DNA of 64,000 nucleotides, from the NCBI RefSeq assembly GCF_001753245.1, contig NZ_CP017415.1:2908040-2972039 (forward strand). Reading direction: 5' to 3'. This DNA comes from Acidihalobacter yilgarnensis (GTDB taxonomy: Bacteria > Pseudomonadota > Gammaproteobacteria > DSM-5130 > Acidihalobacteraceae). Numbering within the stretch: position 1 is the first letter of the stretch; each line of letters opens with the position of its first letter. Below the pieces are notes generated by a model. The model was given only the letters and a program-made list of their open reading frames with translations. It ran no database searches and was not told the DNA's origin. Of the stretch, positions 1 through 64,000 are shown in pieces. The translations under genes were made by a program, and so were the position numbers.

Positions 1-76
1 TCTGCGGCCGAATGTAGAGACCTTCTGAGCGCTCGCTGACCTCCAGGTAGGACAGCGGGGCTATTCGGATCTTCAA
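1..76 (-). CDS. Possible 5' end of a leftward gene cut by the window edge
   Basis: Downstream of thrC an open frame runs off the left edge from a TTG codon at 76, with an AGGTG ribosome-binding-like stretch about 7 nt upstream. About 25 codons are visible, beginning MKIRIAPLSYLEV and ending GLYIRPQ at the edge. The residues look protein-like, but too few are visible to name a family. It could equally be a chance open frame. The rest of 1-162 shows nothing else I can support. Confidence 0.2.
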   Translation of the reverse strand, partial: MKIRIAPLSYLEVSERSEGLYIRPQ

Positions 77-162
77 CAGACAACACCTAAGACCACGCGA
101 CCGATAGCAAAACGACGCCGCGGGAACCTTCCATACACACTGCTCGCGCATAGCGAACGAGT

Positions 163-1632
163 TTAGAGGAAGCTCAAAACCGCCTGCTCGATATCGCTCT
201 TGTCGATTACGGTGTCTTGGGTGACCGGCTTGCCGAACAAGGCCCGGATCCGCGCCGGGATAGGGGTGCCGGCTTTCGCGGCAACGGCTCCGAGCGCCTC
301 GACGTCGTGCGTGCCGACTTCACCGGTCAACGCATTGGCAATCGTCGGCGAGAACTTGGTCCACTCGGCCGTCGAATAAGCGATGGTAACCAGCGGCTGA
401 GTACGACAGGTGTCATAAGCCTTGAAGCAGGTGGCGGTGTGTGGGTCCATCAGGTAGCCGGCAGCAAAGGCTTGTTGGATGTACCGACGCCCCTCGTCAT
501 CATCGCAATAATCCGCGGAAAAGATTGCCTGCAGAGCCGCCCGTTCGTCGCTCCTCAGTTCGTAGTGACGTTCGGCATCCAATTGCTGCATCAGCGCCCT
601 TGTCCGATCCCCACCGAATAGGTCGAACAGCACGCGCTCGATGTTTGACGATTTGAGGATGTCCATCGCCGGGGCATGGGTAGCGATCACACTACGATCA
701 CGCAAGTCGTAGCGCCCCGTGTTGATCAACTCGGTCAACACATTATTGCGGTTGGAAGCTATCAGGATCTTCTCCACCGGCAACCCCATTTTCATCGCGT
801 AGTAACCGCCCAGGGCGTTGCCGAAATTACCGCTAGGCACATCGAGATAAACCTTATCACCGAGCACAATGGCGCCTTGGCGCACCAATTCCAGATAGCT
901 ATGGATATGATAGATCTGCTGGAAGATGATGCGGCCGAAGTTCACCGAGTTGGCCGCCGACAGCAGAGTGTTCTTCTCCTTCAGCTTGGCGCGAAAAGTG
1001 TCGGAGCCAAGTAGGGTCTTGAGGGCATTCTGAGCGTCGTCGAAGTCGCCGTGGATGCCAATCACTTTGAGATTCGCCGCATCTTCGGTAACCATCTGTA
1101 GCCGCTGAACGTCAGAGGTCCCACCGTCCGGGTACAGACAGGCGACCTTAACGTTCGGGCGATTCTTGAAAGTTTCCAGCGTAGCCGGGCCGGTATCGCC
1201 GCTGGTGGCGGCCAGAATTAGGTAATGCTCGCCACGTCGCTGCGCCAACGCTGAAAGAATCGTGCCGAAAGGTTGCAGAGCCATGTCTTTGAAGGCGCGC
1301 GTAGGACCATGATAGAGCTCGCTGACATAGAGATCCTCGCTCACCCTCACCACCGGCACCGGATTGGCCGGGTCGTCGAAATCGTCGTATAGCGCCAAGG
1401 CCTCGTCGATCAGCGCCGCATCGATATCCAGCTCGAAGGCTACCAGCACGTCGCGCGCCAAGGTTTTGTAATCGACGCTCACGTGCTTCGCAAGAAAATC
1501 ACCACCCAGGTCCGGCAGGTGCTCGGGCACGTAAATGCCGCCAAAGGACGACATGGGGTTGAGGATAGCGTCTGAAAAGCCTATTCGAGCGGGGCGCTGG
1601 CCGTCGTTACCACGAGTTTCGATGAAGTACAT
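163..1632 (-). CDS. thrC: Threonine synthase
   Basis: Threonine synthase is the PLP enzyme that converts O-phospho-L-homoserine to threonine, the last step of threonine synthesis, in the cytosol. The translation carries the family's N-terminal region (GGIYVPEHLP), the PLP-lysine motif HGPTRAFKDMALQ with Lys115, the SGDTGPA loop and the NFGNALGGYY segment. I start at the ATG at 1632, preceded by AGGG, giving 489 residues. The open frame extends to 1725, but that N-terminal part is not family-like. The usual partner hom is not adjacent: upstream is a long non-coding spacer, so thrC appears to be transcribed alone. Confidence 0.95.
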   Translation of the reverse strand: MYFIETRGNDGQRPARIGFSDAILNPMSSFGGIYVPEHLPDLGGDFLAKHVSVDYKTLARDVLVAFELDIDAALIDEALALYDDFDDPANPVPVVRVSEDLYVSELYHGPTRAFKDMALQPFGTILSALAQRRGEHYLILAATSGDTGPATLETFKNRPNVKVACLYPDGGTSDVQRLQMVTEDAANLKVIGIHGDFDDAQNALKTLLGSDTFRAKLKEKNTLLSAANSVNFGRIIFQQIYHIHSYLELVRQGAIVLGDKVYLDVPSGNFGNALGGYYAMKMGLPVEKILIASNRNNVLTELINTGRYDLRDRSVIATHAPAMDILKSSNIERVLFDLFGGDRTRALMQQLDAERHYELRSDERAALQAIFSADYCDDDEGRRYIQQAFAAGYLMDPHTATCFKAYDTCRTQPLVTIAYSTAEWTKFSPTIANALTGEVGTHDVEALGAVAAKAGTPIPARIRALFGKPVTQDTVIDKSDIEQAVLSFL

Positions 1633-1768
1633 AATAAGCCCTGAAGCGCTGTGGCGGAACGCGTGATTATAACCGTGCAGCCGGTCTACGGGCGAGCCTG
1701 CGGCGGCTACAATATCGTCATACACACGCTCGGTGTCTGCCGTGGAGCTCCTAATCAGCCGCCCTGCC

Positions 1769-1796
1769 TATGGATGCACGAAACTTTGCATCCATA
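1769..1796. repeat. Perfect 10-bp inverted repeat (hairpin)
   Basis: Arms TATGGATGCA and TGCATCCATA are separated by an 8-nt loop, giving a perfect 10-bp stem. There is no T run after either arm, so it is not a standard terminator. It lies about 140 nt upstream of thrC and could be an operator palindrome or an RNA structure. Confidence 0.6.
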
Positions 1797-2092
1797 CGAA
1801 CAGGCGACAAGCCATCCGTCTCCTCACCCAAGTCACCAGCGCCATCACCGAACCGGTGACGCGCGTAGCCATCAATCAGACTCAATCTGCCCTGGCTCAC
1901 AAAACGACAGGAGGACGGATGTAAAAATATCCCAGTCAATCAATAACCGATAAAGCAAGGCCGTGACGACAGCCAGCTACGAGTTCGCCCTCGCAACATG
2001 AACACGCACGGATCAACATACAAAAACCTCTCATATGCCCTTGTCATTACGATTCAGGGGAGCGGAACCGTGCTCCAGATGCTTTTCAGCCT

Positions 2093-2115
2093 CACATCAC
2101 ATCACATCACATCAC
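2093..2115. repeat. Pentanucleotide microsatellite (CACAT/ATCAC units)
   Basis: A 5-bp unit is repeated about four and a half times without interruption in the spacer upstream of the lpxR-like gene. It is outside any supported gene, so length change would not shift a frame. It could change promoter spacing if a promoter lies nearby. Confidence 0.6.
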
Positions 2116-2510
2116 CCGCGAGCCGCCTGGCGAGTCAAGCGCAATCCGCTTTGTTCTAGCAACGCCGGCGATTCTCAATTCATCAAGCCAGAACAAAAAT
2201 TCTTTAGAATCAAAAAGCGCTCGTATTAGCGAAAAAAAATCGCCCTCTGTATTTTATTTTCGCCCATTGTTTTTTATTTTTATTGCGTCGCAGGCGATAA
2301 GATACGAACATGCCTGACAGGTCAGAAATACCGCCAGGATTCTCGTGATTTTTTTGCCAGCAGATTTTAAATCATGGGGCTTGACGAATTTCACGGCAGC
2401 CGTTGAGGCGCTTTGCACACAACCCGCTCTTGATCAGAAACACTGATCCATACAAACACCGCGACCTAAGCAGGCTATATTTTCAGGGCAATGCATCGCC
2501 AAAATACGAA

Positions 2511-3557
2511 ATGGCAACCCACATGAGATCTCACCCAAGCAATAGAAAAAAAACATCATCCCATGTGCGGGGGTGCATTTTTCTTTTATCCGCTTTCATG
2601 CTCGTCGCCTCGTCGCCTCCCGCATTAGCTGAAAAACCATCAGAATCCGGCATACTGAGCATGAATTTCGAGAATGATCTGTTCTACGACACCGATCACG
2701 ACTACACCAATGGCGTCCGCATCGCTTGGCTTTCTAGTGCTAACGAATCACCAGACTGGATTGTGCAGGCCGCTCGTTTGTTTCCGCTATTTTCCGGTCA
2801 CGGCCATGTGCGCACCGGTTATGCGCTTGGGCAAAGCATGTATACACCAAAAGACATCACACAAAAAAACCCACCTTTAAATGATCGCCCCTATGCAGGT
2901 TGGTTGTATGGTTCGATTGATGTTATTGCAGAAACTGATGCCCGTCTCGACCAACTCGGTTTGATGGTTGGGATTGTAGGACCATCATCGCTTGCCGAAT
3001 CCACTCAGAAATTCATTCACAGAGTGATTGGTGTCGCGCAACCTGAGGGCTGGGACACCCAGATCAAAAATGAACTTGGGATAGTATTGATCTATCAGCG
3101 CAGTTGGCGACAAGCTGTTGACAAGAAAACGTTTGCAGGCATGTCTTACGACATAACGCCTCATGCTGGCGGAGCACTCGGCAACGTTTTCACCTATGCC
3201 AACACAGGCGTGACGTTACGCATAGGGAGACCACCGTCACTTGATTATGGCCCACCACGCATCCAACCAAGTCTTCCAGGATCTGGATTTTTTGTGCCGG
3301 ATAGAGACATCGATTGGTATTTTTTCTCCGGCATAGACATTCGCGCGGTTGCGAGAAACATTTTTCTTGACGGCAACACTTTCGGTGGTGGACGTCGAAT
3401 TGACAAGGAGCCGTTTGTCGGAGATCTGCAACTAGGCTTTGTGGTCATTTGGCAGCGTGTACGCCTCAGCTACACACACGTTTTACGGACACGTGAATTT
3501 AAAGGCCAAAGTGGTGGAGACAACTTCGGCGCGATGAGCCTATCCGCGTCATTCTAA
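2511..3557 (+). CDS. LpxR-like outer-membrane lipid A 3'-O-deacylase (DUF2219 family)
   Basis: LpxR-family proteins are outer-membrane beta-barrels that remove the 3'-acyloxyacyl group of lipid A. The mature part starts with the family pattern NFENDLF..TDHDYTNG and later has NDRPYAGWLYGS; the N, D, and Y/T-rich segments correspond to the conserved LpxR active-site region. A signal peptide with a hydrophobic core (CIFLLSAFMLVASS) ends at ALA. The start is uncertain: ATG at 2511 or 2523 places the signal peptide near the N terminus, with no clear ribosome-binding site. Base composition is lower in GC than its neighbours, which together with the A/T-rich upstream region suggests acquisition. Confidence 0.82.
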   Translation: MATHMRSHPSNRKKTSSHVRGCIFLLSAFMLVASSPPALAEKPSESGILSMNFENDLFYDTDHDYTNGVRIAWLSSANESPDWIVQAARLFPLFSGHGHVRTGYALGQSMYTPKDITQKNPPLNDRPYAGWLYGSIDVIAETDARLDQLGLMVGIVGPSSLAESTQKFIHRVIGVAQPEGWDTQIKNELGIVLIYQRSWRQAVDKKTFAGMSYDITPHAGGALGNVFTYANTGVTLRIGRPPSLDYGPPRIQPSLPGSGFFVPDRDIDWYFFSGIDIRAVARNIFLDGNTFGGGRRIDKEPFVGDLQLGFVVIWQRVRLSYTHVLRTREFKGQSGGDNFGAMSLSASF

Positions 3558-3827
3558 ATTTCCACCGTACAGAAACCCCGTGCGCGTACCCGAGAACTCA
3601 GGGGCCAGTTCAGCTTCCCGAGCCCCAGCAGGTAAAATTTCGGGCGGTTCTTCTAAATACAGATTGACACCCATCAGCCGATCCAAATGTATCGCGCGGG
3701 TCAGGCCGCAACCTCGAGCGTCCCCATATCCTATTCGCCGCATTAGCGTGAACGCGGGTACCCCGAACCGGGAGAGCAGTCAATGCCCGCATCATCAACT
3801 GCGGTGCATTGAGGTAGAATACGCATC

Positions 3828-4427
3828 ATGAGCACCCTCGAAACCGCACGCGATACCCTGGCCAGCCTCGGCCGTGACTTCCATGCCCGTGGCTGGGTAC
3901 CCGCCACAGCGGGCAACCTCTCCGCACGCCTTGACAACGGGCAAGTCGCGATGACCCGATCCGGGCGACACAAGGGACATCTCGGCAAAGAGGACTTCAT
4001 GCGCCTGGACACCCTTGGCCAGCCGCTGGACGAGGGCACACCCTCAGCGGAAGCAGGGTTACACCTGGCGCTGTACCGGCGCTGGCCGGAGATTGGCTGC
4101 GTATTGCACACTCATTCACCGCGGGCGACGGTGATCTCGCGCAGGCGCGGCAAGCACATCACCCTCTCGGGTTACGAGCTACTCAAGGCCTTCGACGGTA
4201 TCGACACGCACGAGGCAGAGGTCGCCTTACCGATCTTTGACAACGATCAGGACATCCCTCGGCTTGGCGCACGCGTTAACGCCTGGCTTGATCGTAATCC
4301 AGCCCCACCAGGCTATCTGATCCGCGGGCACGGTCTGTATACCTGGGGGCGCGATGCCATCGCCGCCGAACGCCACGCCGAAGCCCTGGAATTCCTGTTC
4401 GAATGCGAACTGCTGGCCAACCGCTAG
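3828..4427 (+). CDS. mtnB: Methylthioribulose-1-phosphate dehydratase
   Basis: MtnB dehydrates 5-methylthioribulose-1-phosphate in the methionine salvage pathway that recycles methylthioadenosine. It is a class II aldolase/adducin-fold zinc enzyme: the AGNLSAR segment near the N terminus and the metal-binding HTH at residues 94-96 are clear. Its 199 residues match the family. It is the first gene of mtnB-mtnD-mtnC, with 9 nt to mtnD. No SAM-type riboswitch is visible in the 270-nt upstream spacer. mtnA and mtnN are not in the window. Confidence 0.93.
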   Translation: MSTLETARDTLASLGRDFHARGWVPATAGNLSARLDNGQVAMTRSGRHKGHLGKEDFMRLDTLGQPLDEGTPSAEAGLHLALYRRWPEIGCVLHTHSPRATVISRRRGKHITLSGYELLKAFDGIDTHEAEVALPIFDNDQDIPRLGARVNAWLDRNPAPPGYLIRGHGLYTWGRDAIAAERHAEALEFLFECELLANR

Positions 4428-4436
4428 GAGCAAGCC

Positions 4437-4979
4437 ATGAGCCGACTGAGTCTCTATCCGCAAGCCGCCGACACACCGACACGCACCCTGACCGAGTTCG
4501 ATGACATCGCCGAAGCACTCGGTGAGGTCGGCGTGCGTTTCGAGCGCTGGAGCGCGACTACCCCGCTGTCGATGGGGGCCGGGCAGGATGAAACCCTGAC
4601 CGCCTATCGCGCCGACGTCGACCGACTGATGGCCGAGAGCGGGTATCGCTCAGCCGACGTGATCAGCCTGACGCCGGATCACCCGCAGCGGGAAATGCTA
4701 CGGGCCAAATTCCTCGACGAACACACTCACGGCGAAGACGAAATTCGCTTCTTCGTCGAGGGTTCCGGGCTGTTCTATTTGCACATCGGCGAACAGGTCT
4801 ATGGCGTGCTCTGCGAAAAAAATGATCTGATTAGCGTGCCAGCCGGTACGCCGCACTGGTTCGACATGGGACCGCGCCCACACTTCATCGCTATCCGACT
4901 GTTCGGCAATCCTGACGGCTGGGTCGCCCACTTTACCCAAAACCCCATCGCGGAACGCTTCCCACGTCTGGAGGCCTGA
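4437..4979 (+). CDS. mtnD: Acireductone dioxygenase
   Basis: MtnD oxidises the acireductone intermediate of methionine salvage to the 2-keto acid precursor of methionine and formate (the iron form) or to off-pathway products (the nickel form). The cupin metal ligands are visible as His96, His98, Glu102 in EHTHGEDEIRFF and His140 in PAGTPHWFD. Length 180 residues is normal. It sits between mtnB and mtnC with very short spacers, so the three are surely co-transcribed. Confidence 0.95.
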   Translation: MSRLSLYPQAADTPTRTLTEFDDIAEALGEVGVRFERWSATTPLSMGAGQDETLTAYRADVDRLMAESGYRSADVISLTPDHPQREMLRAKFLDEHTHGEDEIRFFVEGSGLFYLHIGEQVYGVLCEKNDLISVPAGTPHWFDMGPRPHFIAIRLFGNPDGWVAHFTQNPIAERFPRLEA

Positions 4980-4983
4980 ACAC

Positions 4984-5694
4984 TTGATCCGGGCAATTCT
5001 CACCGATATCGAAGGCACCACATCCAGCCTCGCCTTCGTCAAGGACACGCTGTTTCCCTATGCGGCACAGGCGATGCCTGCCTTCGTTCGCCAGCACGAA
5101 AACGATCCCGAGGTTGCCGCATTACTGAAAGCCATTGCCAAAGAGGCCGACGCGCAGGATACGCCGTCGATCATCGACACCCTGCTCGGCTGGATACAGG
5201 AGGACCGCAAGGCAACCCCGCTCAAGACTCTGCAGGGTTTGATCTGGGCCGATGGCTATACCCGCGGGCAGCTACGCGGGCACGTCTACGCCGACGCAGC
5301 GCGTCAACTGCGTGCCTGGCACACGGCCGGCTTGCAGATATACATCTATTCCTCTGGTTCAGTGCAGGCGCAGCAACTGCTGTTCGCACACACCGCCTTC
5401 GGCAATCTCACGAATCTGTTCACTGGCTATTTCGATACCCGCATTGGCGGAAAACGCGAGACGGCTAGTTATCGAGGCATCGCCGCTGCCTTGACACTTC
5501 CGCCTGGCGAAATTCTCTTTCTCTCGGATGTATGCGCGGAGCTGGACGCCGCGCGGGAAGCCGGCATGAAAACGCATCAACTGCTCCGTGAGGGCGTCAA
5601 CCCGCAGCCCTGTGGGCATCCGCAATCCACCGATTTCGATCAAGTTGCGCGGGATCAGGCGGATTTACCTATCGGCGATGTGCCCGCACTGTAA
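4984..5694 (+). CDS. mtnC: 2,3-diketo-5-methylthiopentyl-1-phosphate enolase-phosphatase (E1)
   Basis: MtnC is the HAD-superfamily enzyme that enolises and dephosphorylates diketomethylthiopentyl phosphate to acireductone, the substrate of MtnD. The first HAD motif DIEGTT with Asp8 and Glu10 is at the N terminus, followed by SSGSVQAQ and FLSDVCAELDAAR motifs. The start is a TTG at 4984, 4 nt after the mtnD stop; no ATG is available that keeps the essential first motif. The 3' end overlaps the convergent diguanylate cyclase gene by 40 nt. Confidence 0.94.
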   Translation: MIRAILTDIEGTTSSLAFVKDTLFPYAAQAMPAFVRQHENDPEVAALLKAIAKEADAQDTPSIIDTLLGWIQEDRKATPLKTLQGLIWADGYTRGQLRGHVYADAARQLRAWHTAGLQIYIYSSGSVQAQQLLFAHTAFGNLTNLFTGYFDTRIGGKRETASYRGIAAALTLPPGEILFLSDVCAELDAAREAGMKTHQLLREGVNPQPCGHPQSTDFDQVARDQADLPIGDVPAL

Positions 5695-6482
5695 TCCCCC
5701 TCGTGGACGGCCACGTCGCCGCCACCGGTGGCCTTGACCCGATACATGGCTTCGTCCGCGTCACGGATGGCCGACTCGCTACCGATGGATTCCGGCCCCA
5801 GCATGCGCACGCCGATACTGACACCAATCACGACTGCCTGCCCGCGCGTCTCGATGGGCTCGCACGCCAGCTTGAGGAGCTTGCGCGCGGCTTCCTCGGC
5901 CTTGGCACGTGCATGCGCCGGCTCCACAGACAATCGATGCAGCAACACCACGAATTCGTCGCCACCCAAGCGGCTGACCAGATCCTCACGCCGCGTCATG
6001 GATTGCAGCCGCTGCGCGGTGACGATCAGGACGATGTCTCCAAACTCATGGCCCAGCGTATCGTTGATTTTCTTGAAGCCGTCCAGATCGACCAGCAGCA
6101 GTGCGCCATAGGCAGGCGTGCGCCGATAACCCGCTAGCGCACGCTCCAGGTAATCCGCCAGTAAACGGCGATTGGGCAGGCGCGTCAGCGGATCGTGATA
6201 GGCCAGATGAGTGACCTGACGCAACAGGTGGTCGTGGGCGGTGATGAACGGACGCACCACCCACAAATAGATCCACGGAATCGAGATCAACCCCAGGAGC
6301 ACTGCGTCGACCACGGTTTCGGTCAGCGCATGGACCTTGAACGGCGCGACGGCCAGCATCACCATGATTGCGGCTTCGACCAACATAATAATCAAGGAAA
6401 TGCGCAGGACCACCTGCCTGACGCTCAGGACACCCGCATCACTGTATTCATCCCGCTCCGTGCGTTCATCTGGCAGCAGCAT
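5655..6482 (-). CDS. Membrane-anchored diguanylate cyclase (GGDEF)
   Basis: This predicted cyclase makes cyclic di-GMP from two GTP. Two hydrophobic segments (about residues 24-45 and 55-78) anchor it with almost no periplasmic sensor loop. The C-terminal GGDEF domain (about 105-260) has LTRLPNRR, VDLDGFKKINDTLGH and an intact GGDEF active site. An RxxD inhibitory site (RRED) lies exactly five residues upstream of GGDEF, so product feedback inhibition is likely. The signal it senses is unknown. Its 3' end overlaps mtnC convergently. Confidence 0.9.
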   Translation of the reverse strand: MLLPDERTERDEYSDAGVLSVRQVVLRISLIIMLVEAAIMVMLAVAPFKVHALTETVVDAVLLGLISIPWIYLWVVRPFITAHDHLLRQVTHLAYHDPLTRLPNRRLLADYLERALAGYRRTPAYGALLLVDLDGFKKINDTLGHEFGDIVLIVTAQRLQSMTRREDLVSRLGGDEFVVLLHRLSVEPAHARAKAEEAARKLLKLACEPIETRGQAVVIGVSIGVRMLGPESIGSESAIRDADEAMYRVKATGGGDVAVHEGDYSAGTSPIGKSA

Positions 6483-6561
6483 GCAACCTTGTCCAGTTAG
6501 GCCCGCGACAGGCCGCGGACGCTGTAACTATAAACCACCGCACGCCGCGTATCGTGACAAC

Positions 6562-7104
6562 TCACGCACTCACGACGACGGGAATGATCTCAACCAGGTC
6601 GGTTTCGCCGAAATCCACTCCGAACTGCGACAACAGCGTCGTGATCTGCCCACGGTGATGTACCTGGTGCAGAAACTGGTGCAGCAGGAGGTCGCCCAGC
6701 AGGCGGACGGACGACACTCCACGGAAATTCTCGTAGGCCAGCGCAGACTCCAGATCAGCCTCGCGCAACACCGCACACCAGTCGATGAGCATGGCATCCA
6801 GGCGAGCCCGCACTGGCGTCAGCGCATCGAGTGATGGATAGAGTATCGCGTCGAGTTTCTGCGGTACGGGCATCGTCGCCATCTCCTCAAGCGCCGTGCA
6901 GCTGGCGTCATGGTTCGAAAAACGCCGCAGCCAGACGATATCCCCCACCAGAATATGATTGAGCGTGCCGAGTACGGAGCCAAAGAAAGCACCACGCTCG
7001 GCGGCCAGCTCCTGCGGCGTCAGACGCGCGCAGGCCTCGTACTGGCGTGTATTCATCAAACGGTTATACTCGGCCAGCAGCCGAATTTGCTCCAATCTCG
7101 CCAT
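6562..7104 (-). CDS. DinB family protein
   Basis: DinB-superfamily proteins are four-helix bundles with a histidine metal triad; several act as thiol-dependent transferases, but most are uncharacterised. The translation shows the family pattern: an N-terminal helix with AEYNRLMN, then GSVLGTLNHILVGD with the first His, and LLHQFLHQVHHRGQITTLL with the C-terminal His pair. I start at ATG 7104 because GGAG sits 6 nt upstream; a GTG four codons earlier is also open. About 180 residues, normal for the family. Substrate unknown. Confidence 0.85.
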   Translation of the reverse strand: MARLEQIRLLAEYNRLMNTRQYEACARLTPQELAAERGAFFGSVLGTLNHILVGDIVWLRRFSNHDASCTALEEMATMPVPQKLDAILYPSLDALTPVRARLDAMLIDWCAVLREADLESALAYENFRGVSSVRLLGDLLLHQFLHQVHHRGQITTLLSQFGVDFGETDLVEIIPVVVSA

Positions 7105-7191
7105 GCGTCGCTCCACACCCTACCGAATTGTGAGTAGTAGCACCCCTCAATGGCCGCTACTCGCTAACAACATCCAGCCACTCATCGCGGC

Positions 7192-7639
7192 CTATGGCGA
7201 GCCGGTTACGCGCCCGAAATGCGCCTGTACACGCAGCGTGCGCAACCACCGGCGCATCCTCGCCGCGGACAGGGTATAGAACATCGCGTTGAATGCGGCA
7301 ACGATCACGAAGGTGACGGAAAGTAACCACAGTTGCGGTGTCGGCGGTGCGGCCGGGCTGACGAACTGCGGCAGGAATGCAACAAAAAACAATATCCCCT
7401 TGGGATTGAATGCGGTCACCAGATAGGTGTTTGCGAACATGCGCCACGAATCCCGCGCCGGCAAGGCCTGCACCGATGAAGACCCAATATAGGCCGCCGA
7501 GCCACTTGAGCGCCCCGGACCACAGAGCCGAGGCCACCAGCAAGGCGCCAAGTCCCACGAGCGCCAGGGCGGTTGGACCGGGAATGGAAGACAACAGGGT
7601 GGAAGCCGCCACGAACACCCACCCAAGATGCCCGCTCAT
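7192..7639 (-). pseudogene. Decayed LysE/RhtB-family amino-acid exporter
   Basis: The family's landmarks are present but in two frames: the N-terminal part has IPGP and ALKWLGGLYWVFIG, while TAFNPKGILFFVAFLPQFV lies in another frame. The switch is at about 7450-7465. Compared with the usual ~205 residues, about 35 are missing between the IPGP motif and the second helix, and the loop before the NPK motif is shortened. Two deletions plus a frame change argue for real decay rather than a single sequencing error. It lies between dinB and the oppositely oriented rnfB gene. Confidence 0.8.
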
Positions 7640-7762
7640 CGCCCACCTCCCTGCCGAGTCAGCTGTGAATGATATCGTCCGCGAAGCGGTTGCGCCGGCA
7701 TGATGGGCTGCCGGATACTGCCTGCCGTCCGGAAGACACCGCCGACCAAGACTTCGCCCGAC

Positions 7763-8536
7763 ATGACACCCATCATTCCGATGCTCGCTACCTTGCTCGC
7801 CCTCGGTCTGGCGGTGTTGGCCGGCGCGCTCATTCGCCGCCGCAAGACACCGTCCTCACCCCTGCCCGAGCATATCGATGCACTGCTGCCACAGACACAG
7901 TGTGGCCAATGCGGCTATCCGGGCTGCATGCCCTACGCCCAGGCAATCGCCGCTGGCCAGGCGGAAATCAATCAGTGTCCGCCCGGTGGGGACCGTACGA
8001 TTCGCTCACTAGCGAAACTGCTCACGCGCGACCCCATGCCGCTGGACCTGGCGCGGGGCAGGCACAAACCAAGAGCCGTGGCCCTGATAGACGAAACCGC
8101 CTGCATCGGCTGCACCCTGTGTATCCAGGCCTGCCCGGTGGACGCCATCGTCGGAGCCGCCAAACGCATGCACACGGTCATTGCAGCCGAATGCACCGGA
8201 TGCGAACTGTGCATACCGCCCTGCCCGGTCGACTGCATCGAGATGGAACCAGCCAAACCAGACACCTGGCGCTGGCCCTTCACCGAAAGCCCGCGCCGGC
8301 TGGCCCGGCAGCGCGCCAACCTCGCGCGGCGACGCCACAACACCCGCCAGCGCCGGCTGGCCTCCGAGCAACGTGCGCGCGAGGCGCGCCTCGCGCGCAA
8401 ACGCCTCGCCGACGCACCACAACCATCTGCCAGCGACCCCAGACAGATCGCGATTCAGGCAGCGATCGAGCGCGTCAAGGTCAAGAAGGCGGCGATCAAG
8501 GCCGCTGCAAAACCATCGCCACAGGACGCAGACTGA
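7763..8536 (+). CDS. rnfB: Electron transport complex iron-sulfur subunit RnfB
   Basis: RnfB/RsxB is the membrane-anchored iron-sulfur subunit of the Rnf/Rsx complex, which links ferredoxin and NAD(H) or drives SoxR reduction. A single N-terminal membrane helix is followed by the Fe-S domain [14 protein letters not shown]...CPPGG and two ferredoxin 4Fe-4S motifs ([12 protein letters not shown] and [12 protein letters not shown]). The C-terminal third is a basic, alanine-rich tail. Start is ATG 7763 or 7781; ribosome-binding sites are weak. Only rnfB is present here: no rnfA, C, D, G or E follow. Proximity to nth, about 800 bp downstream, resembles the common rnf-nth association. Confidence 0.88.
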
Positions 8537-8584
8537 GCAACACCCGTGCCGATCGCGCGGGGCGGGATGAAATTCGGTAAACTC

Positions 8585-8593
8585 TGATATACT
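8585..8593 (+). promoter_or_regulatory. Extended -10 promoter candidate
   Basis: TG-n-TATACT matches an extended -10 element, lying just after rnfB with no good -35. Transcription would begin near 8600 and produce a leader of about 240 nt containing a CGAGGC/GCCTCG hairpin (8624-8638) and two tiny coupled ORFs before the gene at 8842. Confidence 0.4.
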
Positions 8594-8653
8594 TTAATGC
8601 TCTCTAAAGGCCTTCTCTCCGGCCGAGGCATCGCCTCGCGGACATTCGAACGT

Positions 8654-8707
8654 ATGGCTGAAGAAACCGTTTCGAACATCGACCGAACCAATGGGGACGC
8701 CTCATGA
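8654..8707 (+). CDS. Possible 17-codon leader ORF, coupled to the next ORF
   Basis: ATG at 8654 opens 17 codons (MAEETVSNIDRTNGDAS) ending in TGA that overlaps the next ATG as ATGA. The same frame is open back to an ATG at 8597 (36 codons), but that start would coincide with the predicted transcription start. The reason to mention it is the exact coupling and spacing of three successive frames, not similarity to anything known. Confidence 0.25.
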   Translation: MAEETVSNIDRTNGDAS

Positions 8708-8829
8708 GCGCCTCGTCGGCCGGTTTTGACCTACGAACGTTATTCCGGTCCGGCGCCCGCCGGGCCATCCGTGTCGTGGCGGGCTGCCACGACCGCGCAG
8801 ACTGCTCCCATAACGATATCGACGCATAG
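8704..8829 (+). CDS. Possible 41-residue small protein upstream of the gene at 8842
   Basis: ATG at 8704 overlaps the preceding stop (ATGA) and has GGGGA 7 nt upstream. The 41-residue product is basic in the middle (RSGARRAIRVV) and ends with two cysteines and HNDIDA. Its TAG stop lies just before the AGGAGAA ribosome-binding site of the following gene. Not recognised. It may be a regulatory leader peptide or non-coding. Confidence 0.3.
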   Translation: MSASSAGFDLRTLFRSGARRAIRVVAGCHDRADCSHNDIDA

Positions 8830-8841
8830 GAGAACCTGAAT

Positions 8842-9279
8842 ATGTCCGGCCACTTCCCTTTCGCAGGCACCCGAGGCACCCGTTACGGCCTAGCGCCCCG
8901 CATGACCATCAGCGCCTTCTACGAAAAGCAACAGTACAACTATGGATTGCAAGAGGCCTATTACAAGTGGTGGTACGAATGGGCCAAGGCCTTCGTCGAG
9001 CAGGATGCCGACCTGAAGGCGACCATGGGCGGCCGCTTCAACCATTACCCCATGGGTCAGCATTCCGAGCACAGTTTTCACCTCAACGATCGCTACTGGG
9101 CCAGTTGCATGGACGATCTAGGTGCCTTCATCCGCAACACCGTCTTCCCCAAGCTTGACGACAAGGCCATGCATAAACTTGAGGCCGATCATGACAAGTT
9201 GCTCAAGGATCTCAAGGCGCGCATCAAGGAAAGCGGCTATGAGCCAGCTCCCGACGTCGGCCATTTCCGCCACGTCTGA
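8842..9279 (+). CDS. Unrecognised 145-residue protein rich in aromatics and histidine
   Basis: A strong AGGAGAA lies 9 nt before the ATG, so this is a real gene. I do not recognise the family. The protein has no signal peptide or membrane helix. Residues 25-50 are rich in Y and W (QQYNYGLQEAYYKWWYEWAK), followed by a histidine cluster (NHYPMGQHSEHSFH) and a charged helical C-terminal half (LEADHDKLLKDLKARIKE). The His cluster could bind a metal. It lies between rnfB and nth behind a possible regulated leader. Confidence 0.8.
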   Translation: MSGHFPFAGTRGTRYGLAPRMTISAFYEKQQYNYGLQEAYYKWWYEWAKAFVEQDADLKATMGGRFNHYPMGQHSEHSFHLNDRYWASCMDDLGAFIRNTVFPKLDDKAMHKLEADHDKLLKDLKARIKESGYEPAPDVGHFRHV

Positions 9280-9297
9280 TCTTTCCGGGAATCAGCA

Positions 9298-9327
9298 GCC
9301 CACGCACACCGATTAGGGTGCGTGGGC
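9298..9327 (+). terminator. Hairpin between the unknown gene and nth
   Basis: A perfect 10-bp stem (GCCCACGCAC / GTGCGTGGGC) with a 10-nt loop follows the 8842 gene by about 20 nt. No T run follows, so it may be a weak or Rho-assisted terminator, or may protect an mRNA 3' end. It ends 12 nt before the nth start. Confidence 0.45.
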
Positions 9328-9338
9328 ATCTCCAAACC

Positions 9339-10004
9339 ATGAATAACGACACCCGCCGGCTTCTCTTCGAGCGCCTGCGCGCAGCCAATCCCGCGCCGAC
9401 CACCGAACTGAACTACGCCACACCCTTCGAGTTGCTGGTAGCGGTCGTGCTGTCCGCTCAGGCTACCGACAAGGGCGTGAACAAGGCAACGGCGCGACTG
9501 TTTCCCATGGCCAACACCCCTCGGACGATCCTAGAACTCGGCCTCGACGGTCTCAAAGAATCCATCCGCACCATCGGCCTCTACAACACCAAGGCCGAAA
9601 ACATCATCAAAACCTGCCGGCTGCTGATCGAGCGCCACGGCAGCGAAGTACCGCGCGACCGCGCCGCGCTGGAGGCACTGCCAGGCGTCGGCCGCAAGAC
9701 TGCCAACGTGATCCTGAATACCGCCTTCGGCGAGCCGACGATCGCCGTAGACACACATATTTTCCGTGTGTCCAACCGCACCGGCCTCGCGCCGGGCAAG
9801 AACGTGCTCGAAGTCGAACGACGCCTGCTCAAGGTGGTACCCCGCGAATTTCGCCAGGACGCGCATCACTGGCTGATCCTGCATGGCCGTTACGTCTGCA
9901 CTGCACGCGCCCCCAAGTGTCCGGTCTGTCCGGTCGCCGATCTCTGTGACGCCCAGCGACGTGCCTCCTCGCACCGTACCCGCAATCGTTCCTTGAACGC
10001 CTAG
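9339..10004 (+). CDS. nth: Endonuclease III
   Basis: Nth is the bifunctional DNA glycosylase/AP lyase that removes oxidised pyrimidines in base-excision repair. The protein aligns closely with E. coli Nth: LSAQATDKGVNKAT, the helix-hairpin-helix LPGVGRKTANV containing the catalytic lysine, VDTHIFRVSNR with the catalytic aspartate, and the 4Fe-4S ligands in the C-X6-C-X2-C-X5-C pattern. I use ATG 9339; an earlier GTG in frame falls inside the upstream hairpin. The 3' end overlaps the hflD remnant by 4 nt. Confidence 0.97.
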   Translation: MNNDTRRLLFERLRAANPAPTTELNYATPFELLVAVVLSAQATDKGVNKATARLFPMANTPRTILELGLDGLKESIRTIGLYNTKAENIIKTCRLLIERHGSEVPRDRAALEALPGVGRKTANVILNTAFGEPTIAVDTHIFRVSNRTGLAPGKNVLEVERRLLKVVPREFRQDAHHWLILHGRYVCTARAPKCPVCPVADLCDAQRRASSHRTRNRSLNA

Positions 10005-10510
10005 CCCTGCCGATCCAGCGTATTCAAACCCAGTAGCGCGTGCACCGCTGCGATCAGCGCGCGCGGCACGAAACCGAAGGGCGAACGCCCGCCGCCAGCC
10101 TCGCACCACAACCACGCCGCTCGCAGGCCATACAGCCAGACCAAGGCCGAATCGTCCCCGATCGGGTCGCGCCTCATGCTCACCGGCAACAGATGTCGTG
10201 CGAATAAAACCAGCGCGACGTAACGTCGTGAGACGTCCAATACCTCGATCCGGCGCAACTCATCGAACAGCTCGCCCTGCGTTCGTCGGTGCCGTCGGTG
10301 CCGTCGGAGCCGGCGCGCCCAGCGTACATAATGATGTACCGCATCCAGTAGCGGTGCCTGCGTATGGTCCGCCACATCCAGAGCCGCCAGCATCAAAAAA
10401 CTCCGCAAGCCAGAGTCAAGCGTTTCCCGACCACCCAATGCATATTCCACAGAACCCGCATTCAGAAGTGGACCCGGGAAATTGGACAGCCCGCTAAGTG
10501 CTCTCTCGGG

Positions 10511-11335
10511 TTATGCCGCCAGTCTGGCGGCGGATTCGTAGTACACGCTGTCGGGGGTGCGCCGGTCCAGTGACTGGTGCCGCCTCTCAGCGTTGTAGAA
10601 GGCCAGGTATCGCCCCAGTGACCTTCGTGCATCGGCGATATTGTCGTAGGCCTTCAGATACACCTCCTCATATTTCACGCTGCGCCACAGGCGCTCGACG
10701 AACACGTTATCGACCCACCGACCCTTGCCATCCATGCTGATGCGGATGCCATGGTGCTTGAGAACGCCGGTGAACGCCTCGCTCGTGAACTGACTCCCCT
10801 GGTCGGTATTGAAGATCTCCGGGGCGCCGTAGGCCTCGATCGCCTCCTCAAGCGCATCGACGCAGAAGCTCACATCGAGCGTGTTCGATACGCGCCAGGA
10901 GAGCACCTTGCGCGAGTGCCAGTCCATGATGGCCACCAGATACACAAAGCCCCGCGCCATCGGGATGTAGGTCACGTCGGTCGCCCAGACCTGGTTCGGG
11001 CGGTCGATAACCCGATCCCGCAGCAGGTACGGATAGACCTTGTGCGCCTGATTGGCCAAGCTGAGGTTGCGCTTCGGGTACTGTGCCCTCAGGTCCATCG
11101 TGCGCATCAGGCGCTGAACCCGCTTGCGGTTTACGCGGTGACCCTGGTCTTCCAACCAGTCGTGGATGCGTCGGCTGCCATAGAAAGGATACTTCAGGTG
11201 GCAGCGATCAATCAGCGCCATGAGTTCCAGTTCCTCGTCTGTAACCGGCTTGGCCACGCGGTAGAACGTCGAGCGCGGCAGGTCCAGCAACGCGCATTGC
11301 CGCCTTACCGGCAGCGGATCCTGACGATCTATCAT
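10511..11335 (-). CDS. IS3-family transposase OrfB (DDE integrase domain)
   Basis: This is the catalytic subunit of the IS. An N-terminal HTH_21-like region (KYPFYGSRRIHDWL) is followed by an rve integrase domain with the DDE triad: Asp in WATDVTYIP, Asp in NTDQGSQF and Glu in VERLWRSVKYEE. Its 274 residues are full length. Its ATG overlaps the orfA stop by 4 nt, so it is expressed by coupling or by frameshifting to an OrfAB fusion. Confidence 0.95.
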   Translation of the reverse strand: MIDRQDPLPVRRQCALLDLPRSTFYRVAKPVTDEELELMALIDRCHLKYPFYGSRRIHDWLEDQGHRVNRKRVQRLMRTMDLRAQYPKRNLSLANQAHKVYPYLLRDRVIDRPNQVWATDVTYIPMARGFVYLVAIMDWHSRKVLSWRVSNTLDVSFCVDALEEAIEAYGAPEIFNTDQGSQFTSEAFTGVLKHHGIRISMDGKGRWVDNVFVERLWRSVKYEEVYLKAYDNIADARRSLGRYLAFYNAERRHQSLDRRTPDSVYYESAARLAA

Positions 11336-11664
11336 TGCTTTCCTCTGGGCCCGTGAATCCGTTCGAGCCCGCGTTCTAAAAAATCATTCTCCATCGTCAG
11401 CTGGCCGATCTTGGCGTGCAACTGCTCAATGGTTTCGGCCGACTGTTCAGCCTTCTGTGCGCCCTTGCCGAACACATCCGAGGCGTTGCTCAGCAGCTGC
11501 TTCTTCCAGTCCGCGATCTGATTGGCATGTACATCGAACTTCTTGACCAACTCAGCCATCGTCAGGTCACCCTGTAGCGCTGCAAGCGCTACCTTGGCCT
11601 TGAACTCAGGCGAATGGTTTCGTCTTTTCCGTCTCATCGCTTCTCTCCAGAGCGTCTCGCTCAT
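11332..11664 (-). CDS. IS3-family transposase OrfA (helix-turn-helix subunit)
   Basis: OrfA provides sequence-specific binding to the IS ends. The protein has a Tnp_1/IS3 HTH (HSPEFKAKVALAALQGDLTMAELVKKFDVHANQIADWKKQ across residues 17-56) and a leucine-zipper-like C-terminal helix (AEQSAETIEQLHAKIGQLTMENDFLERGLE across about 71-100). Its length of 110 residues is slightly longer than usual because of the upstream start chosen; a start at the internal ATG (residue 10) is possible. Confidence 0.92.
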   Translation of the reverse strand: MSETLWREAMRRKRRNHSPEFKAKVALAALQGDLTMAELVKKFDVHANQIADWKKQLLSNASDVFGKGAQKAEQSAETIEQLHAKIGQLTMENDFLERGLERIHGPRGKQ

Positions 11665-12038
11665 GATGAAGGAAGCACTTATCAGCGTTCAATCACTGTC
11701 CAATCAGGTGGGTCCAGTTCTTTCAATCGCAGGATCACGGTTACAAGGCGAGCGCGCGCCACATCCGGCAAGCCATCACGCGCATAGCCGGCGGCTTGAA
11801 CCATCGCTGCCGCCGCCAGTGCGCAATCGCGCATTTCACGCTCATCGCGCATACGGATTCGCGCCCCCCGCAACCCACCCAACAGAGTGAGCGCAGCCAT
11901 CTCAATCAACAGGCGACCCGAAAGGCCGAACATAGCGAAATCTCCATGCAGTGCCGTGATTAATGCAGGGAGGAAATGGAGGAGAACAGCGACGCCCACA
12001 GCATTTCCGGGCGCCGCTGCTGGGCAGGCAAGATCGCG

Positions 12039-13346
12039 CTAGTCACCCAGGACAGGCTTGCGATCACCCTCGCCGTACAACGCGTAAGCTTCCTCGCCGT
12101 GTACGGCATCGTCGCCGATTAGCAAGCTCTCCTCATCCATGCGCAGCGGCGTGATGAAGGAAATGATCTTGAGCAACACAAAAGTCATGACGACATTGAG
12201 TACGATGATGAAGCCCGCACCGAGTAATTGCAGCAATACCTGATGGAAGTTTCCGTAAAGCCAGCCACCCGGCGTCGTCAGTCCGAAGGCCTTGCACAAA
12301 TCCGGGGTCGCCAGTACTCCCGTCAGCACACCACCCAGCACACCGGCGACTGCGTGCGTGTGGAAGACACCCAAGGTATCGTCCACTTTATGAAAAATAC
12401 GCATGCGTTTGCCGAGGATATTCATCGTGAACCAGGGCACGCTGCCGGAGACGAGGCCAATTACAATAGCGCCGTAACCGTTGACCACCCCGGCCGCCGG
12501 CGTGATCGCAACCAAACCGGTAATCATGCCTTGTATCGCACCGATCACCGACGGCTTCTTGAAATACATCACATCGATGACCGTCCAGGTCAGCAGGCTG
12601 ACCGCAGTCGCAATATTCGTGTTGAGCACGGCCACGCCGGCATCTGCGCTTGCCGAATAAGGGTCGCCGCCATTAAAGCCATCCCAGCCCAGCCATAGCA
12701 ATCCAGCCCCCACCAGCGCCAGAAGAATATTGTTGGGCAGGAAGCTCTCGCGATCGCGTTGCAGTCGTGGTCCTACCATCGCAGCCGCCACAAAGCCGGC
12801 GATACCCGCCGACAAATGAATGACATACCCGCCGGAATAATCGATGACGCCCAGCTGCGCAAGCCAACCGCCGCCCCATAGGCTGAACGCACCCACCACA
12901 TAGGAGAACGTAAGCCACAACGGCACGAACAATACCCATGCCTTGAAACTCATTCGTCCGAGCACCGCTCCGGCCAGGATGATCAACGTGATCGCGGCGA
13001 ACACGAACTGAAAGAAAATCATCGTGGCCATAGGGAAGGCAGCCGTTGCGCCTGCCGCAGGGATATCGGCCTGGGACAACTCATAGTGCCCCATTAACGC
13101 AGGACCCGGCATGCCCAGAAAGGGCCACAACTTGGGACCGAAACCCATGTTGTATCCCCACAATATCCACGCCACCAACACAGCCGCGAAGGCATACAGC
13201 GCCATGAATGCCGAATTGATCGCCCATTTCTTCTTGACGATGCCGCCGTACAGCACCACCAGTCCCGGCACACTCTGCAAGCCCACGATCGTGGCAGCTG
13301 CAAGCTGCCACGCATTGTCACCCGTATTAAGCCAATGACCCGCCAT
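12039..13346 (-). CDS. amtB: Ammonium transporter
   Basis: Amt proteins move ammonium/ammonia across the inner membrane as trimers. About 11 membrane helices are visible; the twin pore histidines fall in [12 protein letters not shown] and [14 protein letters not shown], and the WxxxGxNxGF-like signature is present early. I start at ATG 13346 with AGGAG 7 nt upstream (434 residues); the frame is open to 13409 without family similarity. Upstream is a sigma-54-type promoter with an IHF site, consistent with nitrogen control by NtrC. glnK is not adjacent; the only P-II gene in the window is glnB at 61.6 kb. hflD lies downstream. Confidence 0.95.
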
Positions 13347-13417
13347 CTCTACGCTCCTTGTCCTGTTCGTGATCGAATCGACGCACTGATTCAGCGCGAA
13401 AACCGCCACTCATGCAG

Positions 13418-13432
13418 GCAAGTTGCATACCA
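13418..13432 (-). promoter_or_regulatory. Sigma-54 promoter candidate for amtB
   Basis: On the minus strand TGGTATGCAACTTGC provides GG and GC doublets exactly 10 nt apart, as required at -24/-12; the -12 box TTGC is perfect and the -24 box matches 4 of 6. Transcription would start near 13406, leaving a 60-nt leader before amtB. Confidence 0.6.
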
Positions 13433-13467
13433 AAAAAGAAAACCCTCACAAGTCCTAACCTGCAAGG

Positions 13468-13480
13468 TAATTAATTGATT
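13468..13480 (-). promoter_or_regulatory. IHF binding site upstream of amtB
   Basis: On the minus strand AATCAATTAATTA matches the IHF consensus WATCAR-N4-TTR at every defined position. It is centred about 68 bp upstream of the predicted amtB start site, the usual place for a bend between enhancer-bound NtrC and sigma-54 polymerase. The surrounding 100 bp are A/T-rich, so chance matches are more likely than average. An AGTGC-N15-GCACT inverted repeat lies further upstream (13508-13532). Confidence 0.5.
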
Positions 13481-13617
13481 TTTCTAATTAAAAATAGACA
13501 TAAAAAGAGTGCATTAAAAATTAATCCGCACTAAAAAAATACATCCATTTAAATTATTTAAAGTGGAACTTATGGTCGACAGGTCGCGCGCAAAAACCGC
13601 TATTCCCTAACGCGGCG

Positions 13618-14457
13618 TCACCCGACCCAAAGGGCCAACGCACCCAACAACATGCAATAAATCGCGTAGGGACGTAAGGCACTGACTTCATGTTCGCTGA
13701 ACCAACGCATCAAAAACCAAGTCGAAAACCAAGCACATACACCCGCCAGCAAACCCGCCAGCACGATGACATGGACCAGACCACCAGGTACGCCATGATG
13801 TAGCAGTTTTGGCACTTCCAGTACGCCAGCCGCTGCAATAATCGGGGTCGCCAGCAGGAAGGAGAAGCGTGCCGAGGCGGCGTAGTCCAGACCCGCCCCC
13901 AGGCCAGCAACCAAAGTTGCGCCTGAACGGGACATCCCCGGAATCAGGGCAATCGATTGCGCGAGACCAATGACGAGCGCCTTACCCCAGGTGAGCTTAT
14001 CCAGGCCACCATCGGGTGTCCTGCGCTTAAGGCTATCGCCGATTAACAACATGAGGCCATTGATCATCAGAAAAATCGCCGCCAGCTCGAACAGCCCAAA
14101 TAGCCGGCTGATTTGATGATGCAGGGCCAAGCCGATCAAACCTGCGGGAATCGTGCCCGTGACCAACATCCAAAACAGGCGGGCTTCGGCATTACTGGCA
14201 CCACCGCGCGCGCGCCACAAACCGTTGAACAAACGCCACCAGTCTCGCCAAAAATAGATCAACAACGCCGAAGCCGTACCCAGATGCAGGACCACGATAA
14301 AGGGCAAGAACCAGGGCGCATCGCGATCGATTGGCCAATGCAGCATGCCCGGCACCAGCACGCTATGGCCGAGGCTGCTGATTGGGAACAACTCGGTCAC
14401 GCCTTGCAGGATAGCCATGAGAAAAAGGTGCAGGCTGGAAGGCTCGGTCATGGACAT
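13618..14457 (-). CDS. uppP: Undecaprenyl-diphosphatase
   Basis: UppP/BacA dephosphorylates undecaprenyl pyrophosphate to recycle the lipid carrier for peptidoglycan and O-antigen, and confers bacitracin resistance. The two signature regions are present: QGVTELFPISSLGH near the N terminus (usually TEFLPISSSGH) and PGMSRSGATLVAGL in the second half. Eight or so membrane helices, 279 residues, normal length. Start is ATG 14457 or the ATG two codons later. It faces away from the ferredoxin-NADP reductase gene, with a 160-bp divergent promoter region between them. Confidence 0.93.
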   Translation of the reverse strand: MSMTEPSSLHLFLMAILQGVTELFPISSLGHSVLVPGMLHWPIDRDAPWFLPFIVVLHLGTASALLIYFWRDWWRLFNGLWRARGGASNAEARLFWMLVTGTIPAGLIGLALHHQISRLFGLFELAAIFLMINGLMLLIGDSLKRRTPDGGLDKLTWGKALVIGLAQSIALIPGMSRSGATLVAGLGAGLDYAASARFSFLLATPIIAAAGVLEVPKLLHHGVPGGLVHVIVLAGLLAGVCAWFSTWFLMRWFSEHEVSALRPYAIYCMLLGALALWVG

Positions 14458-14620
14458 CTCTCGGCTGATAAGCGGGTCGCCAGTCTAGCGAAGGCTTGGG
14501 CGCTGGCAAAGCACTACGGGTGACCGTTTCGTAAGTCTGCAGCCGCGACTTAGAGGCTTGAAGCTTTGCTCGACCAACAGCATAGTGTGGCCCTGCCCGA
14601 GACAACATCAGGAAATGCTC

Positions 14621-15364
14621 ATGGACCACTGGTTGGAAGGCCGCGTCATCGAGAAACGGCAATGGACCGACAAGCTGTTCACGCTGCGCATTGACGCGCC
14701 CATGGATACCTTCAAACCCGGCCAATTCGCTCGCGTCGCGCTCGATATCGATGGAGAGCGGATCGCTCGTCCCTATTCCTGCGTGAATACGCCGGACGCG
14801 CCCTATCTGGAAATCTACTACAACACCGTCGAAAACGGCCCGTTGACCACGGCGCTGTTATCCGTTGGCGTCGGCGACTCAATCTGGGTAGCGCGCACGG
14901 CCTCGGGCTTTTTCACACTCGACGAAGTCCCAGATGCAGAGAATCTATGGATGATCTCCAGCGGCACGGGTCTAGGCGTCTTCATTTGCCTGCTCAAGAC
15001 CGAAGCGGCCTGGCGACGCTTCGACAATATCCGCCTGATCCATGCCGTGCGCCAGGCACAGGAACTGAGCTACCGCGATGAAATCGCTGCCATCAAAACC
15101 GCCCACCCCGGACATTTCGACTACATCCCTTTCGTCAGTCGCGAATCTCTCCCGGATGCCCTTGAGGGTCGCATCCCGCAAGCCATCGAAGACGGCCGCC
15201 TGGAGGCCCGCGCAGGTCTGCGTTTCGATCCGGATAGCGCACAGGTAATGATCTGCGGCAACATGGACATGATCCGCGACACCAGCACGGCACTCAACGC
15301 ACGCGGTCTGCGGCGCAACCGCCGGCGCGAACCCGGCCATATCACAACCGAAAAATACTGGTAG
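14621..15364 (+). CDS. fpr: Ferredoxin--NADP+ reductase
   Basis: FNR transfers electrons between NADPH and ferredoxin or flavodoxin. The FAD-binding motif RPYSCVN, the NADP(H)-binding SSGTGLGVF segment, the CGNMDMI region and a C-terminal TEKYW with an aromatic last residue place it among bacterial-type FNRs (about 248 residues). I start at ATG 14621 because AGGAAA lies 8 nt upstream; earlier in-frame starts have no site. It is convergent with the antiporter gene at 15374, leaving 9 nt between stops. Confidence 0.92.
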   Translation: MDHWLEGRVIEKRQWTDKLFTLRIDAPMDTFKPGQFARVALDIDGERIARPYSCVNTPDAPYLEIYYNTVENGPLTTALLSVGVGDSIWVARTASGFFTLDEVPDAENLWMISSGTGLGVFICLLKTEAAWRRFDNIRLIHAVRQAQELSYRDEIAAIKTAHPGHFDYIPFVSRESLPDALEGRIPQAIEDGRLEARAGLRFDPDSAQVMICGNMDMIRDTSTALNARGLRRNRRREPGHITTEKYW

Positions 15365-15373
15365 GTCGCTGAC

Positions 15374-17335
15374 TCAGTTGGGGCCGTGGAACAGCGGCTC
15401 GATCCGTTTGAGCGCATCCTGCCCCCCACGCAGTATCAGTACGTCTCCCGCCTCCAGACACATGCCATCGTCCGGATGCTCGCCGCGGATACCACCTCTA
15501 CGGATCGCCTCCACCCGGATGCCGACCGCGCCCAGCTCCAGCGCCGCGAGCGTACTGCCGACGGCCTTACCCTCGGGATGCACCGTGACGCTGTGCAGGC
15601 GATCGCGCAAAGCCTCTGCCTCGCCCGCGAACAGGCCACGCAGACTGCGGTAATGATCCGCACGCTCTTGTTCGATGCGCTCGTTGATCACATCGTCGGG
15701 AATATCCAAGCGCTGCAGCAATACACGCGCAAGCAGCATGCTCGATTCGAGCGTTTCGGGCACGACCTGCGTCGCCCCCGCGTGTTCGAGTCGTTCGAGA
15801 TCGGCCTCATCGCGAGTACGCACCAGGATGGGTAGATCACCCCGCCGCTTGCGTGTCGCCTCGATGATGCGTTCGGCGGTATGCGCATCGTCGAAGGTAA
15901 TGACCATGGCCCGAGCACGCGCCAAACCCGCAGCACGCAGGATTTCCCCGTGGGTGCTGTCACCGTAGAACACGTGCTCGCCCGCCTCCCAGGCGTCGCG
16001 GATCAGATACGGGTCCAGATCCAGAGCCACGTAGTCGATCCCGTCCGCTCGCAGAAAGCGCGCCAAATTCTGACCGATACGACCGAAACCGCAGATAATG
16101 ACGTGCTCGCCGAGTTCCCGCGCGGCCCAGCCGAGATGCCGGGTCTCGGTATAGCGACCCTTCAGATAGGAACGCGCGAACAGCGCCTTGGCAATACGCC
16201 CGTTGTAGCGCAGCAACGGTGGCGCCAGCAGCATGCTGAGGATGATCGTGGCGAGAATTGCCTGACTGTCGGTAGGCGAAAGCAGATGGCGGTTGAGCGC
16301 CAACGCCAACAGGGCGAAACCGAATTCGCCGCCCTGCGCCAGCGCAAGCCCCGTACGCAGGGCCACGCCATTTTCGTATCCGAGCCAGCGGGTCAGGAGC
16401 ATCACCAGTAAGCCCTTGCCCAGCACCAAGCCGACCAGCATCAAGAGCACCAGCGGCCAAACCGATGACAGGGTATGTAGGTTCAGCTGTAGACCGATGC
16501 TGATGAAAAACACGCCCATCAGCACATCGCGGAAGGAGCGGATGTCAGTCTCGATCTGATGCTTGTATTCGGTCTCGCTGAGCATCATGCCGGCGAGGAA
16601 GGCACCCATCGCCAGCGAAAGCCCCAACAAATAGGTCAACCAGGCCGCTGTCAGCGTCACCAGCAGGACCGTCAAGGTGAACAGCTCCGTGGAACGAGCG
16701 GCGGCAATCACATGAAACAGCGGCCGCAGCAGCCAGCGTCCCGCCGCGAGCATGATCGCGAGCGCGAGTACACCCTTGAGCAGGGCGATACCGAGCGACA
16801 GCCACAAACCGTCCAATGCCCCGCCGGCCAAAATCGGGATGGCCACCAGAAAGGGCACTACCGCCAAATCCTGAAAAAGCAGTACGCCGAGCGCCAGCCT
16901 GCCGTGCCGCGAATGAATCTCCAGCTGTTCATTGAGCTGCTTGACCACGATAGCGGTCGACGACATGGCAAGCGCCCCGCCCGCGACCAGTGCACCGGCC
17001 CAATGCACGCCCGACAGCCAAGCAATCAATGCCCCAGCCAAAGTCGAGAGCAACACCTGCGCGCCACCCAGACCCAGCACGATGCGCCGCATCGTCAGAA
17101 AATGCCCGATGGAGAACTCAAGCCCGATGGTAAACAGTAGAAACACCACCCCGATCTCGGCGAGCAGATGGATCAGGTCGCTGTCTTGCAACAAACCGAT
17201 GGCGTGCGGGCCGATGACGATACCGACGAATAAGTATCCCAGTACCGGCGGCAGGTGTAGACGTCTGAATATCGATACGCCCAGCACCGAGCAAGCCAGC
17301 AGGATCAATACCCCCTCAATGGCGTGGTGTTCCAT
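15374..17335 (-). CDS. CPA2 (KefB/KefC-type) cation:proton antiporter with TrkA domains
   Basis: This is a potassium/proton exchange or K+ efflux protein. The first ~380 residues form the Na_H_Exchanger membrane domain (PPVLGYLFVGIVIGPHAIGL, FTIGLEFS). Then comes a TrkA-N/RCK domain with the nucleotide-binding ICGFGRIGQNLARFL and a TrkA-C domain at the end. The start at ATG 17335 gives 653 residues; the extra upstream frame overlaps the DUF3301 gene and is unlike the family. The start overlaps that gene by 20 nt, so they form an operon. No KefF/KefG partner is present. Confidence 0.92.
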   Translation of the reverse strand: MEHHAIEGVLILLACSVLGVSIFRRLHLPPVLGYLFVGIVIGPHAIGLLQDSDLIHLLAEIGVVFLLFTIGLEFSIGHFLTMRRIVLGLGGAQVLLSTLAGALIAWLSGVHWAGALVAGGALAMSSTAIVVKQLNEQLEIHSRHGRLALGVLLFQDLAVVPFLVAIPILAGGALDGLWLSLGIALLKGVLALAIMLAAGRWLLRPLFHVIAAARSTELFTLTVLLVTLTAAWLTYLLGLSLAMGAFLAGMMLSETEYKHQIETDIRSFRDVLMGVFFISIGLQLNLHTLSSVWPLVLLMLVGLVLGKGLLVMLLTRWLGYENGVALRTGLALAQGGEFGFALLALALNRHLLSPTDSQAILATIILSMLLAPPLLRYNGRIAKALFARSYLKGRYTETRHLGWAARELGEHVIICGFGRIGQNLARFLRADGIDYVALDLDPYLIRDAWEAGEHVFYGDSTHGEILRAAGLARARAMVITFDDAHTAERIIEATRKRRGDLPILVRTRDEADLERLEHAGATQVVPETLESSMLLARVLLQRLDIPDDVINERIEQERADHYRSLRGLFAGEAEALRDRLHSVTVHPEGKAVGSTLAALELGAVGIRVEAIRRGGIRGEHPDDGMCLEAGDVLILRGGQDALKRIEPLFHGPN

Positions 17336-17699
17336 CCCGCCCCCTAAACGGTATGACGCGGCCTGGCAGCGGCGCCTCGGACGCCGGTTCTGCTTCGGCA
17401 TCCCGAGGCCAGTCTGCCCTGACCAGTTCCGGTGATTGTCCCAGGCAGATCGCCTCGCCCTGACGGCGATCATGTCCATCCACGCTGAATTCGAATCCAT
17501 AGCTGCGGCGTACGCGTACCCTGCCGCTCGAATCTCTGGCTAGGCCCAGACGACGGACTGCGACCGTCTCGTCGAGCAATTGCACCTGCTCACGCGCGCA
17601 GGCCCGCCGGCAGGCCTTGAGCGCGGCCTCGCGGGCACGCAGCGAAGCCAGCCACCACCACACCAATGCGCCCAGAATCCCCAGCAGCAATATACTCAT
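17316..17699 (-). CDS. DUF3301 membrane-anchored protein
   Basis: A conserved gammaproteobacterial family of unknown function: one N-terminal membrane helix (SILLLGILGALVWWWLAS), then RAREAALKACRRACAREQVQLLDETVAVRRL and a basic RVRVRRSYGFEFS segment characteristic of DUF3301. The start at ATG 17699 puts the helix at the N terminus (127 residues). It overlaps the start of the Kef-type antiporter gene, suggesting the two act together or are at least co-expressed. Confidence 0.85.
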   Translation of the reverse strand: MSILLLGILGALVWWWLASLRAREAALKACRRACAREQVQLLDETVAVRRLGLARDSSGRVRVRRSYGFEFSVDGHDRRQGEAICLGQSPELVRADWPRDAEAEPASEAPLPGRVIPFRGRDGTPRH

Positions 17700-17786
17700 G
17701 GGAAACGAGTGTACCCCAGTGAGGATACGCAACGGAGTGGCGGATGTGGCAAAGTGTGATGCCTGACGATTTGTCCGAAAACGATA

Positions 17787-18590
17787 ATGCCACCCGACAT
17801 TCAATACCTCACGGACTTGGTCATCCGCACCGCGCGGACCGAACTGACGCCACGATTCCGACGTGTCGTCGCCGAACGCAAGACCGATGGAAGTCTACTC
17901 ACCGAGGCCGATCTGGCCATGGATCGCGCCCTGCGCATCGCTCTCGCCCGCGACTGGCCGCAGATTGACTTCCTCAGCGAGGAAATGTCTCCGGACGCAC
18001 AGGCAGAATGCCTCGCCTCGGGGCGCCCGCTGTGGTGCCTGGACCCCCTCGACGGCACCAGCAATTTCGCCGCCGGCCTGCCACTTTACAGCGTGTCGCT
18101 TGCGCTACTGGTCGAGGGACAACCCGCCCTCGGGGTAATTTACGATCCGGAACGGGGAGAATGCTTCAGCGCCGTACGTGGCGGTGGCGCCTGTCTCGAC
18201 GGCCAGCCGCTCGAACCCCGTGCCGAGACCAGCGAACTTGCACGCGCGGTCGGTATCGTCGACTTCAAGCGCCTGTCCAAGTCACTTGCCGAACGGCTGG
18301 TGCGCGAACCGCCCTACCACTCACAACGCAACCTCGGCAGCTGCGCACTGGAGTGGTGCTGGCTCGCCGCGGGCCGTGGCGATTTTTATCTGCACGGCGG
18401 TATGCGTCTTTGGGACCTCGCGGCCGGTAGCCTGATTCTGGCTGAAGCCGGCGGGCAGGCGCTTACCCTGGAGGGCGAAACGGTGTTCCGGGCGGAGACA
18501 GGACCGCGCTCTGTCATCGCCACCCGCAACGTCACTCTGTTCGAGTCATTGCTGAACACACTATCCGTTCCCGGGAGGGCGCCTAAATGA
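17787..18590 (+). CDS. Inositol-monophosphatase-family phosphatase
   Basis: A Mg2+-dependent, lithium-sensitive-type sugar/nucleotide phosphatase. The metal-binding motifs are complete: the glutamate pair in [23 protein letters not shown], and the C-terminal [15 protein letters not shown]. Length 267 residues fits the family. It could be an inositol-phosphate, histidinol-phosphate or PAP phosphatase; motifs alone do not decide. Its stop overlaps the msrB start (ATGA), indicating translational coupling. Confidence 0.88.
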
Positions 18591-18997
18591 ACGACAAGCC
18601 AAGCATTCCCGCCAAAGACGTCGACTGGCGCGACCGCCTCAGTCCCGAGCAATTCCGCGTGGCCCGCGAGGGCGGCACCGAACCGGCATTTACCGGCTGC
18701 TACTGGGACCATCATGAACCGGGGCTCTACCGATGCGTCTGCTGTGGCGAGGCACTGTTCCGCAGCGGCGAGAAATTCGATTCCGGCAGCGGCTGGCCAA
18801 GCTACTGGCAACCGACCGACGAAGCGGCTGTCCGCACGATCGAGGATCACAGTCACGGCATGCGCCGGATCGAGGCCCGCTGCACCCGTTGCGACGCCCA
18901 CCTCGGCCATGTCTTCCCTGATGGCCCGCCGCCCACCGGCTTGCGCTATTGCATCAACTCCGCATCGCTCGATTTTGAAGCCGACGACTCAATCTGA
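18587..18997 (+). CDS. msrB: Peptide-methionine (R)-S-oxide reductase
   Basis: MsrB repairs R-methionine sulfoxide in proteins. The two zinc-binding CxxC pairs are in [12 protein letters not shown] and [13 protein letters not shown], and the catalytic cysteine is in [20 protein letters not shown] is the typical substrate-site region. 136 residues, normal size. It overlaps the preceding phosphatase gene by 4 nt and is followed after 14 nt by an MscS-type channel gene. Confidence 0.96.
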
Positions 18998-19011
18998 CCT
19001 GGAGACAATCC

Positions 19012-19575
19012 ATGGGTACATTCCAGCAATGGCTCGGCGGTCTGCAACACCTGTTACCCCCTCTTGGCCTGCTGCTCGGCGGCGCGCTCGCCATTATCCT
19101 GCTGCAACGTTGGCTCGGCCGTGCGCTTGCCCGCCTGCGACGGCACACGCCCATGTCCATCGACACCGCCCTATTCCTGCAGCGACTTGGCGCCGGCCTG
19201 CTGTGGACCGTGCTCGCGCTCGTTGTGCTGCGCTTCATGGGTATCAACGTCGACGGGCTGTGGGCCATCATCGCCAGTACGCTGGCAGTACTCGGGGTTG
19301 GTTTGCTGGCGGTCTGGACCATGGTCAGCAACATCACCGCCAGCCTGTTCATTTGGATCTGGCGGCCCTATGAGCTGGGTGAACGCATCGAGTTGCTACC
19401 CGATGGGCTGAAGGGACGCGCGATCGACCGCAACCTGATGTTTACAGAGATCCGGGAGGAAGACGGCAGCACCCTCATGGTCCCGAACAATCTATTTTTC
19501 CAGCGTGTGATTCGCCGAGCCCCGAACGATGGACACAAGGCTGCATTGGAACGCTGGGAAAGCGAAGGCAAGTAA
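19012..19575 (+). CDS. Small MscS-family mechanosensitive channel
   Basis: MscS channels release osmolytes on hypo-osmotic shock, relevant in an ectoine-making organism. Three hydrophobic segments are seen (about 15-33, 55-78, 80-108), the last being the pore helix (TLAVLGVGLLAVWTMVSNITASLFIWIWRPYELGERIEL spans it and the start of the beta domain). The beta domain has NLMFTEIREEDGSTLMVPNNLFFQ. At 187 residues it lacks most of the C-terminal alpha/beta cage of full-length MscS, but no frameshift is evident. Confidence 0.87.
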   Translation: MGTFQQWLGGLQHLLPPLGLLLGGALAIILLQRWLGRALARLRRHTPMSIDTALFLQRLGAGLLWTVLALVVLRFMGINVDGLWAIIASTLAVLGVGLLAVWTMVSNITASLFIWIWRPYELGERIELLPDGLKGRAIDRNLMFTEIREEDGSTLMVPNNLFFQRVIRRAPNDGHKAALERWESEGK

Positions 19576-19585
19576 TCGCGCCCAG

Positions 19586-20011
19586 CTAACACTGCTCCCA
19601 AGGCAAACCCTCAAAACGCCAACCTGCCAGCGTGCTGCGATGATGTTGAGCATCCAACGGGCCTTCAAAGCCACCCTCAACATGGAAAATTCGCGCAAAC
19701 CCAGCCTCCAGCAGCGCCTGTCCCGCCTCCAGAGAACGGCGCCCGCTACGACAGATCAGCACTACGGCTGGGCAGTCGCCATCCACACACCGGCTCCCGC
19801 CGAGCATCAGCTCGCGCAACTGTGCGACAAAGCGAGGATTAGGTGTCCAGTCGGGCTCATCTAGCCACGCGATGTGTACTGCGCCGACCGGGTGCCCAAT
19901 CATCAGATATTCCATGGTCGAGCGGATATCGACCAATAAGGTCTGCGGCTCTTCCTGCAGCAACCGGCTAGCCTCGGTCGGGTTAAGCGCACCCAACATC
20001 TCGTCGCTCAT
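19586..20011 (-). CDS. Rhodanese-domain protein
   Basis: A single-domain rhodanese likely to carry persulfide sulfur. The active-site loop has Cys87 in VLICRSGRRS, and the N-terminal LLVDIRSTMEYLMIGHPVGAVHIAW is the CH2 motif region with the usual D-R/E arrangement. 141 residues, no signal peptide, so cytosolic. It lies convergent with the MscS gene (10 nt apart) and upstream of nothing related; sulfur trafficking would fit the other sulfur genes of the window, but its partner is not evident. Confidence 0.9.
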   Translation of the reverse strand: MSDEMLGALNPTEASRLLQEEPQTLLVDIRSTMEYLMIGHPVGAVHIAWLDEPDWTPNPRFVAQLRELMLGGSRCVDGDCPAVVLICRSGRRSLEAGQALLEAGFARIFHVEGGFEGPLDAQHHRSTLAGWRFEGLPWEQC

Positions 20012-20143
20012 GAGAACCCACCTTCCATCCGAGCCGCCTCAAGGGCCACCCATACATTAATTGTATTCATGGATACGAAATATAAATGAACGCCCCCGTG
20101 ATGTCATCGCCCGTTTACACGGGCGGCAATGGTCGAGCAACCT

Positions 20144-21127
20144 TCAGGTGCCCAGCACAGAACGCCGGGTCGGCGCGGTGAAGTCGATGACTGGCCCGCG
20201 CGGTATCAACCCGCGCGGATTCAGCTCCGGGTGACTGGTGTAATAATGTCGCTTGATCTGATCCATGTTCACCGTCCCGGCGACACCCGGCACTTGATAG
20301 AGCGCACGCGTGTAATCCCACAGCTCTGGGTAATCAGCAATGCGCTGGCGATTGCACTTGAAATGTACGTAATAGACCGCGTCGAAGCGCACCAGGGTGG
20401 TGAAGAGCCGCCAATCCGCCTCTGTGACCGAGTCGCCCGCCAGCCAATCCTGCCCTCGTAAACGCGCCTCCAGACGGTCCAGTGTCGAGAACAAGTCGCC
20501 GAAGGCCTGCTCGTAGGCCGCTTGAGTCTCAGCAAAACCCGCTCGGTAGACCCCGTTGTTGACGCGCTCGTATACCTCGGCGTTGACCTCGTCGATCACC
20601 TCGCGTAACGGTATCGGATACAAATCCGGCCCCGGTTTCGCAAAGGCGGTGAAGGACTCGTTAAGCATCCGAATAATCTCGGAGGACTCGTTGTTGACGA
20701 TGGTCTGGCGCTGCTTGTCCCAGAGGACCGGCACGGTCACGATGCCGCTGTAGTCCGATTGGGCACGACTGTACAACTCATACAGGTAGGCCGCACCGTA
20801 CAAGGCATCGCCGTCTGAGCCCGGATAACGCTCGAAGGACCAACCCTCGGGTCCCATGTAGGGATGTACCACTGAATACGAAATCACCGACTCGAGCCCT
20901 TTGAGCAGGCGGAAAATCAGCGTTCGGTGCGCCCAGGGACAGGCGAGCGAAACATACAGATGGTAGCGATCTGCTTCGGCAGGGAAACCACCTTCGCCGG
21001 TCGGCCCAGGTTGGCCGTCCGCGGTCACCCAGTTGCGAAACTGGGAATCCTTACGCACGAATTCACCACTTTCGGTTTCGTGTGACATCCAGTCGCCTTG
21101 GATTTTACCCTTGATCAACAGACTCAT
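20144..21127 (-). CDS. Glutathionyl-hydroquinone reductase (Xi-class GST, YqjG-like)
   Basis: These enzymes reduce glutathionyl-hydroquinones with glutathione. The catalytic Cys63 lies in the family motif SLACPWAHRTLI, followed by SVVHPYMGPEGW and VPVLWDKQRQTIVNNESSEIIRM; the C-terminal domain is all-helical. 327 residues is standard. A good AGGAGATGAA precedes the ATG. It follows doxX by 9 nt in the same orientation, the same pairing as yqjF-yqjG in E. coli, and gshA is also nearby. Confidence 0.93.
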   Translation of the reverse strand: MSLLIKGKIQGDWMSHETESGEFVRKDSQFRNWVTADGQPGPTGEGGFPAEADRYHLYVSLACPWAHRTLIFRLLKGLESVISYSVVHPYMGPEGWSFERYPGSDGDALYGAAYLYELYSRAQSDYSGIVTVPVLWDKQRQTIVNNESSEIIRMLNESFTAFAKPGPDLYPIPLREVIDEVNAEVYERVNNGVYRAGFAETQAAYEQAFGDLFSTLDRLEARLRGQDWLAGDSVTEADWRLFTTLVRFDAVYYVHFKCNRQRIADYPELWDYTRALYQVPGVAGTVNMDQIKRHYYTSHPELNPRGLIPRGPVIDFTAPTRRSVLGT

Positions 21128-21136
21128 TTCATCTCC

Positions 21137-21517
21137 TCAGTCGCGCTTGGCCAAGCCATCAAGGCTGATGCGCCCGGCGCCGACCGCGGCGACTACCAAC
21201 AGACCGCCAGCAAACGACAAATCGCCCATCAGCAAAATTTTCTGCATCCCATTGGCGATATCGTGGTGGAAAATGATCGCGGTAACGACACTGAATACGG
21301 ATAGGGCCAGGGCGACCCAACGCGTCTGCCAACCGAATACCAAGGCAGCACCACCGCCAACCTCAAGCAGGATCACCAGTGGCAAAAGCACTGCCGGCAC
21401 GCCATGTGCCGCCATATATTGCGCAGTACCGTGGTAGGCCAAAATCTTGTCGATACCGGCGATGACAAATATCTGCGCCAGCAGGACGCGTCCGGCGAGC
21501 ATGGCAAGGTTACGCAT
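21137..21517 (-). CDS. DoxX family membrane protein
   Basis: A four-helix membrane protein of the DoxX/YqjF family: LLAQIFVIAGIDKILAYHGTAQYM is the conserved N-terminal part, followed by LLEVGGGAALVFGWQTRW and a segment HHDIANGMQKILLMGDLSFAGGLL typical of the family. AGGAG sits about 9 nt before the ATG. Function is not settled; it is paired with the glutathionyl-hydroquinone reductase gene, so a link to quinone or thiol redox is likely. Confidence 0.9.
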   Translation of the reverse strand: MRNLAMLAGRVLLAQIFVIAGIDKILAYHGTAQYMAAHGVPAVLLPLVILLEVGGGAALVFGWQTRWVALALSVFSVVTAIIFHHDIANGMQKILLMGDLSFAGGLLVVAAVGAGRISLDGLAKRD

Positions 21518-21601
21518 GTCAGACTCCTATGATGATGGGGGTCACGCCTCGTGCGCGACCGACCTCACTAGGGTATGACAGGCTGGACAACCCAGCGCAG
21601 G

Positions 21602-21630
21602 AAATTTCTGAGTAACTCGCTCAGGAATTT
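21602..21630 (-). terminator. Bidirectional-type terminator after the ectoine operon
   Basis: On the minus strand the stem AAATTCCTGAG pairs with CTCAGAAATTT (one G-U type pair) around a 7-nt loop, with A residues before and T residues after. It lies 44 nt downstream of ectC and before doxX. A smaller TGCAC/GTGCA hairpin sits immediately upstream of it (21631-21647). Confidence 0.65.
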
Positions 21631-21673
21631 TGCACGTTTAGGGTGCAACGCCGACCGTACGGACCAGGGCTAC

Positions 21674-22081
21674 TTAGGAGGCCAGCGCCTCATCCCCGTC
21701 ATCCAGCAGCGGATAAACGCCGTCGGCGTCGTGGACTTCATGTCCAGTCAGCGGGGGATTGAAGACGCACAAACACTCGAAATCACTGATCGCGTGCAGG
21801 TTATGCTCTTCATGACCATCCAGGGTATAGAGGGTGCCAGGGGCTATCTTGTAGCGCTTGCCATCCGCCAAGGTTTCGATCTCTGCCTCGCCGGAGATGC
21901 AGTACACCGCCTCGATATGGTGCTTGTACCAGATGTGCGTCACGCTGCCGGCGAACAGTACCGTGTGGTTCAGCGAGAAGCCGACACGGTCGGCGCGCAC
22001 CAGCAGCCGGTTGCTCTCGAAGGTGTCCGTGCGCACGGACTTGGAGGTACCGCGCACGTCGCTGACGTGTTTGACAATCAT
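21674..22081 (-). CDS. ectC: L-ectoine synthase
   Basis: EctC cyclises N-gamma-acetyl-diaminobutyrate to the compatible solute ectoine. It is a cupin: HIWYKHHIEAVYCISGEAEIETL and APGTLYTLDGHEEHNLHA contain the metal and substrate residues of the family. 135 residues; AGGAG lies about 10 nt before the ATG. Last gene of ectRABC, 27 nt after ectB. No ectD (ectoine hydroxylase) follows, so hydroxyectoine is not made from this locus. Confidence 0.97.
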   Translation of the reverse strand: MIVKHVSDVRGTSKSVRTDTFESNRLLVRADRVGFSLNHTVLFAGSVTHIWYKHHIEAVYCISGEAEIETLADGKRYKIAPGTLYTLDGHEEHNLHAISDFECLCVFNPPLTGHEVHDADGVYPLLDDGDEALAS

Positions 22082-22108
22082 GCTGAAGAGCTCCTGTATC
22101 GGTAAATT

Positions 22109-23389
22109 TCAGACGGCTTCGTCGAGTACGACCTGCGGCGCGCCGAGCACGTCGCGCACGGCCGTGCGCAGCAGCTCGGTGCCGGCATCAAGCTCGGCTT
22201 TCTCGATAGTCAACGGGGGCATGAATTTGGCGACATCGTCATCCGGCCCCGCGGTTTCATGAATCAGACCGCGCTTGAAGGCCGCCTGCGAAATCTCCTT
22301 GGCAAGATCCTTGCGGGTGCATACAAGCCCCTGCATCATGCCGCGCCCACGCACCTCGGAAAATGCGTCCGGGTAGGCCGCAGCCAATGTGTCCAGTGCA
22401 TTGCGCAAGATTTTGGCACGCGCTGCGATGTGCGACTCGAACTCGCCCGTCTCCCAAAACGCTAACGCCGCAGTCGCTGTGACGAAGGCCGGATTGTTGC
22501 CACGGAACGTGCCGTTGTGCTCGCCGGCATCCCAAAGATCGTGCTGCGGACGAATCAGGGTGAGCGCCATCGGCAGGCCATAGCCACTGATCGATTTCGA
22601 CAGGCAGACGATATCCGGTCGGATTCCGGCTTCCTCGAAGCTGAAGAAACTGCCCATGCGACCGCAACCGGCCTGAATGTCATCGACGATGAGCAGCATG
22701 TCGTAACGACGGCACACCGCCTCTAGGCTGCGCAGCCACTCCGGCTCGGCGACATTAATGCCACCCTCGGCCTGCACGGTTTCCACGATGACTGCGGCCG
22801 GCAAGTCGACGCCGCTGCCGTTATCGCTGAGGAAACGATCCATGTATTCAATGGTATCGGTATCCTCGCCGAAGTAGCCGCTGTACGGCATGGTGTCGCT
22901 CAGCGTCAGGGCGACGCCGGCACCACCCCGCTTGAAGGCGTTTCCGGTCACAGACAAGGCACCCAGGGTCATGCCATGGAAGGCATTGGTGAACGAAATG
23001 ATCTTCTCACGCCCGGTAACCTTACGCGCCAGCTTAAGCGCCGCCTCCACTGAATTGGTCCCGGTCGGCCCGGGGAACTGCACACGGTAATCCATGCCGC
23101 GAGGCTCCAAGATCACGTCGCGAAAGCGTTCGAGGAATTCAGCCTTGGCGCGCGTGGCCAGATCGAGACCGTGGGTAATACCGTTACGTTCGATGTAATC
23201 AATCAACTTGGCCTTGAGTGCCGGGTGATTATGGCCATAGTTGAGTGCGCCCGCGCCGCTGAAGAAATCCACATATCGGCGGCCGTCGACGTCGTACATG
23301 TTCGCGCCTTCCGCGCGGTCGAAAACCACCGGAAAGTTGCGAATATAGCCGCGGACCTCGGATTCCAGGGTTTCGAATATTTCCATCAT
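22109..23389 (-). CDS. ectB: Diaminobutyrate--2-oxoglutarate transaminase
   Basis: EctB converts aspartate semialdehyde to 2,4-diaminobutyrate, the first committed step of ectoine synthesis. It is a class III PLP aminotransferase: [52 protein letters not shown] and the PLP-lysine region [15 protein letters not shown]. 426 residues, full length. Its start overlaps the ectA stop by 4 nt. Confidence 0.97.
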
Positions 23390-23916
23390 TGCCTTACCTC
23401 ACTGAGTCGGTTCAGGGTGGGTCCCGCGAACGCATGCTCGCGATAGGGCGAAGTGATCGGACCGATGTGGATACGCGGCTCTGGTTCATGACCGTCCGGG
23501 AACAGATCCGCCTCGAAACCATCGGTCTCCCACAGCGGCGCGCCCAACTCGCGGGCAAGCGAGCCGAATAGCGCGCGTGAGGCCTGATTGCCTGATTCAA
23601 TAGTCGCTTCAATCTGGCTCAAATCGTCGTGTCTGGCCAGGACATCGCGCAGTAGTCGCTTGGCCAAGCCCTGCCCCCGTGCACGCGCTGCGACGCCGAT
23701 CTGCCAAACGAACCACACGTCCGGGCGTTCCGGTGGTCTATATCCGGTCACAAAGCCAATGATGCCGTCGCCATCCTCGGCTACCGCGCCGGTATCCGCA
23801 TAATCGCGGCACTGCAATAGGTAACAATAGGCCGAATTCACATCCAATACCCGCGAGTCGCGGACCAGACGCCAGATGCGTCGGCCATCGCTAACTTTTG
23901 GTTTACGAATTTTCAT
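23386..23916 (-). CDS. ectA: L-2,4-diaminobutyric acid acetyltransferase
   Basis: EctA acetylates the gamma-amino group of diaminobutyrate with acetyl-CoA. It is a GNAT-fold protein: [16 protein letters not shown] near the N terminus, [20 protein letters not shown] for acetyl-CoA binding and a conserved [15 protein letters not shown] segment. 176 residues. It overlaps ectR upstream and ectB downstream by 4 nt each, so the four-gene operon is tightly translationally coupled. Confidence 0.96.
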
Positions 23917-24458
23917 ACATTAACTCCGTTGGAATCGGTTTCGGTCGACTGCCTGCGTGGCGATGCCAGTCCCGTGTCCGTGATCGGCCCGCTGGTCAGC
24001 AGCGGCGCCGCATCGATGTCATCGGCATCCATCAGGCTGGCGATGCGTTGCAGTGAGGACAGCAACAGGGTGCGCTCCCAATCGGCCAGAGTGTCCAGGC
24101 GCGCGGCAAAGCGCTCCTGCAACAACGGGGGCGCATGGCGAAAGATTTCGATCGCCTCTTCGGTAGGACTGACGTAGACCCTGCGTTTGTCCGTGGTCGA
24201 TCGGTGCTTGGCGACGAGGCCGTGACGCTCCAGGCGCTGCACAATTTCCGTGGTAGTGGCCTGACCCAGTGTGACCTGCCTTGCCAAATCGCCGACCGTA
24301 AGCTCACCGGCTGCGATCAACGCCTTGAGTACCATCGCCTGCGGGCCGGTCAATCCATGAGTGTGCGCCAGCCGGCGGGAATGGATGTCGACCGCCCGCA
24401 TAATGCGCCTCAGGGCCACCATGATTTCGTCACTAATACCTTGATTCAGTTCATTCAT
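23913..24458 (-). CDS. ectR: MarR-family regulator of ectoine synthesis
   Basis: The protein is a winged-helix MarR regulator (RLAHTHGLTGPQAMVLKAL, LARQVTLGQATTTEIVQRLERHGLVAKHRSTTDKRRVYV across residues 33-100). In methylotrophic halophiles EctR1 represses the ectoine operon and its own gene. Here it is the first gene of ectRABC, so autoregulation is built in. I choose ATG 24458, although the promoter places the transcript start within a few bases of it. ATG at residue 13 (24422) is a possible internal start with a real leader. Confidence 0.9.
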   Translation of the reverse strand: MNELNQGISDEIMVALRRIMRAVDIHSRRLAHTHGLTGPQAMVLKALIAAGELTVGDLARQVTLGQATTTEIVQRLERHGLVAKHRSTTDKRRVYVSPTEEAIEIFRHAPPLLQERFAARLDTLADWERTLLLSSLQRIASLMDADDIDAAPLLTSGPITDTGLASPRRQSTETDSNGVNV

Positions 24459-24466
24459 GCGCAGCA

Positions 24467-24495
24467 ATTATATTGTGTACGATTCATTTTCTCAA
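24467..24495 (-). promoter_or_regulatory. Sigma-70 promoter of ectRABC with overlapping palindrome
   Basis: On the minus strand TTGAGA (24495-24490), a 17-nt spacer and a perfect TATAAT (24472-24467) form a near-consensus promoter. The spacer holds an imperfect palindrome centred on GTAC (ATCGTACACAAT), placed as the EctR operator would be between -35 and -10. The predicted start site near 24460 leaves a leader of about two nucleotides. Confidence 0.75.
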
Positions 24496-24829
24496 GTCAG
24501 ATCGACTCACAACGCCCAAATAACGGGCGCAATAGGCATTAATTATCACAAAAATGCACGATTTCAGTGCGCATAGCGTCCGAAACGCCGAAAAAAGTGA
24601 TAACAGAGGCCATGAGATTTAATTTGTTCACGATTGATATGACGATGGGATGACGTACGGAAACGCACCCAGGCCTCTCGCGTCAGACTCGTGAGCGGAA
24701 ATGGCGCTTACCGAGAATCGCTCAGGGATTTTGGGGGATATCAGCTGGATTACGGGCGCTCAGGACAGGCACCGAAACAGGGAATCAACGCAAAGACGCC
24801 CTGGCACGCGTCGCCAGGGCATTCGGTAT
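24496..24829. other. Non-coding region upstream of the ectoine promoter
   Basis: About 330 nt between the ect promoter and the small gene at 24830. It is relatively A/T-rich near the promoter. I found no convincing ORF, RNA gene or terminator. It would contain any osmotic activator sites. Confidence 0.5.
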
Positions 24830-25147
24830 TCAGAGAGGACGGCGCAAATACGGCATATCGCCGCGTGCAAGGTTGCGCTGAATGAAATCAGCGCGTCCCG
24901 CCTCGCGATCATTGAGTCCCTCAGCGCAAGTCGAAGGAACGCGTGCGGCACTGGAGAGAAGTACCTCCAACTCCATCAGATCGACCTTGGGCGTGACCAA
25001 GGTACGAGCATTGGGCGCATCTTGCCCATTGACGACCCAGAACATCCGGGGATGCCAGCAGAATTGACGGACGTCGTCACGCAGAAACAACTCGACGCAG
25101 CGCGTATTGATCTCAACCGGGGAGAGCCCGGCTTGTGACTGATTCAT
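24830..25147 (-). CDS. Unrecognised 105-residue protein
   Basis: An ATG with GAGG about 9 nt upstream opens a frame of 105 residues with normal codon use. I do not recognise the family. The sequence has SPVEINTRCVELFLRDDVRQFCWHPRMFWVV, a patch rich in W and F with two cysteines, and ends in a basic ARGDMPYLRRPL. No signal peptide or membrane helix. It lies between gshA and ectR, all on the same strand; the 87-nt gap to gshA allows co-transcription. Confidence 0.6.
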   Translation of the reverse strand: MNQSQAGLSPVEINTRCVELFLRDDVRQFCWHPRMFWVVNGQDAPNARTLVTPKVDLMELEVLLSSAARVPSTCAEGLNDREAGRADFIQRNLARGDMPYLRRPL

Positions 25148-25234
25148 GATGGGAACCTCGAGTGGGGAAACCCCCTTTCGGAGTGTACTCGGGTAACCCT
25201 AGGCGCGTCGGGCGCAACATCACGCCACGCTCAC

Positions 25235-26854
25235 TCATGCAGTGGCAAAATACGCTGCGATATAGTCGTCCAACGATTCATGCTTGCCCGCCTCAAGTAC
25301 CGACTGGGCATGCAAGGAATCGCCAGCCAATCGCTCGAAGAACGCCTGACGATCAGCCGATAAAGACTCTGCCAGGAAAAAATCCCGATGCGACTCGGAC
25401 ATGCGCAACGCAAAGGCATGGAAGCCCTCGCCGCGCTCACGCATCTCGCGCAACATACGCGCGGATGGCGTTGCCTCCGGATCGCGTACCTTATCCCGTT
25501 GCCGCGCCAGTGCCTTGCAATAGGTGCCGCCACTGCCGCCGTCGAGCAATTCGCAGAACCCGGTCATCACATCCAGTATCTCGAGTGCCCAATCCCGCAG
25601 CTCACGCTCGCGGCCCTCTTGCCGCAAAGCAAGACCCGGCTCGCGGCCACGATGCGCAACCCTCAGAAAATTATCGTCAATGGCTTGCCGTTCTTGCGCA
25701 CCGACCACCGGACTGTCGCAGAATAGGGCAAAGATCAAAAAGGCCTCGATAAAGCGCATCTGCTCTGGGCTCACGCCCAGTGGGTGGTAGGCATTGACGT
25801 CGAGCGAACGTAGCTCGATGTATCGAACGCCCCTGCGGCGCAGCGCCAGCGCCGGACGCTCGCCACTTTCAAGTACCTGCTTGGGGCGCACACTACTGTA
25901 GTACTCATTTTCGATCTGCAGGATATTACTGCTGAGCTGACGATAATCGCCGTCAACCTTAACGCCGATCTCGGCATAACGTGAGCTTGGAGTACGGATA
26001 GCACGCTCCAGGCTGTCGATATAGCTCGCCAAGGAGTCGTAGCAGACCCTCACCCCAGTCTCACCTTCCTTCGCGTTGGTATAGCCGATATCCCCCATAC
26101 GCAGAGAGGTTGCATAGGGCTCGTAGTGGGTGTGGGTATCGAAATTCGGCAGCCGCGTATGGCTACCCTTGAAGAACGAGGCACACACCGCGGGCGATGC
26201 GCCGAAGAGGTAGGGAATCAACCAACCGATCCGCTGCAGATTGCGCAGCATCCCCATATACGACGCGGACACGAAATCGCTTGGATCACCCGCCACGCCC
26301 GCGAGCGCCTGATGGACCGGCCAGAAATCTTCGTGCATCGAGAAATTGAAATGCACGCCAGCAATCACCTGCATGACCCTGCCGTAGCGGTAACCCAGCC
26401 CACGCCGGTAGATGTGCTTCATGCGCCCCGCGTTGGATTCGCCGTATTCGGCGATGGGGATGCTGGCCTCGCCACCCAGCAGACACGGCATGCTCGTCGC
26501 CCAGAGAAATTCCTCGCCCAGATGCGCATAAACGAAACGATGGGTATCGCAGAGAAACTGCAGCGTTTCGGCGCTGTCTTCCCCCGGCGGTGTAATCAGC
26601 TCGAGCAGCGCCTCGGAGTAATCGGTCGTGATATACGGATGCGTGAGCGCAGCCCCCAGGATACGGGGGTGTGGCGTCTGGGCGATACTGCCATTCGCCT
26701 GCACGCGCAGGCTTTCCTTCTCCAGCCCGATGCGGTTGCGGCGGACCAATCCGGCTTCGCCCTGATCCATGAGTTTGCGTAAACGGCGTTCGGCTGAAGC
26801 GTACAAAATGGGGGTCCCAAATTCGATGACTGTGGATCGGCGACTAGCGCGCAT
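25235..26854 (-). CDS. gshA: Glutamate--cysteine ligase (E. coli type)
   Basis: GshA makes gamma-glutamylcysteine, the first step of glutathione synthesis. It belongs to the type 1 (enterobacterial) family: IGLEKESLRVQANGSIA, LTHPYITTDYSEALLELITPP, VMQVIAGVHFNFS and RYIELRSLDVNAYHPLGVSP are all landmark segments. At 539 residues it is close to the usual 518-530; the start is uncertain, as residues 1-28 lack family similarity and no clear ribosome-binding site is seen. gshB is not in the window. Confidence 0.95.
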   Translation of the reverse strand: MRASRRSTVIEFGTPILYASAERRLRKLMDQGEAGLVRRNRIGLEKESLRVQANGSIAQTPHPRILGAALTHPYITTDYSEALLELITPPGEDSAETLQFLCDTHRFVYAHLGEEFLWATSMPCLLGGEASIPIAEYGESNAGRMKHIYRRGLGYRYGRVMQVIAGVHFNFSMHEDFWPVHQALAGVAGDPSDFVSASYMGMLRNLQRIGWLIPYLFGASPAVCASFFKGSHTRLPNFDTHTHYEPYATSLRMGDIGYTNAKEGETGVRVCYDSLASYIDSLERAIRTPSSRYAEIGVKVDGDYRQLSSNILQIENEYYSSVRPKQVLESGERPALALRRRGVRYIELRSLDVNAYHPLGVSPEQMRFIEAFLIFALFCDSPVVGAQERQAIDDNFLRVAHRGREPGLALRQEGRERELRDWALEILDVMTGFCELLDGGSGGTYCKALARQRDKVRDPEATPSARMLREMRERGEGFHAFALRMSESHRDFFLAESLSADRQAFFERLAGDSLHAQSVLEAGKHESLDDYIAAYFATA

Positions 26855-26917
26855 TCTAGCGCAAACGCTCTTGGCGAAGGCGCAACGGTTGGCGACGAAG
26901 GCTCCCAGCAGCTAGTA

Positions 26918-29281
26918 TTGATTGCACGGAAGTGCGCCATTTCAGCACAACGCCAATCGGCCGCACAACGGCTTGAGGGATCAGCCATTCGTAAGCCTCG
27001 CCCATCCAATACGCCTGCCCGCACAGCACGGAGACTGTGGTGGCCACTGGCGGTACTCTTCATCTTCGGCGGCTTCGCCATGCTGGCCGGCGTCAGCCTA
27101 TGGGCTTGGCAGCAAACGCGTTCGGAGCTGCTCGGCAATCTGCGCGTTGTAGCCCAGTTCGTCTCAGATAACGCGCAAGCAGTCTTTGATGAGCTTGGTA
27201 ACGACCTCCCCTACCTGAGCCAACAGCTACGCCATGAGCCCGACAATCTTGCCGCGAACTACACCCTCCTCAAAACCTACCAGGATTTTCATCCCAGCGT
27301 GGCGAGCATGGCCCTATTCGCGCCCGACGGCAAAATGCTGCTCAATACCGACCGCCCCTTCGGCAGCAGGCTGCCAGATCCGCGCGACAACCCCGCGTTT
27401 CGCGCCAGCCTGGAGGCCACGCTCAAAAGCGAAGGCCCCTGGATCGGACTAACTCAGTTCGGGCTCGTACTCGGCGCCTGGCGCATCCCGGTGCGCTACG
27501 TCGTGCGTTACCGTGACGGCAAACCACGCTACATCATCCAGGCTGCGGTACTGCTCCAGCACATCACCTCCGCCTGGGCGCACATGACCCTGCCCACGGA
27601 CACGGCGATCGGCCTGATCCGGACCGATGGCTACCACATTGCGCGCCTGCCTACGGCGAATCCCCGGCGCATCTACAGCATCCAAATGAAGGGCTCGCTG
27701 ATCCAGGAGTTACGCAAAAATCCCGGCGCAAAAATCGGCGCCTACCACGGCAAGGTGCAGACCGACGGCAGCCACCGCCTCGGCATCTACGTCCACCTAT
27801 CCCGATTTCCGGCGGTTGCTTACGCCAGCCTCTCTTCGCGCCAGATACTGCTCGACTGGGGGCGCCGCATCACGCCCTTCGTCACGCTCGGGATACTCAG
27901 CATCCTGGGCTTTATCGGACTAGCCTACCTACTGATCGTACGCGAACAGCGGCACGCCTCCGAACTCACCGTACAAGCGCGCCGTCAGGTACTCACTGGA
28001 TTACCCAACCGTATCGGCGCCCAGGAATGGATAGAAGCGGAACTCAACCGCGGCAGCGTCACTCTGAGCGTATTGCAGATCGATCTACTCAATTTCAAAG
28101 ACATCAATACCGCGCTGGGCACCGAAGCCGGTGACCGCGTGCTCCAGGAAATAGCACGCCGTTTGCGTATTCATGCGGAACGTCTAAACGGCTTCGTCTC
28201 TCATCTCGACGCAGATGAATTCCTGCTCGGCCTACCCGGTTCTGGGTTGATCAATGCCCATGCTGCCGCGCAATCGATCCGTCGCACCATCAATTCGGCC
28301 TATGAAATAGAGGGCCGAACACTTCGCCTGCAGGCCAGCATCGGTATCGCGTGTATCCCGGACGATGCCCACAGCGCCGCCGGGTTGTTACGTGCCGTCG
28401 ACGCTGCTCTACATGCCGCCAAGCGGGGACAATCCGGCATTTCATTCTATGATCCGCAGGCAGGACGCCTCAGCGATGCGCGCGTCAGCTTCCAGCACGC
28501 GGTTGAGCGGGCGCTCGAACACGACGAATTCAGGCTTTACTATCAACCGATCATCGACCTGGCCAGTGGACAGATCGTCGGTGCAGAAGCGCTGATCCGC
28601 TGGCACGACCCCGAACGCGGCCTGCTGCCCCCTAGCGAATTCATCCCACTTGCCGAAACTACCGGCTGGATTGCTCCGTTAGGAGAATGGGTATTCCGGC
28701 GCGCCTGCTCGGATGTCAAGGACTGGCAACGCATCGGTTTGGATTTACGCATCTCGGTCAACCTGAGCGCTTCCCAGTTCAACAGCCCGGAGCTGATCGA
28801 TCAGCTTCAAAACGAGCTCGACACTGCAGGGATTACCGCTCGGCATATCGAACTTGAGATCACCGAAACCGCGGTCATGGAAGACGTTCTGCACAGCGCA
28901 GAGATCATGCGTAAGCTCAGCGCCCTTGGCCTCCGCCTAGCCATCGACGACTTTGGCACCGGCTATTCATCTCTCGCATACCTGCGCAAACTGCCGGCAC
29001 AGACCATCAAGATCGACCAGAGCTTCATCCGTGAAATCGACACCGATCCAGAGGATCTGGAGATCGTCAAGGCCATTGTCGCCCTGGCGCATGTACTCGG
29101 CCGTCATACCTTGGCCGAAGGCATCGAAACTGAAGCCCAGTATCAACTCCTTAAGACGCTCGGGGTCGATCTTGGCCAAGGCTACTGGTTCAGTCCACCG
29201 CTTCCAGAACCCAAATTCCTCCAGCGCGCCCTCTCCTGGCAACAACGGACCGGGGTGGATACCGCCATCGGCGAGGATTAA
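26918..29281 (+). CDS. Membrane GGDEF-EAL protein, probably a c-di-GMP phosphodiesterase
   Basis: Two membrane helices (about 43-63 and 333-353) bracket a ~270-residue periplasmic sensor of Cache-like character (SVASMALFAPDGKMLLNTDRP). The GGDEF domain follows but its active site reads DADEF, so cyclase activity should be lost. The EAL domain is intact: EALIRW, EITETAVM, IDDFGTGYSSLAYLRKLP, KIDQSFI and AEGIET. It should hydrolyse c-di-GMP. The start is doubtful: the open frame begins at a TTG and there is no ATG before the first helix. Confidence 0.9.
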   Translation: MIARKCAISAQRQSAAQRLEGSAIRKPRPSNTPARTARRLWWPLAVLFIFGGFAMLAGVSLWAWQQTRSELLGNLRVVAQFVSDNAQAVFDELGNDLPYLSQQLRHEPDNLAANYTLLKTYQDFHPSVASMALFAPDGKMLLNTDRPFGSRLPDPRDNPAFRASLEATLKSEGPWIGLTQFGLVLGAWRIPVRYVVRYRDGKPRYIIQAAVLLQHITSAWAHMTLPTDTAIGLIRTDGYHIARLPTANPRRIYSIQMKGSLIQELRKNPGAKIGAYHGKVQTDGSHRLGIYVHLSRFPAVAYASLSSRQILLDWGRRITPFVTLGILSILGFIGLAYLLIVREQRHASELTVQARRQVLTGLPNRIGAQEWIEAELNRGSVTLSVLQIDLLNFKDINTALGTEAGDRVLQEIARRLRIHAERLNGFVSHLDADEFLLGLPGSGLINAHAAAQSIRRTINSAYEIEGRTLRLQASIGIACIPDDAHSAAGLLRAVDAALHAAKRGQSGISFYDPQAGRLSDARVSFQHAVERALEHDEFRLYYQPIIDLASGQIVGAEALIRWHDPERGLLPPSEFIPLAETTGWIAPLGEWVFRRACSDVKDWQRIGLDLRISVNLSASQFNSPELIDQLQNELDTAGITARHIELEITETAVMEDVLHSAEIMRKLSALGLRLAIDDFGTGYSSLAYLRKLPAQTIKIDQSFIREIDTDPEDLEIVKAIVALAHVLGRHTLAEGIETEAQYQLLKTLGVDLGQGYWFSPPLPEPKFLQRALSWQQRTGVDTAIGED

Positions 29282-29787
29282 GTGCTATCGTCTTCCAGCA
29301 CTCGATCAGGTGTTGATCGCCCGAGCAACTCGCCCAGTTGTACATGACTCACTTCGCGGATCAGCCTCCGACTCAGACTTCGCTCGCTAGGCAACAAAAG
29401 TTGCATGAGCGCGGCATCCGTAAACAAACACTGCTCCGCACTGGGCGCATAGGCTCGATCCAAGCTGACCCTCAGCACGCGCCCCAGATTCAGGCCACGC
29501 CCATCGTCAAGTAAAAGCAGGTGCGGATAAAGCCGGCGAGCGGGATCCGGCCGGGGATAATCAATCAGCCCCATAAGTTCGTGGGGTCGCCCACTCGCGC
29601 TAGCGCTCGGCACCGGCGCATCTAGCCGCGCCTCGATAAGATAGATTGAACAACCGATTGCGGCGCGCAAACGCGCAATCTGGCGATCATATTCCGCCGA
29701 TGGCCACAAACCGGCAGCAGACGCAGCAGGCTTGATACCGACCGACATAGATAGAGACCGACTTTTGGCGTCATCATCCACGCACAT
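29278..29787 (-). CDS. Unrecognised 169-residue protein
   Basis: A soluble protein convergent with the GGDEF-EAL gene (4-nt stop overlap). I do not recognise it. Residues 30-60 (YDRQIARLRAAIGCSIYLIEARLDAP) and 90-150 (HLLLLDDGRGLNLGRVLRVSLDRAYAP...) look like an alpha/beta fold; no signal peptide or membrane helix is seen. The start could be the ATG at 29787 or one at 29748. Given its neighbour it might be linked to c-di-GMP, but that is only context. Confidence 0.6.
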   Translation of the reverse strand: MCVDDDAKSRSLSMSVGIKPAASAAGLWPSAEYDRQIARLRAAIGCSIYLIEARLDAPVPSASASGRPHELMGLIDYPRPDPARRLYPHLLLLDDGRGLNLGRVLRVSLDRAYAPSAEQCLFTDAALMQLLLPSERSLSRRLIREVSHVQLGELLGRSTPDRVLEDDST

Positions 29788-29891
29788 GGCACAATATCCA
29801 TACTATTAACATTGTCATAGAGTGACGACTATGATGATGATAGCAAAGAGTCACGCTACGACAATCAGCTACCTTCCCGGGAGATCATCTC

Positions 29892-30356
29892 ATGAAACGC
29901 ATGACCACTATCATCTTGAGTCTTTTTCTGTTCGCGGCGGCCTCGTCCGCCGCGCTAGCGCGCGGAAATGGCATCGTCACGCTGCGCAGCAACCACAGCG
30001 TCGCGGTGACCATTGACCGCCTTGAGCAAGCACTCAAAGACAAGCACATGACCATCTTCGCTCGCATCGACCATGCCAAGGGAGCCCACGGCGTAGGCCT
30101 GGCACTACGACCAACCGAGCTACTCATCTTCGGCAACCCCAAGATCGGTACGCACCTGATGGAATGCAAGCAGATCGCGGGACTTGACCTTCCCCTGAAG
30201 GCACTGGCCTGGCAAGATGCCAAAGGTCAGGTCTGGCTAAGCTACAACAGTCCGGAATACATCGCCAAACGCGACCGCCTCGGTCATTGCGGCAGCGAAG
30301 CAGTTGCCACTATGCATAAAGCACTCAGGGCCTTTACGAAGGCCGCAACCCACTAG
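29892..30356 (+). CDS. Exported DUF302 protein
   Basis: DUF302 proteins are small alpha/beta proteins of unknown role, often exported in sulfur and metal oxidisers. A signal peptide (TTIILSLFLFAAASSAALA) is followed by the domain: VAVTIDRLEQALKDKHMTIFARIDHAKGA is the family's opening, and ELLIFGNPKIGTHLM the central strand. Mature length about 130 residues. It has its own upstream region of about 100 nt and no partner downstream. Confidence 0.9.
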   Translation: MKRMTTIILSLFLFAAASSAALARGNGIVTLRSNHSVAVTIDRLEQALKDKHMTIFARIDHAKGAHGVGLALRPTELLIFGNPKIGTHLMECKQIAGLDLPLKALAWQDAKGQVWLSYNSPEYIAKRDRLGHCGSEAVATMHKALRAFTKAATH

Positions 30357-30758
30357 TCGGCGTAGCGTTTAGGGCAGCGGGGGAGGCTTGTAAACTGCGA
30401 GGCCTCCTCCGCCGCCACCTCATACACAGACCTTTTATCGATCCGATATCGCTCGGAGGGCATGGTCTACCGCCTGAGCACGCCGTCTCAGTGCCAATCG
30501 AAGCGGTCTTTCATCCCCACTTTTGTCTCTGCGTCCATCGCCACGCCACTCGCTGAGCAGCTTCGCGGTCACCACTACACGAACTTGGCGCTCATTCCGC
30601 TCAGATTCGCACCCATTCAATCGGGGCCTTATCCATGGGCGGCATTGACGCCACCAGGCAGCCGCCAGCTGGCGAACGCGCCAGATAGCGAAGGAAAGAA
30701 AGCGTGGAAGTCAGAAGATAGCGCGCTTGATAGCGCACGTACTGACGCCAGGAAAGGA
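30357..30758. other. Non-coding region between the DUF302 gene and tRNA-Lys
   Basis: About 400 nt without a supported gene. A G/C-rich hairpin (GGGGGAGGC around 30380 with GCCTCCTCC around 30403) may terminate the DUF302 transcript. Open frames here are short and unlike any family; one that runs into the tRNA is an artefact. As the region abuts the tRNA 3' end, it could be a decayed integration scar, but no repeat of the tRNA 3' end is visible. Confidence 0.5.
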
Positions 30759-30834
30759 TGGTGGGCCGTGTTGGGCTCGAACCAACGACCATCGGATTAA
30801 AAGTCCGGTGCTCTACCAACTGAGCTAACGGCCC
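30759..30834 (-). tRNA. tRNA-Lys (UUU)
   Basis: The minus strand folds as a standard 76-nt tRNA with encoded CCA: acceptor GGGCCGT pairs with ACGGCCC, D-loop TAGCTCAGTTGGTAGAGC, anticodon loop CTTTTAA giving UUU, and T-loop GGTTCGAGCC. Decoding is lysine AAA/AAG. It lies 80 nt upstream of... and on the same strand as... the 3' end of the frameshifted yeeE gene at 30915, which precedes it in transcription order. Confidence 0.97.
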
Positions 30835-30914
30835 GCAAGCGAGCGGCGCAGTATAACGCGTCGAGGGCTCTCCCGGAATCCCGGGGCGCAATCCCTCGAC
30901 GCGAAATTGAAACT

Positions 30915-32139
30915 TTAAACTGCCTCGAGCTTGCGCAACTTGCCAGGCACCAAGTGGAAATCCGCCAGCGCAGCGATCAGCGCACTGAAGAAAGTGGCCT
31001 CTCCTTCGTAGACCATCCGGTAGTACTCGATCTTCATGGTCAAGGCGCTGCCGAAGATAATCGAGATCAAGGTCATATACGAACCGAGCGCCAATGTGGA
31101 CACGCCGGTCACACCTTGGCCGATGGTGCAACCCATACCCAGCACGCCACCGACCCCCATCAGAAAACCGCCGACTATGTGGCGGCCGAAATCGGTCACC
31201 GAGGAGAACCACTCAAGCCGAAGCTTGCGCGTGAACAATGCGTATAGGAAGGAACCCAGCACCACTCCCAGTGCCACCATCATGCCGAAGGTCACCAGCT
31301 TGGATTTGAAACCGGCCGTCAGGAAATAAAGCACCTGCCCACTGGGGGATACGAAGGTAAAGGACTGTGCGCCGGGAGCAGCCGGCGGCGTGTCCATGAA
31401 TTCAATGTCACTCAGCCAATGCTGACCTACTGGACCCGCGGTTAGCCACCAGCCGCCAACCACGATCAGACCAACGACCAAACCACCGATCACGTTGTCA
31501 CGACTGCCACGGAAGTCGCTCGAGCGCAATGCCCAGACAATCAAGGTCAGGCTCAGCAATACACCAATCACATACCCGACGACATGGGGTGAATGGATGC
31601 CAAATGCCGCCGCAAGGATGCTACCAATACCCTGATTACTGGCACCGAAGCTACTCACGTCGACGAAGGCTGGCGTCATCCATTTAAGAAAGACGTGATA
31701 GCCAAAATTGGTGTACATCATCAGATAGGCGCCCACACCCATCATCGCGAAAACAAATAGCGATTTGATGTTACCCGCGCCGATGCGCACCATGGTCTTG
31801 TTGCCGCAGCCGCTGCCGAGCGTCATGCCTACGCCGAACAGGAAGCCGCCGACCAGATAGCGCGGCCATGCGAGCGAACTGGTCAGGTAGGGGGGAAAGA
31901 CTTGCTGTTATTCGCCACCATGGACATGTTCGCCTGCCCGGTCCACTGCAGGATAAGCACACCCGCGATGGCGACCGCGATGGCGAACATCCAGGCCCGG
32001 ATACGCCCAGTGTCACCCATGTTGACCCAGTCTGAAACCGCGCCCATGGTGCAGAAATTGGTCTTGTTGACCACCGCACCCATGATTACCGCCAGCCCGA
32101 GCCCCCGAGTAAGACCTGTTGAGTAGTTGTCAGATCCAT
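30915..32139 (-). pseudogene. YeeE/YedE-family sulfur-compound transporter, two frameshifts
   Basis: This family imports thiosulfate and related sulfur compounds. Landmarks are spread over three frames: MDLTTTQQVLLG at the start, GAVVNKTNFCTMGAVSDWVNMGD, then SGCGNKTMVRIGAGNIKS and GMGCTIGQGVTGVSTLALGS with the conserved cysteines. Adding one base in a G/C run at 32102-32106 and one at 31890-31895 gives a continuous protein of about 407 residues, starting at ATG 32139 with GAGG upstream. All functional motifs survive, so either sequencing errors or very recent inactivation is likely. Confidence 0.85.
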
Positions 32140-32241
32140 AAGCCGTCCCTCTGCAAATAAGTTCTCATTGTAGTCGCGCAGGACACAATCGGCCCTGCGG
32201 CCAAATCAGTCGCGCAACTTAAGATGCGTCGGGTGGAGGTT

Positions 32242-32937
32242 TTATTCCGGGCTGGACCGGCGATTCAAATCCCGGTAACGAGTCGGGTCTGGCACGCCAG
32301 CGTCTTCGAATCCTGCTGCACGTAACCGGCAAGCGTCGCAGCGCCCACAAGCGCGGCCATCGTCATCGGCCTGATAGCAGGACACCGTGCGTGCGTAATC
32401 GACGCCCAATGCCATCCCACGATGAATGATTTCCCCTTTGGTATCATCGATCAGTGGGGCATGGACGTGAAAATGCGTGCCTTCGACACCCGCCTTGGTA
32501 GCCACGTTCGCCAACTGCTCAAAGGCCTCGATGAATGCCGGGCGGCAATCGGGATAACCCGAATAATCCACTGCATTGACACCCACGAAGATATCCTGAG
32601 CCCCCAATACTTCGGCCCAGCCCAGCGCGACTGCCAGAAATACCGTGTTACGCGCCGGCACATAAGTCACTGGGATACCTTCGCTCGGCGCCTCCGGTAC
32701 TGCGATGGATTCGTCGGTCAACGCGGACCCACCGATTGCACTGAGATCCAACTTGACCACACGATGCTCGATCGCGCCACCATTCAAAGCAACGGCGCTT
32801 GCGGCATCCAGTTCGGCCGCGTGTCGCTGGCCATAATCGAAGCTCAACGCAAAACACTCAAAGCCCGCCGCGCGGGCAATGGCCAGTACCGTGGCGGAAT
32901 CGAGTCCGCCGGACAATAGAATCACGGCCTTATTCAT
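32242..32937 (-). CDS. queC: 7-cyano-7-deazaguanine synthase
   Basis: QueC converts 7-carboxy-7-deazaguanine to preQ0 with ATP and ammonia in queuosine synthesis. The ATP pyrophosphatase P-loop [10 protein letters not shown] is at the N terminus, the substrate region [18 protein letters not shown] is central, and the zinc site with four cysteines is [20 protein letters not shown]. The start at ATG 32937 overlaps the queE stop by 4 nt and gives 231 residues. Last gene of the long ybgC-tol-pal-cpoB-queE-queC run. Confidence 0.96.
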
Positions 32938-33626
32938 CGTCCTGCCGCTTCTCCCCATAAATATTTGTGTAGCTGGATCTGAAATCGTACCGGCAGACGG
33001 TCTTCCAGAATCCACTCGGCCAGCATGGTCGGTTCTAGCTGGTCATGGACCGGCGAGAACAAGACCTCGACACGCGTCACCAGATCGAATGCCTTGAGTT
33101 GGGTGCATGCCCATTCATAATCTTTACGCCCTGAAATCACGAACTTAATCTGATCCCGAGTGCCAAGATGCTGTAGATTCTCCAAGCGGTTTTTCCCAGA
33201 CTCACCCGAGTCCGGACACTTGAGATCAACCACCTTGACCACGCGTGGATCGACTGCGGATACATCCAGCGCACCACTAGTTTCGAGGGAGACCGTATAT
33301 CCCGCGTCGCATAATGCTACGAGTAGCGGCAGCACGCTGCGCTGCGCGAGAGGCTCGCCCCCCGTAACCGTGACGTGACTCACCGCATAGTCGGCGACCT
33401 TCGACAGCACCTCATCAAGCGACATGGCGCTTCCGCCGGAAAATGCATACGCGGTATCGCAATAGTGGCAGCGCAACGGGCAACCGGTCAGTCTGACGAA
33501 GACCGTCGGCCACCCGACATCGCGCGCTTCCCCCTGCAGGGAAAGGAAAATCTCGGTAATACGCAGCTTGGCAGAGCCCCTAGTAGCGGATGGCTCGGCA
33601 CTGATCGGGTAATTAATGTCCTTCAC
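32934..33626 (-). CDS. queE: 7-carboxy-7-deazaguanine synthase
   Basis: QueE is the radical SAM enzyme that contracts carboxytetrahydropterin to 7-carboxy-7-deazaguanine. The cluster motif [12 protein letters not shown] (CxxxCxxC) is present, as are [20 protein letters not shown] before it and [11 protein letters not shown] after. 230 residues. It overlaps cpoB by 14 nt and queC by 4 nt, the common gammaproteobacterial arrangement downstream of tol-pal. Confidence 0.96.
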
Positions 33627-34404
33627 GCTGCATGCGACTCAGGCGATCGGCGGCCAATCGCGCCGCACTGGTGCCGGGGTAATTATTTACCACGTTCTGC
33701 AGGGTCTTGCGTGCTGACGGCCATTGCTTGAGCTCATACTGGCTGTAGCCAATCTTGAGCATTGAGGCTGCAACCTTATTACTCTGAGGATACTGGTTCA
33801 CGACCAACCTAAACTGCGCCAGCGCCTGATTAAAATGCTGTTCGACGTACAATGCCTCACCCATCCAGTAAGCCGCATTCGGTACATATGGGCTCTGTGG
33901 ATACTGCTTGATGAAGGATTTGAAGGCATCGACCGCTTCGTGATAATGGCTGTTTTTCAATAAATTGAAGGCTTGTTGATAGGCATCAAGCCCATTGCCG
34001 CCGCTAGCGACAGCAACCGCTGCCGGCGTTGATGTCGATGAGGCTGCCGGCTGGCCCGTAGAAGCCGACGGCATCGATGGACTCGCAGCACTTGGCGAGC
34101 CTGTGCCGCCATTGGCGGCACTCCCGCTCGACGCTGCCGTCGCGCCACCGGAAACCGCAGCCTCCAGCGCCTGTAAGCGCTGATCCGTGTTCATGTACAA
34201 CTCGCGCTGCCGTTTGCGCAAATCATCCAATTCGTGGGTAATCTCCTGATTCTGACCACGGAGTTCACGAATCTCCTGCTGCAGCCCGGTGATCTGCTGA
34301 TACAACTGGATCACGGCCTGACTGTCGTCTGCATGCGCGGGGATGCTGGAGGCGGCGATTGCCGCCCCCAGCAGAACTACAGGTATCCACTGAGCTGAAC
34401 GCAT
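33613..34404 (-). CDS. cpoB: Cell division coordinator CpoB (YbgF)
   Basis: CpoB is a periplasmic TPR protein that couples Tol energy with PBP1B septal synthesis. A signal peptide ending in AHA is followed by a trimerising coiled coil (residues ~30-85, QQITGLQQEIRELRGQNQE), a Ser/Ala/Pro linker of about 60 residues, and TPR repeats (YQQAFNLLKNSHYHEAVDAF, PYVPNAAYWMGEALYVEQHF, KVAASMLKIGYSQYELKQW). 263 residues. It follows pal by 26 nt. Confidence 0.95.
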   Translation of the reverse strand: MRSAQWIPVVLLGAAIAASSIPAHADDSQAVIQLYQQITGLQQEIRELRGQNQEITHELDDLRKRQRELYMNTDQRLQALEAAVSGGATAASSGSAANGGTGSPSAASPSMPSASTGQPAASSTSTPAAVAVASGGNGLDAYQQAFNLLKNSHYHEAVDAFKSFIKQYPQSPYVPNAAYWMGEALYVEQHFNQALAQFRLVVNQYPQSNKVAASMLKIGYSQYELKQWPSARKTLQNVVNNYPGTSAARLAADRLSRMQREGH

Positions 34405-34430
34405 AAAAGCGAGTTCCGTCGTCGTAATTG

Positions 34431-35096
34431 CTACTGCCCGGGCATAGGCGCCTGAGCGCTATCGGTCGATGACTGCCCATTCGGAGCCGAGGTCATTGGG
34501 GCTGGGGTCATTGGCGCCGCGCTCATCGGTGCAGAGCCGGTAACCGGCTGCCCCGGATAAACTAGGTTCACCCGGCGGTTTTTCTGCCAGCAGGACTCAT
34601 TTTGCTGCAGGCAGACCGGATTGTCCTCGCCATAGCTGATGATGTCGAGCTGGCTCGATTTGACGCCCTGCAACTCCAGCAACTTCGCCACAGCCTGTGC
34701 ACGTCGCTCACCAAGCGCCATATTATAGGTATGCGAGCCGCGATCATCGGTATTGCCATCGAGCTTGATCGTCGTCGCCGGATGCGCTGACAGGTATTTG
34801 GCATGTGCGCTGATGATCGCCAGGTATTGAGGGGCAATCGTGCTGCTGTTGAATGCAAAATAGATCGCGCGCTTGGAAAGCGGGCTGGCCGGATTATTGA
34901 GCTCACTCGCGCTCATCCCGCCTTGGCCTTGCAAGGCATTCGCCTGTCCCTGCTCACCGGTGCCGCCTGCGCTCCCCATCCCCATACCCGCTGAGCCACC
35001 GGTGGATGACGGCTTAATCGTTTGCGAGGTCGGCGCGCAAGCCCCCAGCGTGGTGGCCAGACCGATGACCGCCAATATTCTGTAAAACTTGTTCAT
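34431..35096 (-). CDS. pal: Peptidoglycan-associated lipoprotein Pal, with a Pro/Ala-rich tail
   Basis: Pal tethers the outer membrane to peptidoglycan and is the partner of TolB. The lipobox TLGAC marks the lipidated cysteine; an OmpA-like domain follows with IYFAFNSSTI, LDGNTDDRGSHTYNMALGERRAQAV and NRRVNLVY. AGGAGA lies before ATG 35096. Unusually, about 40 extra residues rich in Pro, Ala, Met and Ser (SAPMSAAPMTPAPMTSAP) follow the point where Pal normally ends; there is also a Gly-rich linker after the lipobox. Confidence 0.95.
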   Translation of the reverse strand: MNKFYRILAVIGLATTLGACAPTSQTIKPSSTGGSAGMGMGSAGGTGEQGQANALQGQGGMSASELNNPASPLSKRAIYFAFNSSTIAPQYLAIISAHAKYLSAHPATTIKLDGNTDDRGSHTYNMALGERRAQAVAKLLELQGVKSSQLDIISYGEDNPVCLQQNESCWQKNRRVNLVYPGQPVTGSAPMSAAPMTPAPMTSAPNGQSSTDSAQAPMPGQ

Positions 35097-35150
35097 AACC
35101 ACTCTCCTTGGAAAGCCCGAAAATAGGACAACAATATCCCGTTCAAACAC

Positions 35151-36452
35151 TCAACTGCCATACGGCGACCAGGCCGGCTGACTGACATACTCGGGGCCGC
35201 TCAACCGCTGGCGTACACGCCCATCGACACTCACGACACCCAATACTTTTTTACCACCCTCGACGGTACTGAATATGACCATCGCACCATTTGGCGAGAA
35301 GCTAGGGGCATCGTCGAGGGGGCCTCGGGTCAGCACCTGCATCTGTCCAGTACCCAAATTCATAATCGCGATCTGGAAGGCGCCACCTGCCTGATGCACA
35401 AACGCAATTTTTTTGCCGTCTGGCGATACGGTAGCGCCGGCATTGTAATTACCATCGTAGGTCAGCCGTTGCGCAGGGCCGCCGCCGATCGTCTTGACAT
35501 AAATTTGTGGCGAGCCCCCCCGGTCAGAGGTAAACACAATCGATTTCCCATCCGGCATCCAGGCGGCCCCCGTGTTGATGGAGGCGTCATGCGTCACCTG
35601 AATCAACTGACGGGTCGAGAGATTCATGACATAAATCTCGGCATGACCGTCGTGCGTCAAGGTCATGGCAAGCCGAGTGCCATCGGGTGAAAACGCAGGT
35701 GCGCTATTCAGGCCTGACTGATCGGAGATCATCTCGCGCTTGGCCGTCGTCAAATTCTGCAAATAGAGCTTCGGACGCCCCGAGGCAAAGGATTCGTAAG
35801 CGATGTATTTACCATCCGGTGACCAGGCAGGTGACGAAAGCGGTCTCGGTGATGAATAAACAATCTGAGGGTCATGGCCGTCATAGTCCGCCACCATGAT
35901 TCGAAAACGCGCAATACGCCCATTTTCGACCTTGGTGCTGACATAAGCGATATGGGTATTAAATGCCCCTCGCTGTCCGGTCAACTGCTGATAGACCAAG
36001 TCGCTGATCCGATGTGCCGCCTGCCGCAACTGGCCAATCGTCGCCTGAAAGCGGTAGCCCAGCAATTGCTGATTCTGCAAGGTGTCGAACAGCTGAAAGT
36101 GAACGCTGTACTGGCCACCTCCGAGGGATTCCAGGCCACCGATGACCACGTCACCCACCCCAATTTTACTCCATGCACTGTTGTCGATCTGGCTTGGCTG
36201 GGTAGGTTGCTGAGGCATCTTGGCAGCCGGCACCGGCGCGAACAATCCACTGCGCGCCAGATCGTCGGCGACAATATGCCCGATACGCTGCGGCGGCTGC
36301 CCGGTCCCCGTCCAGGCAAATGGCACGATACCGATCGGCGTCGCCCCTACAGCTCCCTGTGTGATGGTGATGTTGAGCGCAGCCTCAGCCTGCACCCAAG
36401 CAGCTCCTAGGATCAAACACAGAATCACCGCAAATCGTTGCATATGCATCAT
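35151..36452 (-). CDS. tolB: Tol-Pal translocation protein TolB
   Basis: TolB is the periplasmic protein that links TolA/TolR with Pal. A signal peptide ([18 protein letters not shown]) is followed by the D1 domain ([11 protein letters not shown]) and a six-bladed beta-propeller of WD40-like TolB repeats ([73 protein letters not shown]). 433 residues. Several in-frame ATGs occur at the start; the first overlaps the tolA stop. Confidence 0.97.
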
Positions 36453-37483
36453 CCCTGGGGCTTGAAATCGAATATCAATGTGCGCTGAAAAACACTCGGA
36501 TTAGGGGCCAGAGGCAACGGTTCTGAGCGCTTAACGGCGGATTCGACCGAGCGCTTGAACAATTCGTCGCCAGTACAATCGGAAATCTGCAGGCTCAGAA
36601 TATACCCCGCAGGGTCTTGCTGCACCATGACACGGCAACTCTGGCCAGGCTGATAACCCGGCGGAATCAACCAGTTATTTTGTACACGCGATCGAATGGC
36701 TGCCAGCCATGAGTTCTGCAATCGGTGATTCCGAGCGGCGACTGCCGCCATCTGCTGCCGTTTGAGCGCAGCCGCCTCGGCTGCGATCTGCGACTGTAGA
36801 CGGCGTTTCTCCGCAGCTTCCTCTGCCTTTCGCTTCGCCTCCGCAGCAGCCTTCGCCTGAGCGGCGGCCTCAGCCTTTTGTTTCGCCTCCGCAACGGCCT
36901 TTGCCTGGGCGGCGGCCTCGGCTTTGTGCTTAGCCTCCGCAGCGGCCTTGGCTTGGGCGACTACCTCGGCCTTGTGCTTCGCCTCCGCAGCAGCCTTCGC
37001 TCTGGCGGCAGCCTCAGCCTTGTGCTTCGCCTCCGCAGCGGCCTTGGCTTGGGCGGCGGCCTCAGCCTTTTGCTTCGCCTCCGCAGCAGCCTTCGCTCTG
37101 GCGGCAGCCTCAGCCTTGTGCTTCGCCTCCGCAGCGGCCTTGGCTTGGGCGGCGGCCTCAGCCTTTTGCTTCGCCTCCGCAGCAGCCTTCGCTCTGGCGG
37201 CCACCTCGGCCTTTTGTTTCGCCTCCGCAACGGCCTTTGCCTGGGCGGCCACCTCAGCCTTGTGCTTCGCCTCCGCAGCGGCCTTTGCCTTGGCCTCCTC
37301 GGCGGCCTTGGCATGATCGTCTTTCGGAGGCGCCATCAACGCGGCCTGAATCGGCGCGCCGGACGAAACCGGGGTAATTTCGTGATTACGACTGAGACCA
37401 ATGCCGAACAGAATCAGCACCAGTACATTTAGAAGTATCGCTGCTAATAAGGCCCATGGGTGCCTTTGAAGTTCACGCCACAT
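36449..37483 (-). CDS. tolA: Cell envelope integrity protein TolA
   Basis: TolA spans the periplasm from an inner-membrane anchor to TolB/Pal. An N-terminal helix ([19 protein letters not shown]) is followed by a long alpha-helical domain made of ten near-identical 16-residue repeats, and a C-terminal domain III with [20 protein letters not shown] and [23 protein letters not shown]. 344 residues. tolR lies 2 nt upstream and tolB overlaps downstream. Confidence 0.94.
36809..37288 (-). repeat. Ten tandem 48-bp repeats inside tolA
   Basis: Residues 66-225 of TolA are ten copies of AKAAAEAK(H/Q)KAEAAA(R/Q), encoded by 48-bp units that are highly alike at the DNA level in the central copies. The unit is a multiple of three, so recombination would change the length of the periplasmic helix without breaking the frame. 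Confidence 0.92.
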
Positions 37484-37485
37484 GG

Positions 37486-37926
37486 TTAGCGCTGCGAGTT
37501 TGCGGCAGGGGGTTCTGTGACCAACCCCACTTTTTCGGCACCGGCTTGTTGCAGGATACCCATTGCCTCCACAACCTTCCCATAACTCACGTGGCTATCA
37601 CCACGCACATAGACCTGTGTTTTTGGGTTCTTACTCAACACTTCGCCGACAATGCGTCTCAAGGCCGCCGCGTCAAGTGGTTGCGTCGGATTCGCGCCCT
37701 GACTAACAAAAAAGATACCCTGCGCATTCACGGTGACGGTCAGTGGCGGCTGGGTAGCCTGACTGGAAACCGGCTTGGACGGGACGCGTGGCAGATCGAC
37801 TTTGACACCCTGCTTCAGCAAGGGTGCAGTCACGAGGAATATCACTAACAGCACTAGCATCACGTCGATATACGGCACGACGTTAATTTGGGCCATCGGT
37901 TTGCGGCGGCGGTGTCGGCGTGACAT
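37486..37926 (-). CDS. tolR: Tol-Pal system protein TolR
   Basis: TolR is the ExbD-like partner of the proton-driven TolQ motor. The single membrane helix contains the functional aspartate in NVVPYIDVMLVLLVIFLVTAPLL; the periplasmic domain has VYVRGDSHVSYGKVVEAM. 146 residues. It starts 23 nt after tolQ and ends 2 nt before tolA. Confidence 0.96.
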   Translation of the reverse strand: MSRRHRRRKPMAQINVVPYIDVMLVLLVIFLVTAPLLKQGVKVDLPRVPSKPVSSQATQPPLTVTVNAQGIFFVSQGANPTQPLDAAALRRIVGEVLSKNPKTQVYVRGDSHVSYGKVVEAMGILQQAGAEKVGLVTEPPAANSQR

Positions 37927-37949
37927 CTGGGAACCCGGTTGCCTGATAC

Positions 37950-38627
37950 TCAGTTCATGACCAACTGGCGCTGCAGCAGCGCCAGGAACTCATCCTGAAA
38001 ATTGTCATAGCGCGTCATCAAACGCTCCAGTTCGTCAGCGAAGCGATTGTACGCAACAACCGCGGGAATCGCCGCGAAAAGTCCCATGGCCGTGGCAATC
38101 AAAGCCTCGGCAATGCCTGGCGCGACCATTGCCAGTGAAGCCTGCTGTACATTACCCAACGCCATGAACGCATGCATGATGCCCCATACCGTGCCGAATA
38201 GACCAACATAGGGACTGACCGATCCGACCGTGGCCAGGAAGCTTAACCACCGACCGAGCTCATCTTCCTCGCGCGAGGAAGCAACTCGCATGGAACGCTG
38301 CGCGGCGTCGATGACGAAATTCGGCACAGTCTCCTGATTCGGCCGCTGCAACCGCAGATATTCGCGGAAACCTGCGGCGAAGATACCCTCAAGCCCTCCA
38401 CGCTGCGTCTGCGCCCGGACCCCTTCGTACAGCTGAGATAGATTCGCACCCGACCAAAAACGATCCTCGAAAACCACCGCCTGACGACGCGCGCGCTTGA
38501 GCATGCGCCATTTCACGAAGATCATCGCCCAGGACAACACCGATGCGATTAGCAGCAGCAACAGCACCAGCTGGGCGAGTACGCTGGAATTCATCACCAG
38601 ATCGTAGAAGGTGGGATCAACTGACAC
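37950..38627 (-). CDS. tolQ: Tol-Pal system protein TolQ
   Basis: TolQ forms the ExbB-like proton channel. Three membrane segments occur (about 13-35, 130-152, 165-190), with the pore motif VGLFGTVWGIMHAF and GIAEALIATAMGLFAAIPAVVAYNR. I start at GTG 38627 because GGAGG lies about 9 nt upstream and the protein then begins as TolQ usually does; ATG 38711 would add 28 unrelated residues. The start overlaps the ybgC stop by 11 nt. Confidence 0.95.
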   Translation of the reverse strand: MSVDPTFYDLVMNSSVLAQLVLLLLLIASVLSWAMIFVKWRMLKRARRQAVVFEDRFWSGANLSQLYEGVRAQTQRGGLEGIFAAGFREYLRLQRPNQETVPNFVIDAAQRSMRVASSREEDELGRWLSFLATVGSVSPYVGLFGTVWGIMHAFMALGNVQQASLAMVAPGIAEALIATAMGLFAAIPAVVAYNRFADELERLMTRYDNFQDEFLALLQRQLVMN

Positions 38628-39036
38628 GAACGACGGCCTCCAATATATTTTCCGGGAATGCGACGGGACTGAACGAAGCTGCATCGAGACAAGCAAGCTT
38701 GACGCTACCACACGTCAGCAGCTGCGCGTTACCCGATTGAGCATTGCGGCGGATCTCGTGCGCGATCACAACGCTGGCTGGCCTGATCCGACTGACGGAG
38801 GCGGTCACCTCAAGCGCATCATTGAATCGTGCTGGATAACGGTAATCAACACTAACTGCACGTACGGCAAAAACCACGCCGGGGTCACGCATCAAGCTAT
38901 CCTGCTCGAATCCCAAGCTTCTCAACCACTCGGTACGCGCTCTTTCCATGAACTTGAGGTAGTTCGCGTAGTAAACAACGCCTGCCGTGTCCGTGTCCTC
39001 GTAGTAGACGCGTACCGGCCAGGAAAACACTTCCAT
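38617..39036 (-). CDS. ybgC: Acyl-CoA thioesterase YbgC
   Basis: YbgC is a hotdog-fold thioesterase that heads the tol-pal operon. The family signature VYYEDTDTAGVVYYANYLKFMERARTEWLR carries the catalytic aspartate in DTAGVVYYANYL. I start at ATG 39036 with CAGGAG about 8 nt upstream (139 residues); 21 further upstream codons lack similarity. The 255 nt between it and the lipoprotein gene must contain the tol-pal promoter, which I could not place with confidence. Confidence 0.94.
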   Translation of the reverse strand: MEVFSWPVRVYYEDTDTAGVVYYANYLKFMERARTEWLRSLGFEQDSLMRDPGVVFAVRAVSVDYRYPARFNDALEVTASVSRIRPASVVIAHEIRRNAQSGNAQLLTCGSVKLACLDAASFSPVAFPENILEAVVRVS

Positions 39037-39181
39037 GATTAACTCCTGAGGCGCTCCTCGCTCGGTAAGGCGGAAGGCAACAGGGGCGTATTCTGTCAAA
39101 TCCGAGAACGTTTCGCAGTTTTTTTGTCGGGCACACCTGCCCGTTCAGCGCTGGCGATTCGAGGAACGGGAAATTAAATAG

Positions 39182-39236
39182 CCGGCGATGTCGTCACAAC
39201 AACCCGAGGGAGAATGTGTTGTGACGTCATCGCCGG
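39182..39236 (-). terminator. Large 19-bp hairpin downstream of the small envelope operon
   Basis: Two 19-nt arms (CCGGCGATGTCGTCACAAC and its mate at 39218-39236) pair except at one central position, around a 17-nt loop. On the minus strand it follows the lipoprotein stop by 55 nt and is followed by a T-rich stretch (CTATTTAATTTCC), so it probably ends that operon. A CGACATCG at 39243-39250 could alternatively pair with the lower arm, giving two exclusive folds. Confidence 0.6.
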
Positions 39237-39290
39237 AAGGAGCGACATCGTAGCCCGCCGATAGAACGGCGAGCGAAACTTTACCGGCGA

Positions 39291-39524
39291 TCAGGGGGCC
39301 GGTGTGCTGGCGGGTGCGTCAGGGGTCTGGGTACCTGATTCAGGCATCGTCGCAGCAGGTGCCGAAGGCGTCATGGTGGCCGCAGAAGGTGCCGCTGCGG
39401 TCGGCGCGGAGCCCGTTGAGTCCGAGCTATGCGGGGCGCTCGACTCCTTCTTCCCGCAGCCGGCCAACAGGCCAGCGCCGAGCACGACAGCAATCGCGGC
39501 GATCTTCAGCTGATGCTTATTCAT
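39291..39524 (-). CDS. Small Ser/Ala/Pro-rich lipoprotein
   Basis: A 77-residue protein with a clear lipoprotein signal: MNKHQLKIAAIAVVLGAGLLAGC, then KKE and a disordered tail made almost entirely of Ser, Ala, Pro and Thr. GAGGG lies about 7 nt before ATG 39524; the longer open frame upstream overlaps the preceding small gene and is not coding. It belongs to no family I recognise. It is second in a two-gene unit preceded by a sigma-54-type promoter and GlrR-like sites, between glrR and tol-pal. Confidence 0.85.
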   Translation of the reverse strand: MNKHQLKIAAIAVVLGAGLLAGCGKKESSAPHSSDSTGSAPTAAAPSAATMTPSAPAATMPESGTQTPDAPASTPAP

Positions 39525-39574
39525 ACAAACCCTCATCACAGTTGTGGCGAAAACCGCGCTGACCCACTTGCAGC

Positions 39575-39727
39575 TCAACGCGTCGGATCGAATATCGTCC
39601 CCTGAGGCTTGGCTACATGTGCCGCACCGTGGGGATGCCCGGATCCCGTCGCCAACGATCCCAGCAATGCAAATACGGGACCCGTCGTCAGCATTGCGAA
39701 TATGGCAATGAACACACCTTTCTTCAT
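39575..39727 (-). CDS. Exported 50-residue peptide
   Basis: ATG 39727 has GGGAG 6 nt upstream and opens 50 codons ending at TGA 39575. The product begins MKKGVFIAIFAMLTTGPVFA, a classic signal peptide or membrane helix, followed by about 30 residues containing a GHPHGAAH histidine cluster and ending IFDPTR. No family recognised. It lies 50 nt upstream of the small lipoprotein gene and about 40 nt downstream of the predicted sigma-54 start site. Confidence 0.65.
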   Translation of the reverse strand: MKKGVFIAIFAMLTTGPVFALLGSLATGSGHPHGAAHVAKPQGTIFDPTR

Positions 39728-39777
39728 TCACGCTCCCGACCGGGCAGGCCGTATTCGCCCGTTCCTAAGCTCTGTGT

Positions 39778-39793
39778 ATCAATTCGCGTGCCA
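39778..39793 (-). promoter_or_regulatory. Sigma-54 promoter candidate for the small envelope operon
   Basis: On the minus strand TGGCACGCGAATTGAT has a perfect -24 box (TGGCACG) and a -12 box TTGA instead of TTGC at the right spacing; the E. coli pspA promoter likewise deviates at this base. The start site would be near 39767. A one-mismatch IHF site (AATCAAACACATA, plus strand 39813-39825) lies about 50 bp upstream, between promoter and enhancer sites. Confidence 0.6.
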
Positions 39794-39857
39794 CTTTTAT
39801 TTATCCATTTAAAATCAAACACATAAACAGGAAATATCATGCAAACCCCACATAAAC

Positions 39858-39875
39858 TGTCTGCATATGACGACG
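39858..39875. promoter_or_regulatory. GlrR-like enhancer site (proximal)
   Basis: TGTC-N10-GACG, one base off the TGTC-N10-GACA pattern described for enterobacterial GlrR. It is centred about 100 bp upstream of the predicted sigma-54 start and 65 bp (about six helical turns) from the perfect distal site. Confidence 0.5.
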
Positions 39876-39919
39876 CCGAATACGACGCGCAGACTAAATG
39901 ACTGAAAGCAAAGGAGTTT

Positions 39920-39943
39920 GACTGTCGCCGAATGGCGACAGTC
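39920..39943. promoter_or_regulatory. GlrR-like enhancer site (distal) that is also a hairpin at the glrR stop
   Basis: GACTGTCGCC-GAAT-GGCGACAGTC is a perfect 10-bp palindrome starting directly after the glrR stop codon. It contains TGTC-N10-GACA (39923-39940), an exact match to the enterobacterial GlrR operator, centred about 165 bp upstream of the predicted start. As RNA it could also form a terminator stem for glrR, but no T run follows. Confidence 0.6.
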
Positions 39944-41305
39944 TTAGGTGCGCTTGAACAACGCAGGGTCAATATGATGGCGATTCAACAACTTGTAGAA
40001 TTCAGTACGGTTCCGCTTGGCGAGTTTTGCGGCTGCCGTCACGTTCCCGTCGGTTAGCGTGAGGATGCGTGTGATGTATTCCCGCTCTGCCTGTTCACGC
40101 GTCTCCACGAGTGACGGCATCTCTGCAGGTCCTTCATTCAGGGCCTTCTCTACCTGACTGGCCGGAATCAGGGGCGTGGTGGTCAGCGCAATCGTGCGCT
40201 CTACCACGTTATGAAGCTGGCGCACATTGCCGGGCCAGTCGTACGCTACCAGTCGCCCCATCGCGTCCGGGGAAAAGCCCTTGACCTCCTGTGGCGCACG
40301 ATCGGCGGCAGCGGCAAGAAAGTGCGCCGCCAGCAAGGGTATGTCTTCACGTCGTTCGGCAAGCGTCGGCAGACTCAGCGTGACCACATTGAGGCGGTAA
40401 TACAGATCCTCGCGAAAGCGGCCCTCCCGCACTGCAACATCAAGATCGCGGTGCGTGGCAGAGACGACGCGCACATCCACCGCAACGGTCGACACTGACC
40501 CCACTGGCCTGACGGCTCGTTCCTGAAGTGCGCGCAGCAACTTGGCTTGCGCGGACAAAGGCATGTCGCCGATCTCATCCAGAAATAAGGTGCCCCCACG
40601 CGCCGCCTGAAACAGACCAGGGTGATCGTACGCTGCGCCGGTAAAGGCACCTTTGCGGTGTCCAAAGAGCTCCGATTCGATGAGATTTTCCGGGATAGCG
40701 CTACAGTTGACTGCCACGAAGGGGCCTTCGTGGCGACGACTGACGCGGTGAATGGCGTGCGCCAGCAGCTCCTTGCCAGTACCACTCTCGCCTCGAATCA
40801 GAATGCTCGCATCCGCACGAGCGGCCAGCTTTGCCTCCGCCAGAACGGCTTGCATCTCGGGACTGCGCGTGATGATCCCCGCGCTCCAGGCCGCCTCGAC
40901 CTCGGTTTCCTCGGGGAACCCTCCACCGAGCTGAACCGCAGAGTCGATCTGAATCTGCAACTCACGATGATTGAAGGGCTTGGTGAGAAACCCGAATACA
41001 CCGCGTCGTGTCGCCGCTACGGCATCCGGGATGTTGCCGTGTGCCGTCAAAATGATGACCGGCAAGCCCGTGTAGGCTCGCGCAATGGCGTCGAACAGAC
41101 TCATCCCGTCCATCCCGTCCATACGCAGATCCGTAATCACCACCTGCGGCCGAAAAACCGGCAACTTGGATAACGCCTCGGCCCCACTCTGCGCGGTCTC
41201 CACGTCGTAACCGGCGACGTTGAGACGAAGTGAGAGCACGTGTAGTAAATCCGGCTCGTCGTCCACCAACAAAACGCGCGTCTTAATTGAGGTTTTGTAA
41301 CTCAC
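39944..41305 (-). CDS. glrR: Sigma-54-dependent response regulator GlrR (QseF)
   Basis: An NtrC-family activator: receiver domain with phosphorylatable Asp59 in VVITDLRMDG, AAA+ domain with Walker A GESGTGKE and an intact GAFTGA loop for sigma-54 contact, and a C-terminal Fis-type HTH (GNVTAAAKLAKRNRTEFYKLL). 453 residues. The gene order glrK-glrG-glrR identifies the GlrKR/QseEF system, which in enterobacteria controls the glmY small RNA and rpoE as an envelope signal. It overlaps the glrG-like gene by 23 nt; no glnB follows here. Confidence 0.93.
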   Translation of the reverse strand: MSYKTSIKTRVLLVDDEPDLLHVLSLRLNVAGYDVETAQSGAEALSKLPVFRPQVVITDLRMDGMDGMSLFDAIARAYTGLPVIILTAHGNIPDAVAATRRGVFGFLTKPFNHRELQIQIDSAVQLGGGFPEETEVEAAWSAGIITRSPEMQAVLAEAKLAARADASILIRGESGTGKELLAHAIHRVSRRHEGPFVAVNCSAIPENLIESELFGHRKGAFTGAAYDHPGLFQAARGGTLFLDEIGDMPLSAQAKLLRALQERAVRPVGSVSTVAVDVRVVSATHRDLDVAVREGRFREDLYYRLNVVTLSLPTLAERREDIPLLAAHFLAAAADRAPQEVKGFSPDAMGRLVAYDWPGNVRQLHNVVERTIALTTTPLIPASQVEKALNEGPAEMPSLVETREQAEREYITRILTLTDGNVTAAAKLAKRNRTEFYKLLNRHHIDPALFKRT

Positions 41306-41858
41306 GATCCTTCACCTGGTTGAGCTGCGTTTCGATGCGGGTCAACGCCTTGAGCTTCTGGCGCAGCGTTTCTGCCTCCTGATTCGAGGCCGCGAGCGCC
41401 TTCTCCGTTGCCTGCCGTTGCTGTGTGAGCTGGCGCAGGATCATAGCCAGACCTCGATAAGGCGAATTTGCCTTGATCGTCATCGAACGGAGTAGACCCA
41501 AAGACCCATCTGGAGAGAGACAATCCGGAATGACCGTCGCCAGCATAGCCAATGTCATCCGCGAGTAGTCGCTTGGATAGGCGGCAAAGTGAGCCTTCGC
41601 CTGCTCACAAGCGGTTTGCTGTCGATCCAAGGGCAATCCGACCACTTCACCCGCGTAGTTCAACAGCGCCTTGATGCCCGCGGACGGCGTAGGTAACGGA
41701 GGTGGAGGCGGAATGTGTTTGGCTTGAACTGGCGGCTGTATTACCGGAGGTCGTGTAGGCGGCTGGCGGAGAAACGCCGGTATATGCGCACAGCCGGAAA
41801 GCGACAGGAACAGCAGGCTCGCCCACAGTCGCCAACGCCATGAGTGGTCGACATTCAT
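41283..41858 (-). CDS. QseG (GlrG/YfhG)-like outer-membrane lipoprotein
   Basis: A lipoprotein signal (LWASLLFLSLSGC) precedes a proline-rich segment with several PPPPP stretches, then a helical region including QLTQQRQATEKALAASNQEAETLRQKLKAL at the C terminus. In enterobacteria QseG is an outer-membrane lipoprotein that modulates the sensor kinase QseE/GlrK. Position between kinase and regulator, overlapping both by a few nucleotides, supports the call; sequence similarity is weak. Confidence 0.82.
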   Translation of the reverse strand: MNVDHSWRWRLWASLLFLSLSGCAHIPAFLRQPPTRPPVIQPPVQAKHIPPPPPLPTPSAGIKALLNYAGEVVGLPLDRQQTACEQAKAHFAAYPSDYSRMTLAMLATVIPDCLSPDGSLGLLRSMTIKANSPYRGLAMILRQLTQQRQATEKALAASNQEAETLRQKLKALTRIETQLNQVKDRELQNLN

Positions 41859-43335
41859 TCCGCACCTTCCTCTCGTAAATCCGGCGGCAACTCGACCACA
41901 AACACGGCACCCTCCCCCTCACGCGGCACATCGAGACTCACGCGGCCACGGTGAGCCTGTACGTACTCCTGCACAATGGCAAGACCCAAGCCAGACCCTC
42001 TCACCAAACCTTCTTGTGGCGGCTTACCGCGATAAAAAGGTTCGAATAGATGCGCTCGATCTTCGCCGGCGATGCCCGGCCCCTCATCCACAAGACGCAA
42101 TACCACCCAGCCTTCGGCCAGTGATACGGCAACATGCAAGGTCGACCCTCGAGGTGCGTATTTGATGGCATTGGACAACAGATTGTCGACTACCTGGCGC
42201 AATTTGGCCTCGTCTCCCCACATTGCCGCACGCGTCAAGTGGCGATCCACATGCAACCCCCGTCCCGCAATCGCAGGGGTCAACGACTTGATCGACTGGT
42301 CGATCAATTGCGATAAATCGAGCATTTTCAGGTTCAGGCTCGCGAACTGACCTTGCAGGCGACTGTACTGTAAGAGCTGTTCGATTCTTTCCTGCAGCTG
42401 CCGCCCGCTGGCTGCCAGTATGCGCATCAGGCTCGCCTGTTCCGCATTGAGCATACCCAGCACCTGCTCATCGAGTAGCGACACACCCTCCAGCAGGGTT
42501 GTCAGCGGTGTCTTGAGGTCGTGCGACATATCGCGCAGGAAGCGTTGCTTACCGGTATCAAGCTCTTGCAGTCGTCGACGCGTCCAATCCAGGCGCTCGC
42601 CCAGATATTTGATATCACGCGGTCCACTCACTGTGACGGGCTGATCGAATCGACCATCGCCCAAGTGGTGGATGGCATGGTCGATCTGCCGAACTGGACG
42701 GAGAATCAGACGACTGAGCACATAGGCAAGTGCGAAGGTCAGCGGCACCAACAATGCTGCACCCCAGACCAGAAGCTCCTGTAGCCAGCTGGCATGCGTA
42801 CGCAGCGCATCCACGCGACGACTCACCATGCGACTACTGTCGATCCAGAGCTGATGCGCCTCCCGGCTCAAACGGTCGAAACCACCGAGTCCAACCTGAA
42901 CGGCTGGCTTACTTTGCATCCCTTGCAAAAAACGATTGGCCAGCTGGCTCTCGCCGACCGACAGTCGCGCGATCTGCGACTGCAGCCCCCCCCCAGAGGT
43001 AGCGCCATCAGGCCGTGCACGGTATGGTCGAATTGCTGATGACTGGAACGGAACACCTGCAACAAGCCGGGATCGCCCACAACCAGATATTGCCGGGCAC
43101 TACGCTCCATGGTCACCAGCTCCTCCATTAGCAGCAGGCTCCCCTGGGTAAGTTGTACCGCTTCATACACAATGTTCTCGCTCTGCCCGGCAATGCGATT
43201 GACCGCATAGGCCGCGCCCAACACCACCAGCAACAAGGGCAGCACCACGAGCGTGAAGCTCAGCAATACCAGTCCTCCCAACGAGTGCGGCGGCCAACGG
43301 CGCCAGCCGGTGCCGGAAACCCATTTAATTTTCAT
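41855..43335 (-). pseudogene. glrK: Sensor kinase GlrK (QseE), one frameshift at a poly-G tract
   Basis: The N-terminal part (42995-43335) has a membrane helix (LVLLSFTLVVLPLLLVVLGAAYAV) and sensor segment; the second part, in another frame, has the second helix (LLVWGAALLVPLTFALAYVLSRLI), HAMP, the phosphoacceptor MSHDLKTPLTTLLEGV, and the ATPase motifs DNLLSNAIKYAPRGS and GSGLGLAIVQEYVQAH. Restoring one G in the nine-G tract at 42986-42994 joins them into about 493 residues. All catalytic motifs are intact, so the break may be a sequencing error or a slippage switch. Confidence 0.85.
42986..42994 (-). repeat. Nine-base G tract in glrK
   Basis: Nine consecutive C on the plus strand (G on the coding strand) lie between the sensor segment and the second helix of glrK, exactly where the frame breaks. 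Ten bases (or seven) would restore the frame. Confidence 0.9.
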
Positions 43336-44377
43336 CGCGCCCGAAAAGCTCCCCGCTGGGAAGCGGTGCGGCAGGCGCCGTCAGACCGAAGTGAGACCAG
43401 GCGCGACGCCCTGCAACACGGCCGCGCGCCGTCCTCGTCAGGAAACCTTGCTGAATCAGATAGGGCTCGATTACGTCCTCGATGGTGCCTCGTTCGTCGC
43501 CGATGGCGGCCGCCAGGCTGTCCACCCCGACGGGCCCACCGTCGAAACGTTCCATCACCGCGAGCAACAGGCGCCGATCCATATGATCCAGACCGAAGCG
43601 ATCGACGTTAAGCATGTCGAGCGCCCGTGCCGCCACCGCACTGGTGATCACGCCGTCGGCCTTGACCTGGGCATAGTCGCGCACGCGGCGTAGCAGGCGA
43701 TTGGCGACGCGCGGCGTACCGCGCCCACGACGTGCGATCTCCTCAGCGCCTTCGGATTCGATGATCACACCGAGAATTCCCGCTGCCCGAGTCACGATGC
43801 GTGTCAAATCGGTCGTGTTGTAGAACTCCAAGCGCTGCACGATGCCGAAGCGATCACGTAATGGCGAGGTCAACAGACCCGCCCTTGTCGTCGCGCCGAC
43901 GAGCGTGAACGGCGGTAGCTCCAGCTTGATCGAGCGGGCCGCCGGCCCCTCCCCGATCATGATGTCGAGCTGGAAATCCTCCATCGCTGGATACAGAATT
44001 TCCTCTACCACCGGACTTAAGCGATGAATTTCATCGACGAAGAGCACGTCGTTGGGCTCTAGATTGGTCAGCAAGGCGGCGAGATCACCCGCCTTTTCCA
44101 GTACCGGGCCGGAGGTTTGTCGCAGGCTGGCGCCCAGCTCGTTGGCAATGATATGCGCCAACGTAGTCTTGCCGAGGCCGGGCGGACCGAAGATCAGCGT
44201 ATGGTCGAGCGCTTCGCCGCGCGCACGGGCGGCGTGAATGAACACCTCCATCTGTTCACGCACCACCGGCTGACCGACGTAGTCGGCAAGACGGCGCGGA
44301 CGTATACCGCCGTCGACGTCGGTATCCACATCGTCAACCAGAATCTCGCCGCTCAGCAGACGTTCCTTGTCGGTCAT
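43325..44377 (-). CDS. ruvB: Holliday junction helicase subunit RuvB
   Basis: RuvB is the hexameric AAA+ motor of branch migration. Walker A is GPPGLGKTT, Walker [13 protein letters not shown], sensor [18 protein letters not shown], and the C-terminal winged helix includes [24 protein letters not shown]. 350 residues. It overlaps ruvA by 4 nt and glrK by 11 nt. Confidence 0.98.
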
Positions 44378-44970
44378 CGTACTGCCGCTCGCAGGGCCAA
44401 GCGGATCATCGCCTCGGCATCGAGGTCGTCACCCGCCACGGTCGCGATCATGCGGCTTGCCTCCGGTGGGCGGTAACCCAGCGCGACCAAGGCGCTGACG
44501 GCTTCCTCCTCGGCGTCTGCTAAGCGAGCCGCGGCGGCGGGTACGATACTCGTCGAGGTGGCCACGGGTGTCGCCAAACGGTCACGCAGCTCGATGATCA
44601 GGCGCTCGGCGGTTTTCTTGCCGATGCCCGGCAGACGCGTCAGGCGCGCACTGTCACCCGCATGGATACAAGCCGTAAAGCTCACCGCATCCATACCGGA
44701 AAGAATGGCGAGCGCGACTCGCGCGCCCACGCCATTGACCTTGAGTAGCTCACGGAACAATGCGCGCTCGCCCTCGGCGGCAAAACCGAACAGCTGGTGC
44801 GCATCTTCACGAATATGCAGGTGCGTATACAACAGCACCTCCTCGCCGAGCCCGGGCAGGACGTAGAACGTGGACATCGGCGCCTCGACCTCGTAGCCCA
44901 CGCCACAGACCTCGATCAGCAGTTGTGGCGGCTGCTTGTGGGCCAACACACCTCTCAGACGACCAATCAC
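44374..44970 (-). CDS. ruvA: Holliday junction helicase subunit RuvA
   Basis: RuvA binds four-way junctions and recruits RuvB. The N-terminal OB domain ([27 protein letters not shown]), the tandem helix-hairpin-helix domain ([34 protein letters not shown]) and the C-terminal RuvB-binding domain ([21 protein letters not shown]) are present. I start at GTG 44970, preceded by GGGAGG and overlapping the ruvC stop by 4 nt (198 residues). Confidence 0.97.
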
Positions 44971-45461
44971 GCGCGCCTCCCGGACAGGTGTGGCAGGTGA
45001 ATGCCGGTATGCGCGTGGCATAAGGCGATGGCCAGCGCATCGGCGGCATCGGCTTGTGGTCGAGTATCCATGCCCAGTAGAAGTCTGATCATGTGCTGCA
45101 CCTGCGTCTTATCCGCCGCCCCCGTCCCCACGACGGCAAGTTTGACCTCGCGTGGCGCGTATTCGTACACCGGCAGGCCCGCGATGACACCCGCGCAAAT
45201 CGCAGCGCCGCGCGCTTGTCCCAACTTCAGTGCGGATGCCGGATTGCGCGCCACGAAAACCTGCTCGACAACCAACATATCCGGTACGTGCGTCGCGACG
45301 ATCTCGCTGACTTCGCGGAAAATGCGTCCCAATCGTTCGGCGAGCGTGCCCTCCGGCAGGCGGATACAGCCGCTGGCGAGGTGCCGACTGTGACGCCCAT
45401 CGCTTTCGATCAGGCCGTACCCGGTGATTCGGGATCCGGGATCGATGCCAAGGATGAGCAT
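44967..45461 (-). CDS. ruvC: Holliday junction resolvase RuvC
   Basis: RuvC cleaves Holliday junctions symmetrically. Catalytic acidic residues are in [15 protein letters not shown] (Asp7), [11 protein letters not shown] (Glu) and the C-terminal [15 protein letters not shown] (two Asp). 164 residues, slightly short of the E. coli length but complete. It overlaps yebC by one base (TGATG) and ruvA by 4 nt. Confidence 0.97.
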
Positions 45462-46213
45462 CAGTCGGCGGCCATGCGTTCCAGCACTTCATCCGGGAAA
45501 TCGGCGTTGGCGTAGACCGACTGCACGTCGTCAAGATCCTCCAGAGTCTCGATCAACCGGATCATGGTTTCGGCGGTTTCCACATCGATTGGCGTGAGGT
45601 TGTTCGGACGCATGGTCGCCTCGGCGTTGTCCGGTTCGAGTCCTGCCTCGCGCATTGCTGCCGCTACGTCCTCGTAGGCATCCGGGCGCGTCAACACCTC
45701 GATGCTACCGTCCGCATCAGTGATCACGTCCTCTGCGCCGGCTTCCAGCGCGACCTCCATCAGGCGATCCTCGTCCAATCCCGGCGGAAAATTCAGCACG
45801 CCTGTATGTGTAAACATGAATGCGACCGAACCATCCGTGCCTAGGTTGCCACCGGCCTTGGTAAAGGCGTGTCTAACCTCTGCAACGGTACGGTTACGGT
45901 TATCGGTCATGCAATCGACCATCACCGCCACGCCACTCGGGCCATAGCCCTCGTAACGCACCTCCTCGTAATTGTCACCATCGAGCTCGCCGGCGCCGCG
46001 CTTGCGGGCCCGCTCAACGGTGTCTTTGGGCATATTCGCCGCCAGCGCCTTGTCGATCGCGATGCGCAAGCGCGGATTTGCGCTCAGATCGTCTCCACCC
46101 ATCCGCGCCGAGACCGTAATCTCGCGAATCAACTTGGTGAAAAGCTTGCCGCGCTTCTTGTCCTGCGCACCTTTGCGGTGCTGGATATTGGCCCACTTGC
46201 TATGCCCTGCCAT
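45461..46213 (-). CDS. yebC: YebC/PmpR-family protein (TACO1-like)
   Basis: A widely conserved protein assigned as a transcription or translation regulator; recent work on the family links it to ribosome stalling at proline runs. The start is diagnostic: [28 protein letters not shown]. Later [20 protein letters not shown] is also typical. 250 residues. It sits directly before ruvC, as in most gammaproteobacteria. Confidence 0.96.
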
Positions 46214-46296
46214 ACCGCCACCTCTTCAAGCGATTCAGATCGATGCAATGGCGGATTTTACCATGCCCCCGCATCGCCCAGCAGAAGGCACTCACG

Positions 46297-46932
46297 CTAA
46301 ACCCTGGAAAAGCGTCCTTCACGCAAAAAATGACCCACAGAATCGGCCACATCCGTTCGAAACAGCAACGCGAAGTGCCCGCAGGACACCTCAAGGCGGT
46401 GCGTCACATACGAAGCTCGCGTCTCGCCCAGCGAAACCGTGCCATCGTGAGGTTTCGACAGCGGCCCGCCAAACAGGCGTCCGACACCCAGGCTATTGCC
46501 TGTCCCTGCGACCATGCCCAACTCGCGGCCGGCATGCCAGGCAGGCACGTCGCCTTGCAGGCCGCCGCCAAGACTGGCGCCGAGTATCAGATGACCCAAC
46601 AGCGGCCAGTGGGCGACGCGTCTTGCCGCCTGACTGCCCGCCAATGGCGTGCCCAGAAACACCACGCGGCCCGGTCGCTGCAGCGGCGCCTGATCGAATA
46701 AATGTTGTACCACCAGCCCACCCAGAGAATGTGCCACGAAGTGCACTACTTCAGCGTCGATCTGATCGACGAAGGCGCGTAAGGCCTGAGCATTCGTGTG
46801 TGGACTATGCCTCACACTGGGATAGCGAAAGGCATGCACGACATAGCCACGACGCCTCAGACGCGTGCGCAACAGGTGCATTTCCAACCCCGTCATCCAC
46901 AGACCGTGCAGCGTGACCACGACCTCACGCAC
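46297..46932 (-). CDS. Lipase-like alpha/beta hydrolase
   Basis: An esterase/lipase fold: the oxyanion region VVVTLHGLWMTGLEM, the nucleophile elbow VAHSLGGLVVQ and a C-terminal catalytic-His region VSCGHFALLFR, with an acidic residue in SKPHDGTVSL. The N terminus is short and cytosolic. I prefer GTG 46932, which has GGGAG 9 nt upstream; GTG 46947 is also open. It overlaps nudB. Substrate unknown. Confidence 0.85.
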   Translation of the reverse strand: MREVVVTLHGLWMTGLEMHLLRTRLRRRGYVVHAFRYPSVRHSPHTNAQALRAFVDQIDAEVVHFVAHSLGGLVVQHLFDQAPLQRPGRVVFLGTPLAGSQAARRVAHWPLLGHLILGASLGGGLQGDVPAWHAGRELGMVAGTGNSLGVGRLFGGPLSKPHDGTVSLGETRASYVTHRLEVSCGHFALLFRTDVADSVGHFLREGRFSRV

Positions 46933-47359
46933 GCCAGCCGCTCCCACGGCGAATCGCCTCGCGATTGGTCCACGAACGGATCAGGCGCAACGCATCGGCC
47001 TGCGGCAGCCAGCGATAACGCGCGTGTTCGCGCGGATTCAGTACGATGGCACGCGGCGCCGGCAGCGTGACGCGAAAGACATGCTCGATATTGCTGCGAT
47101 TGCCTGGTGCGTAGCGCCTACGCCAGGGCATGATGATGGGGAAACGATGCGCGATCCCGGTATCCCGTATGGAAACATCACACAAACCGGTCTCCTCGCA
47201 CAGTTCCCGCTTCGCCGCACGGCCAGGAGTCTCGCCTAACTCCAGGCTCCCGGTAACCGACTGCCAGAAACCGCGTGGCCGACGCCGCTCCATCAGGAGC
47301 ACACGGCCATCCCGCACGGCGACGACCACCAGTACCGATTCAGGGCGCTTCCAGTTCAT
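46925..47359 (-). CDS. nudB: Dihydroneopterin triphosphate diphosphatase
   Basis: NudB removes pyrophosphate from dihydroneopterin triphosphate in folate synthesis. The complete Nudix box lies at residues 37-59 (GSLELGETPGRAAKRELCEETGL, split here for clarity as GSLELGET and RELCEETGL). The flanking MNWKRPESVLVVV start and FWQSVTGSLE are typical of NudB. 144 residues. It follows aspS by 21 nt, the usual gammaproteobacterial neighbour. Confidence 0.92.
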   Translation of the reverse strand: MNWKRPESVLVVVAVRDGRVLLMERRRPRGFWQSVTGSLELGETPGRAAKRELCEETGLCDVSIRDTGIAHRFPIIMPWRRRYAPGNRSNIEHVFRVTLPAPRAIVLNPREHARYRWLPQADALRLIRSWTNREAIRRGSGWRA

Positions 47360-47380
47360 CCCGGTCGCCGCCCTGCGCGC

Positions 47381-49153
<1,773 letters not shown>

Positions 49154-49180
49154 GCTCACGTTCGGATGTCCCATCGGCAA

Positions 49181-49208
49181 AACAAAAAGCGCCGCCAGGC
49201 GGCGGCGC
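49181..49208 (-). terminator. Rho-independent terminator between DUF502 gene and aspS
   Basis: On the minus strand GCGCCGCC and GGCGGCGC form a perfect 8-bp G/C stem with a 4-nt loop followed by TTTTTGTT. It lies only 28 nt before the aspS start, so aspS needs either read-through or a promoter inside or just after the terminator. Confidence 0.85.
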
Positions 49209-49265
49209 GGAGTCGCGCAATGTTAAGGCGAGACAGCAGGGCGCGCAACCGCAACGCCGACCGGC

Positions 49266-49898
49266 TCAAACCTCAGGGACTACCGTGCTTGTCGGGATTT
49301 CACGGGGCGCGACCACACCGAGGGACACAATTAGTTTGAGCGCCTCCTCCACCGTCATCGATAGTTCAATGACCTCCTCACGAGGCAACATCATGATGAA
49401 ACCGGACGTGGGGTTCGGTGTGGTCGGCACAAAGACGGTAATCACCTCTGCCGCGGTCCGTTCCTGAATTTCACGGCTCGCATTACCCGTCTGGAAGGCA
49501 AGCGTCCAAATACCACGCCGCGGGTATTCGATCAGGAGCACCTTGCGGAAGGCCTCTCCATTGGCAGCAAACAAGGTTTCGGCGACCTGTTTGACTGCCG
49601 AGTAGATGCCGCGCACCAGCGGGATGCGCGCCAACAATGCCTCCCAGGCAGCCACCACCTTGCGACCGAACAAATTCGCGGCCAGCAGGCCAGTCAGCAG
49701 CACGATAGCGACCGTCATCACGAAGCCGAGACCGGGAATCGGATAACCGAGCAGCGCCTCTGGGCGCCACTGCAGCGGCAACAGCAGCAGCGTCCGATCC
49801 ATGAAGCCCATCAGGACATCGATGACCGTGACCGTAATCACCAAAGGCACCCAGATCAGCAATCCGGCAATCAGATAGCGGCGCAGCCAGGTGGCCAT
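49266..49898 (-). CDS. DUF502 membrane protein
   Basis: A conserved inner-membrane protein of unknown role. Two helices (about 8-30 and 56-77) precede a cytosolic domain: RIPLVRGIYSAVKQVAETLF, VLLIEYPRRGIWTLAFQTG and VFVPTTPNPTSGFIMMLPREEV are hallmark segments. I start at ATG 49898 with GAGGA about 9 nt upstream (210 residues). The order fmdB-DUF502-aspS is conserved in many gammaproteobacteria. Confidence 0.9.
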   Translation of the reverse strand: MATWLRRYLIAGLLIWVPLVITVTVIDVLMGFMDRTLLLLPLQWRPEALLGYPIPGLGFVMTVAIVLLTGLLAANLFGRKVVAAWEALLARIPLVRGIYSAVKQVAETLFAANGEAFRKVLLIEYPRRGIWTLAFQTGNASREIQERTAAEVITVFVPTTPNPTSGFIMMLPREEVIELSMTVEEALKLIVSLGVVAPREIPTSTVVPEV

Positions 49899-49929
49899 GT
49901 CTAGATGTCCTCGGTTGTCTGGCCTCCGC

Positions 49930-50208
49930 TCAGGCGGATGCGACGGGTTTGGTGTCGGATGATTTCGTGTCGGACGATTTGGCAGCCGGTTTGGCAGCGG
50001 GCTCGCCCGCAATGTTGCGCTTATTGTCCTTTTTGAAGTCAGTTTCGTACCAGCCACCGCCGGCCAATCGGAAACCCGCCGCGGAAATCTGTTTCTTGAG
50101 CGCGGGCTTGCCGCAAACTGGGCATTCCAGCAGTGGCGCGTCACTCATGCGCTGGATCGATTCCAGCTCGTGTCCGCAGGCTTCGCATCGGTATTCGTAG
50201 ATCGGCAT
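49930..50208 (-). CDS. FmdB-family zinc-ribbon protein
   Basis: A small putative regulatory protein. The zinc ribbon is MPIYEYRCEACGHELESIQ with a second pair in LECPVCGKPALKKQ (two CxxC). The C-terminal tail is low-complexity Ala/Lys/Ser/Asp (KPAAKSSDTKSSDTK). I start at ATG 50208, where the family begins; 92 residues. 31 nt upstream of the DUF502 gene in the same orientation. Confidence 0.9.
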   Translation of the reverse strand: MPIYEYRCEACGHELESIQRMSDAPLLECPVCGKPALKKQISAAGFRLAGGGWYETDFKKDNKRNIAGEPAAKPAAKSSDTKSSDTKPVASA

Positions 50209-50328
50209 TTTCAAATACTCCCAAACTAAGCCAATATTGAGGGGGATTATATGGGGACGATTTCGAGAAAAACCAGCCCGCAGCCGCCCCGACGGGCACC
50301 CGTTAACATGACCTCAGGAGAAATCGAC

Positions 50329-50706
50329 ATGGCGGACAAAGTTGTCATCATGCTGCTCACCCTCAGCCCCGACCAGCCAGGCACATTGGGGACGCCATTC
50401 TTTCAAGCTGCCGTGGCGGCAGCGATGGATCTGGAGGTCGAAATTTATTTCGCGGCACGCACGACCCGATTACTGATCCAGGGCGAGGCCGCAGACCTCT
50501 ATCCCGGTAGCGCTCATGAAAAATCGGTTTACGACTTCATGCAAGATGCCCACGAGGCCGGTGCCAAGTTCTATGCCTGTGCGGCGGCGATGAGTGAACA
50601 CGGACTCAACGCGGACAACATCATCCCCGAGTTCGACGGCGCACGCGGGGGCGGCGCCTTCATCGGCGAGATCGTTGAGGATGGCGTCGCGGTACTGACC
50701 TACTGA
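50329..50706 (+). CDS. DsrE-family protein
   Basis: A DsrE/DsrF-like fold, linked to sulfur transfer in sulfur oxidisers. The protein begins KVVIMLLTLSPDQPGTLGTPFFQAA and continues LEVEIYFAARTTRLLI and AGAKFYACAAAMSEHG, typical of the family, including a cysteine in the position used for sulfur relay in several members. ATG 50329 with AGGAGA 8 nt upstream; 125 residues. No tusA or rhodanese gene is adjacent, though a rhodanese gene is elsewhere in the window. Confidence 0.85.
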   Translation: MADKVVIMLLTLSPDQPGTLGTPFFQAAVAAAMDLEVEIYFAARTTRLLIQGEAADLYPGSAHEKSVYDFMQDAHEAGAKFYACAAAMSEHGLNADNIIPEFDGARGGGAFIGEIVEDGVAVLTY

Positions 50707-50711
50707 TCGCC

Positions 50712-51566
50712 ATGTCCAATCCACGCAGCATCCTGATCACCGGCTGCTCCAGCGGCATCGGACTCCATGCCGCACTGGCCCTTCACCGCCGTGGTTGGCG
50801 GGTATTCGCCAGCGCCCGCCACGAAGCCGATGTCACCGGCCTGCGCGAGCAGGGGCTGCCTGATGCACTCAGACTCGACCTCGCCGATAGTGCGTGTATA
50901 GAGGAGGCCGTGGAAGCCGTGCTTACCGCCACCGGCGGCCACCTGGATGCGCTCTTCAACAATGGTGCCTACGGACAGCCCGGCGCGGTGGAGGATTTAA
51001 GCCGGGCGGTGCTGCGCGAACAGCTCGAGATCAATCTCCTTGGCTGGCTAGAGCTGACCAACCGGGTGTTGCCCGTAATGCGCCGGCAGGGACACGGACG
51101 CATCGTCAATAACAGCTCGATACTGGGCCTGATCGCCTTGCCCTTCCGCGGCGCCTACGTCACCAGCAAATTTGCCCTGGAAGGCCTGAGCGACACCCTC
51201 CGCCTGGAGCTGCGTGGCAGCGGTATTCACGTCAGTCTCATCGAGCCAGGCCCGATCACCAGTCGCTTCCGCGCCAACGCCTACCTGGCATTCAAACGCC
51301 ACATCGACCGCGAACACAGCCCGTTCACCGAAGCCTATGCAGGCGCAGAACGGCGCCTTGCCAAGCCGGATACCGCCAGGGCAGCGTTCGAGCTGGGGCC
51401 CGAGGCCGTATTCAAGGCGCTGCTGCATGCGCTGGACGCTACGCGCCCACGCCCACGCTATTACGTCACCTTCCCGACCCGGCTGTTCGGCATGCTGCGC
51501 CGATTGCTACCGACAACAGCCCTCGACTGGTTGCTCACCCGCGTTTCACGGGGTGAGAATACCTAG
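50712..51566 (+). CDS. Short-chain dehydrogenase/reductase
   Basis: A classical SDR oxidoreductase: cofactor motif TGCSSGIG near the N terminus, NNGAYG (variant of NNAG) at about 90, catalytic Ser in NNSSILG and YVTSK with the catalytic Tyr and Lys. 284 residues. It starts 5 nt after the DsrE gene, so they are co-transcribed. Substrate cannot be inferred; similar proteins are often annotated as retinol-dehydrogenase-like. Confidence 0.9.
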   Translation: MSNPRSILITGCSSGIGLHAALALHRRGWRVFASARHEADVTGLREQGLPDALRLDLADSACIEEAVEAVLTATGGHLDALFNNGAYGQPGAVEDLSRAVLREQLEINLLGWLELTNRVLPVMRRQGHGRIVNNSSILGLIALPFRGAYVTSKFALEGLSDTLRLELRGSGIHVSLIEPGPITSRFRANAYLAFKRHIDREHSPFTEAYAGAERRLAKPDTARAAFELGPEAVFKALLHALDATRPRPRYYVTFPTRLFGMLRRLLPTTALDWLLTRVSRGENT

Positions 51567-51568
51567 CC

Positions 51569-51787
51569 CTATTGGCGCCGATATGGGCTGAAGTCGAAGC
51601 GACCGGCAATCATGTCATCCCACAGATCCGATTGTAGGATGGCCATCAGTTTATAGAGACGACGTAGCTCGTCGTCTTCCATGAAGGCTTGGTTCGGTGC
51701 GGATTTGAGCGCCTCCGTCAACAAGGCGACCTGATCCCGGGACAGCCCCAGGATCTCAAGTCCGTCATCCCCCATCTCGATCTTCAT
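51569..51787 (-). CDS. Unrecognised 72-residue acidic protein
   Basis: ATG 51787 has AGGA about 8 nt upstream. The product starts MKIEMGDDGLEILGLSRDQVALLTEALKSAP and ends DDMIAGRFDFSPYRRQ; helical, acidic, soluble. Family not recognised. It is convergent with the SDR gene (2 nt between stops) and stands alone. Confidence 0.65.
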   Translation of the reverse strand: MKIEMGDDGLEILGLSRDQVALLTEALKSAPNQAFMEDDELRRLYKLMAILQSDLWDDMIAGRFDFSPYRRQ

Positions 51788-51962
51788 AAACAATCCTTAT
51801 TAAATGTGCGACAGCGCGGCGGCTTGTCGTTAGCAGACGACAGCTTGGCGCCATTCCAACAGAAAAGATAATTAATCAAACCATTTACCGCACCTGCACG
51901 CGGCCCTAATATCCCCGTCGCCCCTCAGTTACGAGGGAAGTGTATCTTCAGGAGACAACTCG

Positions 51963-52304
51963 ATGAAAAAGTACGTTATTGCTCTGTCCGTGCTGGGCGC
52001 ACTGACCCTCAGTCTCCCGGCCATGGCCGACAACGCCATGCCCGCTGCGCCGGCACATGAGGCCGCCAAGCCGATGATGCCCACCAAGCCCGCCCACAAG
52101 CCGGCCATGAAGCATGTCATGCATGCCAGCATGATGGTGAAGGAAGCCCAGGAAGCCCTGAACAAGCATGGCGCCATGCTCAAGGCCGACGGCATGATGG
52201 GTCCGAAAACCCATGCCGCGATCCGCAGCTTCCAGAAGGCCAATGGCCTGAAGGCGACCGGACACCTGAGCAAAATGACGATGGAAAAGCTCGAAGCCAA
52301 GTAA
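51963..52304 (+). CDS. Exported Met/His-rich peptidoglycan-binding-domain protein
   Basis: A signal peptide (VIALSVLGALTLSLPAMA) is followed by about 45 residues rich in Met, His, Pro and Lys (AHEAAKPMMPTKPAHKPAMKHVMHASMM), then a PG_binding_1 domain (KEAQEALNKHGAMLKADGMMGPKTHAAIRSFQKANGLKATG spans residues 60-100). A good ribosome-binding site precedes ATG 51963. The Met/His segment could bind copper or another metal. A strong terminator follows. Confidence 0.88.
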   Translation: MKKYVIALSVLGALTLSLPAMADNAMPAAPAHEAAKPMMPTKPAHKPAMKHVMHASMMVKEAQEALNKHGAMLKADGMMGPKTHAAIRSFQKANGLKATGHLSKMTMEKLEAK

Positions 52305-52327
52305 GCTTCGGACATCCAGGCTAAACC

Positions 52328-52363
52328 AGCCCCGTGGGACCCATGGTCCCACGGGGCTTTTTT
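52328..52363 (+). terminator. Rho-independent terminator after the peptidoglycan-binding gene
   Basis: A perfect 13-bp stem (AGCCCCGTGGGAC / GTCCCACGGGGCT) with a 5-nt loop followed by six T. It ends the rightward gene 24 nt after its stop and lies at the end of the convergent clpB, so it can serve both. Confidence 0.95.
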
Positions 52364-54959
52364 ATGTCGCAGACGTCGATGCCGCCTCACGGCTGAATAC
52401 CAGCCCGGTCTGATCGCTGTCGATCCGCACCACGTCCCCCGGACCAAAACTGCCCGAGAGTATCTGTTGCGCCAATGGATTCTCAACCTCCTGCTGGATC
52501 GCTCGCTTGAGCGGGCGCGCACCGTACACCGGGTCGAAACCCGCCTCGCCCAAACGATCCAATGCAGCCTCACTGACCTCTAACTGCATGTCGCGCTCCG
52601 CCAGACGCACCCGCAAAAATTCGAGCTGGATGCCGGTGATCTCTCGGATCTGCTCGCGGTCGAGCGGATGAAAAACCACCACCTCGTCGATGCGATTGAT
52701 GAATTCAGGGCGAAAATGTCCACCCACGACCTCCATCACCGCTGCCTTCATCGCCTCGTAATTCGCCTCACCAGCCATCCGCTGGATTGCATCCGAACCC
52801 AGATTAGAGGTCATCACCACCACCGTATTGCGAAAATCCACGGTACGTCCATGACCATCGGTCAATCGGCCATCATCCAGCACCTGTAACAGAACGTTGA
52901 AGACATCTGAATGCGCCTTTTCCACTTCGTCGAGCAAGATCACCGAATAGGGCTTACGGCGCACGGCCTCGGTCAGATACCCCCCTTCTTCGTAGCCGAC
53001 ATATCCAGGCGGGGCACCGATCAATCGAGCAACCGAATGTTTCTCCATGAATTCCGACATGTCGATACGAACCATGGCTTCCTCGGTGTCGAAAAGGAAG
53101 GACGCCAGCGCCTTGGTCAGCTCGGTCTTGCCCACACCGGTCGGCCCCAGGAACAAGAATGACCCGTTCGGGCGATTCGGATCGGACAGACCCGCCCGCG
53201 AACGGCGGATCGCATTGGATACCGCCGTCACCGCTTCGGCCTGCCCCACCACGCGTGCCGCAAGCTCATCCTCCATACGCAGCAGTTTTTCCTTCTCGCC
53301 CTCAAGCATTTTGGTCACCGGGATCCCGGTCCAGCGCGACACCACCTCGGCGATCTCCTCCTCGCCGACCTTGTTGCGCAACAGCTTCATCTCCTGCATT
53401 TCAGCCTGAGAGGCCATATCCAGCTGATGCTCCAGCTCTGGGATACGGCCGTATTGCAGCTCTGACATGCGCGCCAGATCGCCGGCACGGCGAGCCGTTT
53501 CCAGCTCCGTACGTACGCGGTCCAGCTCCTCCTTGATATGCGTCGTACCCTGTACCGCAGCCTTTTCGGACTTCCAGATCTCATCCAGATCCGAATACTC
53601 GCGCTCGAGCTTCTCAATCTGATCTTCAAGATCCGCCAGTCGCTTGCGCGAGGCCTCGTCGGATTCCTTCTTCAACGCCTCGCGTTCGATTTTGAGCTGA
53701 ATCAACCGACGCTCCAGGCGGTCCATCTCCTCCGGCTTGGAATCGATCTCCATACGGATCCGGCTGGCGGCCTCATCGATCAGATCGATGGCCTTGTCAG
53801 GCAACTGACGATCAGCGATGTAGCGGTGCGAAAGCGTTGCTGCAGCGACGATGGCCGGGTCGGTGATCTCGACGCCGTGGTGAACCTCGTAGCGTTCCTT
53901 GAGACCGCGCAAGATAGCAATGGTGTCCTCCACGCTCGGCTCGTTGACCAACACCTTTTGAAAACGCCGCTCCAGCGCGGCATCTTTTTCGAGGTACTGC
54001 CGGTATTCGTCAAGCGTGGTGGCGCCGATGCAGTGCAGCTCGCCCCGCGCCAGCGCTGGCTTGAGCATATTGCCAGCGTCCATCGCGCCCTCGGCCTTGC
54101 CGGCGCCGACCATGGTATGGATCTCGTCGATAAACAGGATGACGTTGCCTTCGGCCTTGGCGATATCATTGAGCACAGCCTTGAGCCGTTCCTCGAAGTC
54201 GCCGCGGAATTTGGCGCCCGCCAGCAGTGAACCCATGTCGAGAGACAGGACGCGCTTGCGTTTGAGTCCCTCGGGCACCTCTCCATTGATGATGCGCTGC
54301 GCCAATCCTTCGACGATGGCCGTCTTGCCGACGCCCGGCGCGCCGATGAGCACAGGATTATTCTTGGTGCGTCGTTGCAGCACCTGAATCGCACGGCGGA
54401 TTTCATCATCACGCCCGATCACCGGATCAAGCTTGCTCTGTTCGGCTCGCTCGGTCAGGTCAATGGTGTATTTCTCCAGCGCCTGACGCTGCTCTTCTGC
54501 GTTCGGGTCTTCGATCTTCGCTCCTCCACGTAAAGACTCGACCGCTTGTTCGACCGCGCCATGCGAGCCGCCACACTGGGTCATCAGATCCTGCAGGTGC
54601 CCCTTGACCTCCAGCGCCGCCAGCGCGAACAATTCGGACGAAATATAAGAATCCTGACGGCGCTGCGCCAGCTTGTCGGTTACGTTCAAAAGTTTGACCA
54701 GATCGTTGGACAGGTGCACCTCCCCGGCACTCCCTTCGACGACAGGCAGGGCATCGAGGGCCTCGTCCAAACGGGCACGAAGCTGGTTCACATTGATGCC
54801 CGACTGGGTCAGCAAAGGCCGTACCGTACCGCCTTCCTGATCCAGCAGCGCGCGCATCAGATGCAACGGCTCGATGAACTGGTGATCCCGTCCCACAGCC
54901 AGCGATTGCGCGTCGGCCAGCGCCATCTGGAATTTGCTGGTCAGCTTATCCATGCGCAT
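52362..54959 (-). CDS. clpB: ATP-dependent disaggregase ClpB
   Basis: ClpB (Hsp100) resolubilises aggregated proteins with DnaK. The N-terminal domain starts [21 protein letters not shown] as in E. coli; two AAA+ modules carry [13 protein letters not shown] and [13 protein letters not shown], separated by the long coiled-coil M domain (about 410-530). 865 residues, full length. A sigma-32-like promoter lies just upstream, consistent with heat-shock control, and GAGGGG precedes the ATG. Confidence 0.98.
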
Positions 54960-55000
54960 GTCGAATTCCCCTCTCGATTAATCGGTTAATGCACTAAGGG

Positions 55001-55026
55001 ATGCGGCCGGCAGCGGCGTTTTTCAA
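55001..55026 (-). promoter_or_regulatory. Sigma-32 (heat-shock) promoter candidate for clpB
   Basis: On the minus strand TTGAAA (55026-55021), a 14-nt spacer and CCGCAT (55006-55001) match the sigma-32 pattern CTTGAAA-N13-15-CCCCAT with one mismatch in the -10. The start near 54994 leaves about 35 nt of leader. Confidence 0.65.
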
Positions 55027-55097
55027 CCGCTGACGACGGGATGTCACATCCACATACCCCCATGTTATGTTTGCCGAGCCTTCAAAGGGGACACGCG

Positions 55098-55886
55098 ATG
55101 CACGAAATCCGGAAGCTCAACATGGCACACGGCGTCGAATGGGTCACGGCGGGCTGGAACATCTTCCGCCGCGAGCCTGGCATGCTGGTCATGCTCTTCC
55201 TGATATTCATCGTCATGATGTTTCTGATCGGATTGATCCCGATCGTCGGCCAGCTGATCGCCCTGCTGGTGACCCCGAGCTTGAGCGGCGGGCTGCTGCT
55301 GGCCATCGAAACCACCGCGCGTGGACAGCCACCCACCTTCGGACAACTCTTCGCAGCCTTCAACGAGCCTACGCTGCGGAGTCGCATGCTCACGCTCGGC
55401 CTGTGGACACTGATCGTGAATGTGATCGTAATGGCCATTGCCATGCTGATCGGCGGCAGCTTCATCATGAGCCTGATGGGATTCGGCGCCATGGGTGCAG
55501 GACATATGGGGGGGGCTGCACTGGCGGGCGCCGGAGCGGGCGTCGGCCTGTTCGCGCTGCTGCTGGCCCTGCTCTTGGCTGTGGTCTATGCCGCCGCCCT
55601 GCTTTTCGCCACACCGCTGGTCATGTTGGCAGGCATGGAGCCAGTGGCGGCACTCAAGCTCAGCCTTGCCGCCAATCTGCGTAACCTAGGCGCCTGGCTG
55701 ATCTTCAGCCTCATCTACCTCGCACTGGTCATCATCGCCATGATTCCTTTTGGGCTGGGCCTTCTGATCGTCGGGCCGATGGGCATCGCCTCCGCTTACT
55801 GCGCCTATCTCGACACCTTCACCGGCATCCCCGGCGGCGCCGATTCACCGGGAAGCCTGCTGCCGCCGAGACGCAGCGCGGGCTAG
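55098..55886 (+). CDS. BPSS1780-family membrane protein
   Basis: A six-helix inner-membrane protein of unknown function. It begins with the family pattern HGVEWVTAGWNIFRREPGMLV, followed by long hydrophobic stretches with Gly/Ala-rich helices. GGGG lies upstream of ATG 55098 (262 residues); the earlier start at 55041 lacks family similarity. It is divergent from clpB and convergent with def. Confidence 0.85.
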   Translation: MHEIRKLNMAHGVEWVTAGWNIFRREPGMLVMLFLIFIVMMFLIGLIPIVGQLIALLVTPSLSGGLLLAIETTARGQPPTFGQLFAAFNEPTLRSRMLTLGLWTLIVNVIVMAIAMLIGGSFIMSLMGFGAMGAGHMGGAALAGAGAGVGLFALLLALLLAVVYAAALLFATPLVMLAGMEPVAALKLSLAANLRNLGAWLIFSLIYLALVIIAMIPFGLGLLIVGPMGIASAYCAYLDTFTGIPGGADSPGSLLPPRRSAG

Positions 55887-55899
55887 GCGACACGCATCA

Positions 55900-56397
55900 T
55901 CAGCGTTTGCGTCGAAACACGTCCGCACGGCGGTTCACGACCCGATCGAGGAACACGCGACCATTGAGGTGATCAATCTCATGCTGCACAACACGCGCCT
56001 CGAAATCTTCCATGTCGTACTCATGTATGCCACCCGCCGGGTCTAGGGCGCGTAGGCGAATGTGCTCGGCGCGCGGCACATTGCCCGTGTAATCGGGTAC
56101 CGAAAGACAACCTTCCCGTCCCAACGCATAACCCTCCCGCGAGAGGATTTCCGGGTTGATCAGCACCAAATGGCCGTGATGGGGCACGGGCTTGCGTGTC
56201 CGCGAACAATCCACGATGACAATGCGACGATGATAACCAACCTGAGGCGCCGCGATCCCCACCGCCGACGGACCGGCCTGCCGAGTCGCCTCGAGATCCC
56301 CGATGAAGGCCCGTAATGCCGCGTCAAAAAGCACCACTTCCTCCGAAACCTGGCGCAGGCGTTCATCCGGCCAATGCAAAACCTCCAGAACAGCCAC
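55900..56397 (-). CDS. def: Peptide deformylase
   Basis: Def removes the formyl group from nascent proteins. Metal ligands are Cys96 in REGCLSVP and His138/His142 with catalytic Glu139 in QHEIDHLNG. Motif 1 reads AVGIAAPQ rather than GVGLAAPQ, so its first glycine is Ala45, a deviation seen in secondary deformylases. 165 residues. It is not next to fmt, another hint that this may not be the only copy in the genome. Confidence 0.92.
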   Translation of the reverse strand: MAVLEVLHWPDERLRQVSEEVVLFDAALRAFIGDLEATRQAGPSAVGIAAPQVGYHRRIVIVDCSRTRKPVPHHGHLVLINPEILSREGYALGREGCLSVPDYTGNVPRAEHIRLRALDPAGGIHEYDMEDFEARVVQHEIDHLNGRVFLDRVVNRRADVFRRKR

Positions 56398-56399
56398 TG

Positions 56400-56921
56400 C
56401 TACCCCACCAGCGTCTCAATACCCTCGACACGCACGTCGATGCCCTGTACGCGCAGCGGTGCAAGTGCCGCCTCGACCGCCTCGACGCCATCAGCCGCCA
56501 CGCCTTCGATCTGCATCACATAAATCGGCGCGGCGTGCAGCCCGGCAACATCCGAATCGAGGGTAAAAATATCGAAGCCGATACCGGCCAACACCTCGGT
56601 CACTTCAGCCACGATACCCACCCGATCGGCACCGTGGACGTGCACACGCACCTCAGGCACCCGATGTTGGTGCAGATCACCCGTCATAGGGTCGATATGG
56701 ATATGCAGCGCCAGCGACTCACCGACCGACGCCAAATCTTCACGCAAGGCGTCAATCGCAAAATCGCCGCGCACCATCAACATCATGGTAAAGCTACCAC
56801 CGAGCCTGAGCATCGAGGCCTCGCCCAGATGCGCACCGGCCTGGACCAATTCGCGCGACAAACGCGCGACGATCCCGGGGCGGTCTTCACCGACCACCGT
56901 CAACATCAGCCATTCATTCAT
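56400..56921 (-). CDS. ACT-domain protein, GcvR-like
   Basis: Two ACT domains in tandem (residues ~4-80 and ~92-168): LTVVGEDRPGIVARLSRELVQAGAHL and VHVHGADRVGIVAEVTEVLAGIGFDI. This is the architecture of GcvR, the glycine-sensing accessory repressor of the glycine cleavage system. 173 residues, no DNA-binding domain. It ends 2 nt before def starts, so the two are co-transcribed. No gcv genes are in the window. Confidence 0.85.
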   Translation of the reverse strand: MNEWLMLTVVGEDRPGIVARLSRELVQAGAHLGEASMLRLGGSFTMMLMVRGDFAIDALREDLASVGESLALHIHIDPMTGDLHQHRVPEVRVHVHGADRVGIVAEVTEVLAGIGFDIFTLDSDVAGLHAAPIYVMQIEGVAADGVEAVEAALAPLRVQGIDVRVEGIETLVG

Positions 56922-56926
56922 CGCTT

Positions 56927-58459
56927 TTATCCATGCTCGAAGGGTTGCAGACGCCCCCAGACCACCATCGCAACACCAGCCACTCTATATGCACGCATGT
57001 CCGGCACCACGCCTCTCAACGCATGTGCCAGCTGTTCCGCCTGTCGATTCTCGATCATCAAGGCTCGTGCCGCAGCTGCGATGCGCAACAATTCTACGTG
57101 CGTCCAAGGGCCCGCCGGCACGTAGCGGCAATCCCAGCCCGTCCGGAAGCTAATCAAGCCCGGGCGCGCAACCAGCACGATACCGCTAACCGGCACCGAC
57201 TTTACCGGTCGTAGGTTTGTGTATATACCTAGCGGGCTCATTTGCCACTGCGGCGTTCCCAGCGCACGCCAGTTCTGCCAAGCGTCCGCTCGCATTTGCC
57301 AACTGGTCAACCCCGCGAGTCCAAGCATCCCCGCGAATGGCAGTACCAACACCACCCGCTGCCAAATCACTGGTGTACCTCGCCATACGACCATGGCCCA
57401 GGCTGATACTGCCAACAGTATCATTGGGGCTGCCGGACTGACGATACGGGTTCCCCAGTCGAAACCCTTCCAGGCACGCAACAACACGATCCCCAGGAGG
57501 TAAGCCAGCGCCATAGCACTTGCCATCCAGGCAAGCCATTGAGTCCCGCCATCAGGGTCTGAATTCGTTTTTTCCGGTAGCCGTCCGCGATCCACGAGAT
57601 AGACCACCGTGGTCAGCACAAGTGCCAATACACACACAACCAAAGCCGCCCGGGTCTCGGGATCATTCCCGAATATCCAGCCGGTGTAGAACACCACGGA
57701 CGATAGGAGCATCAGCAGGGTCATGTGCGACGCCCCTCGCACACCGCCCGACAAATGCCCAGTCACGATCAGATTGTGCAGTAACAGCGGAGCCAGAAAA
57801 ATCAAAGCAACACAGGGGGTGGCCGCAATCAGAAACCAACGTCTACGCCACGGCAGAGGCGCGCGCAACAAAGTCAGCATCAGCCCCGGGATAAAAACCA
57901 ATGCCGCATAGCGCGCATAGACAGCCAGTGTGACGGCCAACACGGCCAGCAACCAATACATCACGATACGGCGCATTTCTTGCGGTCCGCCGGCGGCTAA
58001 CTCAGACAATGCCAGCAGTGCCGCGAACAACCAGAACATGGCCAGTGGCTCGCTCCAGACGTAACTCGCATCCACGAGCAGCGGCCACGTCAGGCTCACG
58101 ACCAATGCCGATACGACCGCCACCGGAGATGGAAAGCGACCGAGCCGAACCAGTAACCCATAAGCAAATCCGGCCAGCCCGGCGATCAGTCCCGCTTGAA
58201 TCAGCAACGGCGGAAGACCTGTACTCAGGAGCAGCGGATACAGGGGGGGCCATACGGTATATGCCACATAGCGCGGATCGAACAGGGCAAAATTGAACAA
58301 ATCCAGACCATGACCATCCATGAAGTCATGTGCCGCACGCAGATAATTGACGGAGTCCGGCGTTATCGCCAACTGGCCATTCGGTGGCAACCCCAGGATT
58401 GCCCAGCCGGCCAGCCCCATCACCACCAGCAATCCAGCCAACACCCGCGCAATACGCAT
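56927..58459 (-). CDS. Polytopic membrane protein, glycosyltransferase-39-like
   Basis: About eleven membrane helices with an early periplasmic loop containing PDSVNYLRAAHDFMDGHGLDLF and a WPPLYPLLLS segment, a pattern seen in GT-C mannosyl-/arabinosyl-transferase-like proteins that use polyprenyl-linked sugars. I prefer ATG 58459, preceded by GAGATCGAGC; ATG 58516 adds 19 basic residues. The acceptor and sugar cannot be inferred. It lies 5 nt before the GcvR-like gene. Confidence 0.7.
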   Translation of the reverse strand: MRIARVLAGLLVVMGLAGWAILGLPPNGQLAITPDSVNYLRAAHDFMDGHGLDLFNFALFDPRYVAYTVWPPLYPLLLSTGLPPLLIQAGLIAGLAGFAYGLLVRLGRFPSPVAVVSALVVSLTWPLLVDASYVWSEPLAMFWLFAALLALSELAAGGPQEMRRIVMYWLLAVLAVTLAVYARYAALVFIPGLMLTLLRAPLPWRRRWFLIAATPCVALIFLAPLLLHNLIVTGHLSGGVRGASHMTLLMLLSSVVFYTGWIFGNDPETRAALVVCVLALVLTTVVYLVDRGRLPEKTNSDPDGGTQWLAWMASAMALAYLLGIVLLRAWKGFDWGTRIVSPAAPMILLAVSAWAMVVWRGTPVIWQRVVLVLPFAGMLGLAGLTSWQMRADAWQNWRALGTPQWQMSPLGIYTNLRPVKSVPVSGIVLVARPGLISFRTGWDCRYVPAGPWTHVELLRIAAAARALMIENRQAEQLAHALRGVVPDMRAYRVAGVAMVVWGRLQPFEHG

Positions 58460-58523
58460 GCTCGATCTCGTAGACGACTCTCTCAAAGCAGCCTGCCGCA
58501 TCATGCGGCGCGCCATGGCGGCG

Positions 58524-59276
58524 TCAACGCACCAACCAGATCAGACTGGCCATGCGTCCGGTTACGCCGTCTCGGCGATAAGAGTAAAAACGGGAGGGAT
58601 CCGTGTGAGTACAATAGTGTCCACCGTATACCACCGTAACCCCGGCAAGCGCCAGTCTGAAACGCGCCAAGACGTACAGATCCGCCAGCCAACGCCCTTG
58701 CGGCGACGGGGTGAATGCTGAAGTCATCTGTGGGTCCTGATCCAAGAATCGCTCGCGCACCTCATCGCCGACCTCGAAGGCACGCGGACCGATTGCGGGC
58801 CCTAGCCAGGCCATCAGCTCCGCCGGCGGGGCTGCCAGCGCACTCACGGTCGATTCCAATACGCCATCCGCGAGCCCACGCCAACCGGCATGCGCAACGC
58901 CCACACGCGTTCCGGCGCGGTCGCAGAACAATACCGGCAGACAATCGGCGGTCAGCACGGCGCAGACAATTCCCGGATTCGTGGTTACCGCAGCATCTGC
59001 CTCGATACCGGGGGCACTGTCCGCCGCCAGCGTCGCGACATCATGGCCGTGCACCTGAGAAAGCCATATTGGCTCGCTTGGCAAGCCCGCCGCAATCCGC
59101 AGACGCATCCGATTCTCGGCCACCACCGCTGGCGTGTCGCCAACGTGCACACCCAGATTAAGTCCGCTGTAAAAGCCCTCACTAATGCCGCCGACACGCG
59201 TCGTCGTCAAGGCTTGAACCTTTATCGGCGCCGGCCAATCCGGACGCAGCCAGCCGTCCGGCAGGGCATCAGTCAT
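58524..59276 (-). CDS. pgeF: Purine nucleoside phosphorylase/peptidoglycan editing factor (YfiH family)
   Basis: The laccase-domain protein (YfiH) acts on purine nucleosides in vitro and prevents mis-incorporation of serine into peptidoglycan in E. coli. Zinc ligands appear in LSQVHGHDVATL, VLTADCLPVLFCD and VGVAHAGWRGLADGV. 250 residues. The start at ATG 59276 overlaps the rluD stop by 8 nt; rluD-pgeF pairing is standard (and clpB often follows, here it is 3.5 kb away). Confidence 0.94.
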   Translation of the reverse strand: MTDALPDGWLRPDWPAPIKVQALTTTRVGGISEGFYSGLNLGVHVGDTPAVVAENRMRLRIAAGLPSEPIWLSQVHGHDVATLAADSAPGIEADAAVTTNPGIVCAVLTADCLPVLFCDRAGTRVGVAHAGWRGLADGVLESTVSALAAPPAELMAWLGPAIGPRAFEVGDEVRERFLDQDPQMTSAFTPSPQGRWLADLYVLARFRLALAGVTVVYGGHYCTHTDPSRFYSYRRDGVTGRMASLIWLVR

Positions 59277-60231
59277 CCCGCAACCGAGCATGTACGCGCA
59301 GGGCGTCGATCAAGGTGAGCATATCCTCGGGAGGCTCCGCCTCCCAGGCCATTCCCTCACCGGTCGCCGGGTGTGTCAGAGCCAACCGGGTGGCGTGCAG
59401 CGCCTGGCGCCGAAAGCCGCGCATCGTCTCCGTCAGCGCCTCTCCCGCGCCAGGAGGCAGGCGCAGACGCCCACCATAAGCCGGGTCTCCAACGATGGGA
59501 TGTCGTATATGCGACATGTGCACGCGAATCTGATGCGTCCGCCCGGTCTCCAAACTGACCCGTAACAGCGTATGCCCAATGAAACGCTCGACGAGGCGGT
59601 AGTGGCTGACGGCCGGCTTACCGCCCGGCACCACGCCCATGCGCTTGCGATCGCGCACGTGCCGCGCGATCGGCTCGTCCACCGTCCCGCCAGCAATCAG
59701 CTCCCCCTGAACCAGCGCCAGATATTCGCGGCTGACGTCATGCGCGGCCAGCGCGGTCACCAATACCTGATGCGCAGCAGGTGTCTTAGCAACGACCATC
59801 AGTCCACTCGTATCCTTGTCGAGACGATGCACGATGCCTGCACGCGGCTGAGTTGCCAGCGCCGGGCAATGATGCAGCAAGGCATTGAGCAGTGTGCCCT
59901 CGCGGTTACCCGCCGCGGGGTGTACCACGAGACCGGCCGGTTTGTTCAGCACCACCAAACTATCGTCCTCATAACGAATGTCCAGCGCGATGTCCTGCGC
60001 ACGATCTTCGTGCATCACGGGCACCAGGGGCCTCACATGCACGGCCTCTCCACCGCTCACGCTATCTCGCGGGCGCGGCACTCGACCGTCCAAGGTGACG
60101 CGACCGGCTTCGATCCAGTCCTTGATCCGGGTACGGGAATAATCGGGCATGAGTTGGGCCAGTACCTGGTCCACCCGTCGACCGGCAAGCTCTACCGGGA
60201 TGTTGAACTCTAGACTGGCATTTGGGGGCAT
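59269..60231 (-). CDS. rluD: 23S rRNA pseudouridine synthase RluD
   Basis: RluD makes pseudouridines 1911, 1915 and 1917 in helix 69 of 23S rRNA. An S4 domain (RRVDQVLAQLMPDYSRTRIKDWIEAGRVTLDG) is at the N terminus and the catalytic Asp lies in RAGIVHRLDKDTSGLMVVAKT (split as HRLDKDTSG). 320 residues. It is divergent from bamD with a 62-bp promoter region and upstream of pgeF, the usual bamD-rluD-pgeF arrangement. Confidence 0.96.
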   Translation of the reverse strand: MPPNASLEFNIPVELAGRRVDQVLAQLMPDYSRTRIKDWIEAGRVTLDGRVPRPRDSVSGGEAVHVRPLVPVMHEDRAQDIALDIRYEDDSLVVLNKPAGLVVHPAAGNREGTLLNALLHHCPALATQPRAGIVHRLDKDTSGLMVVAKTPAAHQVLVTALAAHDVSREYLALVQGELIAGGTVDEPIARHVRDRKRMGVVPGGKPAVSHYRLVERFIGHTLLRVSLETGRTHQIRVHMSHIRHPIVGDPAYGGRLRLPPGAGEALTETMRGFRRQALHATRLALTHPATGEGMAWEAEPPEDMLTLIDALRVHARLRDD

Positions 60232-60293
60232 ACGTAGGGTATCGCGTCAGTTATACTCGGCGGCTATTATTCAGGCTTTTACCCAGGACTGCC

Positions 60294-61043
60294 ATGCATA
60301 TCTGGCGACACACCGCGCTTCTCGTTCTCTTCGCCGCCGCCCTTGCCGGTTGCGCCTCGACGCCCCTCGAAACCAAGCACTTGACCGCCGAGCAGTACTA
60401 TAAGGCGGGAGCGCAGGCACTCAAGGACAGCAACTACACCCGTGCGCTAAACATGTTCGAAACCTTGCGCGGGCACTACCCCTTCGGCAGCTACGCCCGC
60501 CAGGCGCAGCTTGAGACCATTTACGTCTACTACAAGCAGAACGAGCCTAAATCCACGGTCGAGGCCGCGCAGCGCTATATCAAGGAAAATCCACTCTCGC
60601 CCGAAGTGGCCTATGCGTATTACATGCAGGGACTAGCCAATTTCGACGCCCATACCGGGATCATGAACCGTCTTTTCCCAGTCGACCCGGCACGCGTCGA
60701 CGTCAAGCCGCTCAAGGAATCCTTCGCTGCGTTCAAGATACTGGTGGAAAAATATCCGCACAGTACTTATGCCCCTGACGCGCGGCGCCGCATGCTTTTT
60801 CTACGCGACGAGCTGGCGCAGCACGAACTTTATGTGGCCGGCTATTATATGAAGCGTGGCGCCTACATCGCCGCCATCAACCGCTGCAAGCAGCTATTGC
60901 AGGAATATCCCGGAGCATCCGACACGCCACGCGCGCTCGAGATCATGATCAAGGGCTACGACAAGCTCGGGATGGCCGACCTGGCCGAGCAGACACGCAA
61001 GGTTCTGGCCCTCAATTCATCCGGAAGCGTCGTCAAGCACTGA
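60294..61043 (+). CDS. bamD: Outer-membrane assembly lipoprotein BamD
   Basis: BamD is the essential TPR lipoprotein of the beta-barrel assembly machine. The signal ends in the lipobox LAGC, then TPR motifs follow: YYKAGAQALKDSNYTRALNMF, PFGSYARQAQLETIYVYYKQN, EVAYAYYMQGLANFD, and YYMKRGAYIAAINRC. 249 residues from ATG 60294. A TATACT -10-like box lies at 60252-60257 without a convincing -35. Confidence 0.96.
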   Translation: MHIWRHTALLVLFAAALAGCASTPLETKHLTAEQYYKAGAQALKDSNYTRALNMFETLRGHYPFGSYARQAQLETIYVYYKQNEPKSTVEAAQRYIKENPLSPEVAYAYYMQGLANFDAHTGIMNRLFPVDPARVDVKPLKESFAAFKILVEKYPHSTYAPDARRRMLFLRDELAQHELYVAGYYMKRGAYIAAINRCKQLLQEYPGASDTPRALEIMIKGYDKLGMADLAEQTRKVLALNSSGSVVKH

Positions 61044-61055
61044 ATGGGAGGCGGT

Positions 61056-61574
61056 ATGAGTGACTTCTTCACGACCATACGCCGCCGACACTCGGTCAGA
61101 CACTATCAGGCCGACATGCCGGTCGAAGCGGAGAAACTGCACGCCATACTCGAAAGTGCGATCTCCGCGCCGTCGGCCGGTGATCTACAGGCCTATCAGA
61201 TAGGCGTAATCGAGGATGCCGCACATCGCGCCGCTCTCGCGCAAATCACCGAACAGCAATTCATCTCCGAAGCGCCGGTATGCCTCGCTTTTTGCACCGA
61301 CGCAGAACATTCCGCACTCACCTTCGGCGATCGTGGGCGGGATCTTTATGCGCTACAAGACGCAACCATCGCCGCTACCTACGCCCAGCTGGCGGCAGCG
61401 GCGGCCGGTCTTGCCTCCGCTTGGGTTGGTTACTTCGACGATGTCGAGGTAACCCGGTTACTCGATCTCCCGCCGAACCTGCGAGCGGTTGCCCTGCTGA
61501 CGGTCGGCTATCCCGCAGAGCTGCCCGAGGCAACCACACGCCGACGCTTGGATGACATCATTTTCCATCCGTAG
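61056..61574 (+). CDS. Nitroreductase-family flavoprotein
   Basis: An FMN-dependent NAD(P)H oxidoreductase. FMN-binding RRRHSVRHYQ at the N terminus, SAPSAGDLQAYQI, QDATIAATYAQLAAAAAGLASAWVG and a C-terminal LRAVALLTVGYPAE are the family segments. ATG 61056 has GGGAGG upstream. 172 residues, a compact member. It follows bamD by 12 nt. Substrate unknown. Confidence 0.88.
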   Translation: MSDFFTTIRRRHSVRHYQADMPVEAEKLHAILESAISAPSAGDLQAYQIGVIEDAAHRAALAQITEQQFISEAPVCLAFCTDAEHSALTFGDRGRDLYALQDATIAATYAQLAAAAAGLASAWVGYFDDVEVTRLLDLPPNLRAVALLTVGYPAELPEATTRRRLDDIIFHP

Positions 61575-61608
61575 TTCGCAAGGCCGCGCCGTGGGGATCG
61601 ATCTCACG

Positions 61609-61983
<375 letters not shown>

Positions 61984-61999
61984 TCAGGTCCATCGTCCG

Positions 62000-63619
62000 T
62001 CAACGGATCGCTCGCCCGTATCCAGAGGTGATCGGATAACGTCGATCCTTGCCGAAGGCGCGCGGGGAGATACGCACGCCCGGTGGCGCCTGCCGCCGTT
62101 TGTATTCATTATGTAACACCAGTCCAACCACGCGCTCGACCACCTCGCGGTCGTATCCGGCCGTCACGATCTCGCTGATCGACCAATCGCGCTCGACGAA
62201 ATATTCAAGAATCGGATCCAGCACCTCATAGGGCGGCAACGAATCCGAATCCTTCTGATCTGGCGCAAGTTCTGCCGAGGGGGGGCGGGTCAACACACGC
62301 TCCGGGATCACCGATTGCTCGCGATTACGCCAGTGCGCCAATCGATAAACCAGGGTCTTGGGTACATCCTTGAGCGGTGCGAATCCCCCGGCCATATCGC
62401 CATACAAGGTTGCATAACCAACCGCCATTTCACTCTTGTTGCCAGTGGTCAATACCATACGCCCGGTCTTGTTGGAAATCGCCATCAAAATCACGCCTCG
62501 ACAGCGTGCCTGGATGTTTTCCTCGGTGGCATCTGGTGGGCGTCCGGCGAGCAAGGGCTCCAACACGCCGAGAAAGGCCTGAAAGGGCCGCTCAATCGGT
62601 ATTTCAAGCGCCTGAACACCCAGGTTGGCGCATTGAATACGTGCATCTTCCAGACTCATCGGCGCCGTATAACGCGATGGCATCATCACGGCGAGTACGT
62701 CCTCTGCGCCCAGGGCATCGACGGCAATGGCCAGCGTCAGCGCTGAATCGATACCACCGGACAGGCCGATCACCGCACCAGGGAAGCCGTTTTTGCGGAC
62801 ATAATCGCGCACCCCCAGCACCAGCGCCCGATACGCATCCGCCTCCCGATCCTCCAGCGACGCCAGTTCGGTCACTTCGCCTCCTCCTGCATGCGGCACG
62901 AGGTACAACCCAGTTTCAAAGGAAGGCGCGCGCAAGATCAGCGCACCCGAACCGTCGAGGGCGAGCGATTGACCGTCAAATAGTAATTCGTCCTGCCCGC
63001 CCACCTGGTTCACGTAAATCAACGGCAAGCCGGTTTCCGCCACGCGCATGCGCAAGGTTTCGAGCCGCTCTGAGTACTTGCTCGCGTGAAAGGGAGAGGC
63101 ATTGATGTTGACCAATAATTCGGCGCCCGCGTCACACGTCGAACGTGCAGGCTCTGGGTACCAGATATCCTCGCAGACGGTCAGACCCACCGATATCCCA
63201 GCGACGGAGACGACACAGGGTTGCGTACCTTCGACGAAATACCGTTTCTCATCGAATACGCTGTAATTGGGCAGGCAACGCTTCGCGTAACGTGCGATCT
63301 CCCGACCGTTACCCAGCACCACCGCGCCATTGCGCAATCCGACGTCGTCCCGGTAGGGCGCGCCGATCACGATATGACAATCATCGATCAGCGGGGCTAT
63401 CGCCGCCAGCGCCGCCTCGACCTGCCCCAGCAACGAGGCGCGCAGCAGCAGATCCTCGGGTGGATAACCCGTCAGCGCCAGCTCTGGAAAGAGAATCAGC
63501 TGGGCATCCATGCGCTCACGCGCCAGGCGGACCTGTTCGAGGATCATGCGCGCATTACCCTCCACATCCCCGACCAGCGGATTACACTGGGCGAGCACAA
63601 TCCGCAGTGCTGTGCTCAT
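62000..63619 (-). CDS. nadE: Glutamine-dependent NAD+ synthetase
   Basis: NadE amidates nicotinate adenine dinucleotide to NAD+. The N-terminal nitrilase-like amidase (residues ~1-265) has the catalytic Cys in [10 protein letters not shown] and Glu in [15 protein letters not shown]; the synthetase domain has the P-loop [14 protein letters not shown]. 539 residues. Its start overlaps the sucD stop by 4 nt, an unusual but clear coupling. Confidence 0.96.
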
Positions 63620-64000
63620 GTCCGGTCGACTAGCAGTTCGTGCATCCGCCTGCCCATGGCATCGGGGGAATGCACGATGGCGACGCCAGCGGCCTCGAGT
63701 ACGGAAAATTTCTGAGCAGCGGTGCCGCGCCCACCGGAAATGATCGCGCCCGCATGCCCCATGCGCTTCCCGGGAGGGGCCGTGACACCAGCAATATAGG
63801 CCACGACCGGCTTGCTGACCTGGGCCTGGATGTAAGCCGCAGCCTCCTCCTCGGCCTGGCCGCCGATTTCGCCGACCAGGATCACCCCCTCAGTCTGGGA
63901 GTCTTCATTGAATAGCTTAAGGCAGTCGACGAAATCCAGACCCTGAATGGGATCTCCGCCAATGCCAATGCAGGTGGATTGCCCCAGTCCCACGCGCGTA
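63616..64000 (-). CDS. sucD: Succinate--CoA ligase alpha subunit, 3' part
   Basis: The C-terminal ~128 residues of SucD, cut by the right edge. Visible motifs are [15 protein letters not shown], the glutamate-rich [10 protein letters not shown] and the phospho-histidine site [14 protein letters not shown]. The enzyme makes succinyl-CoA/ATP in the TCA cycle. sucC presumably lies further right. The stop overlaps the nadE start by 4 nt. Confidence 0.95.

Follow-up and report, generated by a model that had tools for sequence, protein, structure and literature searches.

In enterobacteria, where the function of GlrK/GlrR was worked out, the outputs described in the accessible passages of PMC6075780 are the small RNA GlmY and rpoE, and according to the same passages the sigma-54 promoter of E. 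coli glmY has TGTN12ACA sites that QseF, together with IHF, binds. Counts of QseE/QseF in other acidophiles have been published (PMC9040811, PMC12194929), although the accessible parts of these two papers do not name the interval considered here, and no report of these loci was found in the accessible text of the open literature searched. We asked what is produced from the short interval that follows glrR in Acidihalobacter yilgarnensis, and whether GlrR governs it. The genome (G000) is a single contig of 3,566,941 bases, and the window, i.e. the whole 64-kb stretch of DNA analysed, has a GC content of 59.5%. For comparison we used two congeners (G001 and G002), two other members of the same family (G003 and G004) and the wider sets described below.

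The order on the minus strand is glrK, a lipoprotein gene in the qseG position, glrR, the small-operon interval, ybgC and tol-pal, the genes flanking the interval being the following:

41855..43335, minus strand: glrK-like sensor kinase, with an interrupted frame (HAMP, HisKA and HATPase_c)
41283..41858, minus strand: lipoprotein of 191 aa in the qseG/yfhG position, between kinase and regulator, with a LSGCAH lipobox
39944..41305, minus strand: glrR-like sigma-54 response regulator of 453 aa, from Pfam and NCBIfam profile matches
38617..39036, minus strand: ybgC, first gene of the tol-pal cluster (4HBT thioesterase families)

The regulator has the receiver, sigma-54 AAA+ and Fis-type HTH domains of GlrR (QseF): Response_reg, Sigma54_activat and the AAA lid score above the Pfam cut-offs, and HTH_8 slightly below (20.8 bits, cut-off 22). 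We call it GlrR-like because its best NCBIfam model is GlrR (PRK15115, 601 bits) at a score below the equivalog cut-off of 763 bits, so that the name rests on synteny and best match. The glrK - qseG lipoprotein - glrR order is also present, with qseG recognised by position and lipobox only, since no Pfam family matched the 191-aa protein above cut-off. The glrK-like frame is split into two ORFs near a run of nine G (42986-42994, minus strand), and is one intact ORF in G001, G002 and G004; the split may reflect an error in the assembly, a genuine interruption or a tract that varies. A search for GlrR in G003 gave no match at a threshold of 1e-120. Farther along the tol-pal side, the window holds at 36449-37483 a TolA-like protein that has a long array of Ala/Lys/Glu-rich repeats, nearly identical to one another, and a TonB_2 C-terminus.

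Between glrR and ybgC we identified, in the order of reading, the following elements:

39923..39940, minus strand: UAS1, TGTCGCCATTCGGCGACA; the same motif lies after glrR in G001, G002 and a further genome (G030), and in a paralogous cassette of G000
39858..39875, minus strand: UAS2, CGTC-N10-GACA, with one mismatch, 65 bp from UAS1
39813..39825, minus strand: IHF-like site, TATGTGTTTGATT, with one mismatch, at -31 from the sigma-54 box
39778..39794, minus strand: sigma-54 -24/-12 box, GTGGCACG CGAA TTGAT, kept in G001, G002 and the paralogue, and as a variant in G004
39575..39727, minus strand: ORF of 50 aa with a signal-peptide-like start, weakly conserved
39291..39524, minus strand: lipoprotein of 77 aa, with a LLAGC-GKKES lipobox and a low-complexity tail with MPESGT, present in four copies
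39253..39274, minus strand: RNA stem-loop 1, a stem-loop in 5/5 copies folded
39237..39252, minus strand: CU-rich linker running into GUCGCUCCUUCC, mostly unpaired, a candidate seed, 88-94% identical
39182..39236, minus strand: RNA stem-loop 2, whose apex ACAUUCUCCCUCGG is invariant in four copies (covariance model R1)

The preliminary description had named the UAS pair, the IHF site, the box, both ORFs and the hairpin, and all of them were found in their places on the minus strand. Taken singly, these motifs prove little. TGTC-N10-GACA occurs twice in the window, with 0.87 expected, and 17/100 shuffles reach two; when as many as two mismatches are allowed, 14 sigma-54 boxes are found where 8.7 are expected, and 2/100 shuffles reach 14, and the operon's own box, whose -12 element is GA where the consensus is GC, belongs to the two-mismatch class. 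It is the combination of a UAS of the TGTC-N10-GACA type, an IHF site and a -24/-12 box, here with one mismatch each in UAS2 and the IHF site, that counts.

The output had been described as a pair of small proteins, of which only one proved constant. The lipoprotein is 57-76% identical among its four copies, and we regard it as a real gene under purifying selection because dN/dS is 0.16-0.30 with synonymous sites differing at 51-63%. It matched no Pfam family above cut-off, and identity with LptM was rejected (15.4 bits, NCBIfam NF047847 cut-off 27.7). The stretch with the 50-aa ORF is missing in G002. Its counterpart in G001 (54 aa, 47% identity, dN/dS 0.18, synonymous sites near-saturated) is probably coding; that in the paralogue has 46 aa, a GTG start, 43% identity and a poorer hydrophobic stretch, with a dN/dS of 0.25 computed at near-saturated synonymous sites. 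The 50-aa ORF may thus encode a genuine small protein in two of the species, and judging from these alignments it is not a constant part of the system.

A pattern search in G000 returned a second exact GTCGCTCCTTCCGGC, at a locus (L114) where the entire cassette is present in diverged form (67% identity across 965 aligned columns, 12% gaps). This copy holds a relic of the glrR 3' end (residues 415-452, 71% identity), UAS1, UAS2 (CGTC-N10-GACA), the box TTGGCACG-N4-TTG (the only exact one in G000 among the matches listed), a lipoprotein of 76 aa and the RNA. It is directly followed by an acyltransferase gene (L114:2682-3488, G000:C1:3302681-3303487) with Autoind_synth and GNAT matches. With a paralogous cassette elsewhere, before an acyltransferase gene, the position beside Tol-Pal, to which the preliminary description had attached meaning, looks incidental.

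Where, then, is conservation strongest? In comparison with G001, G002 and the paralogue, in that order and with segment borders one base off those listed above, the window copy is 94/83/83% identical in UAS1, 83/78/67% in UAS2, 65/67/58% from the IHF site to the box, 73/65/71% in the lipoprotein gene, 68/68/68% in stem-loop 1, 94/88/88% in the linker, 100/89/91% in stem-loop 2, with 14 invariant nucleotides at the apex in the four copies, 91/100/91% in the tail beside it and 67/56/27% in the ybgC leader. Outside the GlrR sites, linker, tail and stem-loop 2, identity is at most 73%, and spacers reach 0-68% (28-57% between UAS1 and the IHF site). The 19-bp hairpin of the preliminary description is present at 39182-39236, but belongs, with a second stem-loop, to a conserved RNA, which had been overlooked as the most conserved product of the interval.

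The 91-nt stretch with the hairpin folds far better than its shuffles (z -5.9, 0/200 as good), and the best fold in 5/5 copies, G004 included, is stem-loop, linker, stem-loop. The linker is unpaired in four of these five best folds, four of its bases being paired in G002, and it is partly paired in part of the ensemble in the paralogue and in G004. An alignment of the five sequences, in which G004 was misplaced, was set aside; in that of the four copies, three of the 123 pair cells are non-standard and the others (97.6%) are standard pairs. One base pair has a two-sided compensatory change, the other changes being mainly to G-U, as in stem-loop 1, where changes mostly keep pairing via G-U on the minus strand. 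Covariation was not above shuffles (120/500 shuffles, four copies), because the RNA varies too little. Scored with covariance model R1, the copies reach 96-115 bits and their opposite strands 18-36 bits (113 and 36 bits for the window copy), and these scores, together with the G-U changes, indicate an RNA read from the minus strand.

A scan of 274 genomes with model R1, run with stricter filters at which weak matches are lost, found true matches in three genomes of one genus: G000, whose two copies both sit in a complete cassette, and G001 and G002, with one copy each. A wider spread was dropped, since two weaker matches, in G239 and G168, sit, by eye, inside gltB- and kdpB-like genes. Homology to GlmY/GlmZ was also rejected: an Rfam scan of 38900-40100 gave four matches up to E 10, all far below cut-offs and none to GlmY/GlmZ. 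The same holds for an intrinsic terminator as the main role of the hairpin, with zero terminator-like sites and no U tract. As in small RNAs from 3'UTRs, a conserved unpaired seed lies past the stop codon, with the linker partly paired in G002; the Rho-independent terminator that such RNAs have at the 3' end was not found.

We hypothesize that the locus is a local output module of GlrK/QseG/GlrR, a sigma-54 operon that encodes a lipoprotein and, at its 3' end, a trans-acting small RNA, and we give this reading a probability of roughly 0.55. Phosphorylated GlrR would bind both TGTC-N10-GACA-type sites, IHF would introduce a bend between UAS2 and the promoter, and transcription by sigma-54 polymerase would start near 39767, a position predicted from the sequence only. 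The transcript would encode the 77-aa lipoprotein and, in A. yilgarnensis, the 50-aa exported peptide that one congener lacks, and would end in the two-hairpin RNA, with its mostly unpaired GUCGCUCCUUCC linker and its UCUCCCUC loop. This RNA is most likely a small RNA, either released from the mRNA or acting within it, and would base-pair in trans via the CU-rich linker and/or the loop, probably at ribosome-binding sites, an action suggested by the complementarity of both linker and loop to Shine-Dalgarno-like sequence. CpxR controls CpxP/CpxQ, and GlrR would couple a lipoprotein to post-transcriptional control as Cpx does with that pair; its output would also include an RNA, as that of enterobacterial GlrR includes GlmY, but a non-homologous one. 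We infer, as the preliminary description did, that the module may serve as an envelope-stress output.

Target searches gave no convincing target and one lead. In three genomes, sequences complementary to linker and loop provided 20 stretches for inspection, among which there was no conserved ribosome-binding site, and pairing of linker or loop with glmS leaders was no better than shuffles in 3/3 species (in the best case 66/300 shuffles scored as low). The start of the qseG-like gene ranked second of 54 kept window ORFs with the linker (24/500 shuffles as low), but for G001 and G002 a low score came from the loop alone (22/500 and 46/500 shuffles); we take it as a lead only. RapZ, the partner expected of a GlmY/GlmZ-type RNA, is represented by RapZ-like_N in 5/5 genomes, a weak test given its presence also in 6/14 control genomes.

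Since these searches found no target, another explanation deserves attention, namely that GlrR drives only the lipoprotein, and that the 3' stem-loops protect or end its mRNA, with no function in trans. Hairpins are common at mRNA 3' ends, and the purifying selection on the lipoprotein in all four copies fits this explanation as well. A stem that protects or terminates, however, needs neither a 14-nt apex that is invariant in four copies nor a nearly invariant linker, and there is no terminator-like U tract. The neighbouring genus weighs further against it. In G004, the sequence after glrR has two UAS-like sites, each with a single mismatch, an IHF-like site that is perfect, and TTGGCTCG-N4-TTGTT, and a search of the interval with lipoprotein and peptide found no relative of either. 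Nevertheless, the 16-mer GTCGCTCCCTTCCGGC lies between two hairpins, between this promoter and ybgC; a match to it within one edit occurred in 0/20000 shuffles of the interval and in 0/28 other loci (350 kb). Model R1 does not find the G004 RNA. The stretch is crossed by ORFs of 78, 80 and 98 aa, in which no signal-peptide or lipobox features are visible, and is followed by a 41-aa ORF with a signal-like start, so that a protein product from the 78-98-aa ORFs is possible. As the search gave no lipoprotein relative, the linker can be kept where the lipoprotein is not, and this gives the strongest indication that the RNA may have a role of its own. We therefore regard the lipoprotein-only explanation as unlikely, although it is the most serious competitor.

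The RNA could instead be a cis-acting leader of the next gene, which would be ybgC-tol in the window and the acyltransferase gene at the second copy. A gene on the same strand does follow in both places, with the ybgC start 146 bp past stem-loop 2 and the acyltransferase ORF close, and the promoter scan called no sigma-70 promoter between the RNA element and ybgC. The genes downstream of the two cassettes are unrelated, however, and the sequence between RNA and gene is as poorly conserved as the ybgC leader values above indicate. The TTGACA upstream of ybgC, kept in three congeners, moreover hints at a separate promoter. A leader function seems to us improbable.

The small-RNA and lipoprotein module that we favour depends on GlrR being the activator, and this was addressed by comparison of many loci. 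GlrR-like loci were collected by protein identity alone (at least 50%), irrespective of the surrounding gene order, giving 43 loci, or 42 after L037 was dropped (less than 250 bp downstream); 51 loci of other sigma-54 response regulators served as controls, or 48 after three were dropped for the same reason. The layout rule required a sigma-54 box preceded by two UAS, each with no more than one mismatch and lying 55-85 bp from the other, all within 500 bp after glrR. It was satisfied in 13/42 GlrR-like loci, 0/48 control loci and 1/2000 random 560-mers; the first count is not blind, because the sigma-54 score threshold and the site geometry were set after a first look, while the control count used the identical rule. 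If the count is extended to promoters on either strand as far as 4.5 kb upstream, at least 20/42 GlrR-like loci have one, a lower bound because the whole-genome loci hold only 1.5 kb of flanks, and again 0/48 controls. An IHF-like site with zero or one mismatch lies 30-32 bp upstream of the box in 13/14 promoters (the 13 and the paralogue; the exception is G030), whereas among random AT-rich stretches of equal length about 16% contain such a site at any position (475/3000).

The lack of conservation in relatives that would have spoken against the preliminary description was not observed: the layout recurs after glrR in the two congeners, and likewise in another genus of the family, in a different family of the class, in betaproteobacteria and in a Desulfobulbaceae MAG. 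Another enhancer-binding protein might still use a real promoter, and about a dozen G000 proteins match the AAA region of GlrR. The layout nevertheless keeps to glrR and is absent beside other sigma-54 response regulators, and the half-sites fit the QseF sites given in the accessible passages of PMC6075780, so that such a substitute is, in our estimation, still less probable than a leader. With rpoN found in 5/5 genomes of the family, these comparisons strongly support, at the level of predicted sites, the direct control of the operon by GlrR, IHF and sigma-54 that the preliminary description had proposed. That the hairpin is a DNA element, such as a mobile-element end or a protein-binding cruciform, has in its favour the diverged second copy elsewhere in G000 and the general occurrence of stems with strong loops in such elements, but is hardly credible given only two G000 copies by model R1, each with the whole cassette, the same position in three species and several changes to G-U, which pair only as minus-strand RNA.

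The products behind this promoter differ between lineages. Small exported-looking BON-domain proteins were found in Herbaspirillum, Chitinimonas, Janthinobacterium, Duganella and Dechloromonas, an EF-hand plus BON protein in a Methylophilaceae MAG and an 82-aa protein, to which no Pfam family was assigned, in G030; no clear small product was seen behind the promoter in the Desulfobulbaceae MAG (L026) and in Rubrivivax (L041). In two Neptuniibacter, the promoter lies 2.6-2.9 kb upstream of glrR and precedes genes for EF-hand proteins, in one of the two (L049) only under a looser rule.

In Dechloromonas, Propionivibrio and one MAG (L032, L044 and L048), a GlrR-type double site and a sigma-54 box precede a bactofilin-like gene (called by eye), about 2.3 kb upstream of glrR on the minus strand and reading away from it. 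A link between GlrR and cell-shape scaffolds is possible on this basis.

Within G000, the extended palindrome TGTCG-N8-CGACA occurs 11 times, against three for the reversed control. Only the two cassettes satisfy the promoter rule, and a genome-wide GlrR regulon was rejected, as the other nine palindromes lack a second site plus box. The box score alone is not telling, because two of the eight sites scored (L137 and L139) equal the window box at 12.0 and sit in long open frames.

The ninth of these palindromes is in the window, at 51825-51842 (TGTCGTTAGCAGACGACA), nearly identical in three species, upstream of a gene (51963-52304) for a small, exported-looking product with the peptidoglycan-binding domain PF01471; its promoter is, by eye, sigma-70-like and not sigma-54.

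How does the proposed module of lipoprotein and small RNA compare with known systems? With GlrR-GlmY of E. coli, as far as the accessible passages of PMC6075780 describe it, it shares the kind of regulator, the kinase-lipoprotein-regulator order, UAS of the TGTN12ACA type, IHF and a sigma-54 promoter, an output gene that adjoins glrKR, possibly an RNA output, and a homologous pair (GlmY/GlmZ in E. coli, the two cassettes in G000). It differs in that the output lies after glrR here and before glrK in E. coli, and in that the transcript encodes a lipoprotein and carries an RNA with neither a GlmY/GlmZ Rfam match nor glmS pairing above shuffles. We thus judge the two-hairpin element to be a candidate GlrR-dependent small RNA that is not homologous to GlmY. 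GlnZ, from sigma-54-driven glnA, and CpxQ, from cpxP, are mRNA-derived 3'UTR small RNAs according to the accessible text of PMC9731577; they share with the present case a regulator-driven mRNA with a (here candidate) small RNA at its 3' end and a conserved seed, and GlnZ also a sigma-54 promoter, as predicted here. The element described here has no Rho-independent terminator, unlike these RNAs, and the likeness is one of placement after a coding gene. The GlrR-linked BON-domain, EF-hand and bactofilin-like genes share the promoter layout near glrR and small exported or envelope-type products, although none of these products is a low-complexity lipoprotein plus an RNA.

A broader reading is offered tentatively: the element may represent a new family of GlrR/sigma-54-dependent small RNAs, a counterpart of GlmY that silences envelope mRNAs at ribosome-binding sites, and the promoter beside glrR may be an ancient slot with lineage-specific outputs. 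If so, the element would be the founding member of that family, duplicated in G000, and GlrR would end in an RNA also outside enterobacteria, while different lineages would have plugged RNA, lipoprotein, BON, EF-hand or bactofilin-like outputs into the slot. The layout beside glrR in many lineages gives a testable reading of GlrR targets as small envelope proteins, and in one genus it precedes an RNA conserved above everything around it. Should this RNA act in trans, one and the same envelope sensor would have acquired, in independent events, two RNAs that are unrelated to each other, and why GlrR needs an RNA output would become an experimental question.
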